The translations under genes were made by a program, and so were the position numbers. A DNA stretch of 44,266 nucleotides, from positions 1 to 44,266 of the forward strand of contig CADDYV010000028.1 of assembly GCA_902810695.1 (NCBI GenBank). Direction: 5' to 3'. Shown here in pieces: positions 1-44,266 of the stretch (position 1 is the stretch's first letter; every line of letters starts with the position of its first letter). This stretch comes from Actinomycetota bacterium (GTDB lineage Bacteria > Actinomycetota > Rubrobacteria > Rubrobacterales > Rubrobacteraceae). The notes below the pieces were generated by a model. That model ran no database searches. It was not told the DNA's origin and saw nothing but the letters and a program-made list of their open reading frames with translations.

Positions 1-46
1 CAAGTATGCCGGGTTCTAAATGTGCGCCAGTTCCAGAAGTATTTCG

Positions 47-76
47 TTGACTTTATACTATCTATTTAGGTATCGT
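47..76 (+). promoter_or_regulatory. Candidate sigma-A promoter of the helicase gene
   Basis: TTGACT at 47-52 and TATCGT at 71-76, with an 18-base spacer. An alternative -10 (TATACT) lies inside the spacer. Found by eye; no transcript data. Confidence 0.4.
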
Positions 77-105
77 TTTCTCTACTCGCGGAATAACCGT
101 CGTTA

Positions 106-127
106 CGGCTTACTTGCGGCTTACTTG
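106..127 (+). repeat. Tandem 11-bp duplication upstream of the helicase start
   Basis: The 11-mer cggcttacttg occurs twice head to tail (106-116 and 117-127). The first copy creates a TTG in frame with the helicase, so the duplication confuses start choice. The ATG at 165 is preferred. Confidence 0.7.
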
Positions 128-164
128 CGGAATTGATAGGTGGAAGACAGGCGTTAACCATATT

Positions 165-1727
165 ATGACTTTATCTGATGAAACTCTAGTTAATGTAGTT
201 GCGCGTTACCCAGGCTGCACTTGGCGAGAGCTACTCCTTATTCTGAGAGAGAAGGGCTGGACCAGCGTTACAAGGTCACAACTAAACTCGCGCTTATACC
301 GCGTTCCGGATTTGTATTGGGAGCCGGGCATCGGTTTCGAACGGCGCTGGTACTGCAGCATTCTACCTGATGGAACAACACCTTCTGATTTGAATGTAGT
401 GATAGAGGGGGCAGCACCAAAGGAACTACCACTTTACGATTGGCAGCGAGAGGCTTTGAAAGAGTGGGAAGATCATGGTTACAAAGGCGTAATCGAAGCA
501 GTTACAGGTGCTGGAAAGACCAGAGTCGCTATCGCCGCAGCAGCGCACGTACTCCGCGATGGTGGAAAAGTGGCTATCGTGGTTCCCACCATTGATCTCT
601 TGCACCAGTGGAAGCGCGAAGTAAAGCGGTTGTTGATAGATACTATGAAGCTGAACGTTTCTATGAGATTGCTTGGTGACAGATTTTTCTCTAACCTTAC
701 TCGTTGCAATGTGCTGATTGCCACTATTCAGTCAGCTTGCCAGTACGAGCTTTACCCGCCTCGTGCGAACGCTCTGCTGATCGCAGATGAAGTGCATCGC
801 TATGGCACCGAAAGTTGGTCTTTGGCCCTTGAACCAGGATTTGATTGCCGTCTGGGATTGACAGCCACCTATGAGCGAAGCGATAACGGCTGCGAAGAGT
901 ATCTGGACCCATATTTTGGCGGCGTAATATTTAGAGTCGACTACAGAAGAGCCTTGGACGAAGGCATAATCTCTCCTTTCAAGATCGCCTTCATAGGCGT
1001 ACCATTTTCCCCTCGCGAACGCGAAATGTACGAAGAATGGGACGAGAAGGTGTCCAAATACCGTCGCAGGCTAGTTAATGTGTATGGTCTTCCAGAAGAA
1101 CCGTTCGGCGAGTTCATGCGCGAAGTAACCATACTTAGTAAATCCGGCGAAGAGGGAGCGAAGTGGGCTGGCTTTTATCTCAATGCGTTCACGCAACGCA
1201 GGAAAGTGCTTGCCAGTGCCCAATCCAAATATCATCGGCTCGAAGATCTCATTGAGGCTGTTCGTAAAGCGGACAAAACCATCATATTCGCGCAAACTAA
1301 GGAAGCTGCGGAGAAAGCGACCAAACCTTTCATAGAAAGTGGCATGAACGGTGCTGTCCTTGAATCCAGCATGAAGAGACCAGAGCGTAAGCAAGTGTTG
1401 GCTGGATTTGAAAACGATGAGTACGAGTTGGTTGCTGCTCCGAAGCTGCTGGATGAAGGGATAGATGTTGCAGCAGCGGATCTAGCGATAATCATTGCGG
1501 CGAGCAGATCTCGGCGGCAAACTATCCAACGAATGGGCCGCGTACTTCGTCGAAAAGATGATGGAAGGCTTGCGCGTCTCGCCGTCCTTTATGTTCAAGG
1601 CACTTCCGAAGACCCTGAGATAGCTCACGAGGATTTTCTTGGTCTTGTAAGAGATGTTGCTGAGAATGTCAAGGTCTTTAACTCTGAGGCTTCTGCTAGG
1701 AAGATCTGCAATTATCTCAGCCCATAA
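165..1727 (+). CDS. SF2 DEAD/DEAH-type helicase (SSL2/XPB-like)
   Basis: A superfamily 2 nucleic-acid-dependent ATPase of about 520 residues. A Q-motif-like stretch (YDWQREAL) precedes Walker A (TGAGKT), motif II is DEVH (IADEVH), and motif III is GLTATYER. The C-terminal RecA-like lobe carries motif V (DEGIDVAAAD) and motif VI (QTIQRMGRVLRR). The first roughly 100 residues (CTWRELLLILREKGW) look like a small winged-helix or accessory domain. The ATG at 165 is chosen; an in-frame TTG at 114 would add 17 residues. Codons are visibly less GC-biased than in downstream genes, which suggests horizontal acquisition. XPB/SSL2-like helicases occur both in repair and in phage or defence islands. The next gene is unrelated and the upstream partner, if any, lies outside the window, so the role is unknown. 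Confidence 0.85.
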   Translation: MTLSDETLVNVVARYPGCTWRELLLILREKGWTSVTRSQLNSRLYRVPDLYWEPGIGFERRWYCSILPDGTTPSDLNVVIEGAAPKELPLYDWQREALKEWEDHGYKGVIEAVTGAGKTRVAIAAAAHVLRDGGKVAIVVPTIDLLHQWKREVKRLLIDTMKLNVSMRLLGDRFFSNLTRCNVLIATIQSACQYELYPPRANALLIADEVHRYGTESWSLALEPGFDCRLGLTATYERSDNGCEEYLDPYFGGVIFRVDYRRALDEGIISPFKIAFIGVPFSPREREMYEEWDEKVSKYRRRLVNVYGLPEEPFGEFMREVTILSKSGEEGAKWAGFYLNAFTQRRKVLASAQSKYHRLEDLIEAVRKADKTIIFAQTKEAAEKATKPFIESGMNGAVLESSMKRPERKQVLAGFENDEYELVAAPKLLDEGIDVAAADLAIIIAASRSRRQTIQRMGRVLRRKDDGRLARLAVLYVQGTSEDPEIAHEDFLGLVRDVAENVKVFNSEASARKICNYLSP

Positions 1728-1782
1728 ATCACTTATAGATTCAACCTGAGAAGCAATTCGTAGTTTGGCTCTAGACTATTAC

Positions 1783-1811
1783 TTGACGCGGAGCCAGGGC
1801 TGGACTACGCT
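1783..1811 (+). promoter_or_regulatory. Candidate glpP promoter
   Basis: TTGACG at 1783-1788, 17-base spacer, TACGCT at 1806-1811. It lies about 90 bases before the glpP start. The -35 is good and the -10 weak. Confidence 0.4.
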
Positions 1812-1899
1812 CAGTGTGCAGGAAGTAGTAGTGGGGAACTACGGTCGGGAAAGGATCGTAAATTCATAGTATGCGTCTTGCCGCACTCAACGGAGATAT

Positions 1900-2544
1900 A
1901 TGCGTGCAGTAAACGATGTAGCCGGAGACAGGCGCAAAGAGACTAGAGTCGGGAATGTGACCAGGAATAGTAAGCAGGTTGCACAGAAATTCTTTGGTGC
2001 GTTGGGAGAGGACCCGGTGGTTCCGGCGGTTCGGGGCCCCGGTATCGCCCTGGAGAGAGTGCTTGGCGGACGCTATCCGGCTGTCTTTGTACTTGGTGGG
2101 GACGTTTTCGAGCTTTTGAGAAAGGTACGAGGCAGGGAGCGAAGGCCGTTCATCTGCGTCAACGTGGATATGGTGGGTGGTGTCGCGGCGGACGCCAGCG
2201 GGTTGCGCTTCCTCTCGCGGGGGGTGGATGGAATAATCTCCACCCACCGACACGTGATCGAACTCGCCAAAGGCGCGGGGTTTTTGACCATACAGCGGCT
2301 TTTCGCCATAGACTCCGGTGCCGTCGAGCGGGGGATTAAGCTCATCCGCCACGCGAACCCCGACGGGATCGAAATACTGCCGGGCGTGGCGTACCCGGAG
2401 GTCGTTGCGCGCTACCGGGAGTCGCTTACGCAGCCGACTCTGGCCGGGGGTTTGATCACTGATCGCGAGACGGTAAAGCACATACTGGATGCGGGAGCCG
2501 CTGGTGTATCCACGAGTACATCTTCACTCTGGAACTCTACTTGA
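1900..2544 (+). CDS. glpP: Glycerol-3-phosphate-responsive antiterminator GlpP
   Basis: RNA-binding antiterminator of the GlpP family. With glycerol-3-phosphate bound, it lets RNA polymerase read through leader terminators of glp transcripts (known for Bacillus subtilis). It is a TIM-barrel-like protein. Family landmarks visible here are VVPAVRG near the start of the domain, GIISTHRHVIELAK, FLTIQRLFAIDSGAVERG, PDGIEILPGVAYPEV and LAGGLITDRE, ending in STSSLWN as in the Bacillus protein. At 214 residues it is about 30 longer at the N terminus than Bacillus GlpP. The GTG at 1957 (residue 20) is therefore a reasonable alternative start. The ATG at 1900 has a short-spaced GGAG. The gene sits directly before glpK, whose leader carries a terminator-like hairpin, matching this function. 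Confidence 0.9.
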   Translation: MRAVNDVAGDRRKETRVGNVTRNSKQVAQKFFGALGEDPVVPAVRGPGIALERVLGGRYPAVFVLGGDVFELLRKVRGRERRPFICVNVDMVGGVAADASGLRFLSRGVDGIISTHRHVIELAKGAGFLTIQRLFAIDSGAVERGIKLIRHANPDGIEILPGVAYPEVVARYRESLTQPTLAGGLITDRETVKHILDAGAAGVSTSTSSLWNST

Positions 2545-2569
2545 CACGGATTTGGGGTGGCAGTAGAGT
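2541..2569 (+). promoter_or_regulatory. glpK operon promoter overlapping the glpP stop codon
   Basis: Perfect -35 TTGACA at 2541-2546, 17-base spacer, -10 TAGAGT at 2564-2569. The -35 contains the glpP TGA stop (2542-2544). Transcription would start near 2576, giving a leader of about 180 bases before glpK. Confidence 0.65.
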
Positions 2570-2619
2570 TCAGACACACAAAGAAATACATGTTGCGGAG
2601 GCATAGAGAGAAGAGAGAG

Positions 2620-2686
2620 CCTCGTGCGAAGTTGCGAATCCGGCATCTAGCGTCGGCAAGTCGTGGTTTCGCGCGGGGTTTGTTTT
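2620..2686 (+). terminator. Leader terminator of glpK, probable GlpP target
   Basis: The 5' arm cctcgtgcgaa (2620-2630) pairs over 11 bp (two G-U wobbles) with ttcgcgcgggg (2668-2678), followed directly by tttgtttt (2679-2686). The loop contains a smaller hairpin (ccggc with gtcgg). It lies between the TTGACA/TAGAGT promoter and the glpK start, the position of the GlpP-controlled terminator in Bacillus glp leaders. It could instead simply end the glpP message. Confidence 0.6.
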
Positions 2687-2722
2687 CACAGGAGGTGGAT
2701 CCGGAGCGACTAGAAATCGTAA

Positions 2723-4288
<1,566 letters not shown>

Positions 4289-4326
4289 AAAGGGCGGTGA
4301 GACGCTGTTGAGGATGGAGAGTACAG

Positions 4327-4352
4327 GATCGGGGTCCTTCGAGACCCCGATC
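4327..4352 (+). other. Stable RNA hairpin between glpK and dhaK
   Basis: Perfect 10-bp stem (gatcggggtc / gaccccgatc) with loop cttcga, ending 17 bases before the dhaK ATG. No U-tract follows. It is more likely an mRNA processing or stability element than a terminator. Confidence 0.5.
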
Positions 4353-4369
4353 TACTCGAAAGGTAGAAG

Positions 4370-5371
4370 ATGAAGAAGCTAATCAATACCCCCGACCGCG
4401 TAGTCGAGGAGATGCTGCGGGGGATGGAGCTTGCGCATCGGGAGTTGATCCGGCTGATCCCCGAGCACAACGTCGTGGTCCGCGCCGACGCTCCGGTTCA
4501 GGGCAAGGTCGCCCTCGTCTCCGGCGGCGGCTCGGGCCACGAGCCGACCCACGGCGGCTACGTCGGACCAGGAATGCTCGACGCCGCGTGCGCGGGGGCC
4601 GTGTTCACCAGCCCCACCCCGGAGCAGATGCTGGAGGCAACGAAGGCGGTAAACGGCGGAGCCGGGGTATTCTACGTCGTCAAGAACTACACTGGAGACG
4701 TGCTGAACTTCGAGATGGCCGGGGAGCTTGCCGAAGCAGAGGGCATCGAAACCGATTACGTCGTTACAAACGACGATGTGGCGGTCGAGGACTCGACCTT
4801 CACCAGCGGCAGGCGCGGGGTGGCGGGCACGGTGTTCGTGCACAAGATCTGCGGCGCGGCAGCCGACGACGGGAAGGACCTGGCGGGAATCAAAGAGCTG
4901 GCCCAGAGGGTGAACGCCAACGCGCGCACGATGGGGATGGCCCTGACCAGTTGCACGCCGCCGGAAGCTGGAGAGCCTATCTTCAAGATCGGGGACGACG
5001 AGATGGAGCTTGGGATCGGCATCCACGGCGAACCCGGCGCCGAGCGCAAGAAGATAGAGCCTGCCGACAAGATCGTGGACGAGATGCTCGCGAAGATCCT
5101 CGGCGACTCGGTGGACTACTCGGGCTCCGAGGTGGCCGTCATCGTAAACGGCATGGGCGGCACGCCCCTGATGGAGCTCTACGTCGCCTACGCCCACGTC
5201 GCCGACGTGCTAAAGCGCGAGGGCGTGGAGGTCTGGCGGAGGCCCTATGTGGGCAACTACATGACCTCGCTGGAGATGGCGGGATTCTCCATAACGCTCT
5301 TGAAGCTCGACGACGAGATGAAAAATTACCTCTCTGCTCCATGCACGGTGGCTGCAGGAAGACCATTCTAG
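4370..5371 (+). CDS. dhaK: Dihydroxyacetone kinase subunit DhaK
   Basis: Substrate-binding subunit of the PTS-dependent dihydroxyacetone kinase. It holds dihydroxyacetone as a hemiaminal on a histidine while DhaL-ADP transfers phosphate. At 333 residues it has the usual DhaK length. Visible family motifs are GGGSGHEPTHGGYVG (with the His corresponding to E. coli His56), FTSPTPEQM, VKNYTGDVLNFEMA, GRRGVAGTVFVHK, and GIGIHGEPGAE, which carries the covalent substrate His (E. coli His218). The ATG is preceded by GAAAGG. glpF starts 15 bases after the stop. Unlike the usual dhaKLM order, dhaK is separated from dhaL here by the aquaglyceroporin gene. No glycerol dehydrogenase is present in the window to make dihydroxyacetone, so the substrate is imported or made elsewhere. 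Confidence 0.95.
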   Translation: MKKLINTPDRVVEEMLRGMELAHRELIRLIPEHNVVVRADAPVQGKVALVSGGGSGHEPTHGGYVGPGMLDAACAGAVFTSPTPEQMLEATKAVNGGAGVFYVVKNYTGDVLNFEMAGELAEAEGIETDYVVTNDDVAVEDSTFTSGRRGVAGTVFVHKICGAAADDGKDLAGIKELAQRVNANARTMGMALTSCTPPEAGEPIFKIGDDEMELGIGIHGEPGAERKKIEPADKIVDEMLAKILGDSVDYSGSEVAVIVNGMGGTPLMELYVAYAHVADVLKREGVEVWRRPYVGNYMTSLEMAGFSITLLKLDDEMKNYLSAPCTVAAGRPF

Positions 5372-5386
5372 GGAAAGGAGAAAGTT

Positions 5387-6364
5387 ATGGCAGCAGCAAC
5401 GGCGCCGGCCCGAACAGGATGGCGCTCGACGGTCTGGGGTGAGCTGTCGTCGGAGTTCCTGGGGACGTTCGTACTCATCGCCTTCGGAGACGGCGTGGTG
5501 GCGATGGCAGTCGCAGCACTCAACCAGTCAGGCAGGGCAGCGAACGGGCATACCATTTTCCTGGCTTCAGGAGACTGGCTGCTCATCACCTGGGGATGGG
5601 CGATGGCCGTCGCGTTCGGCGTGTACGTGGCCGGAGGGATAAGCGGGGCCCACATAAACCCGGCTGTAACGCTGGCTTTCGCGGTAAAGAGAGACTTCCC
5701 GTGGAGAAAGGTTCCGGGATACATGGTCGCCCAGGTCGTGGGAGCCTTTGTAGGGGCCGCGCTGGTCTTTCTCGTCTACCACAACTCTATTGGAAGCTTC
5801 GAGGCTACCAACCATATAACGCGGGGGGATCCAGCGTCCAACACCACATTCAGTATCTTCGCCACGTTCCCCGCGCCGTACTTCCACGGCAGTGTCGTGG
5901 GTCCTCTAATAGACCAGATAGTCGGTACGGCGTTCCTGCTGATGTTCGTCTTCGCGCTGACGGATACCCGTAACCAACCCCCACTGTCCAACCTGGCTCC
6001 GCTCCTTGTGGGCCTGGCGGTTGCGGCTATCGGGATGTCCTACGGGGCGAACGCAGGGTATGCGATCAACCCCGCCCGCGACTTCGGACCGAGGGTTTTC
6101 GCCTGGCTCGCCGGATGGGGACAGGTTGCCCTGCCCGGCACCGTGCACGGAGCAGGGTTGAACTTTACCGCTTACTTCTGGATCCCGATAGTCGGTCCGT
6201 TGATCGGAGGGGTGCTCGGGGCTTTGTGCTATGACTTCTTTATTCGCGACGTGCTCGCAGCCCGCGGCGCTCAGGTCCAGACAGAGGTGGAATCCAGGGG
6301 CGAAACGGATGTAGAGGTTACCGCAGCGGATGGAGAAGCCCGTGGTCGCACCGTGCGGGAGTAG
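5387..6364 (+). CDS. glpF: Glycerol facilitator (aquaglyceroporin)
   Basis: Major intrinsic protein channel for facilitated glycerol uptake. It has six membrane helices and both half-helix signatures, HINPAVTLAF and YAINPARDFGPR. The Asp after NPAR is the residue that marks glycerol facilitators rather than water-only aquaporins. At 325 residues it is longer than E. coli GlpF (281). The extra length lies in a long loop in the middle (roughly residues 130-170) and a charged, glutamate-rich cytoplasmic tail of about 35 residues after FIRDVLAARG. The start ATG has AAAGGAG 6-7 bases upstream. It lies between dhaK and dhaL and presumably supplies glycerol to GlpK. A strong hairpin follows it at 6404-6433. 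Confidence 0.95.
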   Translation: MAAATAPARTGWRSTVWGELSSEFLGTFVLIAFGDGVVAMAVAALNQSGRAANGHTIFLASGDWLLITWGWAMAVAFGVYVAGGISGAHINPAVTLAFAVKRDFPWRKVPGYMVAQVVGAFVGAALVFLVYHNSIGSFEATNHITRGDPASNTTFSIFATFPAPYFHGSVVGPLIDQIVGTAFLLMFVFALTDTRNQPPLSNLAPLLVGLAVAAIGMSYGANAGYAINPARDFGPRVFAWLAGWGQVALPGTVHGAGLNFTAYFWIPIVGPLIGGVLGALCYDFFIRDVLAARGAQVQTEVESRGETDVEVTAADGEARGRTVRE

Positions 6365-6403
6365 TTAAGAATTCCGCACCGCTATCGTCATCATAGAGAA
6401 TCA

Positions 6404-6433
6404 GAGGGTCCGGCTAATTTTAGCCGGACCCTC
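6404..6433 (+). terminator. Strong hairpin between glpF and dhaL
   Basis: Perfect 13-bp stem (gagggtccggcta / tagccggaccctc) with a 4-base loop. No U-run follows, so it may be a partial terminator or 3'-end protector that lowers downstream expression relative to glpKF. Confidence 0.55.
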
Positions 6434-6469
6434 GTTCGAGTGAATCTTTACAAGTTGTAGGGAGGTGCT

Positions 6470-7102
6470 TTGAGCGATACGGAATCCGCGATCGCCGTAA
6501 TAAGAGCGATGGCTGCCGCGATGGAAGAGAACAGGCAATGGCTTACCAGGCTGGACTCCGAAATCGGGGACGGCGACCACGGCACGAATATGCACCGGGG
6601 TTTTCAGGCTGCCCTCGAACGTCTGGACGGCGCCGAACCATCTTCTGCCGCCGATGCCCTCAAGGCGGTTTCGATGGCACTCATCAGCAAGGTCGGGGGT
6701 GCTGCGGGACCGCTGTACGGTACGGCGTTCCTGCGTGCCTCAACGACGCTTTCGGGCAAGGAAAATGTCTCCGCCGAAGAAACCGCGGAAGCCCTCGAAG
6801 CCGCTCTGGCAGGCGTCAAGCAGCGCGGCAAAGCTCAAGCCGGAGACAAGACAATGGTGGATGCTCTGGAGCCTGCGGTTGCAGCGGCGAAAGAAGCAGC
6901 TTCGAGCGGCAAGGGAGTGGCTGAAGTATTCCGGGCTGCGGCGGAGGCTGCGGCGGAGGGCGCAGAAGCTACGGTACCGCTTGCGGCCAGGCGCGGGCGG
7001 GCGAGTTACCTGGGACAGCGTGCCGCCGGGCACAAGGACCCTGGAGCGGCCTCGACGCACCTGTTGCTCGACGCTGCGGCCCGCGCTCTGGAATCCTCAT
7101 GA
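6470..7102 (+). CDS. dhaL: Dihydroxyacetone kinase subunit DhaL (ADP-binding)
   Basis: Nucleotide subunit of the PTS-type dihydroxyacetone kinase. The bound ADP is rephosphorylated by DhaM and then phosphorylates dihydroxyacetone on DhaK. All-alpha DhaL/Dak2 fold, 210 residues, the family length. The Mg-ADP motif is intact (LDSEIGDGDHGTNMHRGF). Further landmarks are SKVGGAAGPLYGTAFLRA, AGDKTMVDALEP and AARRGRASYLGQRAAGHKDPG. The start is a TTG with GGAGGTG just upstream. The stop codon overlaps the dhaM start as ATGA (7099-7102), indicating coupled translation and a stoichiometric DhaL-DhaM pair. Confidence 0.95.
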   Translation: MSDTESAIAVIRAMAAAMEENRQWLTRLDSEIGDGDHGTNMHRGFQAALERLDGAEPSSAADALKAVSMALISKVGGAAGPLYGTAFLRASTTLSGKENVSAEETAEALEAALAGVKQRGKAQAGDKTMVDALEPAVAAAKEAASSGKGVAEVFRAAAEAAAEGAEATVPLAARRGRASYLGQRAAGHKDPGAASTHLLLDAAARALESS

Positions 7103-7497
7103 GTTGCGGCCTGGTGCTCGTCTCGCACAGCCCTGAGATCGCCGAGGGAACCGCCGGGCTCGTGCGTCAGATGGCCGGGGAGGTAGAAGTTGTGGCGGTC
7201 GGGGGTGACGCCGAGGGATCTTTCGGGACGGACCCCGAGAGGATCCAGAGCGCCATAGAGAACCTGGATACTGACGAAATCCTGGTGTTTATGGATCTCG
7301 GGAGCGCCGTCCTCTCCGCCGAGACGGTGCTGGAGATGCTGGATCCGGCCCTCAGAGAACGGGTGCACCTCGTGGACGCTCCGTTTGTCGAGGGAGCCTT
7401 CGCCGCGGGCGTCAGTGCCTCGGCGGGCTCTGGAGCGGAGGAGTGCGTCGAAGCCGCGATGGAGGCGCGCACGGAGCCAAAGCTGCACGAGGGATGA
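7099..7497 (+). CDS. dhaM: PTS phosphocarrier DhaM (EIIA-mannose-type domain)
   Basis: Delivers phosphate from the PTS (EI, then HPr) to DhaL-ADP. It has 132 residues and consists only of the EIIA-Man-like domain. The N-terminal LVLVSHSPEIAEG contains the phosphorylatable His. FMDLGSAVLSAETVLEM and VDAPFVEGAFAAGV are typical of the family. The HPr-like and truncated EI domains fused in E. coli DhaM are absent, so separate EI and HPr proteins must be encoded elsewhere. The start overlaps the dhaL stop by 4 bases. Its presence makes this kinase PEP-dependent rather than ATP-dependent. Confidence 0.93.
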   Translation: MSCGLVLVSHSPEIAEGTAGLVRQMAGEVEVVAVGGDAEGSFGTDPERIQSAIENLDTDEILVFMDLGSAVLSAETVLEMLDPALRERVHLVDAPFVEGAFAAGVSASAGSGAEECVEAAMEARTEPKLHEG

Positions 7498-7515
7498 AGG
7501 CGCTGGACGAGAAAT

Positions 7516-7562
7516 CTGATGTCCTGAAGTGAACAACATACCTCCACAGGAGGGAACATCAG
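7516..7562 (+). promoter_or_regulatory. Structured leader before glpD
   Basis: Outer stem ctgatgt (7516-7522) with acatcag (7556-7562), and an inner hairpin cctcc-aca-ggagg. It ends about 36 bases before the glpD ATG. No U-tract is visible. It could be a GlpP-responsive or translational control element; by-eye folding only. Confidence 0.35.
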
Positions 7563-7598
7563 AGATATATTCTCGTGTAAGAACGGAAAGGAGCCACC

Positions 7599-9263
7599 AT
7601 GACCCGCCAGATCCCTAAAGACATCCAGGAATACCCCTTCGATCTGATCCTGATCGGGGCCGGCATCAATGGTGCGGGTATAGCCCGCGACGCTGCGATG
7701 CGCGGCCTGCGGGTCCTGCTCCTGGACAAGGGAGACATCTCCAACGGCACGACGCAGTGGGCAACCCGTCTTATACACGGCGGTCTGCGCTACCTGGAGT
7801 ATTACGAAGTCCCGCTGGTACGCGAATCGCTGCACGATCGGGAGATCCTGCTGCACATAGCCCCGCACCTGGTCAGGCCGCTCGGATTTCTGGTCCCCAT
7901 CTACAAGCGCAGCAAACACGGCCCCATGATGATCTGGCTCGGCATGGTGGGCTACGACATGCTCTCTTTCGACAAGAGCATGGAAAACCACCGCATGTTT
8001 TCGCGCGAGAAGGCCCTGGAGCGCGAGCCCGGACTCAACCCGGAGAACCTCGAAGGGGCGGCTTTCTACTACGACGCTCAGGTCGAGTACGCCGAGAGGA
8101 TAGCCGTCGAGAATGCGATATCCGCCCGCGAGCACGGCGCAACCGTCCTCACCTACACCAAAGTCGAGCGTCTGATCCGCGAGGGCAGAAGCGTCGTCGG
8201 CGTCGAGTTCAGCGACGTTCTCGGTGGCGGGAGAAAGTATCAGGTCCGCGCCCCCGTAACCGTAAACGTCTCCGGTCCCTGGGTTGATGAAGTTCTGGGA
8301 GAGAATTCCCCGAAGCGCATGATCGGGGGCACCAAGGGCAGCCACATCATCGTGGACCCATTCCCCGGAGCCCCGAAGAACGAGGCGCTCTACGTCGAGG
8401 CGCGCAAGGACGGACGACCGTACTTCATCGTGCCGTGGAACGGCCGTTACCTCATCGGGACCACCGACATACGTTACGAGGGAGACCTCGACTACGTATC
8501 CGCCGACGAGGATGAGATCGAATACCTCCTGGACGAGACCAACTACGTCATCCCCAGCGCCAACCTCACCCGCGATAAGGTCCTGTTCACCTACTCCGGC
8601 GTGAGGCCTCTGCCCTACCAGCCAGAGGGAGCGGAAGGCTCCGTGACGAGGAGCCACATCATCTACGACCACGCCGGAGAGGACCCGAAGCTGGGGGGAC
8701 TTATCTCCATCATTGGTGGCAAGCTGACTACCTACCGCAACCTCTCCCGGCAGACGGTAGACAAGGTCTACCGAAAACTCGGCCAGAAGCCGCCCGCGTG
8801 CCACACCGGAGACATACCGCTCCCCGGCGGCGCTGCTGACGACTTCGAGAGCTTCGCCGCGCGGTTCAAGGCTGAAAGTGGTCTCGCAGACGAACTGGCC
8901 GAACGGCTCCTGAAGATCTATGGAACCCGCGCTCCGGAGGTGATTTCGCTGGCCGGAGACGATCCCTCGCTCAAGATGCCCCTGACCTCGCCCGCTACCA
9001 TAGAGACCGGCATCATCGGTGCCGAGGTCATCTTCGCCTTCCGCCAGGAGATGGCCCAGACCCTCTCCGATGTACTGCTGCGGCGCACGATGGTCGGTCT
9101 GGGGCCCAATGTCGCCCTCGATGTGGCCGAGGCTGCCGCCGGGGTCGCCGTGAAACATCTGGATTGGGATGAGGAGCGCGCCAGACGCGAGGTTGAAAAC
9201 TACCGCGACTACGTCCGCCGCTACACGCCGAAAGCCCTCCGCGAAGAGGCCGCGAAAACTTGA
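7599..9263 (+). CDS. glpD: Aerobic glycerol-3-phosphate dehydrogenase
   Basis: Membrane-associated FAD enzyme that oxidises sn-glycerol-3-phosphate to DHAP and passes electrons to quinone. At 554 residues it is typical of the GlpD family. The N-terminal FAD dinucleotide fold is DLILIGAGINGAGIARDAA. The family signature RLIHGGLRYLEYYE and the substrate region GTKGSHIIVD, FIVPWNGRYLIGTTD and SGVRPLPYQP are present. GGKLTTYRNLS closes the FAD domain. The C-terminal DAO_C-like helical domain contains FAFRQEMAQTLSDVLLRRT. AAAGGAG lies 7 bases before the ATG. It is the last gene of the glycerol group, about 100 bases after dhaM, with a structured leader in between. Together with GlpK it sends glycerol to glycolysis. 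Confidence 0.96.
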   Translation: MTRQIPKDIQEYPFDLILIGAGINGAGIARDAAMRGLRVLLLDKGDISNGTTQWATRLIHGGLRYLEYYEVPLVRESLHDREILLHIAPHLVRPLGFLVPIYKRSKHGPMMIWLGMVGYDMLSFDKSMENHRMFSREKALEREPGLNPENLEGAAFYYDAQVEYAERIAVENAISAREHGATVLTYTKVERLIREGRSVVGVEFSDVLGGGRKYQVRAPVTVNVSGPWVDEVLGENSPKRMIGGTKGSHIIVDPFPGAPKNEALYVEARKDGRPYFIVPWNGRYLIGTTDIRYEGDLDYVSADEDEIEYLLDETNYVIPSANLTRDKVLFTYSGVRPLPYQPEGAEGSVTRSHIIYDHAGEDPKLGGLISIIGGKLTTYRNLSRQTVDKVYRKLGQKPPACHTGDIPLPGGAADDFESFAARFKAESGLADELAERLLKIYGTRAPEVISLAGDDPSLKMPLTSPATIETGIIGAEVIFAFRQEMAQTLSDVLLRRTMVGLGPNVALDVAEAAAGVAVKHLDWDEERARREVENYRDYVRRYTPKALREEAAKT

Positions 9264-9294
9264 GAACAACATTAGTAACCGTCCCTGATTTCAC

Positions 9295-9319
9295 GTTTAC
9301 TCGCGGGATGTACGGGTAA
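9295..9319 (+). promoter_or_regulatory. SigB-type stress promoter candidate before the ferritin-like gene
   Basis: GTTTAC (9295-9300), 13-base spacer, GGGTAA (9314-9319). This resembles the SigB/SigF consensus GTTTAA-N12-14-GGGTAT. It lies 47 bases before the start codon. No comparable sigma-A promoter is evident. Confidence 0.5.
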
Positions 9320-9365
9320 AGTATTAGGTGAGATTCTTTAGGAGATTCAACTGGAGGTCAAAAAA

Positions 9366-9875
9366 GTGGAAACGGGACGTGGCACACAGGGGATACTCTC
9401 GAAGGAGATGAGCTCCAAGCGAGAGGAGATCGTGGAGCTTCTCAAGACGGCCTACTGGATGGAACTGGAGACGGTAATAAGCTACCTCACCAACTCCGTA
9501 AACCCCGACGGGGTGCGCGCCCAGGAGATCAAGGAGTCCTTAGAAGAGGACATCCAGGAAGAGTTGGGCCATGCTCAGCAGTTTGCTACCCGGATCAAGG
9601 AACTCTACGGAGTGGTACCGGGATCTATGGAGTTCAAGGCGGAGCAGAGCTACCTGCAGCCCCCTGAGGAGCAGGTAGACATCGTGCATGTAATCCGGGG
9701 AGTGATAGAGGCGGAGAGTGGAGCGATAGAGCACTACACCCGGATCATAGAGGAGACCGATCAGGTAGACCCTGTAACGCAGGACATGGTGATTGACATC
9801 CTGCACGACGAGCAGGAGCATCGCAGGCTCTTCGAGGGCTTTTTGCGCGAGTACCAGGCGGAGGGGCTTGCCTAG
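9366..9875 (+). CDS. Ferritin-like di-iron protein (bacterioferritin/Dps superfamily)
   Basis: A 169-residue four-helix-bundle protein. The di-iron carboxylate/histidine pattern is visible as YWMELETVISY (helix A Glu), EEDIQEELGHAQQF (ExxH, helix B), IEAESGAIEHYTRI (helix C) and LHDEQEHRRLFEG (ExxH, helix D). It is probably an iron-storage or peroxide-detoxifying protein; the closest named group is bacterioferritin/DUF-type ferritin-like proteins, and I cannot place it further. The start is a GTG with GGAGGT 7 bases upstream. It is a single-gene unit between its own stress-type promoter and a strong terminator. Confidence 0.8.
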   Translation: METGRGTQGILSKEMSSKREEIVELLKTAYWMELETVISYLTNSVNPDGVRAQEIKESLEEDIQEELGHAQQFATRIKELYGVVPGSMEFKAEQSYLQPPEEQVDIVHVIRGVIEAESGAIEHYTRIIEETDQVDPVTQDMVIDILHDEQEHRRLFEGFLREYQAEGLA

Positions 9876-9900
9876 AGAATTCCTAACGTAGAACTATCCG

Positions 9901-9936
9901 AGAGGCCCGACCATCCAGGTCGGGCCTCTTGCTTTG
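9901..9936 (+). terminator. Intrinsic terminator after the ferritin-like gene
   Basis: Perfect 12-bp stem agaggcccgacc / ggtcgggcctct with loop atcca (9901-9929), followed by the T-rich tgctttgc. Confidence 0.8.
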
Positions 9937-9963
9937 CTCGAACGCTCGCTAGCGCGGTATAAT
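9934..9963 (+). promoter_or_regulatory. Candidate promoter of the CNNM/CBS gene
   Basis: Perfect -10 TATAAT at 9958-9963 with a weak -35 TTGCTC at 9934-9939 and an 18-base spacer. The leader to the start codon is about 75 bases. Confidence 0.45.
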
Positions 9964-10045
9964 CTGTTCGTAACGCGATGGGCGAACTTTACACCACTCA
10001 CCTTTTGGATACTGGCGGCTTTCCCATCGTCATGGGTTTCTAGCC

Positions 10046-11371
10046 GTGCAAGACCCTCTCTTATCCTGGGTTGGCGTACTCGTTGCGCTGTTTCTCATTG
10101 CGCTAAACGGCTTCTTCGTGGTGGCGGAGTTCGCGTTCGTGCGCGTCCGGGAGAGCCGGGTCAAGCAACTCGAGCAGGAGGGAAGCGTACGCGCTGCCGG
10201 AGTACGCGAGGTCCTGAGGGATCTGGACACCTACCTCTCGGTGATACAGGTTGGGATCACGATGGCTTCGCTGGCTCTGGGTTGGATCGGCGAGCCTGCG
10301 GTGGCGGCTGTGATCCGGCCTGCTCTTATGGATATCGGCATCACCAATGAGCACGTGATCGAGGTAATCGCCGTGGTCCTGGGGTTCTCGATCATAACGT
10401 TTGCCCACCTGGTCCTCGGGGAGCAGGCACCCAAGTACTTCTCCATCCAGAAAGCTGAAGGGGCGGCGCTCTGGATCAGCCGTCCGCTCAAGATCATCAT
10501 GCTGGTGCTCAGGCCGGTGAGCTGGCTGGTAAACACGGCGACGAACTTCGTCTTGAGGCCGTGGGGGATCCGTCTCGGAGAGGGAATGGAAGTGCCTTCC
10601 GAGGAGGAGTTGCGGATCATGATCTCCTCTTCCGCAGCTTCGGGAATGCTGGAGCCGGAAGAGAGGGGCTATCTGGAGAACGTCTTCGAGTTCGGCGACA
10701 TGGTGGTGCGCGAGATCATGGTCCCGAGACCCGACATCGAGGCGCTCTCGTACGACACTCCACTCGAAGAGCTGGCGGAGAAAGCCGCCTACGGACCCTA
10801 CACCCGCTACCCGGTCTACGAGGGCGAGCTCGACCACATTCTCGGCTCGGTGCACGTCAAGGACCTCTTCCGCGCCGCCCGCGAAAAGCCGGAGAACTTC
10901 GACCTCAAGACCATAATCCGGGAGTGTCTGGTCGTCCCGGAGAACAAGCGTATAGATGAACTGCTCCAGGAGTTCCAGCGGCGCAAACTCCAGATGGCGA
11001 TAGTCATAGACGAGTGGGGCTCGGTCGAGGGGCTGGTGACCATAGAGGACGTGCTGGAAGAGATAGTGGGGGAGATCCAGGACGAGTTCGACGTAGGAGA
11101 AGCCACTATCGAAGAGCTTGGGGAAAATGTCTTCGCCGTGGACGGGCGTATCCCCATAGACGACGTCAACGAGCGTTTCGGCCTCGACCTACACAGCGAG
11201 GACTTCGAGACCATCGGCGGTTATGTTCTGGGCGCTTTAGGCCGTCCTCCCGAGCAGGGAGATGTCGTCGAGGTCGAGGGCGCGACCTTGCGCGTCAAAA
11301 ACGTTGATGGCCCCCGCGTCTCCATGCTCACGCTTCGCCTGCATCCACAGGAACAGGAACCAGAGCAATAA
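10046..11371 (+). CDS. HlyC/CorC-family membrane protein (CNNM + CBS pair)
   Basis: A 441-residue inner-membrane protein of the CorB/CorC/CNNM family, linked to Mg2+ or Co2+ transport. The older name hemolysin-like is misleading. It has an N-terminal DUF21/CNNM domain with about four membrane segments (GVLVALFLIALNGFFVVAEF onward to about residue 170). Then come the family linker GMLEPEERGYLENVFEFGD and two CBS domains (VREIMVPRPDIEAL... and ...VIDEWGSVEGLVTIEDVLEEI). A C-terminal CorC_HlyC transporter-associated domain follows (FAVDGRIPIDDVNERFGL, GYVLGALGRPPEQGD). GTG start with a weak ribosome site. Transport direction and ion cannot be read from the sequence. Confidence 0.9.
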   Translation: MQDPLLSWVGVLVALFLIALNGFFVVAEFAFVRVRESRVKQLEQEGSVRAAGVREVLRDLDTYLSVIQVGITMASLALGWIGEPAVAAVIRPALMDIGITNEHVIEVIAVVLGFSIITFAHLVLGEQAPKYFSIQKAEGAALWISRPLKIIMLVLRPVSWLVNTATNFVLRPWGIRLGEGMEVPSEEELRIMISSSAASGMLEPEERGYLENVFEFGDMVVREIMVPRPDIEALSYDTPLEELAEKAAYGPYTRYPVYEGELDHILGSVHVKDLFRAAREKPENFDLKTIIRECLVVPENKRIDELLQEFQRRKLQMAIVIDEWGSVEGLVTIEDVLEEIVGEIQDEFDVGEATIEELGENVFAVDGRIPIDDVNERFGLDLHSEDFETIGGYVLGALGRPPEQGDVVEVEGATLRVKNVDGPRVSMLTLRLHPQEQEPEQ

Positions 11372-11453
11372 CGCCCGACCTTTTAGCGGCAGCGGGCAAG
11401 CCCTGCTAACATTGCGCGGTGTGTTCTCGAATCTCTGGAGCAACTGAGGAGAA

Positions 11454-12287
11454 TTGGCCGCACAGGAAGAGAATAAAGACAGCGTAGAGGCGCTCACGAG
11501 CGGGGCGATGGCTCCGGTATGGGAATGGGTCCAGAAGAAAATCCCCTCCGGCACGCGGATCTTCGACGCCCATGCCCACATCGGGGTTGACGTGGATGGG
11601 CGCGCGATGACCGCCGAGGGGATGCGGGCGAGGATGGAGGCGGCCGGGGTGGAGAAAACCATAGTCTTCCCGCTCAACGATCCCAACGCTCGCGACGACT
11701 ACTCGGGACCCAACGACGTTGTCTGGAGCGCCTACGAGGACCATCCCGGCCTTTTCGTGCCTTTCTTCAGGCTGAACCCGCACATGAACTACGAGGCCGA
11801 GTTCGAGCGGTGCGTACAGCGCGGTTTCAAGGGGCTGAAGCTGCACCCGGTCTCGCAGAAATTCGAGCTGGACGACAAGCGGGTGGTGCGGCTGCTGGGG
11901 ATGGCGGCAGAGGCGGACCTGCCGGTTCTGATCCACACTGGTTTCGGGATGCAGCGCGTCGTCGAACCGCTTTTGCCGACCGTCGAGGCCCACCCGGAGT
12001 TGAGGTTGATCCTGGGCCACTCGGCGATGGTCGAGGTTCTGAGTGCTGTGCGCGCCTTCGAGGGCCATCCGAACGTTCTCTTCGAGACTTCGGTGGTCAG
12101 GCTCAAAGACCTCTACGTGCTCTTTAGCTCGTTTTCCCCGGAGCGTATCTGCTACGGCTCGGATATCCCCTACGGGGACCTGCCCTCGACATTGCACGCC
12201 ACGCTCGCTGCTGCCTGGGCTGCCGGCCTGGGGGAGAAGGATATCTCGGGAGTTCTCTCCGGCAATATCCGGCGGTGGTTCTCATGA
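11454..12287 (+). CDS. Amidohydrolase_2-family metal-dependent hydrolase
   Basis: A 277-residue TIM-barrel hydrolase. Strand 1 carries the metal motif FDAHAHIG. Other landmarks are FKGLKLHPVSQ, the strand-5 histidine in PVLIHTGFGM, LILGHSAM and the terminal aspartate in YGSDIPYGD. The family hydrolyses or decarboxylates diverse substrates; none can be assigned here. The start is a TTG with a well-spaced GAGGAG. It is the first gene of a tight operon: its stop overlaps the next start as ATGA, and an asparaginase gene follows. Confidence 0.85.
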   Translation: MAAQEENKDSVEALTSGAMAPVWEWVQKKIPSGTRIFDAHAHIGVDVDGRAMTAEGMRARMEAAGVEKTIVFPLNDPNARDDYSGPNDVVWSAYEDHPGLFVPFFRLNPHMNYEAEFERCVQRGFKGLKLHPVSQKFELDDKRVVRLLGMAAEADLPVLIHTGFGMQRVVEPLLPTVEAHPELRLILGHSAMVEVLSAVRAFEGHPNVLFETSVVRLKDLYVLFSSFSPERICYGSDIPYGDLPSTLHATLAAAWAAGLGEKDISGVLSGNIRRWFS

Positions 12288-12604
12288 GTTCGGTGGACGG
12301 GAAGGGCGCGTCTGCGAGCGTGCGGGTCGGGCACCTGCTGCGCGTGAGCAGCTACCTGGACGGTGCGATCTCCTCGATGTGGATGCCGAATCCCCGCTCC
12401 GAGATGCTGGTGGGAATGGCGCAGGCCAGCCTGCGCGAGCAGAGCCCCGGCGCAAAGGACGAGGATTTCCTCGAAGGGGTCCGTAACCTCATGGAAGAAG
12501 CCATAACTTACCGCGCCAATGGGGACTTTCCGGCGGCGATGGCCCGGATGCGCGTCGCCCAGGATCTCCTCGCCCTCCGCATCATCCAGCTCGCCGGGGA
12601 TTAA
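12284..12604 (+). CDS. Small conserved-looking protein of unknown function
   Basis: 106 residues, mostly helical and amphipathic (ANGDFPAAMARMRVAQDLLALRII), with no membrane segment and no recognised motif. The ATG overlaps the amidohydrolase stop (ATGA) and the asparaginase start follows 2 bases after its stop. It is therefore expressed with both and may be a partner of one. A GTG three codons upstream is a less likely start. Function not recognised. Confidence 0.7.
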   Translation: MSSVDGKGASASVRVGHLLRVSSYLDGAISSMWMPNPRSEMLVGMAQASLREQSPGAKDEDFLEGVRNLMEEAITYRANGDFPAAMARMRVAQDLLALRIIQLAGD

Positions 12605-12606
12605 GA

Positions 12607-13590
12607 GTGAAAATCTCTCTTCCCGAAGATGCTCCGCTCGTCGCCGTCTGGCGCGGCGATTTTATCGAGAGCCTGCATCGAGGACGGGTCGTCGTCTGCG
12701 ACCCGGCAGGGAAAATCCTGGATGCTGCCGGAGATCCAGAAGGCCACATCTACCTGCGATCCTCGGCCAAACCTTTCCAGGCGCTGCCGCTGATGCTCTC
12801 GGGTGCGGTGGACGAGTTCGGGTTTACCGGAGAGGAGATCGCCGTGGTCTGCGCTTCGCACAACGGCGAGGAGCGGCACCTCGCTGCCATTCGCGCCATC
12901 TTGCAGAAGTCCGGGCTTGATGAGGGCGCGCTGCAGAGCGGGGCGCACCCGCCGCTCTATGCTCCGGCTGCCGCGCGGCTGGCGAAAAGCGGGGAAGAGC
13001 CGCGCCCCATCCACGGTAACTGCTCCGGCAAGCATGCGGGAATGCTCGCCCTCTGCGCCTACGAGGACTGGGATCCCGCAGGCTACCGCAGCCCGGATCA
13101 TCCCGTACAGCGCCGTATTCGGCAGGCTATCTCCGAGGTCTGCGGACTCTCGCCGGATGACATAAAAATCGCCGGAGATAACTGCGGCGTCCCGACCTTT
13201 GCCGTGCCCCTCGCGAACCTTGCGGCGGGATTCGCCCGGCTCGCCACCGGCGAGGAGCTATCCGATGAGCTGGCCGGGGCTGCGCTCCGGATCCGGGACG
13301 CCATGCGCCAGCATCCCTACATGGTCGCCGGGACGGATCGCTTCGACACGGACCTGATGCAGCGCACGGACCTCGTCACCAAAAGCGGGGCCGAGGGAGT
13401 ATTCGCCGCCGGAAGCCCGGAAGGTTGGGGAGTGGCGCTCAAGATCTCCGACGGCGCGAGCCGCGCCGTCCGCCCGGCAGCCGTCGCAGCCCTGGCAAAC
13501 CGCGTGAAACTTCCCGATGGCTTCGGCTCCGTTACGGTCCGCAACCTGCACGGCGAAGAGGTGGGAGAGGTCGCGGGCTACTCCGGTTGA
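12607..13590 (+). CDS. L-asparaginase, Rhizobium etli type II (Asparaginase_II family)
   Basis: Hydrolyses L-asparagine to aspartate and ammonia. It has 327 residues and belongs to the ReAII family, which is unrelated to E. coli AnsA/AnsB. Family blocks seen in order are RGDFIESLHRG, YLRSSAKPFQALPL, CASHNGEERH, HGNCSGKHAGMLA (catalytic Ser/Lys/Cys region), AGDNCGVPTFAVPL and GTDRFDTDLM. A GTG start lies 2 bases after the preceding stop, indicating coupled translation. The 3' end overlaps the convergent GFA-family gene by 13 bases. Aspartate produced here could feed the aspartate pathway encoded downstream, but that link is inference. Confidence 0.9.
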   Translation: MKISLPEDAPLVAVWRGDFIESLHRGRVVVCDPAGKILDAAGDPEGHIYLRSSAKPFQALPLMLSGAVDEFGFTGEEIAVVCASHNGEERHLAAIRAILQKSGLDEGALQSGAHPPLYAPAAARLAKSGEEPRPIHGNCSGKHAGMLALCAYEDWDPAGYRSPDHPVQRRIRQAISEVCGLSPDDIKIAGDNCGVPTFAVPLANLAAGFARLATGEELSDELAGAALRIRDAMRQHPYMVAGTDRFDTDLMQRTDLVTKSGAEGVFAAGSPEGWGVALKISDGASRAVRPAAVAALANRVKLPDGFGSVTVRNLHGEEVGEVAGYSG

Positions 13591-14084
13591 GTTCCTGACC
13601 CGGACAGCGGTCCTGGCATGGAGTCGGGCCCGTGCACGGCTTTCCATTTCCTCAGGTATTCCTCGCTGTCTTCGGTACGCGACTTCGGGAGCCCGTCCTC
13701 TTTGAAGAATGGTGCCACGTGGCTCTCGAATCCGGCGTGGGCGACGGGGCGCATCCGGCCAGGCTCGTCGAGGCTTCCCACCGAGAGATCCATCCGCGCA
13801 GAGTCCAGGTACTCGAAGGTGAGAGGCGTGCCGCACTCCCTGCAGAATCCGCGGCGTGCGATCCTGGAGGAGTCGAAGTACGCGGGATAGCCTCTCTCCC
13901 AGATCACACCTTCTTTCGGGAGGTTGAAGAACAGTCCGAACACGTTGCCGAATGCCTTCTGGCACATGCGGCAGTGGCAGTAGTATGCGTCTGTATTTTC
14001 AGGGTGCGCCCGGTACCGGATCGCTCCGCACTGGCATCCGCCGCTCAGGATCAGCTTTCCGGCGGTGCCTTCTGCTCCACTCAT
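13578..14084 (-). CDS. GFA/CENP-V-family zinc protein
   Basis: A 168-residue protein with the glutathione-dependent formaldehyde-activating (GFA) fold. Zinc cysteines are visible in GGCQCGAIRYRA and YYCHCRMCQKAFG, plus the later pair GFCRECGTPLTFEY. The ATG at 14084 is chosen because GAGGAG precedes it; longer frames upstream are non-coding extension into dnaE. Most GFA-domain proteins have no proven enzymatic role, so formaldehyde detoxification is not asserted. It lies 58 bases downstream of dnaE on the same strand and overlaps the convergent asparaginase gene. Confidence 0.85.
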   Translation of the reverse strand: MSGAEGTAGKLILSGGCQCGAIRYRAHPENTDAYYCHCRMCQKAFGNVFGLFFNLPKEGVIWERGYPAYFDSSRIARRGFCRECGTPLTFEYLDSARMDLSVGSLDEPGRMRPVAHAGFESHVAPFFKEDGLPKSRTEDSEEYLRKWKAVHGPDSMPGPLSGSGTQPE

Positions 14085-14142
14085 AATTCTCTCCTCATTT
14101 GAGAGGGATCCTACGCAGCGCGTTATTTTACGCTTTACTGCG

Positions 14143-17100
14143 TTACGAGACCTGTTCCATCTCGGACGCGGGAACCCGCCGGATGGCAGAGAGGCAGCCC
14201 GGACCCAGAAGCCGCTTGAGTTCTGCGTGCAGGTCTGAGGAATCTTCGACACTACAGAAGATCTCATCCGGGATACCGTCGCTGGATACGAGGACGAGGG
14301 GGTTCTCTCCGGGATGGCTACCGATGATGCCGAGAGCTTCCTCCAGGATCGAGCGTGGTTGTCTGACGAAGCGCGAGGCGTCGAGGTAGACGGGCTCCGG
14401 TCCCGGTTCGAGTTTGAGTTCCTCGACATCGAGCGCCACGATGCGCGGGATGCCCTCTTTGCGGTCCACACGCCCCCTTACCTTCAGGATCGCATCTTCC
14501 CGGATGGTCTCGGCGCACCTGGAGTAGACCTTGGGAAAGACGATCACCTCCGCCAGCCCCCGCGTGTCGTCGAGCTGCAATGCTGCCATGAGGTCTCCCT
14601 TGCGCGTGGTGTTGCGCCGCACGGAGACCGCAAGTCCCCCCACCCACACCGTCTGCCCGTCGCGGCAGCCTTCGAGTTCCGGGATGTCCGTGTCGGTGTG
14701 CTTGCCGAGCTTGTGGAGCACGGGTCTCAAGGGGTGATCCGAGACATAGAGCCCCAGAGTTTCCTTCTCCCACTCCAGCATGCTGCGCCGGTCATCCTCT
14801 AATTCTGGTATTTCCGGCCGGGCCGGAGCCAGCTCCGACGCCTCGAACATGCAGAACTGATCCGAGCCCGCACCCTTGGACGCTTTGGCTACCCGGTCCA
14901 CCGCCTCCGCGTGAACCTCGTGCATCGCCGCCCGCGAGTGCCCGGAGAAGTCGAAGGCTCCGCACTTGATCAGGGACTCCAATGTACGCTTGTTGTACGT
15001 CTTTGAGTCAACCCGCTCGCAGAAGTCGAAGATGTCCGCGAAAGGCCCGTCCTCTTCCCTTGCGGCGACTATAGCCTCGACGCAGCTTTCCCCGACGTTC
15101 TTGACCGCCGAGAGGCCGAACCGGATGGTGTCTCCGACCACGGTGAAGCGCTTGCCGCAGGCATTGACATCCGGCGGCAGCACCTCTATTCCCATCGCGC
15201 GCGCCTCGGCGACGTACTGGGGAACGCGGTCCTTGGTATTCATCACGCTGCTCATCAGGGCGGCCATATATTCGGCCGGGTAGTGCGCCTTGAGGTAGGC
15301 GGTCTGGAACGCGAGGAAGGAGTAGCACGCCGAGTGGCTCTTGTTGAACGAGTATCCGCCCGCCGCCTCCATCCAGCTCCACAGCTTCTCGGCGGTCTGC
15401 GGCGCGACCTCGTTCTTCCGGCAACCCTCGATGAACTTGTCCTTGAGTGTCGCCATCAGGTCTTTCTTCTTCTTCCCGATGGCTTTCCTCAGAGTGTCGG
15501 CCTCGCCGGGGGTGAAGCCGCCTAACGTTTTGGCTATCTCCATGAGTTGCTCCTGGTAGGCCGCAACGCCGTAGGTGGGCTCCAGGATGGGCTTTATGCG
15601 CTCGTCCGGGTATTCGACGCTCTCCGGGTTGTGCTTGCCGCGCTTGAAGTTGGGGATGTAGTCCATCGGGCCGGGACGGTAGAGCGCGTTCAGGGCCACG
15701 AGGTCGTCGAAGCGGTCCGGCTTCACCTCCTGGAGCATCCTCTGCATCCCGCTCGACTCGAACTGGAACACCCCGAAGGTATCGCCGCGGGCGAACAGCC
15801 CTAGCGTCTCCTTATCATCGAGAGGAATGCTCCCGATGTCCACCTCTTCGCCCCTCGACTGGCGGATGTTCTCCAGGGTCTCCTCGATCACATCGAGGTT
15901 TCTCAAGCCCAGGAAGTCTACTTTGAGGAGCCCCAGGGCCTCGATGTCGTTCATCGGGTGCTGGACCATGACCGAGTTCTCGTCCCGGGTAACGCGCTGG
16001 AGGGGTACGATGTCGGTCAGCGGTTCCTCGGAGATGACCACACCCGCGGCGTGGGTCCCGGCGTGGCGGGCGTAGCCCTCTATCTCGAAGGCGGTGTCGA
16101 GAACCTTCTTCGCCTGCTCGTTCTGGGTTACGAGTTGTATCATCTCGCGCGCCGGACCGGGATGTTTCTCGCCGGGCCTGTATCCGTCGCCGTCGGGGGT
16201 CAGCACGTCGCGCAGCGTGGTCCCGACGGGCTTGTCCGGGACGAGCTTGGCGAGCTTGTCTGTGTCACCGTAGGGGAACTCGAAGACCCGGCCCGCGTCC
16301 CGGATGGCGGCCTTCGCCCCGATGGTCCCGAAGGTGATGATCTGGGCCACGTGCTCGTGCCCACCATACTTCTCGGTTACGTAGCGTATGATCTCCGAGC
16401 GGCCCTGGACCGAGAAGTCTATGTCCACATCGGGCATGCTGATGCGGTCCGGGTTCAAGAAACGCTCGAAGAGCAGCGAGTACCGCAGAGGGTCGAGGTC
16501 CGTTATCTCCAGGGCGTAGGCGACGATGGAACCCGCCGCCGAACCACGCCCCGGACCCACCGCTATCTTCCTGTCCTTCGCGAACCTTACGAAGTCCCAC
16601 ACGATGAGGAAGTAGTCGGCGAAACCCATGTTGCCGATGGTTTCCAGCTCAAAGTCGAGCCTCTGCTTTATCTCCGGTGTGATCCCGCCGTACCTCTTCT
16701 TGAGCCCGCGCTCGCAAAGCTCCCGGAGGTACGCATCGGCGGTGTACCCTTGAGGCTTGGGAAAGTTAGGCAGCCGCGTCTTGCCCAGCTCTATACCTAC
16801 ATCCTCGACCGACTCGACGACTTTTATGGTGTTTTCCAGCGCCTCGGGGTGCTCGGGAAAGAGGCGTTCCATCTCGCTTACGGGCTTGACGTAGAACTCC
16901 TCGGTGGCGAACCGCATCCGGTTCGGATCGGAGTGGAACTTGCCGGTTCCAATGCAGAGCAGCACGTCGTGCATCCTGGCGTCGCTTTTGGCGGTGTAGT
17001 GCGAGTCGTTGGTCGCGACCAGCGGGAGCCCGGTGTCCTTGTGTAGCTTGATGAGGCCCTCGTTGACGCGCTTTTGCTCCGGGATGCCGTGATCCTGGAG

Positions 17101-17616
17101 CTCCAGGTAGACGGCGTCGAAGATCTCCTGGTACTCGAAGAGCAGCCGCCGCGCCTCGTCCATCCGGCCTTCGAGGATCCTGTTCGGAACCTCCGCCGAG
17201 AGACACCCCGAGAGACAGATGATGCCTTTGCCGTACTTTTTCAAGGTTTCCGGATCCACCCTCGGCTTGTAGTAGAAGCCTTCGAGGAAGCCCGCGGTCG
17301 AGAGCTTCATGAGGTTTTTGTAACCCTCGGGGGTGCGCGCGAGCAGGGTGAGGTGATAGTTGGGTGCCTTGCTCCTGCTCTTCCGGTCGGCGGTTACGTA
17401 GACCTCACAGCCCATGACGGGTTTGATGCCCGCCTTCTGAGCTTCCTGGTAAAACCTGATGGAGCCGTACATCACCCCGTGGTCGGTGAGCGCAATTCCG
17501 GGCATCCCCTCGGATCTGGCGAAGGAGACGATATCCCGAATCCTGCTTGCCCCATCGAGCATCGAGTACTCCGAATGGCAGTGCAGGTGCGCGAAAGACG
17601 ACGCGCCAGTCGGCAT
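14143..17616 (-). CDS. dnaE: DNA polymerase III subunit alpha
   Basis: Replicative polymerase, DnaE class, 1157 residues. The N-terminal PHP domain keeps its metal-binding histidines (FAHLHCHSEYSMLDG, ALTDHGVMYG), so it may retain PHP proofreading, unlike E. coli. Palm aspartates are seen in PDVDIDFSVQGR and LLKVDFLGLRNL. The fingers contain FNKSHSACYSFLAFQTAYLK. A helix-hairpin-helix region and a C-terminal OB domain (VWVGGLAVSVRRNTTRKGD, VIVFPKVYSRCAETI) follow. The ATG at 17616 is preferred to the adjacent TTG at 17619 because GAGAGGGGG lies at suitable spacing. It has its own promoter at 17717-17746. Confidence 0.97.
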   Translation of the reverse strand: MPTGASSFAHLHCHSEYSMLDGASRIRDIVSFARSEGMPGIALTDHGVMYGSIRFYQEAQKAGIKPVMGCEVYVTADRKSRSKAPNYHLTLLARTPEGYKNLMKLSTAGFLEGFYYKPRVDPETLKKYGKGIICLSGCLSAEVPNRILEGRMDEARRLLFEYQEIFDAVYLELQDHGIPEQKRVNEGLIKLHKDTGLPLVATNDSHYTAKSDARMHDVLLCIGTGKFHSDPNRMRFATEEFYVKPVSEMERLFPEHPEALENTIKVVESVEDVGIELGKTRLPNFPKPQGYTADAYLRELCERGLKKRYGGITPEIKQRLDFELETIGNMGFADYFLIVWDFVRFAKDRKIAVGPGRGSAAGSIVAYALEITDLDPLRYSLLFERFLNPDRISMPDVDIDFSVQGRSEIIRYVTEKYGGHEHVAQIITFGTIGAKAAIRDAGRVFEFPYGDTDKLAKLVPDKPVGTTLRDVLTPDGDGYRPGEKHPGPAREMIQLVTQNEQAKKVLDTAFEIEGYARHAGTHAAGVVISEEPLTDIVPLQRVTRDENSVMVQHPMNDIEALGLLKVDFLGLRNLDVIEETLENIRQSRGEEVDIGSIPLDDKETLGLFARGDTFGVFQFESSGMQRMLQEVKPDRFDDLVALNALYRPGPMDYIPNFKRGKHNPESVEYPDERIKPILEPTYGVAAYQEQLMEIAKTLGGFTPGEADTLRKAIGKKKKDLMATLKDKFIEGCRKNEVAPQTAEKLWSWMEAAGGYSFNKSHSACYSFLAFQTAYLKAHYPAEYMAALMSSVMNTKDRVPQYVAEARAMGIEVLPPDVNACGKRFTVVGDTIRFGLSAVKNVGESCVEAIVAAREEDGPFADIFDFCERVDSKTYNKRTLESLIKCGAFDFSGHSRAAMHEVHAEAVDRVAKASKGAGSDQFCMFEASELAPARPEIPELEDDRRSMLEWEKETLGLYVSDHPLRPVLHKLGKHTDTDIPELEGCRDGQTVWVGGLAVSVRRNTTRKGDLMAALQLDDTRGLAEVIVFPKVYSRCAETIREDAILKVRGRVDRKEGIPRIVALDVEELKLEPGPEPVYLDASRFVRQPRSILEEALGIIGSHPGENPLVLVSSDGIPDEIFCSVEDSSDLHAELKRLLGPGCLSAIRRVPASEMEQVS

Positions 17617-17716
17617 CAAACCCCCTCTCAGGATCCCGGACTACCAGCGGCGCAACCCGGTCCCCCGAGTACGCCGCCAGTCGCCATGTTCTCCCCGAAC
17701 GTCCTCACCACCGCGC

Positions 17717-17746
17717 ACTATACGCCACGGCGCAGGAGAGTGTCTA
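17717..17746 (-). promoter_or_regulatory. Candidate dnaE promoter
   Basis: Minus-strand -35 TAGACA (17746-17741), 18-base spacer, -10 TATAGT (17722-17717), about 100 bases before the dnaE ATG. Confidence 0.5.
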
Positions 17747-17810
17747 GAGCAGGTTGAACCACAAGTTGAGGTCCGATTTGCAGGACTTTTCAGAGAATGA
17801 AGCTAATTTT

Positions 17811-18074
17811 TCAGTTTTTTGGGTTCTGCTGGTTGTTAGCCTTCCAGAGGAGCCAGCCGAGGGTGATCTGGGCGCTCAGGGTGGAGAAAATGAGGGCGAA
17901 GAGGCCGCCTTTGAGGTTGTGCGAGTAGGCGTTGTAGATGAGTAGGGTAGAGGAGACCAGCAGCGCCGCGCACAGAAAGACAAAGGTTACGCCGGTAGCC
18001 ACCGCCTGCGCCGCACGATGCATGAGGTCTTCTGTGTGGTCTTCCTGATGGGGGTGCGGCGCGTCGGCGGGCAA
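17811..18074 (-). CDS. Small two-helix membrane protein
   Basis: Up to 87 residues with two membrane segments (VTFVFLCAALLVSSTLLIY and GLFALIFSTLSAQITLGWLLW) and a short polar tail. The TTG at 18074 lies 5 bases after the zinc-ribbon gene stop. The internal ATG beginning MHRAAQ (residue 18) is an equally good start. No function recognised. It is co-directional with the zinc-ribbon protein gene and possibly the last gene of that unit. Confidence 0.65.
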   Translation of the reverse strand: MPADAPHPHQEDHTEDLMHRAAQAVATGVTFVFLCAALLVSSTLLIYNAYSHNLKGGLFALIFSTLSAQITLGWLLWKANNQQNPKN

Positions 18075-18079
18075 GTTTT

Positions 18080-18370
18080 TCAGCTCTTTTTCTCGGAAGC
18101 TTTGGCTTCGGAAGCTCCAGACTTTTTCTCGGAGGAGTCGCTCTTCTTCTCGGAGCCGTTCTTGAGATTGGACTCGGACTTCTCCGGGCGGCTGCCGTTT
18201 TTGTAATCGGTGGAGTAGAAGCCGGAGCCTTTAAAAGCGATACCTACCGGATGGAGCAGTTTTCTCACCGGCGCGCCACACTCTACGCAGGTGGTGAGAG
18301 GATCATCCGAAATCCTCTGCATAATATCGAAGATATGTTCGTTATTGCACTTGTACTCGTAAATGGGCAT
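18080..18370 (-). CDS. FmdB-family zinc-ribbon protein
   Basis: 96 residues. The N-terminal 45 match the FmdB/CxxC putative regulatory zinc ribbon: MPIYEYKCNNEH, then TTCVECGAPVRKLLHP. Only the second Cys pair is a classical CxxC; the first site is reduced to one Cys (KCNNEHIF). The remaining half is a low-complexity Ser/Lys/Glu-rich tail. The ATG at 18370 has GGAGAT upstream; a GTG one codon earlier is also possible. A minus-strand TATAAT lies at 18414-18409 but lacks a clear -35. The role is unproven in the family. Confidence 0.85.
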   Translation of the reverse strand: MPIYEYKCNNEHIFDIMQRISDDPLTTCVECGAPVRKLLHPVGIAFKGSGFYSTDYKNGSRPEKSESNLKNGSEKKSDSSEKKSGASEAKASEKKS

Positions 18371-18449
18371 CACCGATCTCCAATCTGATATGACATTGCG
18401 ACCCCGAAATTATACAGCGTGGGGAAGAGTGAGGCGTTTCCAGCCGGAT

Positions 18450-18716
18450 CTAGCGGTGGCTGGGATCCAGCTCGCCCGATCCAAAAGCCTTTTCCATCTT
18501 CTCGCGGACCGATTGTACGAGCCTGGGGTTGCGGCAGATCTCCTCTATCTCACCCGGAGAAGCGTTACGGCGCACGTAATCCTCTTTGAGAACGTCTTCC
18601 AGGTACGCCCCTTCTCCGAGACGGTAGGCGATGTATTGCAGGACCTTCTCCTCTCGGGTGGTGGGCTGGGAGGTGTCAAAGAGCCGGGCCCAGAAAGATT
18701 CTTTCTCCTTTGCCAC
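18450..18716 (-). CDS. Small protein of unknown function downstream of asd
   Basis: 88 charged, probably helical residues (EEKVLQYIAYRLGEGAYLEDVL) with no membrane segment. It starts at GTG with GGAGA 8 bases upstream, 44 bases after asd. It is likely the tail of the metX-lysC-hom-asd transcript. The family is not recognised. Confidence 0.7.
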   Translation of the reverse strand: MAKEKESFWARLFDTSQPTTREEKVLQYIAYRLGEGAYLEDVLKEDYVRRNASPGEIEEICRNPRLVQSVREKMEKAFGSGELDPSHR

Positions 18717-18760
18717 TTCCGGTCTCCTCTCCTCGAAATAGTTTGTAACTTTATAGCATA

Positions 18761-19726
18761 TTATACTCTGGCTTTTACGAGAGCCCCGGCGATCTGGACG
18801 GCGTTGGTGGCCGCGCCTTTCAAGAGGTTATCGGAGACGCACCAGTACTCCAGCGTACGCCCACCGGCGCGCACGCGCCCTACGTACACGCCAGGGTCCC
18901 CGGCGGCTTCGAGCGCCGTCGGAAAGTCCGAGGCATCGCCGGAGAAGCTCACGCCCTGCGCCCCTCCGAGAACATCGAGCGCCTCTTCGAGGGACACATC
19001 CTCCTCAGTCTCGACGTAGACGCTCTCGGAGTGACCCGTGTGCACGGGGACGCGCACGGCGGTGGCGAAGATTTCGAGGTCCGGCAGGTCCAGAATCTTG
19101 CGCGACTCCTCGCGCATCTTGCGCTCCTCGGTGGTGTATCCGTCCTCGCCGACGCTCCCGATGAGCGGTATGACGTTGCCGGAGATGGGTTTGGGGAAGG
19201 CGTCTGTACGTCCGTTCTCCAGGGCCTCCACGCCGCTGCGCCCCGCCCCGGAGACCGCCTGGTAGGTAGAGACGACGACCTTCTTGAGGCCGAACTCGCG
19301 GGCGAGGGGGGCGAGCGTTACCACGAGCTGGGTCGTCGAGCAGTTGGGATTGGCGATGAGGCCCCTGTGGTCTTTCAGGGCGTGGGGGTTGACCTCCGGG
19401 ACGACGAGCGGAACCTCCGGGTCGAGCCGGAAGTCACTGCCGTTGTCTATGACGATGGCTCCCCGTTCTATGGCTTCGCGCGCAAGCTGTCTAGAGGCGC
19501 CTTTCTCGCCCTCGGTCCCGGCGAAGAGCGCGATGTCCACGCCCTCGAAGGCTTCTGGCGTTGCCGCCTCGATGTCGAAGCTCTCGCCCGCCAGGGTCGC
19601 CGTGCGGGTGCTGCGGGCGAGGACGCGCAGCTCCTTCAGGGGAAAGTTCTGGCGACGCAGCTCGGAGATGAGCTTCTCACCGACCAGCCCCGCCCCCACG
19701 ACGGCAACCGTGTAACCTCCGGGCAT
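18761..19726 (-). CDS. asd: Aspartate-semialdehyde dehydrogenase
   Basis: NADPH-dependent reduction of aspartyl phosphate to aspartate semialdehyde, the branch-point precursor of lysine/DAP and of homoserine. It has 321 residues. The Rossmann start is YTVAVVGAGLVGEKL, the active-site cysteine is in IANPNCSTTQLV, and the catalytic His region is AVRVPVHTGHSESV. The ATG has AGGAGAT upstream. The start is 5 bases from the hom stop, so the two are in one operon with lysC and metX. Confidence 0.96.
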   Translation of the reverse strand: MPGGYTVAVVGAGLVGEKLISELRRQNFPLKELRVLARSTRTATLAGESFDIEAATPEAFEGVDIALFAGTEGEKGASRQLAREAIERGAIVIDNGSDFRLDPEVPLVVPEVNPHALKDHRGLIANPNCSTTQLVVTLAPLAREFGLKKVVVSTYQAVSGAGRSGVEALENGRTDAFPKPISGNVIPLIGSVGEDGYTTEERKMREESRKILDLPDLEIFATAVRVPVHTGHSESVYVETEEDVSLEEALDVLGGAQGVSFSGDASDFPTALEAAGDPGVYVGRVRAGGRTLEYWCVSDNLLKGAATNAVQIAGALVKARV

Positions 19727-19731
19727 ATCTC

Positions 19732-20811
19732 CTATTCCTCCTCATCGCGGGTCACTCTGCGGGCAATGTCGAGCAGGTCGAAGACGACGCCGCTCGCGGT
19801 GCGCTCCGGTCCGGCCCCGGGACCGGATATAGTGAGGGTAACATCCGAGTAGCGCCGGGTGTGGAAATCGAAGACGTTTTCGGGGCCGCTGATCGGGCCG
19901 AACGGGCTCTCTACCGGCGTATCTGCGAGCCCGACCGTTACCGGACCTTCCTTCGGGATGCGGGCCAGATACCGCAGCATGTGCCCGGCCTCGACGGAGA
20001 CTAGACGGTCGTGAAACGCCTCGTCCGCCTCCGGCAACCTCTCCATAAACTCTTCCTGCGAGACGTTTTCCAGACCGTCGGGGACGAGGGACTGGTAGGG
20101 GATCTCTCCTGGTTCGATCTCGCGCCCCATCGTGCGGGCGAGGATTATGGCTTTACGCGCCACATCCAGCCCGGAGAGGTCGTCGCGGGGATCAGGCTCG
20201 GCGTAGTGAAGCTCGACCGCCATCCTGACCGCTTCAGAGAAGGAGTGGCCGCCCTCGACCGCGCTCATAATGAAGCCTAGAGTTCCGCTCGGGCTCGCCT
20301 GTATCTCGAAGATCTCATCGCCGCTTGCGATCAGGGAGTTGATGGTCGATATCACCGGCATCCCGGCACCCACTGTTGCCTCGTGCCAGAGGCGGTCGGG
20401 CAACAGCTTCATGAGCTTCTCGTACTGGTCGGTGGTCCCGGAGAGAGGCCCCTTGTTGGAGAGCACCAGGTACGAACCGTTCTGTATCCCGAGCAGGTCG
20501 AGGTCGTAGGTCCCGCCGTGCACCGCGAGGTCCACGACCACCCTGATGCTGCCGGGCTCGGGGTCGGAGACGAGCACATCCTCCAGCGGCTCTGTCCCGA
20601 GATCCGCGAGTTTGCCGCCCTTCTCCTTGAACCGGATGGCCTGCGGCAGCAGGTCTTCACCTACAAGCGCCCCCGAGGTGTCGGAGACCGCCCGGTAGCT
20701 CACCTCCAGGTCCAGTTCCTCCAGCCAGCGTTTGCGCTCCTCCAGGATGATCTGGGCCACCGCCCGCCCGACGTTGCCCAGCCCGAGCTGGACTATCTCC
20801 ATCCGCTTCAT
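19732..20811 (-). CDS. hom: Homoserine dehydrogenase (short form, no ACT domain)
   Basis: Reduces aspartate semialdehyde to homoserine. It has 359 residues. The N-terminal nucleotide fold is MEIVQLGLGNVGRAVAQ. The catalytic domain shows LSNKGPLSG, EATVGAGMPVISTINSL and QASPSGTLGFIMSAVEGG, then YAEPDPRDDLSGLDVARK. It ends after the NAD-closing helix (TASGVVFDLLDIARRV) with no C-terminal ACT domain, so threonine feedback of the usual kind is not expected. The ATG at 20811 overlaps the lysC stop by 4 bases (ATGA). The upstream frame extension belongs to lysC. Co-transcription with lysC and asd is clear. Confidence 0.95.
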   Translation of the reverse strand: MKRMEIVQLGLGNVGRAVAQIILEERKRWLEELDLEVSYRAVSDTSGALVGEDLLPQAIRFKEKGGKLADLGTEPLEDVLVSDPEPGSIRVVVDLAVHGGTYDLDLLGIQNGSYLVLSNKGPLSGTTDQYEKLMKLLPDRLWHEATVGAGMPVISTINSLIASGDEIFEIQASPSGTLGFIMSAVEGGHSFSEAVRMAVELHYAEPDPRDDLSGLDVARKAIILARTMGREIEPGEIPYQSLVPDGLENVSQEEFMERLPEADEAFHDRLVSVEAGHMLRYLARIPKEGPVTVGLADTPVESPFGPISGPENVFDFHTRRYSDVTLTISGPGAGPERTASGVVFDLLDIARRVTRDEEE

Positions 20812-22043
20812 ACAGCTTGCCCCCCGACCGATACGGGAGCGCGAACCAGGCCCTCGTGCAGCGCGCGCAGCGCCTCCTCTTCCCGCTCTGCGGTCACGAA
20901 GAAGACGAGTTCTGTGGCAGTGATCCCGGCGTGAAGTGGGGATATTCCCACCCTGCGCAAACACCGCATCCCGCGCGCGATATCCGCGTTCTCCGGCGCC
21001 CCGATGCAAACCACTGCGGCCGTGCGCCGCCTGTAGCCGCTGGTGCAGGGAAGCTCGACCGCGAGGCCGCGGTGCACCCCCACGCAGCGTATCCCCGATC
21101 CGGTGTAGAGATCCGAGATGCGCGTTCCCGGGCACTCCGGGTTGAAGGTGTTTCTTACCGCAACCTCGATACCCGCTTCCGCGACGGGCTCCATCGTCCG
21201 GGGGTGCAGGACCTTCGCTCCTAGGTTCGAGAAAGCGGCGGCTTCGCGGTAGGAGAGGTGTGAAACGAGCCTTGTGGCCGGGACCACGCGCGGGTCGGCG
21301 GAGAGCACGCCGTCAACGTCGGACATGATCCAGACCTCCCCGGCTTCCAGGGCGCGTCCCAGAACCGTTGCCGAGAGGTCCGAGCCACCCCGCCCCAGCG
21401 TGGTCGGAAGACCTTCCGGCGAACGTCCGACGTAGCCCGGCACGACCGCGACGACGCCCTCTTCGAGAAGCGGCGCGACGTAACGCTTGCATCGCTCCTT
21501 CGTCGCCTCCGCGTCTACTCCCGCTTCATCGAAGCACGAGTCGGTGGCTATCGGGTCCCGGGTGACCGCAGCGGGAGCCCCGAGGCTTCCTATGGCTCCG
21601 GCCAGGATCTCCGCCGAGAGCCGCTCTCCGAAGGCCGCTACTCTTGCCCGCCGCTCCGCCGGAACTTCGGCGGGCTCGTTGAGTGATTCGGCGAGCTCCT
21701 TGAGCAGCCCGAGCAGGCGTTCCTCTACGCCAGGGAGGAGATCCGGGTCGTGAGCGGCGTGGCGGGCGGCGGCGAGATGCCTCTCGGCGAGGGCCCGGTA
21801 GAGCTCGGCGATAGACCCCTCGTGGGTGGCGCCCGTCGAAGTTCGGGTGCTCATGCCGGCGGTGGTGTCGGCGTAACCGAGCAGGGTGTCGGTGGTGCCG
21901 CTCATCGCCGAGACGACGACGGCCACCGGACGATCCTGGGCAGCCCCGGCGACTATTCTGGCGGCTCTAATGAACTCCTCACCGCCGCCGACCGAGGTGC
22001 CCCCGAACTTGATTACGAGGGGTCTCTCGCTCAATCTACTCAC
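20808..22043 (-). CDS. lysC: Aspartate kinase with a reduced ACT region
   Basis: Phosphorylates aspartate, the first step of the lysine/methionine/threonine pathway. It has 411 residues. The kinase domain shows VIKFGGTSVGG, AFGERLSAEIL, GYVGRSPEGLPTTLGRGGSD, IMSDVDGVLSADPR and SNLGAKVLHPRTMEP. It includes the long helical insertion typical of the E. coli ThrA/LysC class (residues about 65-125). Only about 100 residues follow, with a single recognisable ACT-like stretch (TAAVVCIGAPENADIA... to ATELVFFV). Aspartokinases normally have two interleaved ACT domains, so one appears lost. Starts at GTG 22043; a TTG three codons later has better ribosome-site spacing. Confidence 0.93.
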   Translation of the reverse strand: MSRLSERPLVIKFGGTSVGGGEEFIRAARIVAGAAQDRPVAVVVSAMSGTTDTLLGYADTTAGMSTRTSTGATHEGSIAELYRALAERHLAAARHAAHDPDLLPGVEERLLGLLKELAESLNEPAEVPAERRARVAAFGERLSAEILAGAIGSLGAPAAVTRDPIATDSCFDEAGVDAEATKERCKRYVAPLLEEGVVAVVPGYVGRSPEGLPTTLGRGGSDLSATVLGRALEAGEVWIMSDVDGVLSADPRVVPATRLVSHLSYREAAAFSNLGAKVLHPRTMEPVAEAGIEVAVRNTFNPECPGTRISDLYTGSGIRCVGVHRGLAVELPCTSGYRRRTAAVVCIGAPENADIARGMRCLRRVGISPLHAGITATELVFFVTAEREEEALRALHEGLVRAPVSVGGQAV

Positions 22044-22091
22044 GCTCCGTTCAGTTTTCGTTTGTTTTTCTCCATCACTGCTTCTCCTGCT

Positions 22092-23222
22092 CTAGTCCAG
22101 GAAGGGTTTGAGGGCTCTCTGTAGTTCTGCCCAGTCTTTGAGGAACGAGTCGTGCCCGTTCAGGGAATCTATCTCCGTATAGTGCGCTTCTGCTCCGGCG
22201 CTGCGTGCCTTCTCCGCAGTCTCGCGAACTTCGGATGCCGGGAACAGCCAGTCGCTGGAGATGCCGACGAAGAGCATCTCGGACTCTATCCTGGAGTACG
22301 CTTCCTCCTCGGACTCGTACCCCGCGGCCACGTCGTAGAGATCCATCGCACGGGAGAGGTAGAGGTAGGAGTTGGCGTCGAAGCGGCCCACGAGATCCCG
22401 GCCCTGATAGTGCAGATAGCTCTCGATGTCGAACCTGCCGCCGAACTCCGGGCAGAGGGCGGGACGGGTGGCGGGCCTGCGCCCGAAGCGCTCCCACTGC
22501 CCCTGGGCGCTCTGGTAGGTCATCATCCCGGCCATCCGGGCGATGGCGAGACCTTCATCGGGGCTTCTGCCGGTCCCGTAGTAATCGCCCCCCTGCCAGT
22601 TCGGGTCGGCCATGATCGCACGCCGCCCGATCTCGCTCATCCCTAACCCCTGCGGTCCCAGGGCCCCGGTCGCCGCGATCGGCGCCACCTTCTCCGCAAA
22701 GCCCGGAAACTCCACTGCCCATTCGAGCGCCTGCTGGCCGCCGATAGAGCCGCCGATGACCAGCGCCAGCCTGCTTACGCCCAAAGTCTCCAGGAGCCGT
22801 CTCTGGGCGCGGACCATGTCCCGGATCGTGACGAGCGGGAACCGCATCCCGTACGGACGCTCCGAGTCCGGGTCGAGCGAAGCCGGTCCCGTGCTGCCCG
22901 AGCAGCCGCCCAGGACGTTCGAGCAGATCACGAAGTATCTATCGGTATCTATGGGGCGCCCCGGCCCGACCATGGGATCCCACCAGCCGCCCCGCTTGTA
23001 CTCCTCAGATGGTTTCCCGGCGGCATGAGAGTCACCGGTCAGGGCGTGGACAATGAGCACAGCGTTATCCCCCGCCGAATTCAACTCGCCCCACGTCTCG
23101 CAGGCGAGTTCGATCTCCGGGATGTAGCCGCCGAGCTCTGGCTCGAAGGGTCCTACGCAGTAGAAAGCTTTACCCGGTCGGGCCGGAGCTTGTCTAGCCC
23201 CGGCCCCCAGGTCTTGTGCCAT
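22092..23222 (-). CDS. metX: Homoserine O-acyltransferase
   Basis: Activates homoserine with an acyl group for methionine synthesis. Alpha/beta hydrolase of 376 residues, the MetX length. Landmarks are ACETWGELN, VLIVHALTGDSHAAG, the nucleophile elbow GGSIGGQQALEWA, the late Asp region SSDWLFP and the catalytic His in NGHDSF. Acetyl versus succinyl specificity cannot be read with confidence. The ATG is 17 bases from the best purine run (GGAAGGAGG), unusually far; no better in-frame start lies upstream. It is first in the metX-lysC-hom-asd operon, behind a SAM-I riboswitch. No sulfhydrylase gene is next to it. Confidence 0.94.
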   Translation of the reverse strand: MAQDLGAGARQAPARPGKAFYCVGPFEPELGGYIPEIELACETWGELNSAGDNAVLIVHALTGDSHAAGKPSEEYKRGGWWDPMVGPGRPIDTDRYFVICSNVLGGCSGSTGPASLDPDSERPYGMRFPLVTIRDMVRAQRRLLETLGVSRLALVIGGSIGGQQALEWAVEFPGFAEKVAPIAATGALGPQGLGMSEIGRRAIMADPNWQGGDYYGTGRSPDEGLAIARMAGMMTYQSAQGQWERFGRRPATRPALCPEFGGRFDIESYLHYQGRDLVGRFDANSYLYLSRAMDLYDVAAGYESEEEAYSRIESEMLFVGISSDWLFPASEVRETAEKARSAGAEAHYTEIDSLNGHDSFLKDWAELQRALKPFLD

Positions 23223-23334
23223 ACTTGGGAGTAATACAGCCTCCTTCCGTTGATCGGGTTTACACGTTCCTGTAGCGCCAAACCGGCGCCGCTATTACGC
23301 GCAACCCGCTCGCAGAAGAGGCCGCAAGGCTCTT

Positions 23335-23457
23335 CCCACATCTTCCAGAATTGGCTTTAAAGCCAACCCTGCTGGATTTGGCACCTCACGGAGTAGGGAT
23401 CTCCGCCGGTTGCCGCGGTTTCGCAGGGCCAGTTCCCTCCGCCGCTCTCGATGCGGG
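23335..23457 (-). ncRNA. SAM-I (S-box) riboswitch upstream of metX
   Basis: On the minus strand, P1 forms between cccgcatc (23457-23450) and gatgtggg (23342-23335). Conserved S-box core segments follow in order: GAGAGCGGCGGAGGGA, CTGGCCC, GAAACCGCGGCAACC, then GGTGCCAAATCC and a closing GAAGATG. It lies 113 bases before metX. No U-tract follows the hairpin at about 23313-23333, so control may be translational. Confidence 0.92.
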
Positions 23458-23474
23458 TCCGCGTTTAGAGGTGG

Positions 23475-23504
23475 ATGCTAAAACATCTGGCTACCCTTCG
23501 TCAA
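23475..23504 (-). promoter_or_regulatory. Promoter of the SAM-riboswitch/metX transcript
   Basis: Minus-strand TTGACG (23504-23499), 18-base spacer, TAGCAT (23480-23475). The predicted start is about 10 bases before riboswitch P1, an ideal arrangement. Confidence 0.6.
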
Positions 23505-23538
23505 GGGAACCCTGATCCTATCTATAAGAAACGCACGG

Positions 23539-23568
23539 GGGCAGGGGATTTTTCTGGATCCCCTGCCC
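23539..23568 (-). terminator. Terminator hairpin after the M4 protease gene
   Basis: Perfect 11-bp stem gggcaggggat / atcccctgccc with an 8-base loop, about 20 bases beyond the protease stop. Confidence 0.7.
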
Positions 23569-23588
23569 TGACTGTGGCCCCTACTGTC

Positions 23589-26396
23589 CTATCTGAGTAT
23601 CGTGAAGTACCAGGATCTGGACCCGGTGTTCCCGGCGGCGTCCCCGGCGATTATTTTGACCGTCTTCTTGCCCGTTGAAAGGCTGGGGGAAGTGTAGACG
23701 AGCCGGTCGGTGCTGCGGTTGTAGCTGAACTTGCTCGCGGGTATGCCCTTGCCGTTTACGTAGAGCTTTACGTTGCTCTTGGAGAGGTTGGCAATATTGT
23801 CTCTCACTGTGGCCCCGATGGTCGGGGTTCTGTCTCTAGACCTGGACGCGGGCTTGGGCGCAAGATTGCTGATGGCAGGCTTTGTGGTATCTATCGTCCA
23901 GCTTCTCGTCGCGGGCGTTGCATCTACGTTGCCGGCGAGATCTCTGGCTCTCACCTGGAAGGTGTGCCTGCCCTGGGCGAGCCCGGTGAGCTTTACGCTG
24001 GTAGCCTGGGTGAACGCAGACCAGGGTCTGCCGTCGAGCTTATAGGAGTAGCGCAGGCTTGTGCCTGGCGTCGCGTTGTCCGAGCCGCTCCACCCGAAGG
24101 TCGCCGAGGTGCTGCGTACCGTCCTGGAGGGGCCTCCGATGACGGTGGTGTTCGGTGGGGTAGCATCAACCGCGCTGCCGCAGGTGTAGAGCCGGACATC
24201 GTCTACGAACCAGCCGTAGTCGTCGACGCTTGAGTCGGTTCCGATACGGAAACGGAAACGTACGCTCTTACCAGCGAGCGAGCTGAGGTTGGCCCGGCTG
24301 GAGATGTAGCCGTGGCTGTCGGCGACGAACGCGCTGCGCCCGGCCAGTGGATTACCGGAACCGTTGTATTGAGTAACAGTACCATCGTAGCCGTTGTTGG
24401 TGAACTTCGGACCCAGATCCTGCCAGGGACCGCCGTTCACGCTGTACTCCACCACGCCGCCGTCGTAGTCACCAAAGGGATCATCGTCGAACCCGTAGGA
24501 GTGGTTGAAGCGCAGGTAGGTAGTCTTGCCTGCTGGTATGCTCACGTTTTTGTTGAGGGTGATCGAGTAGTCGCCCGCGTTGGGCTGGTCGTAGCCCCAG
24601 AAGTTGGTGTTCCCGCTGGTGGCGTAGGTGGCGTCAAGGCCCACCTGATTCGGATTCTGCGGATAGTACCAGCTACCTGTCTTCGACCAGTTGCCGCTCG
24701 CGGGGTTCTCCAGGTTGTCAAAGAATACATTGTGCGGCGTCTGGCCGGAGGCACAGACGGGAGCCTCTGGATCTGGGGCCGCAGCGGGTTGCTGGTTCAT
24801 CTGGGTGGCAGCAACAGCGTTGCTCACCTGCTGGCAGTCGGATGAGGTTATCCCCGAGGTGCCGACGAGATCGTTACACGCCTGCGGCAGATCTGTGGCG
24901 AGGTTCTGGTAGTCGCTGGCCGAGGTGAGCAGGTTGCGCTGGACTTCGTAGTAGATCTTCGCGGTTTTGTCGATGCCGAGGCCGCTTACGGTCTGGCCGT
25001 TGAAGGTGCCGCCGTCGGTGATGAGGTACGCTGCCTTGTTGTTGACGCCGCTGTTGGTATGGACGCCGCCGTTGTCCTCGGAGCCGCCGTAGTAGTAGGA
25101 ACTCTCCATGCTATCGGGCTGCTGGAAATTCGGCGGGTTCTTCATGTCCCGGATCGCACCGAGCCCGGTGATATCCTCCCCGAGCTTCCACCTCACGCTT
25201 GCGGAGTCATTACCGAGACCGTCGGAGAGGTCTATAAGCTCGCCGAACACGTCGGAGAGAGACTCGTTGATCGCCCCGCTCTGGTAGTAGTAGAAGAGAT
25301 GCGACTCGTACTGGGTGACACCGTGGCTCAGCTCGTGGCCGACCACGTCGTCGGCTAGCGGGAACCCGTAGGCATCACCGTAGACCATCTGCTGGCCGTT
25401 CCAGAACGCGTTGGCGTAGTTGCTGCCGTAGTGGACGGTGGAGATCAGGGGAAGCCCCGCGCCATCTATGCTGTCGCGGCCCAGGACGTTCTTGTAGAAA
25501 TTGTAGGTGGCACCGGCGTTTATGTGGGCGCCCTTCGCGTCGGCGTCGCCGTTGGAGCACGTGGGGTCGGATTCGGTACACACCGGCGTACCGGGCAGGG
25601 TCTGGGTATTGTTCGCCGTGTAGGTGCTGCGATTGAGGGCGGTGTCTATCTGGTTGAAGTGAAGCGCCACGATGCCGGTTTTGGCGTCCACGAGCACCAG
25701 CTCCCGGAAATTTGCCACTCCAGCGGGGGAGACGTCCATGCGCCATACGAGTCTGGGCACTTGCGCGCCGGGTGCGTCCAGGATGGCGGGGTCGTAGACC
25801 CAAAGCGTGGGTCTTGTCGCCCTGAGCTGTCCGACCTTGATCTTGTGGTATTTAGAGATTGCCGCCAGTGCCCGATTCCTGGCAACCTGGGCGCTGACTT
25901 TCGGACTGGTGTCGAGCGAGATGCGCGGCAGGAACTTGCCCGTTGCCACGAGCAATTCATTGCCGCTTGTGGTCTGGACGTTTAGCTCGCCGCCGAGCAC
26001 CGGCACGCCATCATAAACCTGCCTGAAGCGCGTTACAGACCGTCCCTGACCCGCTGCCCTGGAATATTCTGTCTTGAGCTCTCGCGCCTGGTCTTTGATG
26101 CCGAAAAGGGAACCGTACTTCGCCATGTAGGTCCTGGCCGCCTGCTCGGCAGAAGCGTCAGGAGAGAGACCCGCAGGCCGGGGCACCGGTGATTCCTTCG
26201 ATGCTCCTATGAACTGCACCTTGCCGGTGTCTTCTCCACGGCGCACCGTTGCGTTGCCAAAGTGGTCCAGCAGCCGCGAACTGCCGGTTTTCTGGCTTTG
26301 GGCCTTCGTCGTAGTGCCTACCGCCACGGATAGCAGCAGAACTGCCGCAACGGCAGCAGGCAAAAGGAGCCACCATCGCAGGTTTGCGCTTATCAA
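23589..26396 (-). CDS. Secreted M4 (thermolysin-family) metalloprotease with C-terminal domains
   Basis: Extracellular zinc endopeptidase of 935 residues. It has a signal peptide (WWLLLPAAVAAVLLLSVAVG, cleavage after about residue 33), then an FTP/PepSY propeptide to about residue 215. The M4 catalytic domain follows. Zinc ligands are H354 and H358 (HELSH) and E378 (INESLSD). The transition-state histidine is H446 (GGVHTNSG). The C-terminal half is a jelly-roll/MAM-like domain resembling that of M6 peptidases (VFFDNLENPASG to WFVDDVRLYTC). Two Ig-like/bacterial repeats (NTTVIGGPSRTV..., KPAISNLAPKPAS...) follow, probably for substrate or surface binding. TTG start with GAGGTAAGG. It shares a promoter element with the sensor operon at 34 kb (26491-26514). 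Confidence 0.94.
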   Translation of the reverse strand: MISANLRWWLLLPAAVAAVLLLSVAVGTTTKAQSQKTGSSRLLDHFGNATVRRGEDTGKVQFIGASKESPVPRPAGLSPDASAEQAARTYMAKYGSLFGIKDQARELKTEYSRAAGQGRSVTRFRQVYDGVPVLGGELNVQTTSGNELLVATGKFLPRISLDTSPKVSAQVARNRALAAISKYHKIKVGQLRATRPTLWVYDPAILDAPGAQVPRLVWRMDVSPAGVANFRELVLVDAKTGIVALHFNQIDTALNRSTYTANNTQTLPGTPVCTESDPTCSNGDADAKGAHINAGATYNFYKNVLGRDSIDGAGLPLISTVHYGSNYANAFWNGQQMVYGDAYGFPLADDVVGHELSHGVTQYESHLFYYYQSGAINESLSDVFGELIDLSDGLGNDSASVRWKLGEDITGLGAIRDMKNPPNFQQPDSMESSYYYGGSEDNGGVHTNSGVNNKAAYLITDGGTFNGQTVSGLGIDKTAKIYYEVQRNLLTSASDYQNLATDLPQACNDLVGTSGITSSDCQQVSNAVAATQMNQQPAAAPDPEAPVCASGQTPHNVFFDNLENPASGNWSKTGSWYYPQNPNQVGLDATYATSGNTNFWGYDQPNAGDYSITLNKNVSIPAGKTTYLRFNHSYGFDDDPFGDYDGGVVEYSVNGGPWQDLGPKFTNNGYDGTVTQYNGSGNPLAGRSAFVADSHGYISSRANLSSLAGKSVRFRFRIGTDSSVDDYGWFVDDVRLYTCGSAVDATPPNTTVIGGPSRTVRSTSATFGWSGSDNATPGTSLRYSYKLDGRPWSAFTQATSVKLTGLAQGRHTFQVRARDLAGNVDATPATRSWTIDTTKPAISNLAPKPASRSRDRTPTIGATVRDNIANLSKSNVKLYVNGKGIPASKFSYNRSTDRLVYTSPSLSTGKKTVKIIAGDAAGNTGSRSWYFTILR

Positions 26397-26443
26397 GCCT
26401 TACCTCACTTTCATTAGATGGGAAACATTGGTTTCCGCACAAT

Positions 26444-26460
26444 ACTTACTAGTAGTAAGT
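26444..26460 (-). promoter_or_regulatory. Perfect 17-bp palindrome in the protease leader
   Basis: acttacta-g-tagtaagt, 48 bases before the protease start and adjoining the proposed -10 (TATATT, 26466-26461). It is a candidate repressor operator or a small hairpin in the 5' leader. Confidence 0.5.
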
Positions 26461-26514
26461 AATATAGAGGGGTTCAGGTTTTAAGCGCATCCCCCATTTG
26501 GGTAATTTTTGAGG
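26461..26514 (-). promoter_or_regulatory. Protease promoter with shared upstream element (site A)
   Basis: -10 TATATT (minus, 26466-26461) without a consensus -35. Upstream on the plus strand is CATTTGGGTAATTTTT (26495-26510), preceded by CCCC. The same element stands at the same distance from a -10 at sites B and C (34.2 and 34.4 kb). Confidence 0.55.
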
Positions 26515-26556
26515 AATCACCCAATAGGTTATCTAGTTTCTGTATGCGAGATTGCT

Positions 26557-27534
26557 CTACCGGCCTACCCAGGGGAAGAAGACGTGGATTTTGGCATTCT
26601 GGTACTTCTTCAGGCCCAGGCGGCGGGCGACGGCTGGCGTGAGGTCTATGCTCGCCGGGTTGAGCACGTTCCTGCCGAACTGGTCCTTGCCTCGGTGGTA
26701 GTTGTGGAAGTAGGCTGCTCTCGCCTCGGATATACCCTGCGGCAGGTTCCGCCACATGGAGCGGTATCTCCTGGACTGCCAGTAGTTGTCGCGGGTGTTC
26801 CAGGGACCGACCTCCTTGACCGGAGCCCAGGTGTGATGCCCGTTGCGGCCGAGGCGGACCCTGAAACCACCATCTCTCTTGAGCTTTACGTGCGGCAGGG
26901 CGACCTCGAAGCGGGTATACCCGTTGTACTGGGTGGCGTAGACGTAGTAGGTTACGCCTTTCGAGTTAGCGGACTGAACCTGGTAAGTGCTGTTGGGGGT
27001 GTTCCCCGGGTTTTGCCGGGCGGCCTGATTCCACTTGCTGTTCACCCAGGCTTTGAACTCGGGACGCTTGCTCGCGGGCAGGATGCTAAGCACCTTCTTT
27101 CTCGTGCGGATCACGACTTGCCGGACCTGGGAGTTATATCCTGAGCCGGCTATCTTGCTCTGGACCTTCACCAGCGGCAGCTTCCTGTTCTCCTGGATCA
27201 GGCGCTCGCTCTTACCGTAAGCCTTCGCGAGCGACTCGTTTTCCTGCCGGATCGCGGCGAGGATTTTTTCTTTCTTCGCGTTGCTCAAACCGAATTTCTT
27301 CTGCATCTCGCCAACATTCTTGGGATCGGAGAGGAGATAGGGGAGCACCGGCTTGCTGGTATCGGAGAATACCGAGTACTGGCGGGCCTTGACCTTCCCT
27401 GTATCGCCGACGAATACCAGCGCACCGCACGCGAAAAGAGCCAGGAGAAGCAAAAGGCTCCTGGCTCCACGGTCTGCAAGCTTGCATGAAATAGCGAATA
27501 TGAGGCGTCGCGCCAAGACACGAATAGACGCCAT
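26557..27534 (-). CDS. Secreted or membrane-anchored protein, possible DPBB-like C terminus
   Basis: 325 residues with an N-terminal hydrophobic segment (SLLLLLALFACGALVFVG) after a basic stretch, acting as signal or anchor. The middle is Lys/Glu-rich and helical (SNAKKEKILAAIRQENESLA). The last 100 residues (WAPVKEVGPWNTRDNYW, then IDLTPAVARRLGLKKY and HVFFPW) resemble double-psi beta-barrel (RlpA-like) sequences in which an Asp follows a Pro/Gly-rich loop. That resemblance is tentative and no enzyme is claimed. ATG start with AGGAGGGGGG. It lies directly upstream of the secreted protease on the same strand, with a separate promoter region between. Confidence 0.7.
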   Translation of the reverse strand: MASIRVLARRLIFAISCKLADRGARSLLLLLALFACGALVFVGDTGKVKARQYSVFSDTSKPVLPYLLSDPKNVGEMQKKFGLSNAKKEKILAAIRQENESLAKAYGKSERLIQENRKLPLVKVQSKIAGSGYNSQVRQVVIRTRKKVLSILPASKRPEFKAWVNSKWNQAARQNPGNTPNSTYQVQSANSKGVTYYVYATQYNGYTRFEVALPHVKLKRDGGFRVRLGRNGHHTWAPVKEVGPWNTRDNYWQSRRYRSMWRNLPQGISEARAAYFHNYHRGKDQFGRNVLNPASIDLTPAVARRLGLKKYQNAKIHVFFPWVGR

Positions 27535-27566
27535 TTCCCCCCTCCTATGACATCATTCCCTAAAGG

Positions 27567-27594
27567 AAAATATATTTTTTACATAGCCTGTAAA
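27567..27594 (-). promoter_or_regulatory. Weak promoter candidate for the secreted protein gene
   Basis: Minus-strand TTTACA (27594-27589), 16-base spacer, TATTTT (27572-27567), in a short AT-rich patch. Confidence 0.35.
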
Positions 27595-27660
27595 TGCTAC
27601 GTCGTTACATACCAGCGGTCAAGAGATCCAGGCGGAAAATTCTACTAACCTCCTTCCGGC

Positions 27661-29091
27661 TCAATAGGCGCGGGCGAAAATGGCCGTTTTGCCCGGTTTG
27701 CCGGAGACGGGGTCCGTACCCTCTTCGCGCTCGAAGGGGAGAAGCCGGATCGTCGCCTTGGTGTCCTCTTTTATCTTCTGCTCGGTTTCTTCTGTGCCGT
27801 CCCAGGGGGCGACGACGAAGCCGCGCTTCTTTGCGATGATCTCCTTGAACTCCTCGTAGTCCTCCGTGCTGCGGGTGTTGGCGTCGCGGAAGTCGGTGGC
27901 CTGGCGGAGCATGTTCTTCTGGATGTCCTCCAGGAGATCCCGCATCCTCTCCGGCAGGCCCTTGCGGGGCGCGAACTCCTTCTCCCCGGTATCCCGGCGT
28001 ACGAGGACGGCCTGGTCTTTCTCGATGTCCCTGGGGCCCAGCTCGACGCGCACCGGGATGCCCCTGATCTCCTGCTCGTTGAACTTCCAGCCGGGCGAGT
28101 GCTCCTCGTCGAAGTCCGCCTCGATGCGAATGCCGGAGTCCTTCAGCTCGGAGTAGAGCCTGTCGGCCTCCTTGCGGACCTCGGCCTTGTTCTTGCCGCG
28201 CCAGATCGGGACGATCACAGCCTCGGTTGGGGCTATCTTCGGCGGCAGCCTGAGCCCCCGGTCGTCGCCGTGGACCAGGATAACCGCCCCGACCGCGCGC
28301 GTAGAGAAGCCCCAGGAGGTCTGGTACGGGTAGACCCGCTCCTGGTTTTCGTCCAGAAACGTGATGTCGAAGGCGCGGGCGAAATTCTGTCCGAGATCGT
28401 GGCTGGTGGCGGCCTGAAGCGCCCGCCCGTCGCCCATCAGACCCTCGCAGGTAAAGGTCTCGACCGCACCGGCGAACCTCTCTGAAGGGCTCTTTATGCC
28501 GGTAAGGACGGGGATCGCGAGCGTCTCGTAGAAGCAGTCCTTGTAGACGTCGAGCATCCGCAGGGTCTCCTCGCGGGCCTCCTCGGCGGTGGCGTGGACC
28601 GTGTGGCCTTCCTGCCACAAGACCTCGGTGGTGCGGAGGAACGGGCGGGTAACCTTCTCCCAGCGCACGAAGTTCGACCACTGGTTGATCAGGACCGGGA
28701 GATCGCGGTAGCTGTGGATCCAGCGGCTATAGAAGTCGCAGATTATGGTCTCGGAGGTGGGGCGGACGGCGATCCTCTCTTCCAGATCCTCCCGCCCGGC
28801 TCTCGTCACCCAGGCTACCTCCGGGTCGAAGCCCTCGACGTGCTCGGCCTCTTTTTTGAGGTAGCTCTCGGGGATGAACAGCGGGAAGTAGGCGTTGACG
28901 TGCCCGGTGGCCTTGAAGCGGTCGTCGAGGTCGCGCTGCATCCGCTCCCAGATGGCGTAACCGTAGGGCCGGATGGCGAAGGTGCCCCGCACCGGCCCGT
29001 AATCGGCGAGCTTCGCCATCCGGATCAGGTCCAGGTACCACCTGCTGGGGTCTTCGCTCTTTTTCGTAAGCCTCTCGACCGCCTCGGTCAT
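27661..29091 (-). CDS. proS: Prolyl-tRNA synthetase, archaeal/eukaryal type
   Basis: Charges tRNA-Pro with proline. Class II synthetase of 476 residues, matching the short type (Thermus, 477) rather than the bacterial type with an editing insert. Motif 1 region GTFAIRPYGYAIWERMQ, motif 2 RPFLRTTEVLWQEGHT and motif 3 VILVHGDDRG are present, and the chain ends in the conserved C-terminal Tyr (FARAY). The four zinc cysteines found in the Thermus C-terminal domain are replaced (APWDGTEET, DPVSGK), so no structural zinc is expected. The ATG at 29091 is chosen for its GGAGAGA; the frame extends nine residues further without a good ribosome site. It follows an MFS gene by about 80 bases. Confidence 0.96.
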   Translation of the reverse strand: MTEAVERLTKKSEDPSRWYLDLIRMAKLADYGPVRGTFAIRPYGYAIWERMQRDLDDRFKATGHVNAYFPLFIPESYLKKEAEHVEGFDPEVAWVTRAGREDLEERIAVRPTSETIICDFYSRWIHSYRDLPVLINQWSNFVRWEKVTRPFLRTTEVLWQEGHTVHATAEEAREETLRMLDVYKDCFYETLAIPVLTGIKSPSERFAGAVETFTCEGLMGDGRALQAATSHDLGQNFARAFDITFLDENQERVYPYQTSWGFSTRAVGAVILVHGDDRGLRLPPKIAPTEAVIVPIWRGKNKAEVRKEADRLYSELKDSGIRIEADFDEEHSPGWKFNEQEIRGIPVRVELGPRDIEKDQAVLVRRDTGEKEFAPRKGLPERMRDLLEDIQKNMLRQATDFRDANTRSTEDYEEFKEIIAKKRGFVVAPWDGTEETEQKIKEDTKATIRLLPFEREEGTDPVSGKPGKTAIFARAY

Positions 29092-29174
29092 GCAACTCTC
29101 TCCTCTCTCGGCCTGCACACGGTGATGTTACAGGGAGTATAGCTTTTGACAAACGGAAGCCGCCGGTTGTGGAC

Positions 29175-30353
29175 CTACGAGGTGGGAGCACCGCCTGTTT
29201 GAACCGCAGGTGGGCGGACGTTGGCGAGCCCCGCCAGCGCGACGAAGACGCCGAGGACCGCGAAAGCTGCGGGCCCATATCCGCCCCCGAGCGCCGCTCC
29301 GACCAGCGGGACGACCACCATCGGGACCAGGTTCGGGCCTGTCTGCAGGAAAGAGAGGGTGGCAGCCGGTGCTGACGGGAAAAGCCGCTGCGCCTGATCT
29401 ACCATCGCGGCGTAGGGCAGCGCGAAACCCACGCCCATAAGCAGGATGCATGGCACCACAGCCACGAGCGATCTATCGAGCGCCAGCCCGAGTAGCCCGG
29501 CGGTTGCGAGGAGCGGGCTCAACCCGGCCAGCACCGTGACCGGGTAACCGGACGCGGCCAGCCTTCCTCCGACGGGTCGCATGACGGTGGTGAGTGCGAA
29601 GAGCAGAAAACCCATAAGACCCGCGAGCCAGGTGTGCATCCCCCCTCGCTCGGTAAGGTACCGTATGAGCCAGGTACTCACGACGAGTGTGATCCCGTTG
29701 GAATGTATGAAGAGCAGCATCAACCGCCACAGCGGACCGCTGCGAATCGCCGCCGAGAGGAATCCGCCGGTCCCGGATCTATTTGTGGACGCTGCTCCCG
29801 GAGTCGTGTCCGGGATGCGTCCGGCGAGCACCGGGAGCGCGGAGACCCCGATCACAGCGGAGATCACAAACCCCACTCTCCAGTTGAGGCCCGCATCTCC
29901 GAGCGCGCTGCCCAGCGCCAGGGCGAGAGCTATGCCTAAAGTTACAGAGCCGCCGAATAAGCCCAGCAGGCGCACGCCGCCTATGCCGCGGGAGATCACA
30001 GGCCCGACCACGAACGCCAGTCCAGCCCCCAACCCGACCAGAAAACGTCCGAGGAGCAGACCATCGAAAGCCGGACTCGCCGCGAACACCGCATTTCCCA
30101 ATCCAAGAAGTCCGCACGACAGAGCGAGCGTCCTGCCAGCACCGATGCGGCTTACGAGCGGAGCGGCAGAGAGCGTAACCAGGGCGATGGCCACGAAGAA
30201 CACGGTCATCAGCAGTCCGACCGTCGAGAGCGAGACATCGAATTTAGCGGAGATCTCCGAGACGACTGGTCCAACGTTACCGCCAGTCCAGCCGGCTCCG
30301 GCGGCGAACAGCGCCACGCCTGCAGTGGTTCTCTCCAGTCGCCGCCTGCTCAA
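29175..30353 (-). CDS. Major facilitator superfamily transporter
   Basis: 392 residues with about 12 membrane helices. The MFS loop 2-3 signature is degenerate but present (SRIGAGRTLALSCGLLGLG). GRFLVGLGAGLAFVVGP is the helix-4 region. A cytoplasmic loop rich in Ser/Thr/Gly splits the two halves (PDTTPGAASTNRSGTGG). The overall look is that of CynX/NarK-like anion or small-molecule transporters, but the substrate is unknown. Starts at TTG. It is 102 bases downstream of the solute-binding-protein gene on the same strand and may be co-transcribed with it. Confidence 0.85.
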   Translation of the reverse strand: MSRRRLERTTAGVALFAAGAGWTGGNVGPVVSEISAKFDVSLSTVGLLMTVFFVAIALVTLSAAPLVSRIGAGRTLALSCGLLGLGNAVFAASPAFDGLLLGRFLVGLGAGLAFVVGPVISRGIGGVRLLGLFGGSVTLGIALALALGSALGDAGLNWRVGFVISAVIGVSALPVLAGRIPDTTPGAASTNRSGTGGFLSAAIRSGPLWRLMLLFIHSNGITLVVSTWLIRYLTERGGMHTWLAGLMGFLLFALTTVMRPVGGRLAASGYPVTVLAGLSPLLATAGLLGLALDRSLVAVVPCILLMGVGFALPYAAMVDQAQRLFPSAPAATLSFLQTGPNLVPMVVVPLVGAALGGGYGPAAFAVLGVFVALAGLANVRPPAVQTGGAPTS

Positions 30354-30455
30354 AGTATTCCATCCCGTCCAGACTTCGCTAACTTCATTGGCAACTCCCT
30401 GACAAAAACGTGGTGCTGGCCTGGATCACTGTAACAGCTTTAATCACCCGGTGAC

Positions 30456-31775
30456 TTATTTGATAAGGGCTTTGATCTGTTTCTGGAGCGCGGATGCGGC
30501 GTGCTCGGGCGAGATGGTTCCTGCGAGCGAGGCGTGGAAACGCGCGGCCATCGCGAGCGACATGTTGTTGTAGTGAGGAGTGGCAGGCCGGGGGCGGGCA
30601 TTCTTTATCGCCTGTTTGCCGAGGCGAATGACGGGTACTTTAGTCATAATCTCCTCGTCTGTGTAGAGGCTCTTGAGAGTGGGCAGGTAACTTGCCTGGA
30701 TAGCTCTCCTCTTCTGCTGCTCGGGGGCGGCCAGGTACTCGATAAAGGTCCAGGCGGCGTCGGGGTTTTTGCAACCGGAGTTGATCATGAGGTTCCACCC
30801 GCCGAGGCAGCCGTGGCTCTGCAGGCTGCTGCGGGCGACGGGAAGCGACGCGACGCCTATCTGCTTCTGCGTTATCTTCGACTGCGAGGGGTCTGCGGCG
30901 AGTCCGTATACATAAGGCCAGTTGCGCATGAATACAGCCCCTCCGCCGAGGAAGATCGTGTACGCCTCCAACTCCTTGTAGCTGGAGACCGCATCCGGCG
31001 TTACGCCGCTTGTAACCATGCTCCGCTCCACTTCGAGCCCGTGGACGGATGGCGACTCGCCGATAGCGACTTTGTTCAGATTGTCCGGACCGAACACCCT
31101 CCCGCCGGCGCTCCAGATGTACTCCAGCCCGTTGACGACGCCGCCTTCGTACTGCGCTCCCTCGAAGACGTGCCCGTTCTGGATATTCTGGTCTTTCATG
31201 ACCTTCTTGGCCATCGCCTTCAGCTCGTCCCAGGTCCTGGGCGGGGTTTTGAAGCCGCTTTTTGTGAGCAGGTCCTCGCGGTAGAAGAGCATCCCGGCGT
31301 CAGTGAACCACGGCACGCCCCAGATCTTGCCCTCGTAGATGTTCGAGGTGATTGCATTCTGCAGATAACGGTTCCGCTTACCCTGTACGAAACGGTCGGA
31401 GAGAGCGGAGATCCAACCCCGAGCGGCGAGTTGGGTGGTCCAGATCACATCTCCACTTATAACGTCCACTTTCATCTCGTTGGCCTGAAATTCTGTGCGA
31501 AGCTGGCTGAAGTACTCGCCGGTGTCTGTGGGGGCTTGCTGGAAGACGACTTTTATCTTCCCCCTGTGCTGCTCGTTGAAGTTGTGGATCTGCGTCTGGA
31601 GGACTCCGGATTCGTCTGGACCGTGGGAGAAGAGCAGCCGGACCGGTCCCGAGGTCCGCTTCTCGCCACCGCACCCGGCGAGCGAGCCGCACAGAAGCGC
31701 CGCGCCGCTCAGCTTCAGAAAGCCGCGGCGATCCAGAAGCGAGCTCCTCTTACGGCTTTCTCTCTGCGTATTCAC
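30456..31775 (-). CDS. Extracellular solute-binding lipoprotein (sugar ABC family 1)
   Basis: 439 residues, MalE/UgpB-type. The N terminus combines a twin-arginine-like motif (DRRGFLKLSG) with a lipobox (SLAGC), indicating an exported lipoprotein on the outer face of the membrane. Family features are VISGDVIWTTQLAARGW, KIWGVPWFTDAGMLFYRED, TPPRTWDELKAMAKK, VFMRNWPYV and AWTFIEYLAAPEQQ. No ABC permease or ATPase gene is in the window. The GTG start lies 6 bases after the CHASE kinase stop, so translation is coupled. It may serve as a periplasmic sensor partner of the kinase rather than a transport component; that is inference. Confidence 0.92.
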   Translation of the reverse strand: MNTQRESRKRSSLLDRRGFLKLSGAALLCGSLAGCGGEKRTSGPVRLLFSHGPDESGVLQTQIHNFNEQHRGKIKVVFQQAPTDTGEYFSQLRTEFQANEMKVDVISGDVIWTTQLAARGWISALSDRFVQGKRNRYLQNAITSNIYEGKIWGVPWFTDAGMLFYREDLLTKSGFKTPPRTWDELKAMAKKVMKDQNIQNGHVFEGAQYEGGVVNGLEYIWSAGGRVFGPDNLNKVAIGESPSVHGLEVERSMVTSGVTPDAVSSYKELEAYTIFLGGGAVFMRNWPYVYGLAADPSQSKITQKQIGVASLPVARSSLQSHGCLGGWNLMINSGCKNPDAAWTFIEYLAAPEQQKRRAIQASYLPTLKSLYTDEEIMTKVPVIRLGKQAIKNARPRPATPHYNNMSLAMAARFHASLAGTISPEHAASALQKQIKALIK

Positions 31776-31781
31776 GCGCCA

Positions 31782-33587
31782 TCACTCGCGCAGCGTGAAG
31801 TAGAACGTGGCGCCCCTGCCCACCTCGCCCTCTGCCCACACCGACCCCCCGTGGCGCCGGATCACGCGTTGCACCGTGGCGAGCCCTATTCCGGTGCCCT
31901 CGAACTCGTTGGCGGGGTGCAACCGCTGGAATGCCCCGAAGAGCTTGTTTGCGTAGGCCATCTCGAAACCGGCACCGTTGTCGCGCACGAAGTACGTCCT
32001 CTCTCCGTTTTGAAGGAGAGCCCCGAACTCTATGCGCGCTTCGGGCTTTTTCGAGGTGAACTTCCAGGCGTTGCCCAGGAGGTTCTCGAGCGCCACCCGC
32101 AGGAGCCCCGGATCCCCGGTCGCACTGAGCCCGTCGGGGATCGCGAATTCCACCTCGCGTTCGGGGTCGTTACTTTTGAGGTCCATCGCAATTTCCCGCG
32201 CCAGGGCACTAAGGTCAACGTGCTCGCGGCGCAGCGGGACGCGCGTTACCCGCGAAAGGGCCAGAAGGTCGTCAATGAGGCGGCCCATATGCTGGCTCGC
32301 GGCCTGGACCCGCCGCAGGTAGCTGCGTCCCTCTTCATCGAGCGTGCCGGAGTAGTCTTCGAGGAGTATCTGGGAGAAACCGTTGATGCTCCTCAGAGGG
32401 GCGCGCAGGTCGTGGGAGACGGAGTAGCTGAACGCTTCGAGTTCCCGGTTGGCGACTTCGAGTTCCCGGTTGACGACTTCGAGGTCTGCGCTCGAACGCT
32501 CGGCGGCGGCGCGGCTCAGGGTCAGCGCCCGGGTTACGCTGAACAGGATCAGGCTGAGCACTATCCCCCCGGCCAGCACGAGGAGAGGGAAATTGCGCTG
32601 CCACGCGCTCACATAGTCGGGTAATGCGCTGAAGTCGAGGCTCCACCATCTCCCCGCGACCTCGAGCGTACTCAGTTCGTGAAGCGAGGAGAGCGATGGA
32701 TTCTGGCCGTGCGACGCACCTTGAGCGTAGAGCAGATAGCCTGGTTTCAATTCCGCACCGTCATAGATTTTGAAAATTATTCTGGACTTCTTGTTCTCCC
32801 CGAGAATGCCCCCGAACAGCCTGTCGGTCCTGAACACTCCGACGACGAACCCCTGCAGAGCATCGCGGCGCTCCGGGACGGTAGCTTGCGGCATGTTTTT
32901 CCGGTAGATGGGTGTAACGATGAGAAACCCGGTCTGGGCGGAGGAGCCCGCGCGGGCGAGCAGGTTAACCTTGCCCGACACTTGCGGGTTGCCCGTGTCT
33001 CGCGCCTGTTCCATCGCCGCGCGGCTGACCGGATTGGCGTACGGATCGTAGCCGAACAACTTCTTGTTCGCTCCGCCGGGCGGATCTATGTACGTGATGG
33101 GAAAGTATTCGTAGCGCGGCCCGGCAGGCCGCACCTTAAACGAGCGGAAGCCCTGATATCGGACGCTGCGCACATAGGCGCTCTTTTTGTCCTGGGGAAC
33201 ACGGTTCGCGTAGCAGAGCGCCTGTATTCCCGGATAGCGGCTTTCGAGGCGGGTTCCGGAAGCGTAGCGGTGCCACTCGTCGCGTTCGACGGACTTGCTC
33301 GCGGCGAACAACCCGCGGGCATCAAGCGTAGCATTAACGTAAGTGCTCATGCGCCGGGCTACGGCGCGCTTTGTCGCCTCGACATCCTGATTGAACCTCG
33401 CCTGCTCCCGCGCCTCGACGGTCTGCCTGACGTAGTAGAAAGCCGCGCCCGTGAGCAGCAGGCCGACTAGAAGAACGGTATAGGCTGCCCACGCCTGTCG
33501 CGGGTGCTTGCCCGCTGGTTTCTGCCCGGAGACTCCTTCCAGGCTGCCGGCTCGTCGGTGACGGAGCTTTCGAAGCGTCCTACGCAT
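31782..33587 (-). CDS. CHASE-domain sensor histidine kinase
   Basis: Membrane sensor of 601 residues. TM1 is at about residues 33-53 ([20 protein letters not shown]). An extracellular CHASE domain spans about 75-290 ([37 protein letters not shown]). TM2 is at about 330-350 ([17 protein letters not shown]). A short heptad linker with a duplicated [15 protein letters not shown] unit follows. HisKA contains the phospho-His in [18 protein letters not shown]. The HATPase has N box [11 protein letters not shown]1 DNGAGF and G2 [12 protein letters not shown]. This is the subclass with bacteriophytochrome-like kinase cores that pairs with CheY-like Rcp1-type regulators. The ATG overlaps the regulator stop by 8 bases, and the lipoprotein gene follows by 6 bases. 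Confidence 0.94.
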
Positions 33588-34023
33588 CCTCCGGCGGAGG
33601 TTCGTTCAACTTTAGCCAGTAACGTTTGAGCTGTTCTATGGTTTGCGAGAACCGGACGAAATCCACGTCCTTGCGGACGTAGCTATTAGCGCCGAGACTG
33701 TAACTCTTGACCAGATCCCGCTGCTCTCGGGAGGAGCTCAGGATCACCACGGGCAAAAGCTTTGTCCGCTCATCGGAGCGCATCCTCCGCAAAACCTCCA
33801 GCCCGTCCAGCTTGGGTAACTTGAGATCGAGCAAAACCAGCCCTGGCTTGAGACCGGTTTCCCGGTCGGCGTGTTTCCCGGTAGCGAACAGGTAGTCCAG
33901 AGCCTCTACCCCGTCGTGGGCTACCACGACCTCACCCCCTATTTCACCCCTTCTGAGCGCCCGCAAGGCCAGGGCCTCGTCATCGGGGTTGTCCTCGACA
34001 AGGAGTATGATTTTGTCTCTCAT
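33580..34023 (-). CDS. Single-domain response regulator (Rcp1/CheY-like)
   Basis: 147 residues and only a receiver domain. Acidic pair in [13 protein letters not shown], phospho-Asp in [13 protein letters not shown], switch Ser in VVILSSS and conserved Lys in SYVRKDVDF. Without an output domain it must act by protein contact or as part of a phosphorelay. The ATG at 34023 has AGGG upstream; the long upstream frame is leader, not protein. Its last codons overlap the kinase start, so the two form a cognate pair. The transcript probably starts at two promoters at about 34.17 and 34.35 kb. Confidence 0.93.
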
Positions 34024-34176
34024 TTTACCCTGGCCCACCAAGTTCGTTCCACATGCCTCAAAAAGAAAGGCTGCCCCCTGACGTCTTCCCGCTTGTGAAA
34101 ACTCGCAAGCTTTGTGCTCTGGACACACTTTGCTTCTTTGCGATTCTCTAGTTGTCTCACCTTCGGCTTGGGCAAC

Positions 34177-34225
34177 AGCATAGATCCCGAAGGGGGCAAG
34201 CGTATCCCCCAAATGGGCTATTTTT
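34177..34225 (-). promoter_or_regulatory. Promoter with shared upstream element (site B)
   Basis: -10 TATGCT (minus, 34182-34177), no consensus -35, plus-strand element CAAATGGGCTATTTTT (34210-34225) preceded by CCCC. Sites A and B also share CGCTT on the minus strand between the element and the -10. Confidence 0.55.
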
Positions 34226-34249
34226 ACGGAAATTCTGAGGCTGGAAAGA

Positions 34250-34346
34250 AGGCGGGCCGGCCTTTGGGAAGGAGGGAGTGAGGCAGCCGGCCCGTCTTGT
34301 TGAGATGTGGGAGGCCGGTTTTGGGGGAGGGGAGGGAGTCGCCGGC
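34250..34346. other. GC-rich structured region with G-tracts
   Basis: gcgggccggc pairs with gccggcccgt about 25 bases further on. Next on the plus strand comes a run of four G-tracts (34309-34338: ggg...ggggg, gggg, ggg) able in principle to form a G-quadruplex, then gccggcccc. It lies in the long leader of the regulator/kinase operon between promoters C and B. No coding content recognised. Confidence 0.45.
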
Positions 34347-34360
34347 CCCCTTTGCGAGTA

Positions 34361-34409
34361 ATTATCCACCGGCGAGAGGCTGTTAACATGGTACAAATGG
34401 GGGATTTTT
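34361..34409 (-). promoter_or_regulatory. Upstream promoter with shared element (site C)
   Basis: -10 GATAAT (minus, 34366-34361) and plus-strand element CAAATGGGGGATTTTT (34394-34409) at 28 bases. The spacing is identical to site B. It probably gives a second, longer leader for the same operon. The remaining DNA to the next gene at 34567 shows nothing else clear. Confidence 0.5.
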
Positions 34410-34566
34410 GAGAAAATTTCTAAAAGAAGATCGGGGTGCATGAACTGAAGCTTCTACATTTTAGAGACAGCGACGGCGGATCGGCACGAGCACAAGTGTC
34501 CAGGGTAAAACCTAAAACACCTGCGGCGCGCGGTGGTCAGAGTGTTGCAGACCCTGGAGGGGAATA

Positions 34567-36771
34567 GTGGAAGTCCCGGTTAGGGTTTTGATCGTCGAGG
34601 ACTCTGAGGACGACACCCTGCTCTTGCTCCGGGAGTTGAGGCGCGGCGGCTACGAGCCGGTTTACGACCGGGTATACACGGCGGCAGGCATGGAAGCCGC
34701 TCTCGACGACAAAGAGTGGGACCTCGTGATCTGCGACCATTCCATGCCGGCCTTCGATTCGTCGGCGGCGCTGGAGATTTTGCGTCGGAGCAAGGGGTTG
34801 GATGTTCCGTTTATCCTCGTTTCCGGCAGGATCGGGGAGGAGGCGGCGGTCGCGGCGATGAAATCCGGCGCCAGCGACTACGTGATGAAGGAAAACCTGG
34901 CCCGCCTGGGGCCTGCCATCGAGCGCGAGTTGCGCGAGGCAGAGGAGCGGCGGGAGAGGCGGCGAGCGCAAGGGGCGCTGGAGATGTCGGAGGCACGGTT
35001 CCGCCAGATGTTCGAGCAGTCCCCGCTGGGCATCCAGATCTTCTCCCCCGACGGCCGGACCCTGCGTGTCAACCGGACCTGGGAGAAGCTCTGGGGCGTA
35101 ACACTGGACCAGATCCCAGGCTACAACGTGCTGGAGGACCCGCAGCTGGCCGAGAAGGGCATCATGCCCTACATCGAACGGGCCTTCGCCGGGGAACCGG
35201 TCGTGATCCCGCCCGTCAAGTATGAACCGGAGGAGACCATTCCGGACGTGAGCGACGTCCCCTATCGCTGGACACAGTCGTTCATCTACCCGGTGAAAGA
35301 CGCGAATGGGACCGTCCGGGAGGTCGTCCTCGTCCACCAGGACATCACCGAGCGCAGGGAGGCCGAGGAAGCCCTGCGTCAGGCGGAGGAGAAGTACCGC
35401 TCGATCTTCGAGAACGCCGTCGAGGGGATCTTCCAGACGGGTGCGGATGGCAGGGTGGTTACGGTGAACCCCGCGATGGCGCACATCCTGGGCTACGATT
35501 CTCCAGAGGAGCTCCTGGCGAACGCTCCCGACGTCAGAAAGCTCTACGTCGAGCCCGAGCGCCGGGCGGAGCTTAGAAAACGTATGCAGCAGAACGAAGC
35601 CGTATCCGGTTTCGAGAACAAGCTGTTCCGCAAGGACGGAAGCGTGGTCTGGGTTTCCATCGCTGTGCGGGCGGTGCGCGACGAGAGTGGCGAGCTTGTC
35701 GGCTACGAGGGCACGCTGGAAGACATAACCGAGCGCAAGCGGGCGGAGGAGGCGCTCCGGCGCAGCGAAGAGCTCTACCGGGCGGTTGTCGAGCAGGCAG
35801 CCGAGAACATTTTTGTAGCCGATGTCGAGACCGGACGCATCCTGGAGTCCAATGCCGCCTTCAGTCGCTCGCTGGACTATACGCCCCAGGAGTTGCGGGG
35901 ACTCACCCTCTACGATGTTATAGATCACGATCGTGCCAGCATAGAGCACAACATCCAGCGCCTCGTGAGAGAGGGCCGGATCTACATCGGAGAGAGGCGT
36001 TATCTCCGCAAGGACGGCTCGCCGGTAAATGTCGAGGTGGGGGCGAGCTTGATCTCCTATGGGGAGCGGAAAGCCATGTGCGTCGTTGCCCACGACATAA
36101 CAGAGCGTAAAAAAGCTGAGGAGGCGATGCGCAAGATCCGGTCTTCCGAACGGCATCGGATCGCCCGTGACATGCACGATGTGGTTCTGCAGGATCTCAT
36201 CTATGCCCTGCAATCGGCGCGGCTTTCTATGACAGCATCGAATGTTGAGGAGAGGGAGGATTGGCAGAGGCGGGTGATAGAGGCTCTGCAACGGGCGGTC
36301 GGGGGCTTGCGCGAAGCCGTTTACAACCTGCGGCTGGGAGAGGCACAGGGGCAATCCCTTGCTCGTTCGCTCGAGTCGCTGGTGGAGCTGAATCGCCAGA
36401 TGGTGCAGGAGCGCGAGATAGAGCTTCTCGTCGAAGAAGATTTCCCTGAGACGCTCTCCGGGAAAATCGGGATAGAGGTGCTCAGGATCGTTCAAGAGGC
36501 GCTCGCCAACGTCCGTCGTCACTCCGGTGCTAGACGCGTGGAGATCAGGGTGGGTACCGAAGGAGACAGGCTCCGAGTTGAGATCGAGGATGACGGACGG
36601 GGTCTGGGGGAAGGCGTGGTTCCCGGAATGGGCCTTACCGGGATGAGGGAGCGGGCGCGCGCCATAGGTGGAGAGCTTGAGGTCGAGGGCAGAGAGGACT
36701 CTGGGACGCGGGTTTTACTGCGGGCACCGCTGCATGCTCTGTTAGAGAAAGTGCCGCAGAGTCCCGGATAA
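34567..36771 (+). CDS. Receiver-PAS-PAS-PAS sensor kinase (DesK/NarL-partner type)
   Basis: Cytoplasmic kinase of 734 residues with no membrane segment. It has an N-terminal receiver (VLIVEDSEDDTLLLL, phospho-Asp in LVICDHSMPAFDS, Lys in DYVMKENL). Three PAS domains follow (about 135-275, 275-400 and 400-520), each ending in a PAC-like DITER(K/R) motif. HisKA_3 has the phospho-His in SERHRIARDMHDVVLQDLIY. The HATPase has VQEALANVRRHSGAR, EDDGRGLGEG and GMGLTGMRERARAIGG. This class phosphorylates LuxR-type regulators, and one follows 18 bases downstream. GTG start with GGAGGGG. The N-terminal receiver suggests input from another kinase, making it a hybrid node. Confidence 0.94.
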   Translation: MEVPVRVLIVEDSEDDTLLLLRELRRGGYEPVYDRVYTAAGMEAALDDKEWDLVICDHSMPAFDSSAALEILRRSKGLDVPFILVSGRIGEEAAVAAMKSGASDYVMKENLARLGPAIERELREAEERRERRRAQGALEMSEARFRQMFEQSPLGIQIFSPDGRTLRVNRTWEKLWGVTLDQIPGYNVLEDPQLAEKGIMPYIERAFAGEPVVIPPVKYEPEETIPDVSDVPYRWTQSFIYPVKDANGTVREVVLVHQDITERREAEEALRQAEEKYRSIFENAVEGIFQTGADGRVVTVNPAMAHILGYDSPEELLANAPDVRKLYVEPERRAELRKRMQQNEAVSGFENKLFRKDGSVVWVSIAVRAVRDESGELVGYEGTLEDITERKRAEEALRRSEELYRAVVEQAAENIFVADVETGRILESNAAFSRSLDYTPQELRGLTLYDVIDHDRASIEHNIQRLVREGRIYIGERRYLRKDGSPVNVEVGASLISYGERKAMCVVAHDITERKKAEEAMRKIRSSERHRIARDMHDVVLQDLIYALQSARLSMTASNVEEREDWQRRVIEALQRAVGGLREAVYNLRLGEAQGQSLARSLESLVELNRQMVQEREIELLVEEDFPETLSGKIGIEVLRIVQEALANVRRHSGARRVEIRVGTEGDRLRVEIEDDGRGLGEGVVPGMGLTGMRERARAIGGELEVEGREDSGTRVLLRAPLHALLEKVPQSPG

Positions 36772-36789
36772 TTTGAGGGGGCCATCAAG

Positions 36790-37485
36790 ATGTCGGAGAG
36801 ATCAGGCTCCGGGGAGAGAGAGCAAACGAACAGGATACTGCTTGTCGAAGACCACAGATCCTTTCGCCAGATGCTCGCGTACGTGCTGGAAAGAGAGCCG
36901 GAGTTCGAGGTTATCGCACAGGCGGGCTCCCTCTCGGAGGCGCGCCAGCTACCAGAGGAATCCAAAAACAGGGTGGATCTGGCCGTCTTAGATCTCACCT
37001 TGCCTGATGGAGAGGGTACGGAGCTTATCGGCGAGTTGCGGAGTGGCAACCCGCACTTCGCGGCGCTGGTGTTGACGGCGAGCCTGGACCGCTCTGAGGT
37101 AGCGCGGGCGGTCGAGGCGGGTGCGGCGGGGGTGTTGCACAAGTCGGCGGGCATCGAGGAGATCATCAGCGGGGTCCACAGAACCCTTGCGGGCGAAAGC
37201 CTGCTCTCGCCGGAAGAGATTTCGGCCTTGCTCGATCTGGCCGTGCGCGACCGGAAGCAGGAACACGAGACGCGGGATGGCATAGAGCGTCTTACCAGGC
37301 GCGAGAAGCAGATACTCCAGGCGCTGGCCGAAGGTTTGAATGGCAGGGAGATCGCCCACCGCCTGGGCATCTCCGCCGAGACCGAGCGCAGCCACATGGT
37401 CAACATCTTCAGCAAACTCGGCGCCAACTCGCGCCTGCAGGCGCTCGTGCTGGCCGCCCGCTACGGAATTGTCAAGCTGCGCTAG
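36790..37485 (+). CDS. NarL/LuxR-family response regulator
   Basis: 231 residues. Receiver with ILLVEDHRSFRQML, phospho-Asp in LAVLDLTLPDGEG, switch Thr in LVLTAS and Lys in VLHKSAG. The C-terminal LuxR HTH is LTRREKQILQALAEGLNGREI, then HRLGISAETERSHM and IFSKLGANSRLQALVLA. It is the cognate partner of the DesK-type kinase 18 bases upstream and the only two-component regulator in the window with a DNA-binding domain. It is therefore the best local candidate to bind the CAWWTGGG element at 26.5 and 34.2-34.4 kb. Its gene is convergent with dapF, with only 5 bases between stops. Confidence 0.94.
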   Translation: MSERSGSGEREQTNRILLVEDHRSFRQMLAYVLEREPEFEVIAQAGSLSEARQLPEESKNRVDLAVLDLTLPDGEGTELIGELRSGNPHFAALVLTASLDRSEVARAVEAGAAGVLHKSAGIEEIISGVHRTLAGESLLSPEEISALLDLAVRDRKQEHETRDGIERLTRREKQILQALAEGLNGREIAHRLGISAETERSHMVNIFSKLGANSRLQALVLAARYGIVKLR

Positions 37486-37490
37486 CGAAC

Positions 37491-38267
37491 TCAGCCGAGG
37501 AAATTTCCCTCGCAGATATACTCCGCGGGACCGCTCATGTAGACCGGCTCTTTCCCCCCGGCCCATTCTACCCCGACCACGCCGCCATCCAGACGAACGT
37601 CGAGAGAGCCTTCGGCAAGACCGCGCTTTATTGCCGCCACCGCCGCGGCGCAGGAGCCAGAGCCGGAAGCGAGTGTTTCACCCGCACCGCGTTCCCAGAT
37701 TCTCATCCGCACGTTGCGCGTGTCCAAGACGTAGACGAACTCCACGTTCGTCCCTCCGGGGAAGAAGGGATTTTTCTCCACACGCGGCCCCACGGAGCGC
37801 AGATCCAACCTCTCCACCTCTTCCTCGGAGAGGAACGTAACGGCGTGCGGATTGCCCATCGAGACGCACAGGAAGGAGAAGCCGTAAAGCTCGACCTCCG
37901 GCCCGAACTCCGGGGAGCCCATGTCCACCCGTGAGGAGCCGTCCCCGTGCAGGGTTATTTTCTTGATGCCGGCTCCCGTCTCGATGGTTATGGCATCTTC
38001 GCTCACGAGCCCGCGGTCTCTCGCGTACCGGGCGAGGCAGCGGATGCCGTTGCCGCACATCTCCGAGGGCGAGCCGTCGGAGTTCAGGTAGATCATCTTG
38101 AGGTCCGCCGACTTCGAGAGAGCCGGAACCAGTATCCCGTCCGCCCCGACACCGAAATGCCTCTCGCATATCCGCCGGGTGAGATCACGGAGATCCAGCC
38201 CCTCTACCTCTTTGGGGTCGAGGATCACGAAGTCGTTGCCAGCACCGTGCATCTTGATAAAGCGCAT
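37491..38267 (-). CDS. dapF: Diaminopimelate epimerase
   Basis: Interconverts LL- and meso-diaminopimelate for lysine and peptidoglycan synthesis. It has 258 residues, slightly shorter than E. coli (274). Both catalytic cysteines are visible, in EMCGNGIRCLARY and in SGSGSCAAAVAA. Other landmarks are MHGAGNDFVILD at the N terminus, MGNPHAVTF and GTNVEFVYV. It is a stand-alone gene, convergent with the NarL-type regulator and divergent from the F420-dependent oxidoreductase. It draws on the same aspartate pathway encoded at 18.8-23.2 kb but is not in that operon. Confidence 0.96.
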   Translation of the reverse strand: MRFIKMHGAGNDFVILDPKEVEGLDLRDLTRRICERHFGVGADGILVPALSKSADLKMIYLNSDGSPSEMCGNGIRCLARYARDRGLVSEDAITIETGAGIKKITLHGDGSSRVDMGSPEFGPEVELYGFSFLCVSMGNPHAVTFLSEEEVERLDLRSVGPRVEKNPFFPGGTNVEFVYVLDTRNVRMRIWERGAGETLASGSGSCAAAVAAIKRGLAEGSLDVRLDGGVVGVEWAGGKEPVYMSGPAEYICEGNFLG

Positions 38268-38386
38268 GATTTGCTAACTACGGAACCTGGGTCTCCGGTT
38301 GTCTCTGGCCTGCCGCCCGCGTATTTTATCGCTTTCGATCCTGGCTGTTCGCGCGGGCTGCAGCCCTTCTGAAATTCCGTCCATCA

Positions 38387-38392
38387 TATAAT
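38387..38392 (+). promoter_or_regulatory. -10 element before the F420 oxidoreductase gene
   Basis: Perfect TATAAT, 39 bases before the start, with no convincing -35. A strong ribosome site (GAAGGAGG) follows before the ATG. Confidence 0.4.
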
Positions 38393-38430
38393 GAGCGATT
38401 ACGGATAGCGCATCTATCGAAGGAGGCTGC

Positions 38431-39441
38431 ATGGAGACCACCGGCACGGTCGGTTACGCGGCGATGTTCGAGCAATTTCATCCCACGGATCTCATAAAGT
38501 GGTGCAAACAGGCCGAGGAGGCGGGCTTTACCTCGGTGATGGCCTCGGATCACTTTCACCCCTGGACTCCCGAGCAGGGACAGAGCGCGTTCGTGTGGTC
38601 GTGGATGGGGGCTCTTGGCGCGCAGACGAACCTCCGCTTCGGGACCGGCGTTACCCCGCCCGGCTTCCGCTACCACCCGGCGATCATCGCCCAGGGAGCC
38701 GCGACTCTGGAGGCGATGTATCCGGGCCGCTTCTGGCTCGGCCTGGGAGCGGGGGAGGCCCTGAACGAGCACATCGTTGGCAACTACTGGCCCGAGGCTC
38801 CCACCCGCCTGCGGATACTGATGGAGTCCATCGAGGTCATCCGCGAGCTGTTCAGCGGCAAGAAGGTCAAATATTCCGGCGAACACATAAAGCTGGAGAG
38901 CGCGAAGCTCTACACCCTACCCGATACTCCGCCCCCGATCTACGTCGCCACCGCGGGACCGCTGATGAGCAAGCGTACCGGGCGGCTGTGCGATGGGATC
39001 ATCACCGTCGGGGCCGCCGACGAGAAGATCAAGATGCTCATGAGCCGCTTCGAAGAGGGCGCGCGCCAGGCGGACAAGGACCCCGCGAAGATGCCGCGTA
39101 TCCTGCAGCTTCACGTCTCCTGGGCTGAGAACCAGCAGCAGGCCGAAGAGCAGGCCGTCGAAGAGTGGCCCAACGGCGGGATGCCCTTCCCCAAGGCCGA
39201 CATCCGCAACCCCGAGGATTTCCAGGCGATGGCAAACCAGGTCAGCGTCGAGAACTTCAAAAACCGCGTCCTGATGAGCGCGGACCTCGACGAGCACCTG
39301 GAGCACATCCAGCACTACGTGGACCTGGGCTTCGACGAGGTCTACATCCACAACGTCGGGCGCAACCAGGAAGAGTTCATCCGTGCCTACGGGGAGCGTG
39401 TGATCCCCAAGCTCCGCTGGCCTACAGAGGTCGGGGATTAG
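38431..39441 (+). CDS. F420-dependent LLM-class oxidoreductase (FGD-like)
   Basis: Luciferase-like TIM-barrel hydride transferase, 336 residues, the same length as mycobacterial F420-dependent glucose-6-phosphate dehydrogenase. Landmarks are TSVMASDHFHPWTPEQG (the SDHF/QPW region of FGD), FGTGVTPPGFRYHPAIIAQ, FWLGLGAGEALNEHIVG and PPPIYVATAGP. The match places it in the G6P-dehydrogenase-like subfamily. Whether glucose-6-phosphate is the substrate is not certain from the sequence. Its presence implies that the organism makes coenzyme F420. Single gene with its own -10. Confidence 0.9.
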   Translation: METTGTVGYAAMFEQFHPTDLIKWCKQAEEAGFTSVMASDHFHPWTPEQGQSAFVWSWMGALGAQTNLRFGTGVTPPGFRYHPAIIAQGAATLEAMYPGRFWLGLGAGEALNEHIVGNYWPEAPTRLRILMESIEVIRELFSGKKVKYSGEHIKLESAKLYTLPDTPPPIYVATAGPLMSKRTGRLCDGIITVGAADEKIKMLMSRFEEGARQADKDPAKMPRILQLHVSWAENQQQAEEQAVEEWPNGGMPFPKADIRNPEDFQAMANQVSVENFKNRVLMSADLDEHLEHIQHYVDLGFDEVYIHNVGRNQEEFIRAYGERVIPKLRWPTEVGD

Positions 39442-39550
39442 AAAGCTGTCCGAGGAGAGGCACGCTCCGCGCTAGTGGGTTCCCCCAGCCTTGCCAAAAA
39501 GAGGGACCCGGCGCGGTTGCCTTGCCTTCGACGAGGTAGAGAGGAGGCTT

Positions 39551-39584
39551 GTGGAAGCGCACGGTTTTCATCATGCGCTTCCAC
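39551..39584. terminator. Perfect inverted repeat between convergent genes
   Basis: gtggaagcgca / tgcgcttccac (11 bp) with a 12-base loop. The stop codon of the minus-strand gene (39571-39573) lies in the loop. No U-tract on either side; probably a bidirectional transcription end. Confidence 0.55.
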
Positions 39585-39945
39585 CGCGCAGCTTCGCTCC
39601 GCCGTTCGGACGGGGTGGCAGTCCATACTCCCTGAGTTGCCTGTCGTTCGCTTTCAAAGGATCAAAGCCCGCCGGCGGCACCTTATAGACGGTCTTCGCG
39701 CCCTCGACGTTGTAGATGTACTCCTTCCCTCCATCGGGGAGTCTCTTTACGGCCCGGCGCGGGAAGGCATGGAACCCGCAACGCTTCAACTTGCTCATCG
39801 AGGACTTGTAGGGATCAACCCAGAGGCCGCACGCCTGTAAATTCGTCGAGCCGCGAACACCGGTTTGGGCTGCCGAGATCGCCGGTAGGGCTACAACCGC
39901 AGCGAGCACGACGACAACCACCAGCGTTACCCATCTCCCGAACAT
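39571..39945 (-). CDS. Small secreted protein of unknown function
   Basis: 124 residues with a clear signal peptide (VTLVVVVVLAAVVALPAISAAQ, probably cut after SAAQ or nearby). The mature part has two cysteines (LQACGLW, LKRCGFH) and ends with VPPAGFDPLKANDRQLREYG followed by LPPRP. A PP-GFDPL-x-A-x-x-x-x-L-x-x-YG-PPRP segment is reminiscent of the N-terminal region of some secreted G1-like glutamic peptidases, but here the chain stops just after it. It could be a free-standing version or a truncated remnant; no continuing peptidase frame is visible downstream. ATG start with GGAGGGGGG. Confidence 0.65.
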   Translation of the reverse strand: MFGRWVTLVVVVVLAAVVALPAISAAQTGVRGSTNLQACGLWVDPYKSSMSKLKRCGFHAFPRRAVKRLPDGGKEYIYNVEGAKTVYKVPPAGFDPLKANDRQLREYGLPPRPNGGAKLRGGSA

Positions 39946-40015
39946 GATCCCCCCTCCGTATTTCTAATGCGGCTTTACAAAACTTCTATCCCTCTCACAT
40001 GAGTGGTAGTGTCGT

Positions 40016-40522
40016 TTACGGGCGGTGGCGTTTCCTCGGAGCGTGTTCGTGGACAGACATGGAGGCTTCTACCGACCCGTGGTGTGCCGAGATTATTCGT
40101 ATCTGTTGCTTTATGAACCACCGCTGCCGGCTGCCTCTCGGAAACTGCCCGTAGAGTGCGCTAAGCCGTTCGCCTTCCTCGTTCAGTTCGCGTAACAGGG
40201 AATCGAGTCGCTCCCGGGGGGCATTTTCCAGAACTCGTTCAAACTCATCCTCCGGAACGGAGAGCGCCCACTCTAACGTCAGGGGAGCCGAGGTTTCATT
40301 CCTCATCCCGCCTACGAGCGGGTTTATCAGCTCCTGAGAGTCCACGTCAAGCGCCGCAGCCAGCTTGCGGACGGTACTGAAGTGCGGGTTCGAGATCCTG
40401 CCACTCTCGATCCCGGAGACGGTCGTCGGGCTGACGCCAGCCTCCTTGGCCAGCTTCCCCTGAGTCCACATCCGCCGTTCCCGAACATTCAACAAGTTTT
40501 TGCCTATGTCGGTTCTCGCCAT
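40016..40522 (-). CDS. XRE-family transcriptional regulator
   Basis: 168 residues. The N-terminal helix-turn-helix (residues about 7-65) contains TQGKLAKEAGVSPTTVSGIE and then SGRISNPHFSTVRKLAAAL, a classical Cro/CI-type domain. The C-terminal half is charged and helical with no recognised ligand or peptidase domain (no LexA-type cleavage site). ATG start with GAGAGGAA. Divergent from hsp20 across a 150-base gap, so it may control itself and the chaperone gene; the shared gap carries GCTTACA/TGTAAGC arms. Confidence 0.87.
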   Translation of the reverse strand: MARTDIGKNLLNVRERRMWTQGKLAKEAGVSPTTVSGIESGRISNPHFSTVRKLAAALDVDSQELINPLVGGMRNETSAPLTLEWALSVPEDEFERVLENAPRERLDSLLRELNEEGERLSALYGQFPRGSRQRWFIKQQIRIISAHHGSVEASMSVHEHAPRKRHRP

Positions 40523-40608
40523 TTATTCCTCTCTAGCTTCGCTTACAATAATGTAACACAAAAACCGCAAATTTTTGGCGCAAGGGCAAGAATTCTGTTA
40601 AAAACCTG

Positions 40609-40636
40609 TTGACAAGCTGTGTTGGGTTGTTAGAAT
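40609..40636 (+). promoter_or_regulatory. Strong promoter of hsp20
   Basis: Perfect TTGACA (40609-40614), 16-base spacer, TAGAAT (40631-40636). The start is expected near 40643, with GGAGG then 9 bases before the ATG. Confidence 0.7.
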
Positions 40637-40673
40637 TTTGATGTAAGCAGGAGTAGAAAAGGAGGTCGTTAGT

Positions 40674-41126
40674 ATGCTGAGTCCGTTCAGAGGTTTCATG
40701 GATCTGCAGAGTGAGATGGATCGGATGTTCGATGAAGCGTTTGGCAATCTGACTCGCCGGGGCGAGCGGCGCAGGACGCAGGGCGTCTGGGCACCCGCGA
40801 TGGACATGCTCTCCGAGGATGGAGACCTGGTGATCCGGGCCGAGCTGCCGGGCGTGAAGAGGGAGGATGTGGACATCTCGCTCTCGAACGGGGTGTTGAC
40901 CATCTCTGGCAGCACGAAGGCCGAGCGCGAGGAGAAGAGCGGTGGCTACTACCTGCGCGAGCGTAGGAGTGGGTCCTTCAGGCGGAGTGTTACGCTGCCG
41001 GAGGGTGTAGACGAGAGCAAAGTCAAGGCTCGCTTTGAGGATGGCGTGCTCGAGGTCAGAGTACAGGGCGCTGCCGTGATCGAGGAGCCCAAGCGGATAC
41101 AGATCGAAGGCCCCGACAACGAGTAA
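40674..41126 (+). CDS. hsp20: Small heat-shock protein (Hsp20/alpha-crystallin)
   Basis: ATP-independent holdase chaperone of 150 residues. The N-terminal arm (SPFRGFMDLQSEMDRMFDEA) is typical of bacterial class A sHSPs. The alpha-crystallin domain runs from about residue 42 (VIRAELPGVKREDVDISLSN, GVLTISG) to FRRSVTLPEGVDESKVKARF and EDGVLEVRV. The C-terminal IxI anchor is RIQIEG. It is transcribed alone from a near-consensus promoter and ends at a strong terminator. No HAIR (HspR) repeat is visible; the divergent XRE gene is the nearest candidate regulator. Confidence 0.95.
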   Translation: MLSPFRGFMDLQSEMDRMFDEAFGNLTRRGERRRTQGVWAPAMDMLSEDGDLVIRAELPGVKREDVDISLSNGVLTISGSTKAEREEKSGGYYLRERRSGSFRRSVTLPEGVDESKVKARFEDGVLEVRVQGAAVIEEPKRIQIEGPDNE

Positions 41127-41145
41127 CGAAGCATAATCGAACACA

Positions 41146-41182
41146 GAGAGGAGCCGGACAAGTTCCGGCTCCTCTCGTTTTT
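41146..41182 (+). terminator. hsp20 terminator
   Basis: 13-bp perfect stem gagaggagccgga / tccggctcctctc, 5-base loop, then gttttt. Confidence 0.88.
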
Positions 41183-41186
41183 AGAG

Positions 41187-41225
41187 CAAGAAAAAGGCCG
41201 CCTGAGGAGGGGACGGGCGGCCTTT
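41187..41225 (-). terminator. Terminator of the NlpC/P60 gene
   Basis: Stem aaaggccgcc / ggcggccttt (10 bp, 13-base loop). On the minus strand it runs into TTCTTGC. It stands back to back with the hsp20 terminator. Confidence 0.75.
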
Positions 41226-41252
41226 CTGGTGTTTGATCAGCTTTTGGAACTT

Positions 41253-41699
41253 TTAGAGGACGCTCTTGTACCCGTCAACGTAGCTCGGGATGATCGGGTC
41301 ATAACGCACTGTGGTGCCGGGGTACGGAGCGTCTATCATGTAGCCGTCGCCGGTTGCGATCCCGACGTGCGACGCGAAGCCGTAGCCGTAGTCGCTGAAG
41401 ACGAGATCCCCCGGAGCCGGACTGTACACCGGCGTTCCGTAGGAGTACATGGAGTACGAGCTATGCGGCAGGTATATCCCGAGGTCCGCGAAGACTGCCA
41501 CAACAAGGCCCGAGCAGTCAACGCCCGCCCTCGAAGCGCCGCCGTACACGTAGGGAACACCGAGATAACTCTGGGCGTCGGAGACTACCGCGCTGCCGGA
41601 CGCCGTCTGGGCCTCAGCCGGCTTTGCGGAAATCGCCGCGATCGAAGCGACCAGCGCAACCACCACTAGCATCAGGCCCAACCTTACCTTTACGGACAA
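41253..41699 (-). CDS. Secreted NlpC/P60 peptidoglycan endopeptidase
   Basis: 148 residues. A signal peptide (GLMLVVVALVASIAAISAKPAEA) is followed by a bare NlpC/P60 domain. The catalytic Cys is in AGVDCSGLVVAVF, the His in FASHVGIATG, and the third polar residue is probably the Asp in MIDAPYPG. DAQSYLGVPYVYGG and YSPAPGDLVFS are classic. It cleaves stem-peptide bonds in peptidoglycan; no SH3, LysM or other anchor domain is present. The start is a TTG with GAGGAGG 9 bases upstream. Its leader contains overlapping hairpins (41739-41777). Confidence 0.92.
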   Translation of the reverse strand: MSVKVRLGLMLVVVALVASIAAISAKPAEAQTASGSAVVSDAQSYLGVPYVYGGASRAGVDCSGLVVAVFADLGIYLPHSSYSMYSYGTPVYSPAPGDLVFSDYGYGFASHVGIATGDGYMIDAPYPGTTVRYDPIIPSYVDGYKSVL

Positions 41700-41738
41700 A
41701 AGAAATGTCCTCCTCTCTGCCGTAGACTACAACCCAAA

Positions 41739-41777
41739 GGGCTCTCTTCTGCTTTTGCGAGAGGAGCCCCCCTCCTC
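41739..41777 (-). promoter_or_regulatory. Mutually exclusive hairpins in the NlpC/P60 leader
   Basis: Hairpin 1, gaggag-N5-ctcctc (41761-41777), and hairpin 2, gggctctc with gagaggagccc (41739-41769), share bases and cannot form together. This resembles an attenuator. It matches no riboswitch class I recognise; the ydaO consensus was looked for and is not there. Confidence 0.4.
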
Positions 41778-41910
41778 GTAAGCCGTCGGGAAGGGTAACG
41801 ATGTTGAAATATGAACGCAACCTTTCCTTAACCAGTTCGTAACAGCACGAAATTCCGCATTCAGCATAGAAATGGGCAAAATTGGGTTTTGTTCGGGAAG
41901 GAGTATTTTA

Positions 41911-41958
41911 ATGTTTCTTAATATTGTTGCGGGTATTGGAGGGTTTCAGTGGGTGTGA
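41911..41958 (+). CDS. Possible 15-residue hydrophobic peptide
   Basis: ATG preceded at good spacing by GGAAGGAG, reading MFLNIVAGIGGFQWV then TGA. It is in a 490-base gap otherwise without a gene on the plus strand. No promoter is evident. The ribosome site is the only support. Confidence 0.2.
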   Translation: MFLNIVAGIGGFQWV

Positions 41959-42037
41959 CGGAGACGCGGGGGTTAAACGCTTTGGACAGCGATGCTATGT
42001 ATGGCTTGCGGATATTTCGGGAAGATGGGCGAAAAGA

Positions 42038-42065
42038 GCGGCTCCTCGTGATCACGAGGAGCCGC
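42038..42065 (-). terminator. 28-bp perfect palindrome, terminator of the GlsB-type gene
   Basis: gcggctcctcgtga followed immediately by its exact reverse complement. On the minus strand it is followed by tcttttc, fitting termination about 120 bases after the GlsB-type stop. Confidence 0.6.
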
Positions 42066-42186
42066 ACCTTGCTACTCCGGACTACTTATAACGAGGTTGG
42101 GGTAATTGTTGCTGTTATGCTGCTATGACTCCTTCGTTCGACTGGCGAGCGATTCCCGGCTGGGGTTCGCGTGTCGGCGGTGCTTC

Positions 42187-42447
42187 TCACACCCTCCTGC
42201 GGCTGGCGAACACCCGGTAGATCAACAGCAGGATGATCGCCCCTATGATGGCCACGATGATAGAGGGAATGTTGACCCCTGTTACCGAAAGACCGACAAG
42301 CCTGCTCATGATGAATCCGCCTATCAGGGCGCCTACTATCCCGATGATGATCGTCAGGATGATCCCACCAGGGTCCCGCCCCGGCAGGATCAGCTTCGCC
42401 ACAACCCCTGCGATCAAGCCGAGGATTATCCAGGCGATGATGCTCAT
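42187..42447 (-). CDS. GlsB/YeaQ/YmgE-family membrane protein
   Basis: 86 residues with three hydrophobic segments: IAWIILGLIAGVVAKLI, the central GGIILTIIIGIVGALIGGFI and IPSIIVAIIGAIILLLIY, then a short basic tail. The family signature GLIAGVVAKLILPGRDPGG is present. These are called transglycosylase-associated proteins and are linked to stress responses, but their function is unproven. The ATG at 42447 has GAGAGGAG upstream; the longer upstream frame lacks support. Confidence 0.9.
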   Translation of the reverse strand: MSIIAWIILGLIAGVVAKLILPGRDPGGIILTIIIGIVGALIGGFIMSRLVGLSVTGVNIPSIIVAIIGAIILLLIYRVFASRRRV

Positions 42448-42735
42448 CTCTTCGCTCCTCTCCGCGAATATCGGTTGTACTACCGCTAAAGTATACTGTG
42501 TTACTACAAAGCAAAGCCACTGCCGCGGCAATATCTTGCATAACTTTCTACGAAAGACCTTCTGAGCGCCCTTTGAAAATATACTTTGAGTTACAATACG
42601 TTTTGTGTATTGAGGCTTGAGGTACAACTGCGGGCTGATCCAGGGATGTAGGAAAGGAGGAGAAGCGAGGGGTCATTCATTGGGGATCCAGAGCGTACAG
42701 GTATCTTGCCGTTTGTGCTTTTGAGGAGGTAGTCG

Positions 42736-43293
42736 GTGAGCAGTACGGTGATAACGATCATAGTCATCGCAGTAATAATAATCATAGTGATCGCGATCGC
42801 CGCGTTCTTTGTCTCTCGCAGGCGACGGATGCAGCAGCAGGAGCGCCAGGCGGAAGCCCGCCGCGAGTACGGGCCGGAATACGAGCGCACTGCAGAGGAG
42901 CTAGGCTCAGAGCGCAAGGCTGAGCGGGACTTGAGGGAGCGTCGGGAGAGGGTGGAGAGCGAGACCGAACCTCTCTCCGAGGAGAGCAAGGAACGTTATC
43001 AGGAGAGGTGGGATGATGTCGAGCGGTCCTTCGTTGATGATCCCACATCGGCGCTCGAAGAGGCTGACCGGGTGGTAGGAGATATCCTCAAGGAGCGTAA
43101 CTTCCCCACCGAGTCCCGCAAAGAAGCGAGCAGGGGGTTGGGTGTTGCCCATCCGGGAGTTGTGGAGGACTTCCGGGAAGCCCAGCAGGTCAGGGAAGAG
43201 GCCATAAGCTCTGAGGGCGGAGGAGACCTGGAGAGGATGCGACAGGCCATCCACAAGTACCGCTCGGTGTACGAGCGTCTTACGAGAGAGTAG
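42736..43293 (+). CDS. Membrane-anchored protein with FVDDP-type domain
   Basis: 185 residues. One N-terminal membrane helix (ITIIVIAVIIIIVIAIAAFFV), then a basic stop (SRRRRM) and a highly charged cytoplasmic coiled-coil-like region (residues about 30-85). The C-terminal helical part (YQERWDDVERSFVDDPTSAL, then EEADRVVGDILKE) is similar to a segment of the next gene product. GTG start with GAGGAGG. The next gene starts 4 bases after this stop, so the two are co-translated. No function recognised. Confidence 0.8.
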   Translation: MSSTVITIIVIAVIIIIVIAIAAFFVSRRRRMQQQERQAEARREYGPEYERTAEELGSERKAERDLRERRERVESETEPLSEESKERYQERWDDVERSFVDDPTSALEEADRVVGDILKERNFPTESRKEASRGLGVAHPGVVEDFREAQQVREEAISSEGGGDLERMRQAIHKYRSVYERLTRE

Positions 43294-43297
43294 ATTC

Positions 43298-43771
43298 GTG
43301 CATTACCTGGTGAAACTCGATACCCGGAGATCCGGGAGCAAGGAGCGCCTGACCGAGCGGGATGATGTGTACCTGACTCCCAAAGGAGAGACGGGGTGGG
43401 CCATAGTCGAAGCCGAAGATGAGGAATCCCTGCGCAGATCGTTCGGGGCGGAATTGGAGGAGGCAACGCCCCTGCTGTTGGCCAGAGGATACCTGGCCGT
43501 CCACGAGACCAGAGGACGATTAGAGGATCTCAAGTCGCGCTTCGTGGATGATCCCTCGGGAGCACTCGCGGAGGCTCGCCGGTCCGTCGGGCGCGCAATG
43601 GAGGAGTTGGGCTACGCACCTGCCGGACGCGCAGATGAGTCCTCCGAAGCCCGCCAGGAGGTGCTGCGAGAGTACCGAAGTACCGAGGTTGACGAATCCG
43701 CGAGCCTGGAAGAGAAGAGAAGCGCCTTCAACCGTCTCTCCGGTATCCTGGATAGTTTGGTTCGTACTTAA
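43298..43771 (+). CDS. Soluble paralogue of the preceding protein
   Basis: 157 residues, no membrane segment. The N-terminal 65 residues (HYLVKLDTRR... GWAIVEAEDEESLRRSFGAE) look like a small alpha/beta unit. From LKSRFVDDPSGALAEARRSV onward it parallels the preceding protein (shared FVDDP, AL, EA, R, VG positions), and both end in a helical Arg/Glu-rich tail. GTG start 4 bases after the upstream stop. Function not recognised; the pair may form a complex. Confidence 0.75.
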   Translation: MHYLVKLDTRRSGSKERLTERDDVYLTPKGETGWAIVEAEDEESLRRSFGAELEEATPLLLARGYLAVHETRGRLEDLKSRFVDDPSGALAEARRSVGRAMEELGYAPAGRADESSEARQEVLREYRSTEVDESASLEEKRSAFNRLSGILDSLVRT

Positions 43772-43847
43772 AAGTGTGGATTTTGCCAGGAGAACCCGAT
43801 CTAGTTTGAATCGAAGTGCAAAGAGAAAGTGAAAAGAGGAATAGAAA

Positions 43848-44266
43848 GTGCGACGATCGATCATCCTGCTCGTGATGGTGGGAGCGATACTAGTTCTGGC
43901 CAGCGGGGTGGCGCTGGCAGAGGTCTTTCGAGGCACCAATGGGGACGATGGCTTCTTTGGCACCAAAGCCAATGATGTGATCTACGGCTACGGCGGCTGG
44001 GATTCGCTCTACGGCAACAGCGGCTCCGATGAGATCTACGGCGGCAAGGGTAACGACGATCTGGATACAACCCCTGCTTCGAAGTTTGGCATCAATGATC
44101 CCGGCCACGATGTCTACTTCGGGGGTGCGGGAAACGACAACATCGCCAGTTGGGGAGATGTAGTCACCAAAACCGGCAGGGTCAAAGGCCATGTGCGCGA
44201 CTACGTCTATTGTGGTGCGGGCTACGATACGGTCTATGCCGACAGGCTCGATTACGTGGCAGGCGA
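43848..44266 (+). CDS. Secreted RTX (hemolysin-type calcium-binding) protein, 3' end cut by window
   Basis: Open from a GTG at 43848 (AAAGAGG upstream) to the window edge, at least 139 residues. The signal peptide is SIILLVMVGAILVLASGVALA. The remainder has glycine-aspartate nonapeptide-like repeats of RTX type: RGTNGDDGFFGTKANDVIYG, YGGWDSLYGNSGSDEIYGG, KGNDDL and FGGAGNDNI. Such repeats bind Ca2+ and fold as a beta-roll outside the cell. Because the frame has no stop inside the window, the C terminus and any catalytic domain are unknown. It lies 76 bases after the paralogue pair on the same strand. Confidence 0.85.
   Translation, partial: MRRSIILLVMVGAILVLASGVALAEVFRGTNGDDGFFGTKANDVIYGYGGWDSLYGNSGSDEIYGGKGNDDLDTTPASKFGINDPGHDVYFGGAGNDNIASWGDVVTKTGRVKGHVRDYVYCGAGYDTVYADRLDYVAG

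Follow-up and report, generated by a model that had tools for sequence, protein, structure and literature searches.

We propose that the metX-(metY)-lysC-hom-asd operon, conserved in this bacterial family, is headed by a canonical SAM-I aptamer coupled to an OFF platform that acts on translation, that the genes distal to metX are affected indirectly, and that aspartokinase function is split between the operon-encoded enzyme AK1 and a second enzyme, AK2; taken as a whole, we regard this scheme as likely. It places the sole asd gene, needed for cell-wall diaminopimelate (DAP), in a SAM-repressible operon. This is a testable conflict, and the question of how wall synthesis survives plentiful SAM becomes one about the reach of a first-cistron translational riboswitch over distal genes. 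In addition, RNA control may have superseded allostery in the case of the ACT-truncated AK1.

SAM-I aptamer and promoter upstream of metX

The 44-kb window (the whole stretch of DNA analyzed) contains a single Rfam match, to RF00162 (SAM-I, S-box), located at 23457-23335 on the minus strand. The match covers the full length of the model (positions 1-108 of 108) and scores 75.3 bits against a gathering threshold of 44.4 (E 5.2e-16). This covariance-model search with the SAM model, which the initial annotation had put forward as a check, confirms its description of a full S-box aptamer with an 8-bp P1, the latter being formed by CCCGCAUC (23457-23450) and GAUGUGGG (23342-23335). The aptamer is separated from the metX AUG by 112 nt, which places it inside the 5' leader of a methionine gene, and its sequence suggests that it binds SAM. 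An ATG inside P1 (23341) was considered as the start of a leader peptide and rejected, as the frame is not conserved among the relatives' leaders.

The putative promoter TTGACG-18-TAGCAT (23504-23475, minus strand) is the sole promoter-like site detected by a consensus scan of the 17.8-23.65 kb region; shuffled sequences give 0.8 sites, and the site by itself is weak evidence. Both of its elements, TTGAC[GC] and a TTTAGCAT-like -10 box, recur across the 16 leaders compared. Since the aptamer begins 17 nt after the -10 box, it would lie approximately 10 nt past the expected transcription start, just where the initial annotation had placed it relative to this promoter.

Gene content and conservation of the operon

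The aptamer is followed on the minus strand by metX, encoding homoserine O-acetyltransferase (23222-22092; NF001209, 455 bits), lysC, encoding AK1, an aspartokinase with one ACT-like domain (22043-20808; TIGR00657, 257 bits, and structural model), hom, encoding homoserine dehydrogenase (20811-19732; PF00742), and asd, encoding aspartate-semialdehyde dehydrogenase (19726-18761; TIGR01296). The lysC start codon is either GTG at 22043 or TTG at 22034, and asd has a strong Shine-Dalgarno (SD) sequence of its own, GAGGAGGAAUAGGAGAU-AUG. Two further genes on the same strand are orf88 (18716-18450), encoding a conserved 88-aa protein, and a conserved neighbor encoding an fmdB-family zinc-ribbon protein (18373-18080; TIGR02605), which is probably part of the same transcript as orf88 and the upstream genes. 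Intergenic distances are 48 nt for metX-lysC, -4 nt for lysC-hom (an ATGA overlap), 5 nt for hom-asd, 44 nt for asd-orf88, and 76 nt for orf88-fmdB. The tight packing from metX to asd, with two junctions of 4-5 bases, had thus been read correctly, and lysC, hom, and asd are predicted to share one transcript with metX. The 88-residue protein, earlier regarded as an orphan that may belong to the transcript, does lie in the riboswitch-headed gene set but is not an orphan: it is conserved beside asd in relatives, and has no credible match to a Pfam family and none to an NCBIfam family.

We searched 36 genomes of the same family, 31 of which encode the operon's lysC (AK1). In 29 of these 31 genomes the riboswitch is found upstream of this gene on the same contig; in the two exceptions (G018 and G035) it is located on a contig without an AK1 lysC match. 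The order metX-(metY)-lysC-hom-asd is kept in all 16 long loci that were extracted. In most relatives metY, encoding an O-acetylhomoserine sulfhydrylase-like protein, lies between metX and lysC (e.g., L044 1704-3015); it is absent from the operon in the studied genome and in four others (G001, G008, G013, and G019). The studied genome contains only distant metY matches (≤37%), and therefore homocysteine may be made here by another route. Further variation was noted at individual loci. By eye, the asd-orf88 gap of 540-605 nt in five loci (L044, L046, L051, L057, and L069) holds a gene for a GNAT-like acetyltransferase of ~160-185 aa, which is absent from the window. In G023 (L067, reversed-locus positions 3025-5346) the lysC frame continues into hom, and asd has in-frame stops, reflecting frameshifts, assembly errors, or a fused kinase-dehydrogenase.

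Predicted expression platform

A scan of the leader between the aptamer and metX revealed no G+C stem leading into a U run, and no terminator is visible in the relatives' leaders that were compared; the metX leader therefore does not fall among the SAM-I platforms based on an intrinsic terminator. Its features agree instead with the SD-sequestering OFF platforms described in general by Barrick and Breaker (PMC2258182): the SD is able to pair with an anti-SD strand, a mutually exclusive alternative exists, and the complementarity is conserved. The predicted folding energy of the 145 nt following P1 is -62.8 kcal/mol (z -3.4), and in this fold the anti-SD strand GCGGCCUCUUCU (23325-23314) pairs with GGAAGGAGGCUGU (23248-23236), thereby covering the metX SD region. 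Folding and pairing analyses of the minus-strand leader point to three more candidate elements, namely the 5' leader together with the P1 5' strand (23464-23453), which is complementary to the downstream GCGGGUUGCGC; an almost invariant candidate anti-P1, GCGGGUUGCGCG (23309-23298); and a candidate anti-anti-SD, GGAAGAG (23336-23330), which shares the last two P1 bases. These strands make up two mutually exclusive sets, P1 with anti-SD/SD (OFF) and anti-P1 with anti-anti-SD (ON). In the leaders of 27 genomes four elements are kept despite variable intervening sequence: the P1 3' strand with its purine tract, the anti-SD strand, GCGGGUUGCGCG, and the SD block.

When scored on the same sequences from which the structures were proposed, 95.4% of cells are paired in the OFF set and 92.2% in the ON set, and sliding lowers both values to 42-60%. 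Across 23 distinct leaders, pairing reaches 94% for the anti-SD/SD helix, 97.6% for anti-P1, and 85% for the anti-anti-SD helix, whose register varies among genomes. For all 10 leaders tested, at least 94% of shuffles gave a weaker leader/anti-P1 duplex. When anti-P1 is favored by a bonus, the SD is predicted to be more exposed than in the SAM-like state in 27 out of 27 leaders (mean 0.46 vs. 0.09); the noP1 control left exposure unchanged and is not counted as evidence, and the minimum free energy mostly favors the OFF form even without SAM. Changed pairs in the switch helices are not above shuffles because the helix columns hardly vary; we thus rejected covariation as a proof of these helices, which it neither proves nor disproves.

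Based on these data, we propose the following mode of action, in which the direction of switching and the polarity are deduced from pairing. Upon SAM binding, P1 would form and leave the anti-SD strand free to capture the metX SD, so that MetX synthesis would be blocked. When SAM is absent, GCGGGUUGCGC would be taken up by the P1 5' strand and the leader, and the anti-SD strand by the P1 3' end, so that the SD would be released. In all family leaders measured, the GGAGG motif and the metX AUG lie exactly 17 nt apart, with a conserved AUUAC in between (window positions 23239-23223), a spacing that is unusually wide. An AUU start at 23235, considered as an explanation for this distance, was dropped as it is out of frame with metX.

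Two aspartokinases with different regulatory context

The genome search for a second aspartokinase suggested in the initial annotation identified AK2 (LysC) on contig C53, with two ACT domains and directly followed by dapA and dapB, as named from their translations; no Rfam element, lysine riboswitch included, was found near it. Of the 36 family genomes, 33 encode AK2, with identities of 76-100%. Given this linkage to dapA-dapB and the lack of a nearby Rfam match, lysine/DAP flux is not solely dependent on the operon lysC.

The two enzymes differ in their ACT-domain content. AK2 matches ACT families twice, whereas AK1 has a match for the kinase domain but, like the proteins of the two relatives tested, yields no Pfam ACT match at E 0.1. 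In the AlphaFold model of AK1 (pLDDT 86.9) the kinase domain is followed by a single ACT-like unit. The nearest solved structures are aspartokinases, the closest being the threonine-sensitive enzyme of Methanocaldococcus jannaschii (3c1m), relative to which AK1 has a gap of ~70 residues in the tandem ACT region. By sequence and model, AK1 has thus lost one ACT domain. In known aspartokinases inhibitors bind at the ACT pair, and for this reason AK1 is probably insensitive to, or altered in, classical feedback inhibition. Because of the same loss, RNA control would probably replace allosteric control in the homoserine/methionine branch, with AK2 serving lysine/DAP. The stronger form of this idea is that SAM-sensing RNA has replaced protein allostery throughout the family, the ACT-truncated AK1 being controlled only by the four-strand translational switch, so that a SAM-governed AK1-hom-metX arm and a feedback-governed AK2-dapA-dapB arm share a single asd; we offer it tentatively, as a possibility that is somewhat doubtful at present.

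Reach of SAM control over lysC, hom, and asd

A single asd gene is present in each of the 32 family genomes that yielded one, and a single hom gene in the studied genome, whose contigs contain no detectable second copy of either gene. An asd-like match on contig C104 (33%) was rejected as a second asd, since the gene is ArgC-like and lies in an arginine cluster. DAP synthesis requires Asd. With asd and hom both single-copy, strict SAM shut-off would therefore starve diaminopimelate synthesis, and full shut-off of the operon is unlikely.

This bears on the earlier proposal that SAM limits lysC, hom, and asd together with metX. The riboswitch, promoter, gene order, and conserved gene set behind it all hold, but the platform looks translational and covers the metX SD only. 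It is for this reason that the distal genes would be affected only via coupling or Rho polarity. Leader termination could in principle shut metX through asd, making SAM a switch of the whole operon at transcription, and the single promoter-like site and tight junctions fit this view, as does the rho gene of the genome (621 bits), which would allow Rho-dependent termination in a ribosome-free leader. We nevertheless find such a switch unlikely: a U-run terminator is seen neither in this leader nor in those of the relatives compared, unlike the leader of the third aptamer of the genome (L011 4936-4958), and complete shut-off would block DAP synthesis, asd being the sole copy.

The opposite view, that SAM control is limited to metX and that lysC-hom-asd are effectively independent by virtue of their own ribosome-binding sites and internal promoters, draws on the strong SD of asd, on its probable essentiality as a single-copy gene, and on hom-asd gaps of 96-145 nt in two relatives. 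It appears quite improbable given the short metX-lysC, lysC-hom, and hom-asd junctions, an order conserved throughout the family, and the result of the consensus scan, which may miss internal promoters and detected no internal promoter-like site on this strand in the window. Most likely, then, the platform acts directly on metX translation and controls lysC-hom-asd at most indirectly. SAM would reach these genes through Rho polarity, mRNA decay, or translational coupling, and such indirect control would leave asd at a basal level.

Comparison with known systems

The aptamer shares its sequence, fold, and position ahead of a methionine gene with RF00162 SAM-I riboswitches; the apparently translational platform and the extension of the operon to aspartokinase, homoserine dehydrogenase, and Asd set it apart. 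Precedents for part of this arrangement exist. In Clostridioides difficile a SAM-I riboswitch is likewise located ahead of an aspartate-family gene, hom1 (PMC11477304, Table 1); however, hom1 is the only such gene there, with no metX, lysC, or asd listed under it. Our analysis also revealed two Chloroflexota loci (L131 and L154, Caldilineaceae/Caldilineales) in which a SAM-I riboswitch precedes metX, lysC, and hom, as in the studied operon. They differ by an intervening methyltransferase-like gene between metX and lysC and by an aspartokinase with a full ACT pair, and no asd was identified within the stretch examined. A literature search that left out many subscription papers returned no description of a SAM-I-metX-lysC-hom-asd operon, the novelty of which is uncertain.

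Other SAM-I aptamers in the genome

The genome (3.59 Mb, 98% complete) carries three SAM-I aptamers, including the one in the metX leader. The third (L011 4810-4918, corresponding to contig C21:35809-35917; 58.9 bits) has a clear intrinsic terminator behind it, at L011 4936-4958, but no recognizable methionine gene, and is possibly an orphan or decayed switch; a phage-type integrase is encoded ~1 kb upstream. The second aptamer, on contig C18, precedes a homocysteine methyltransferase/MTHFR-like gene and two separate MetE-like genes (L010 5654-9607), the latter possibly encoding folate-independent core methionine synthases (cf. PMC7857596). By eye, the MTHFR leaders contain anti-SD and SD motifs comparable to those of the metX leader.
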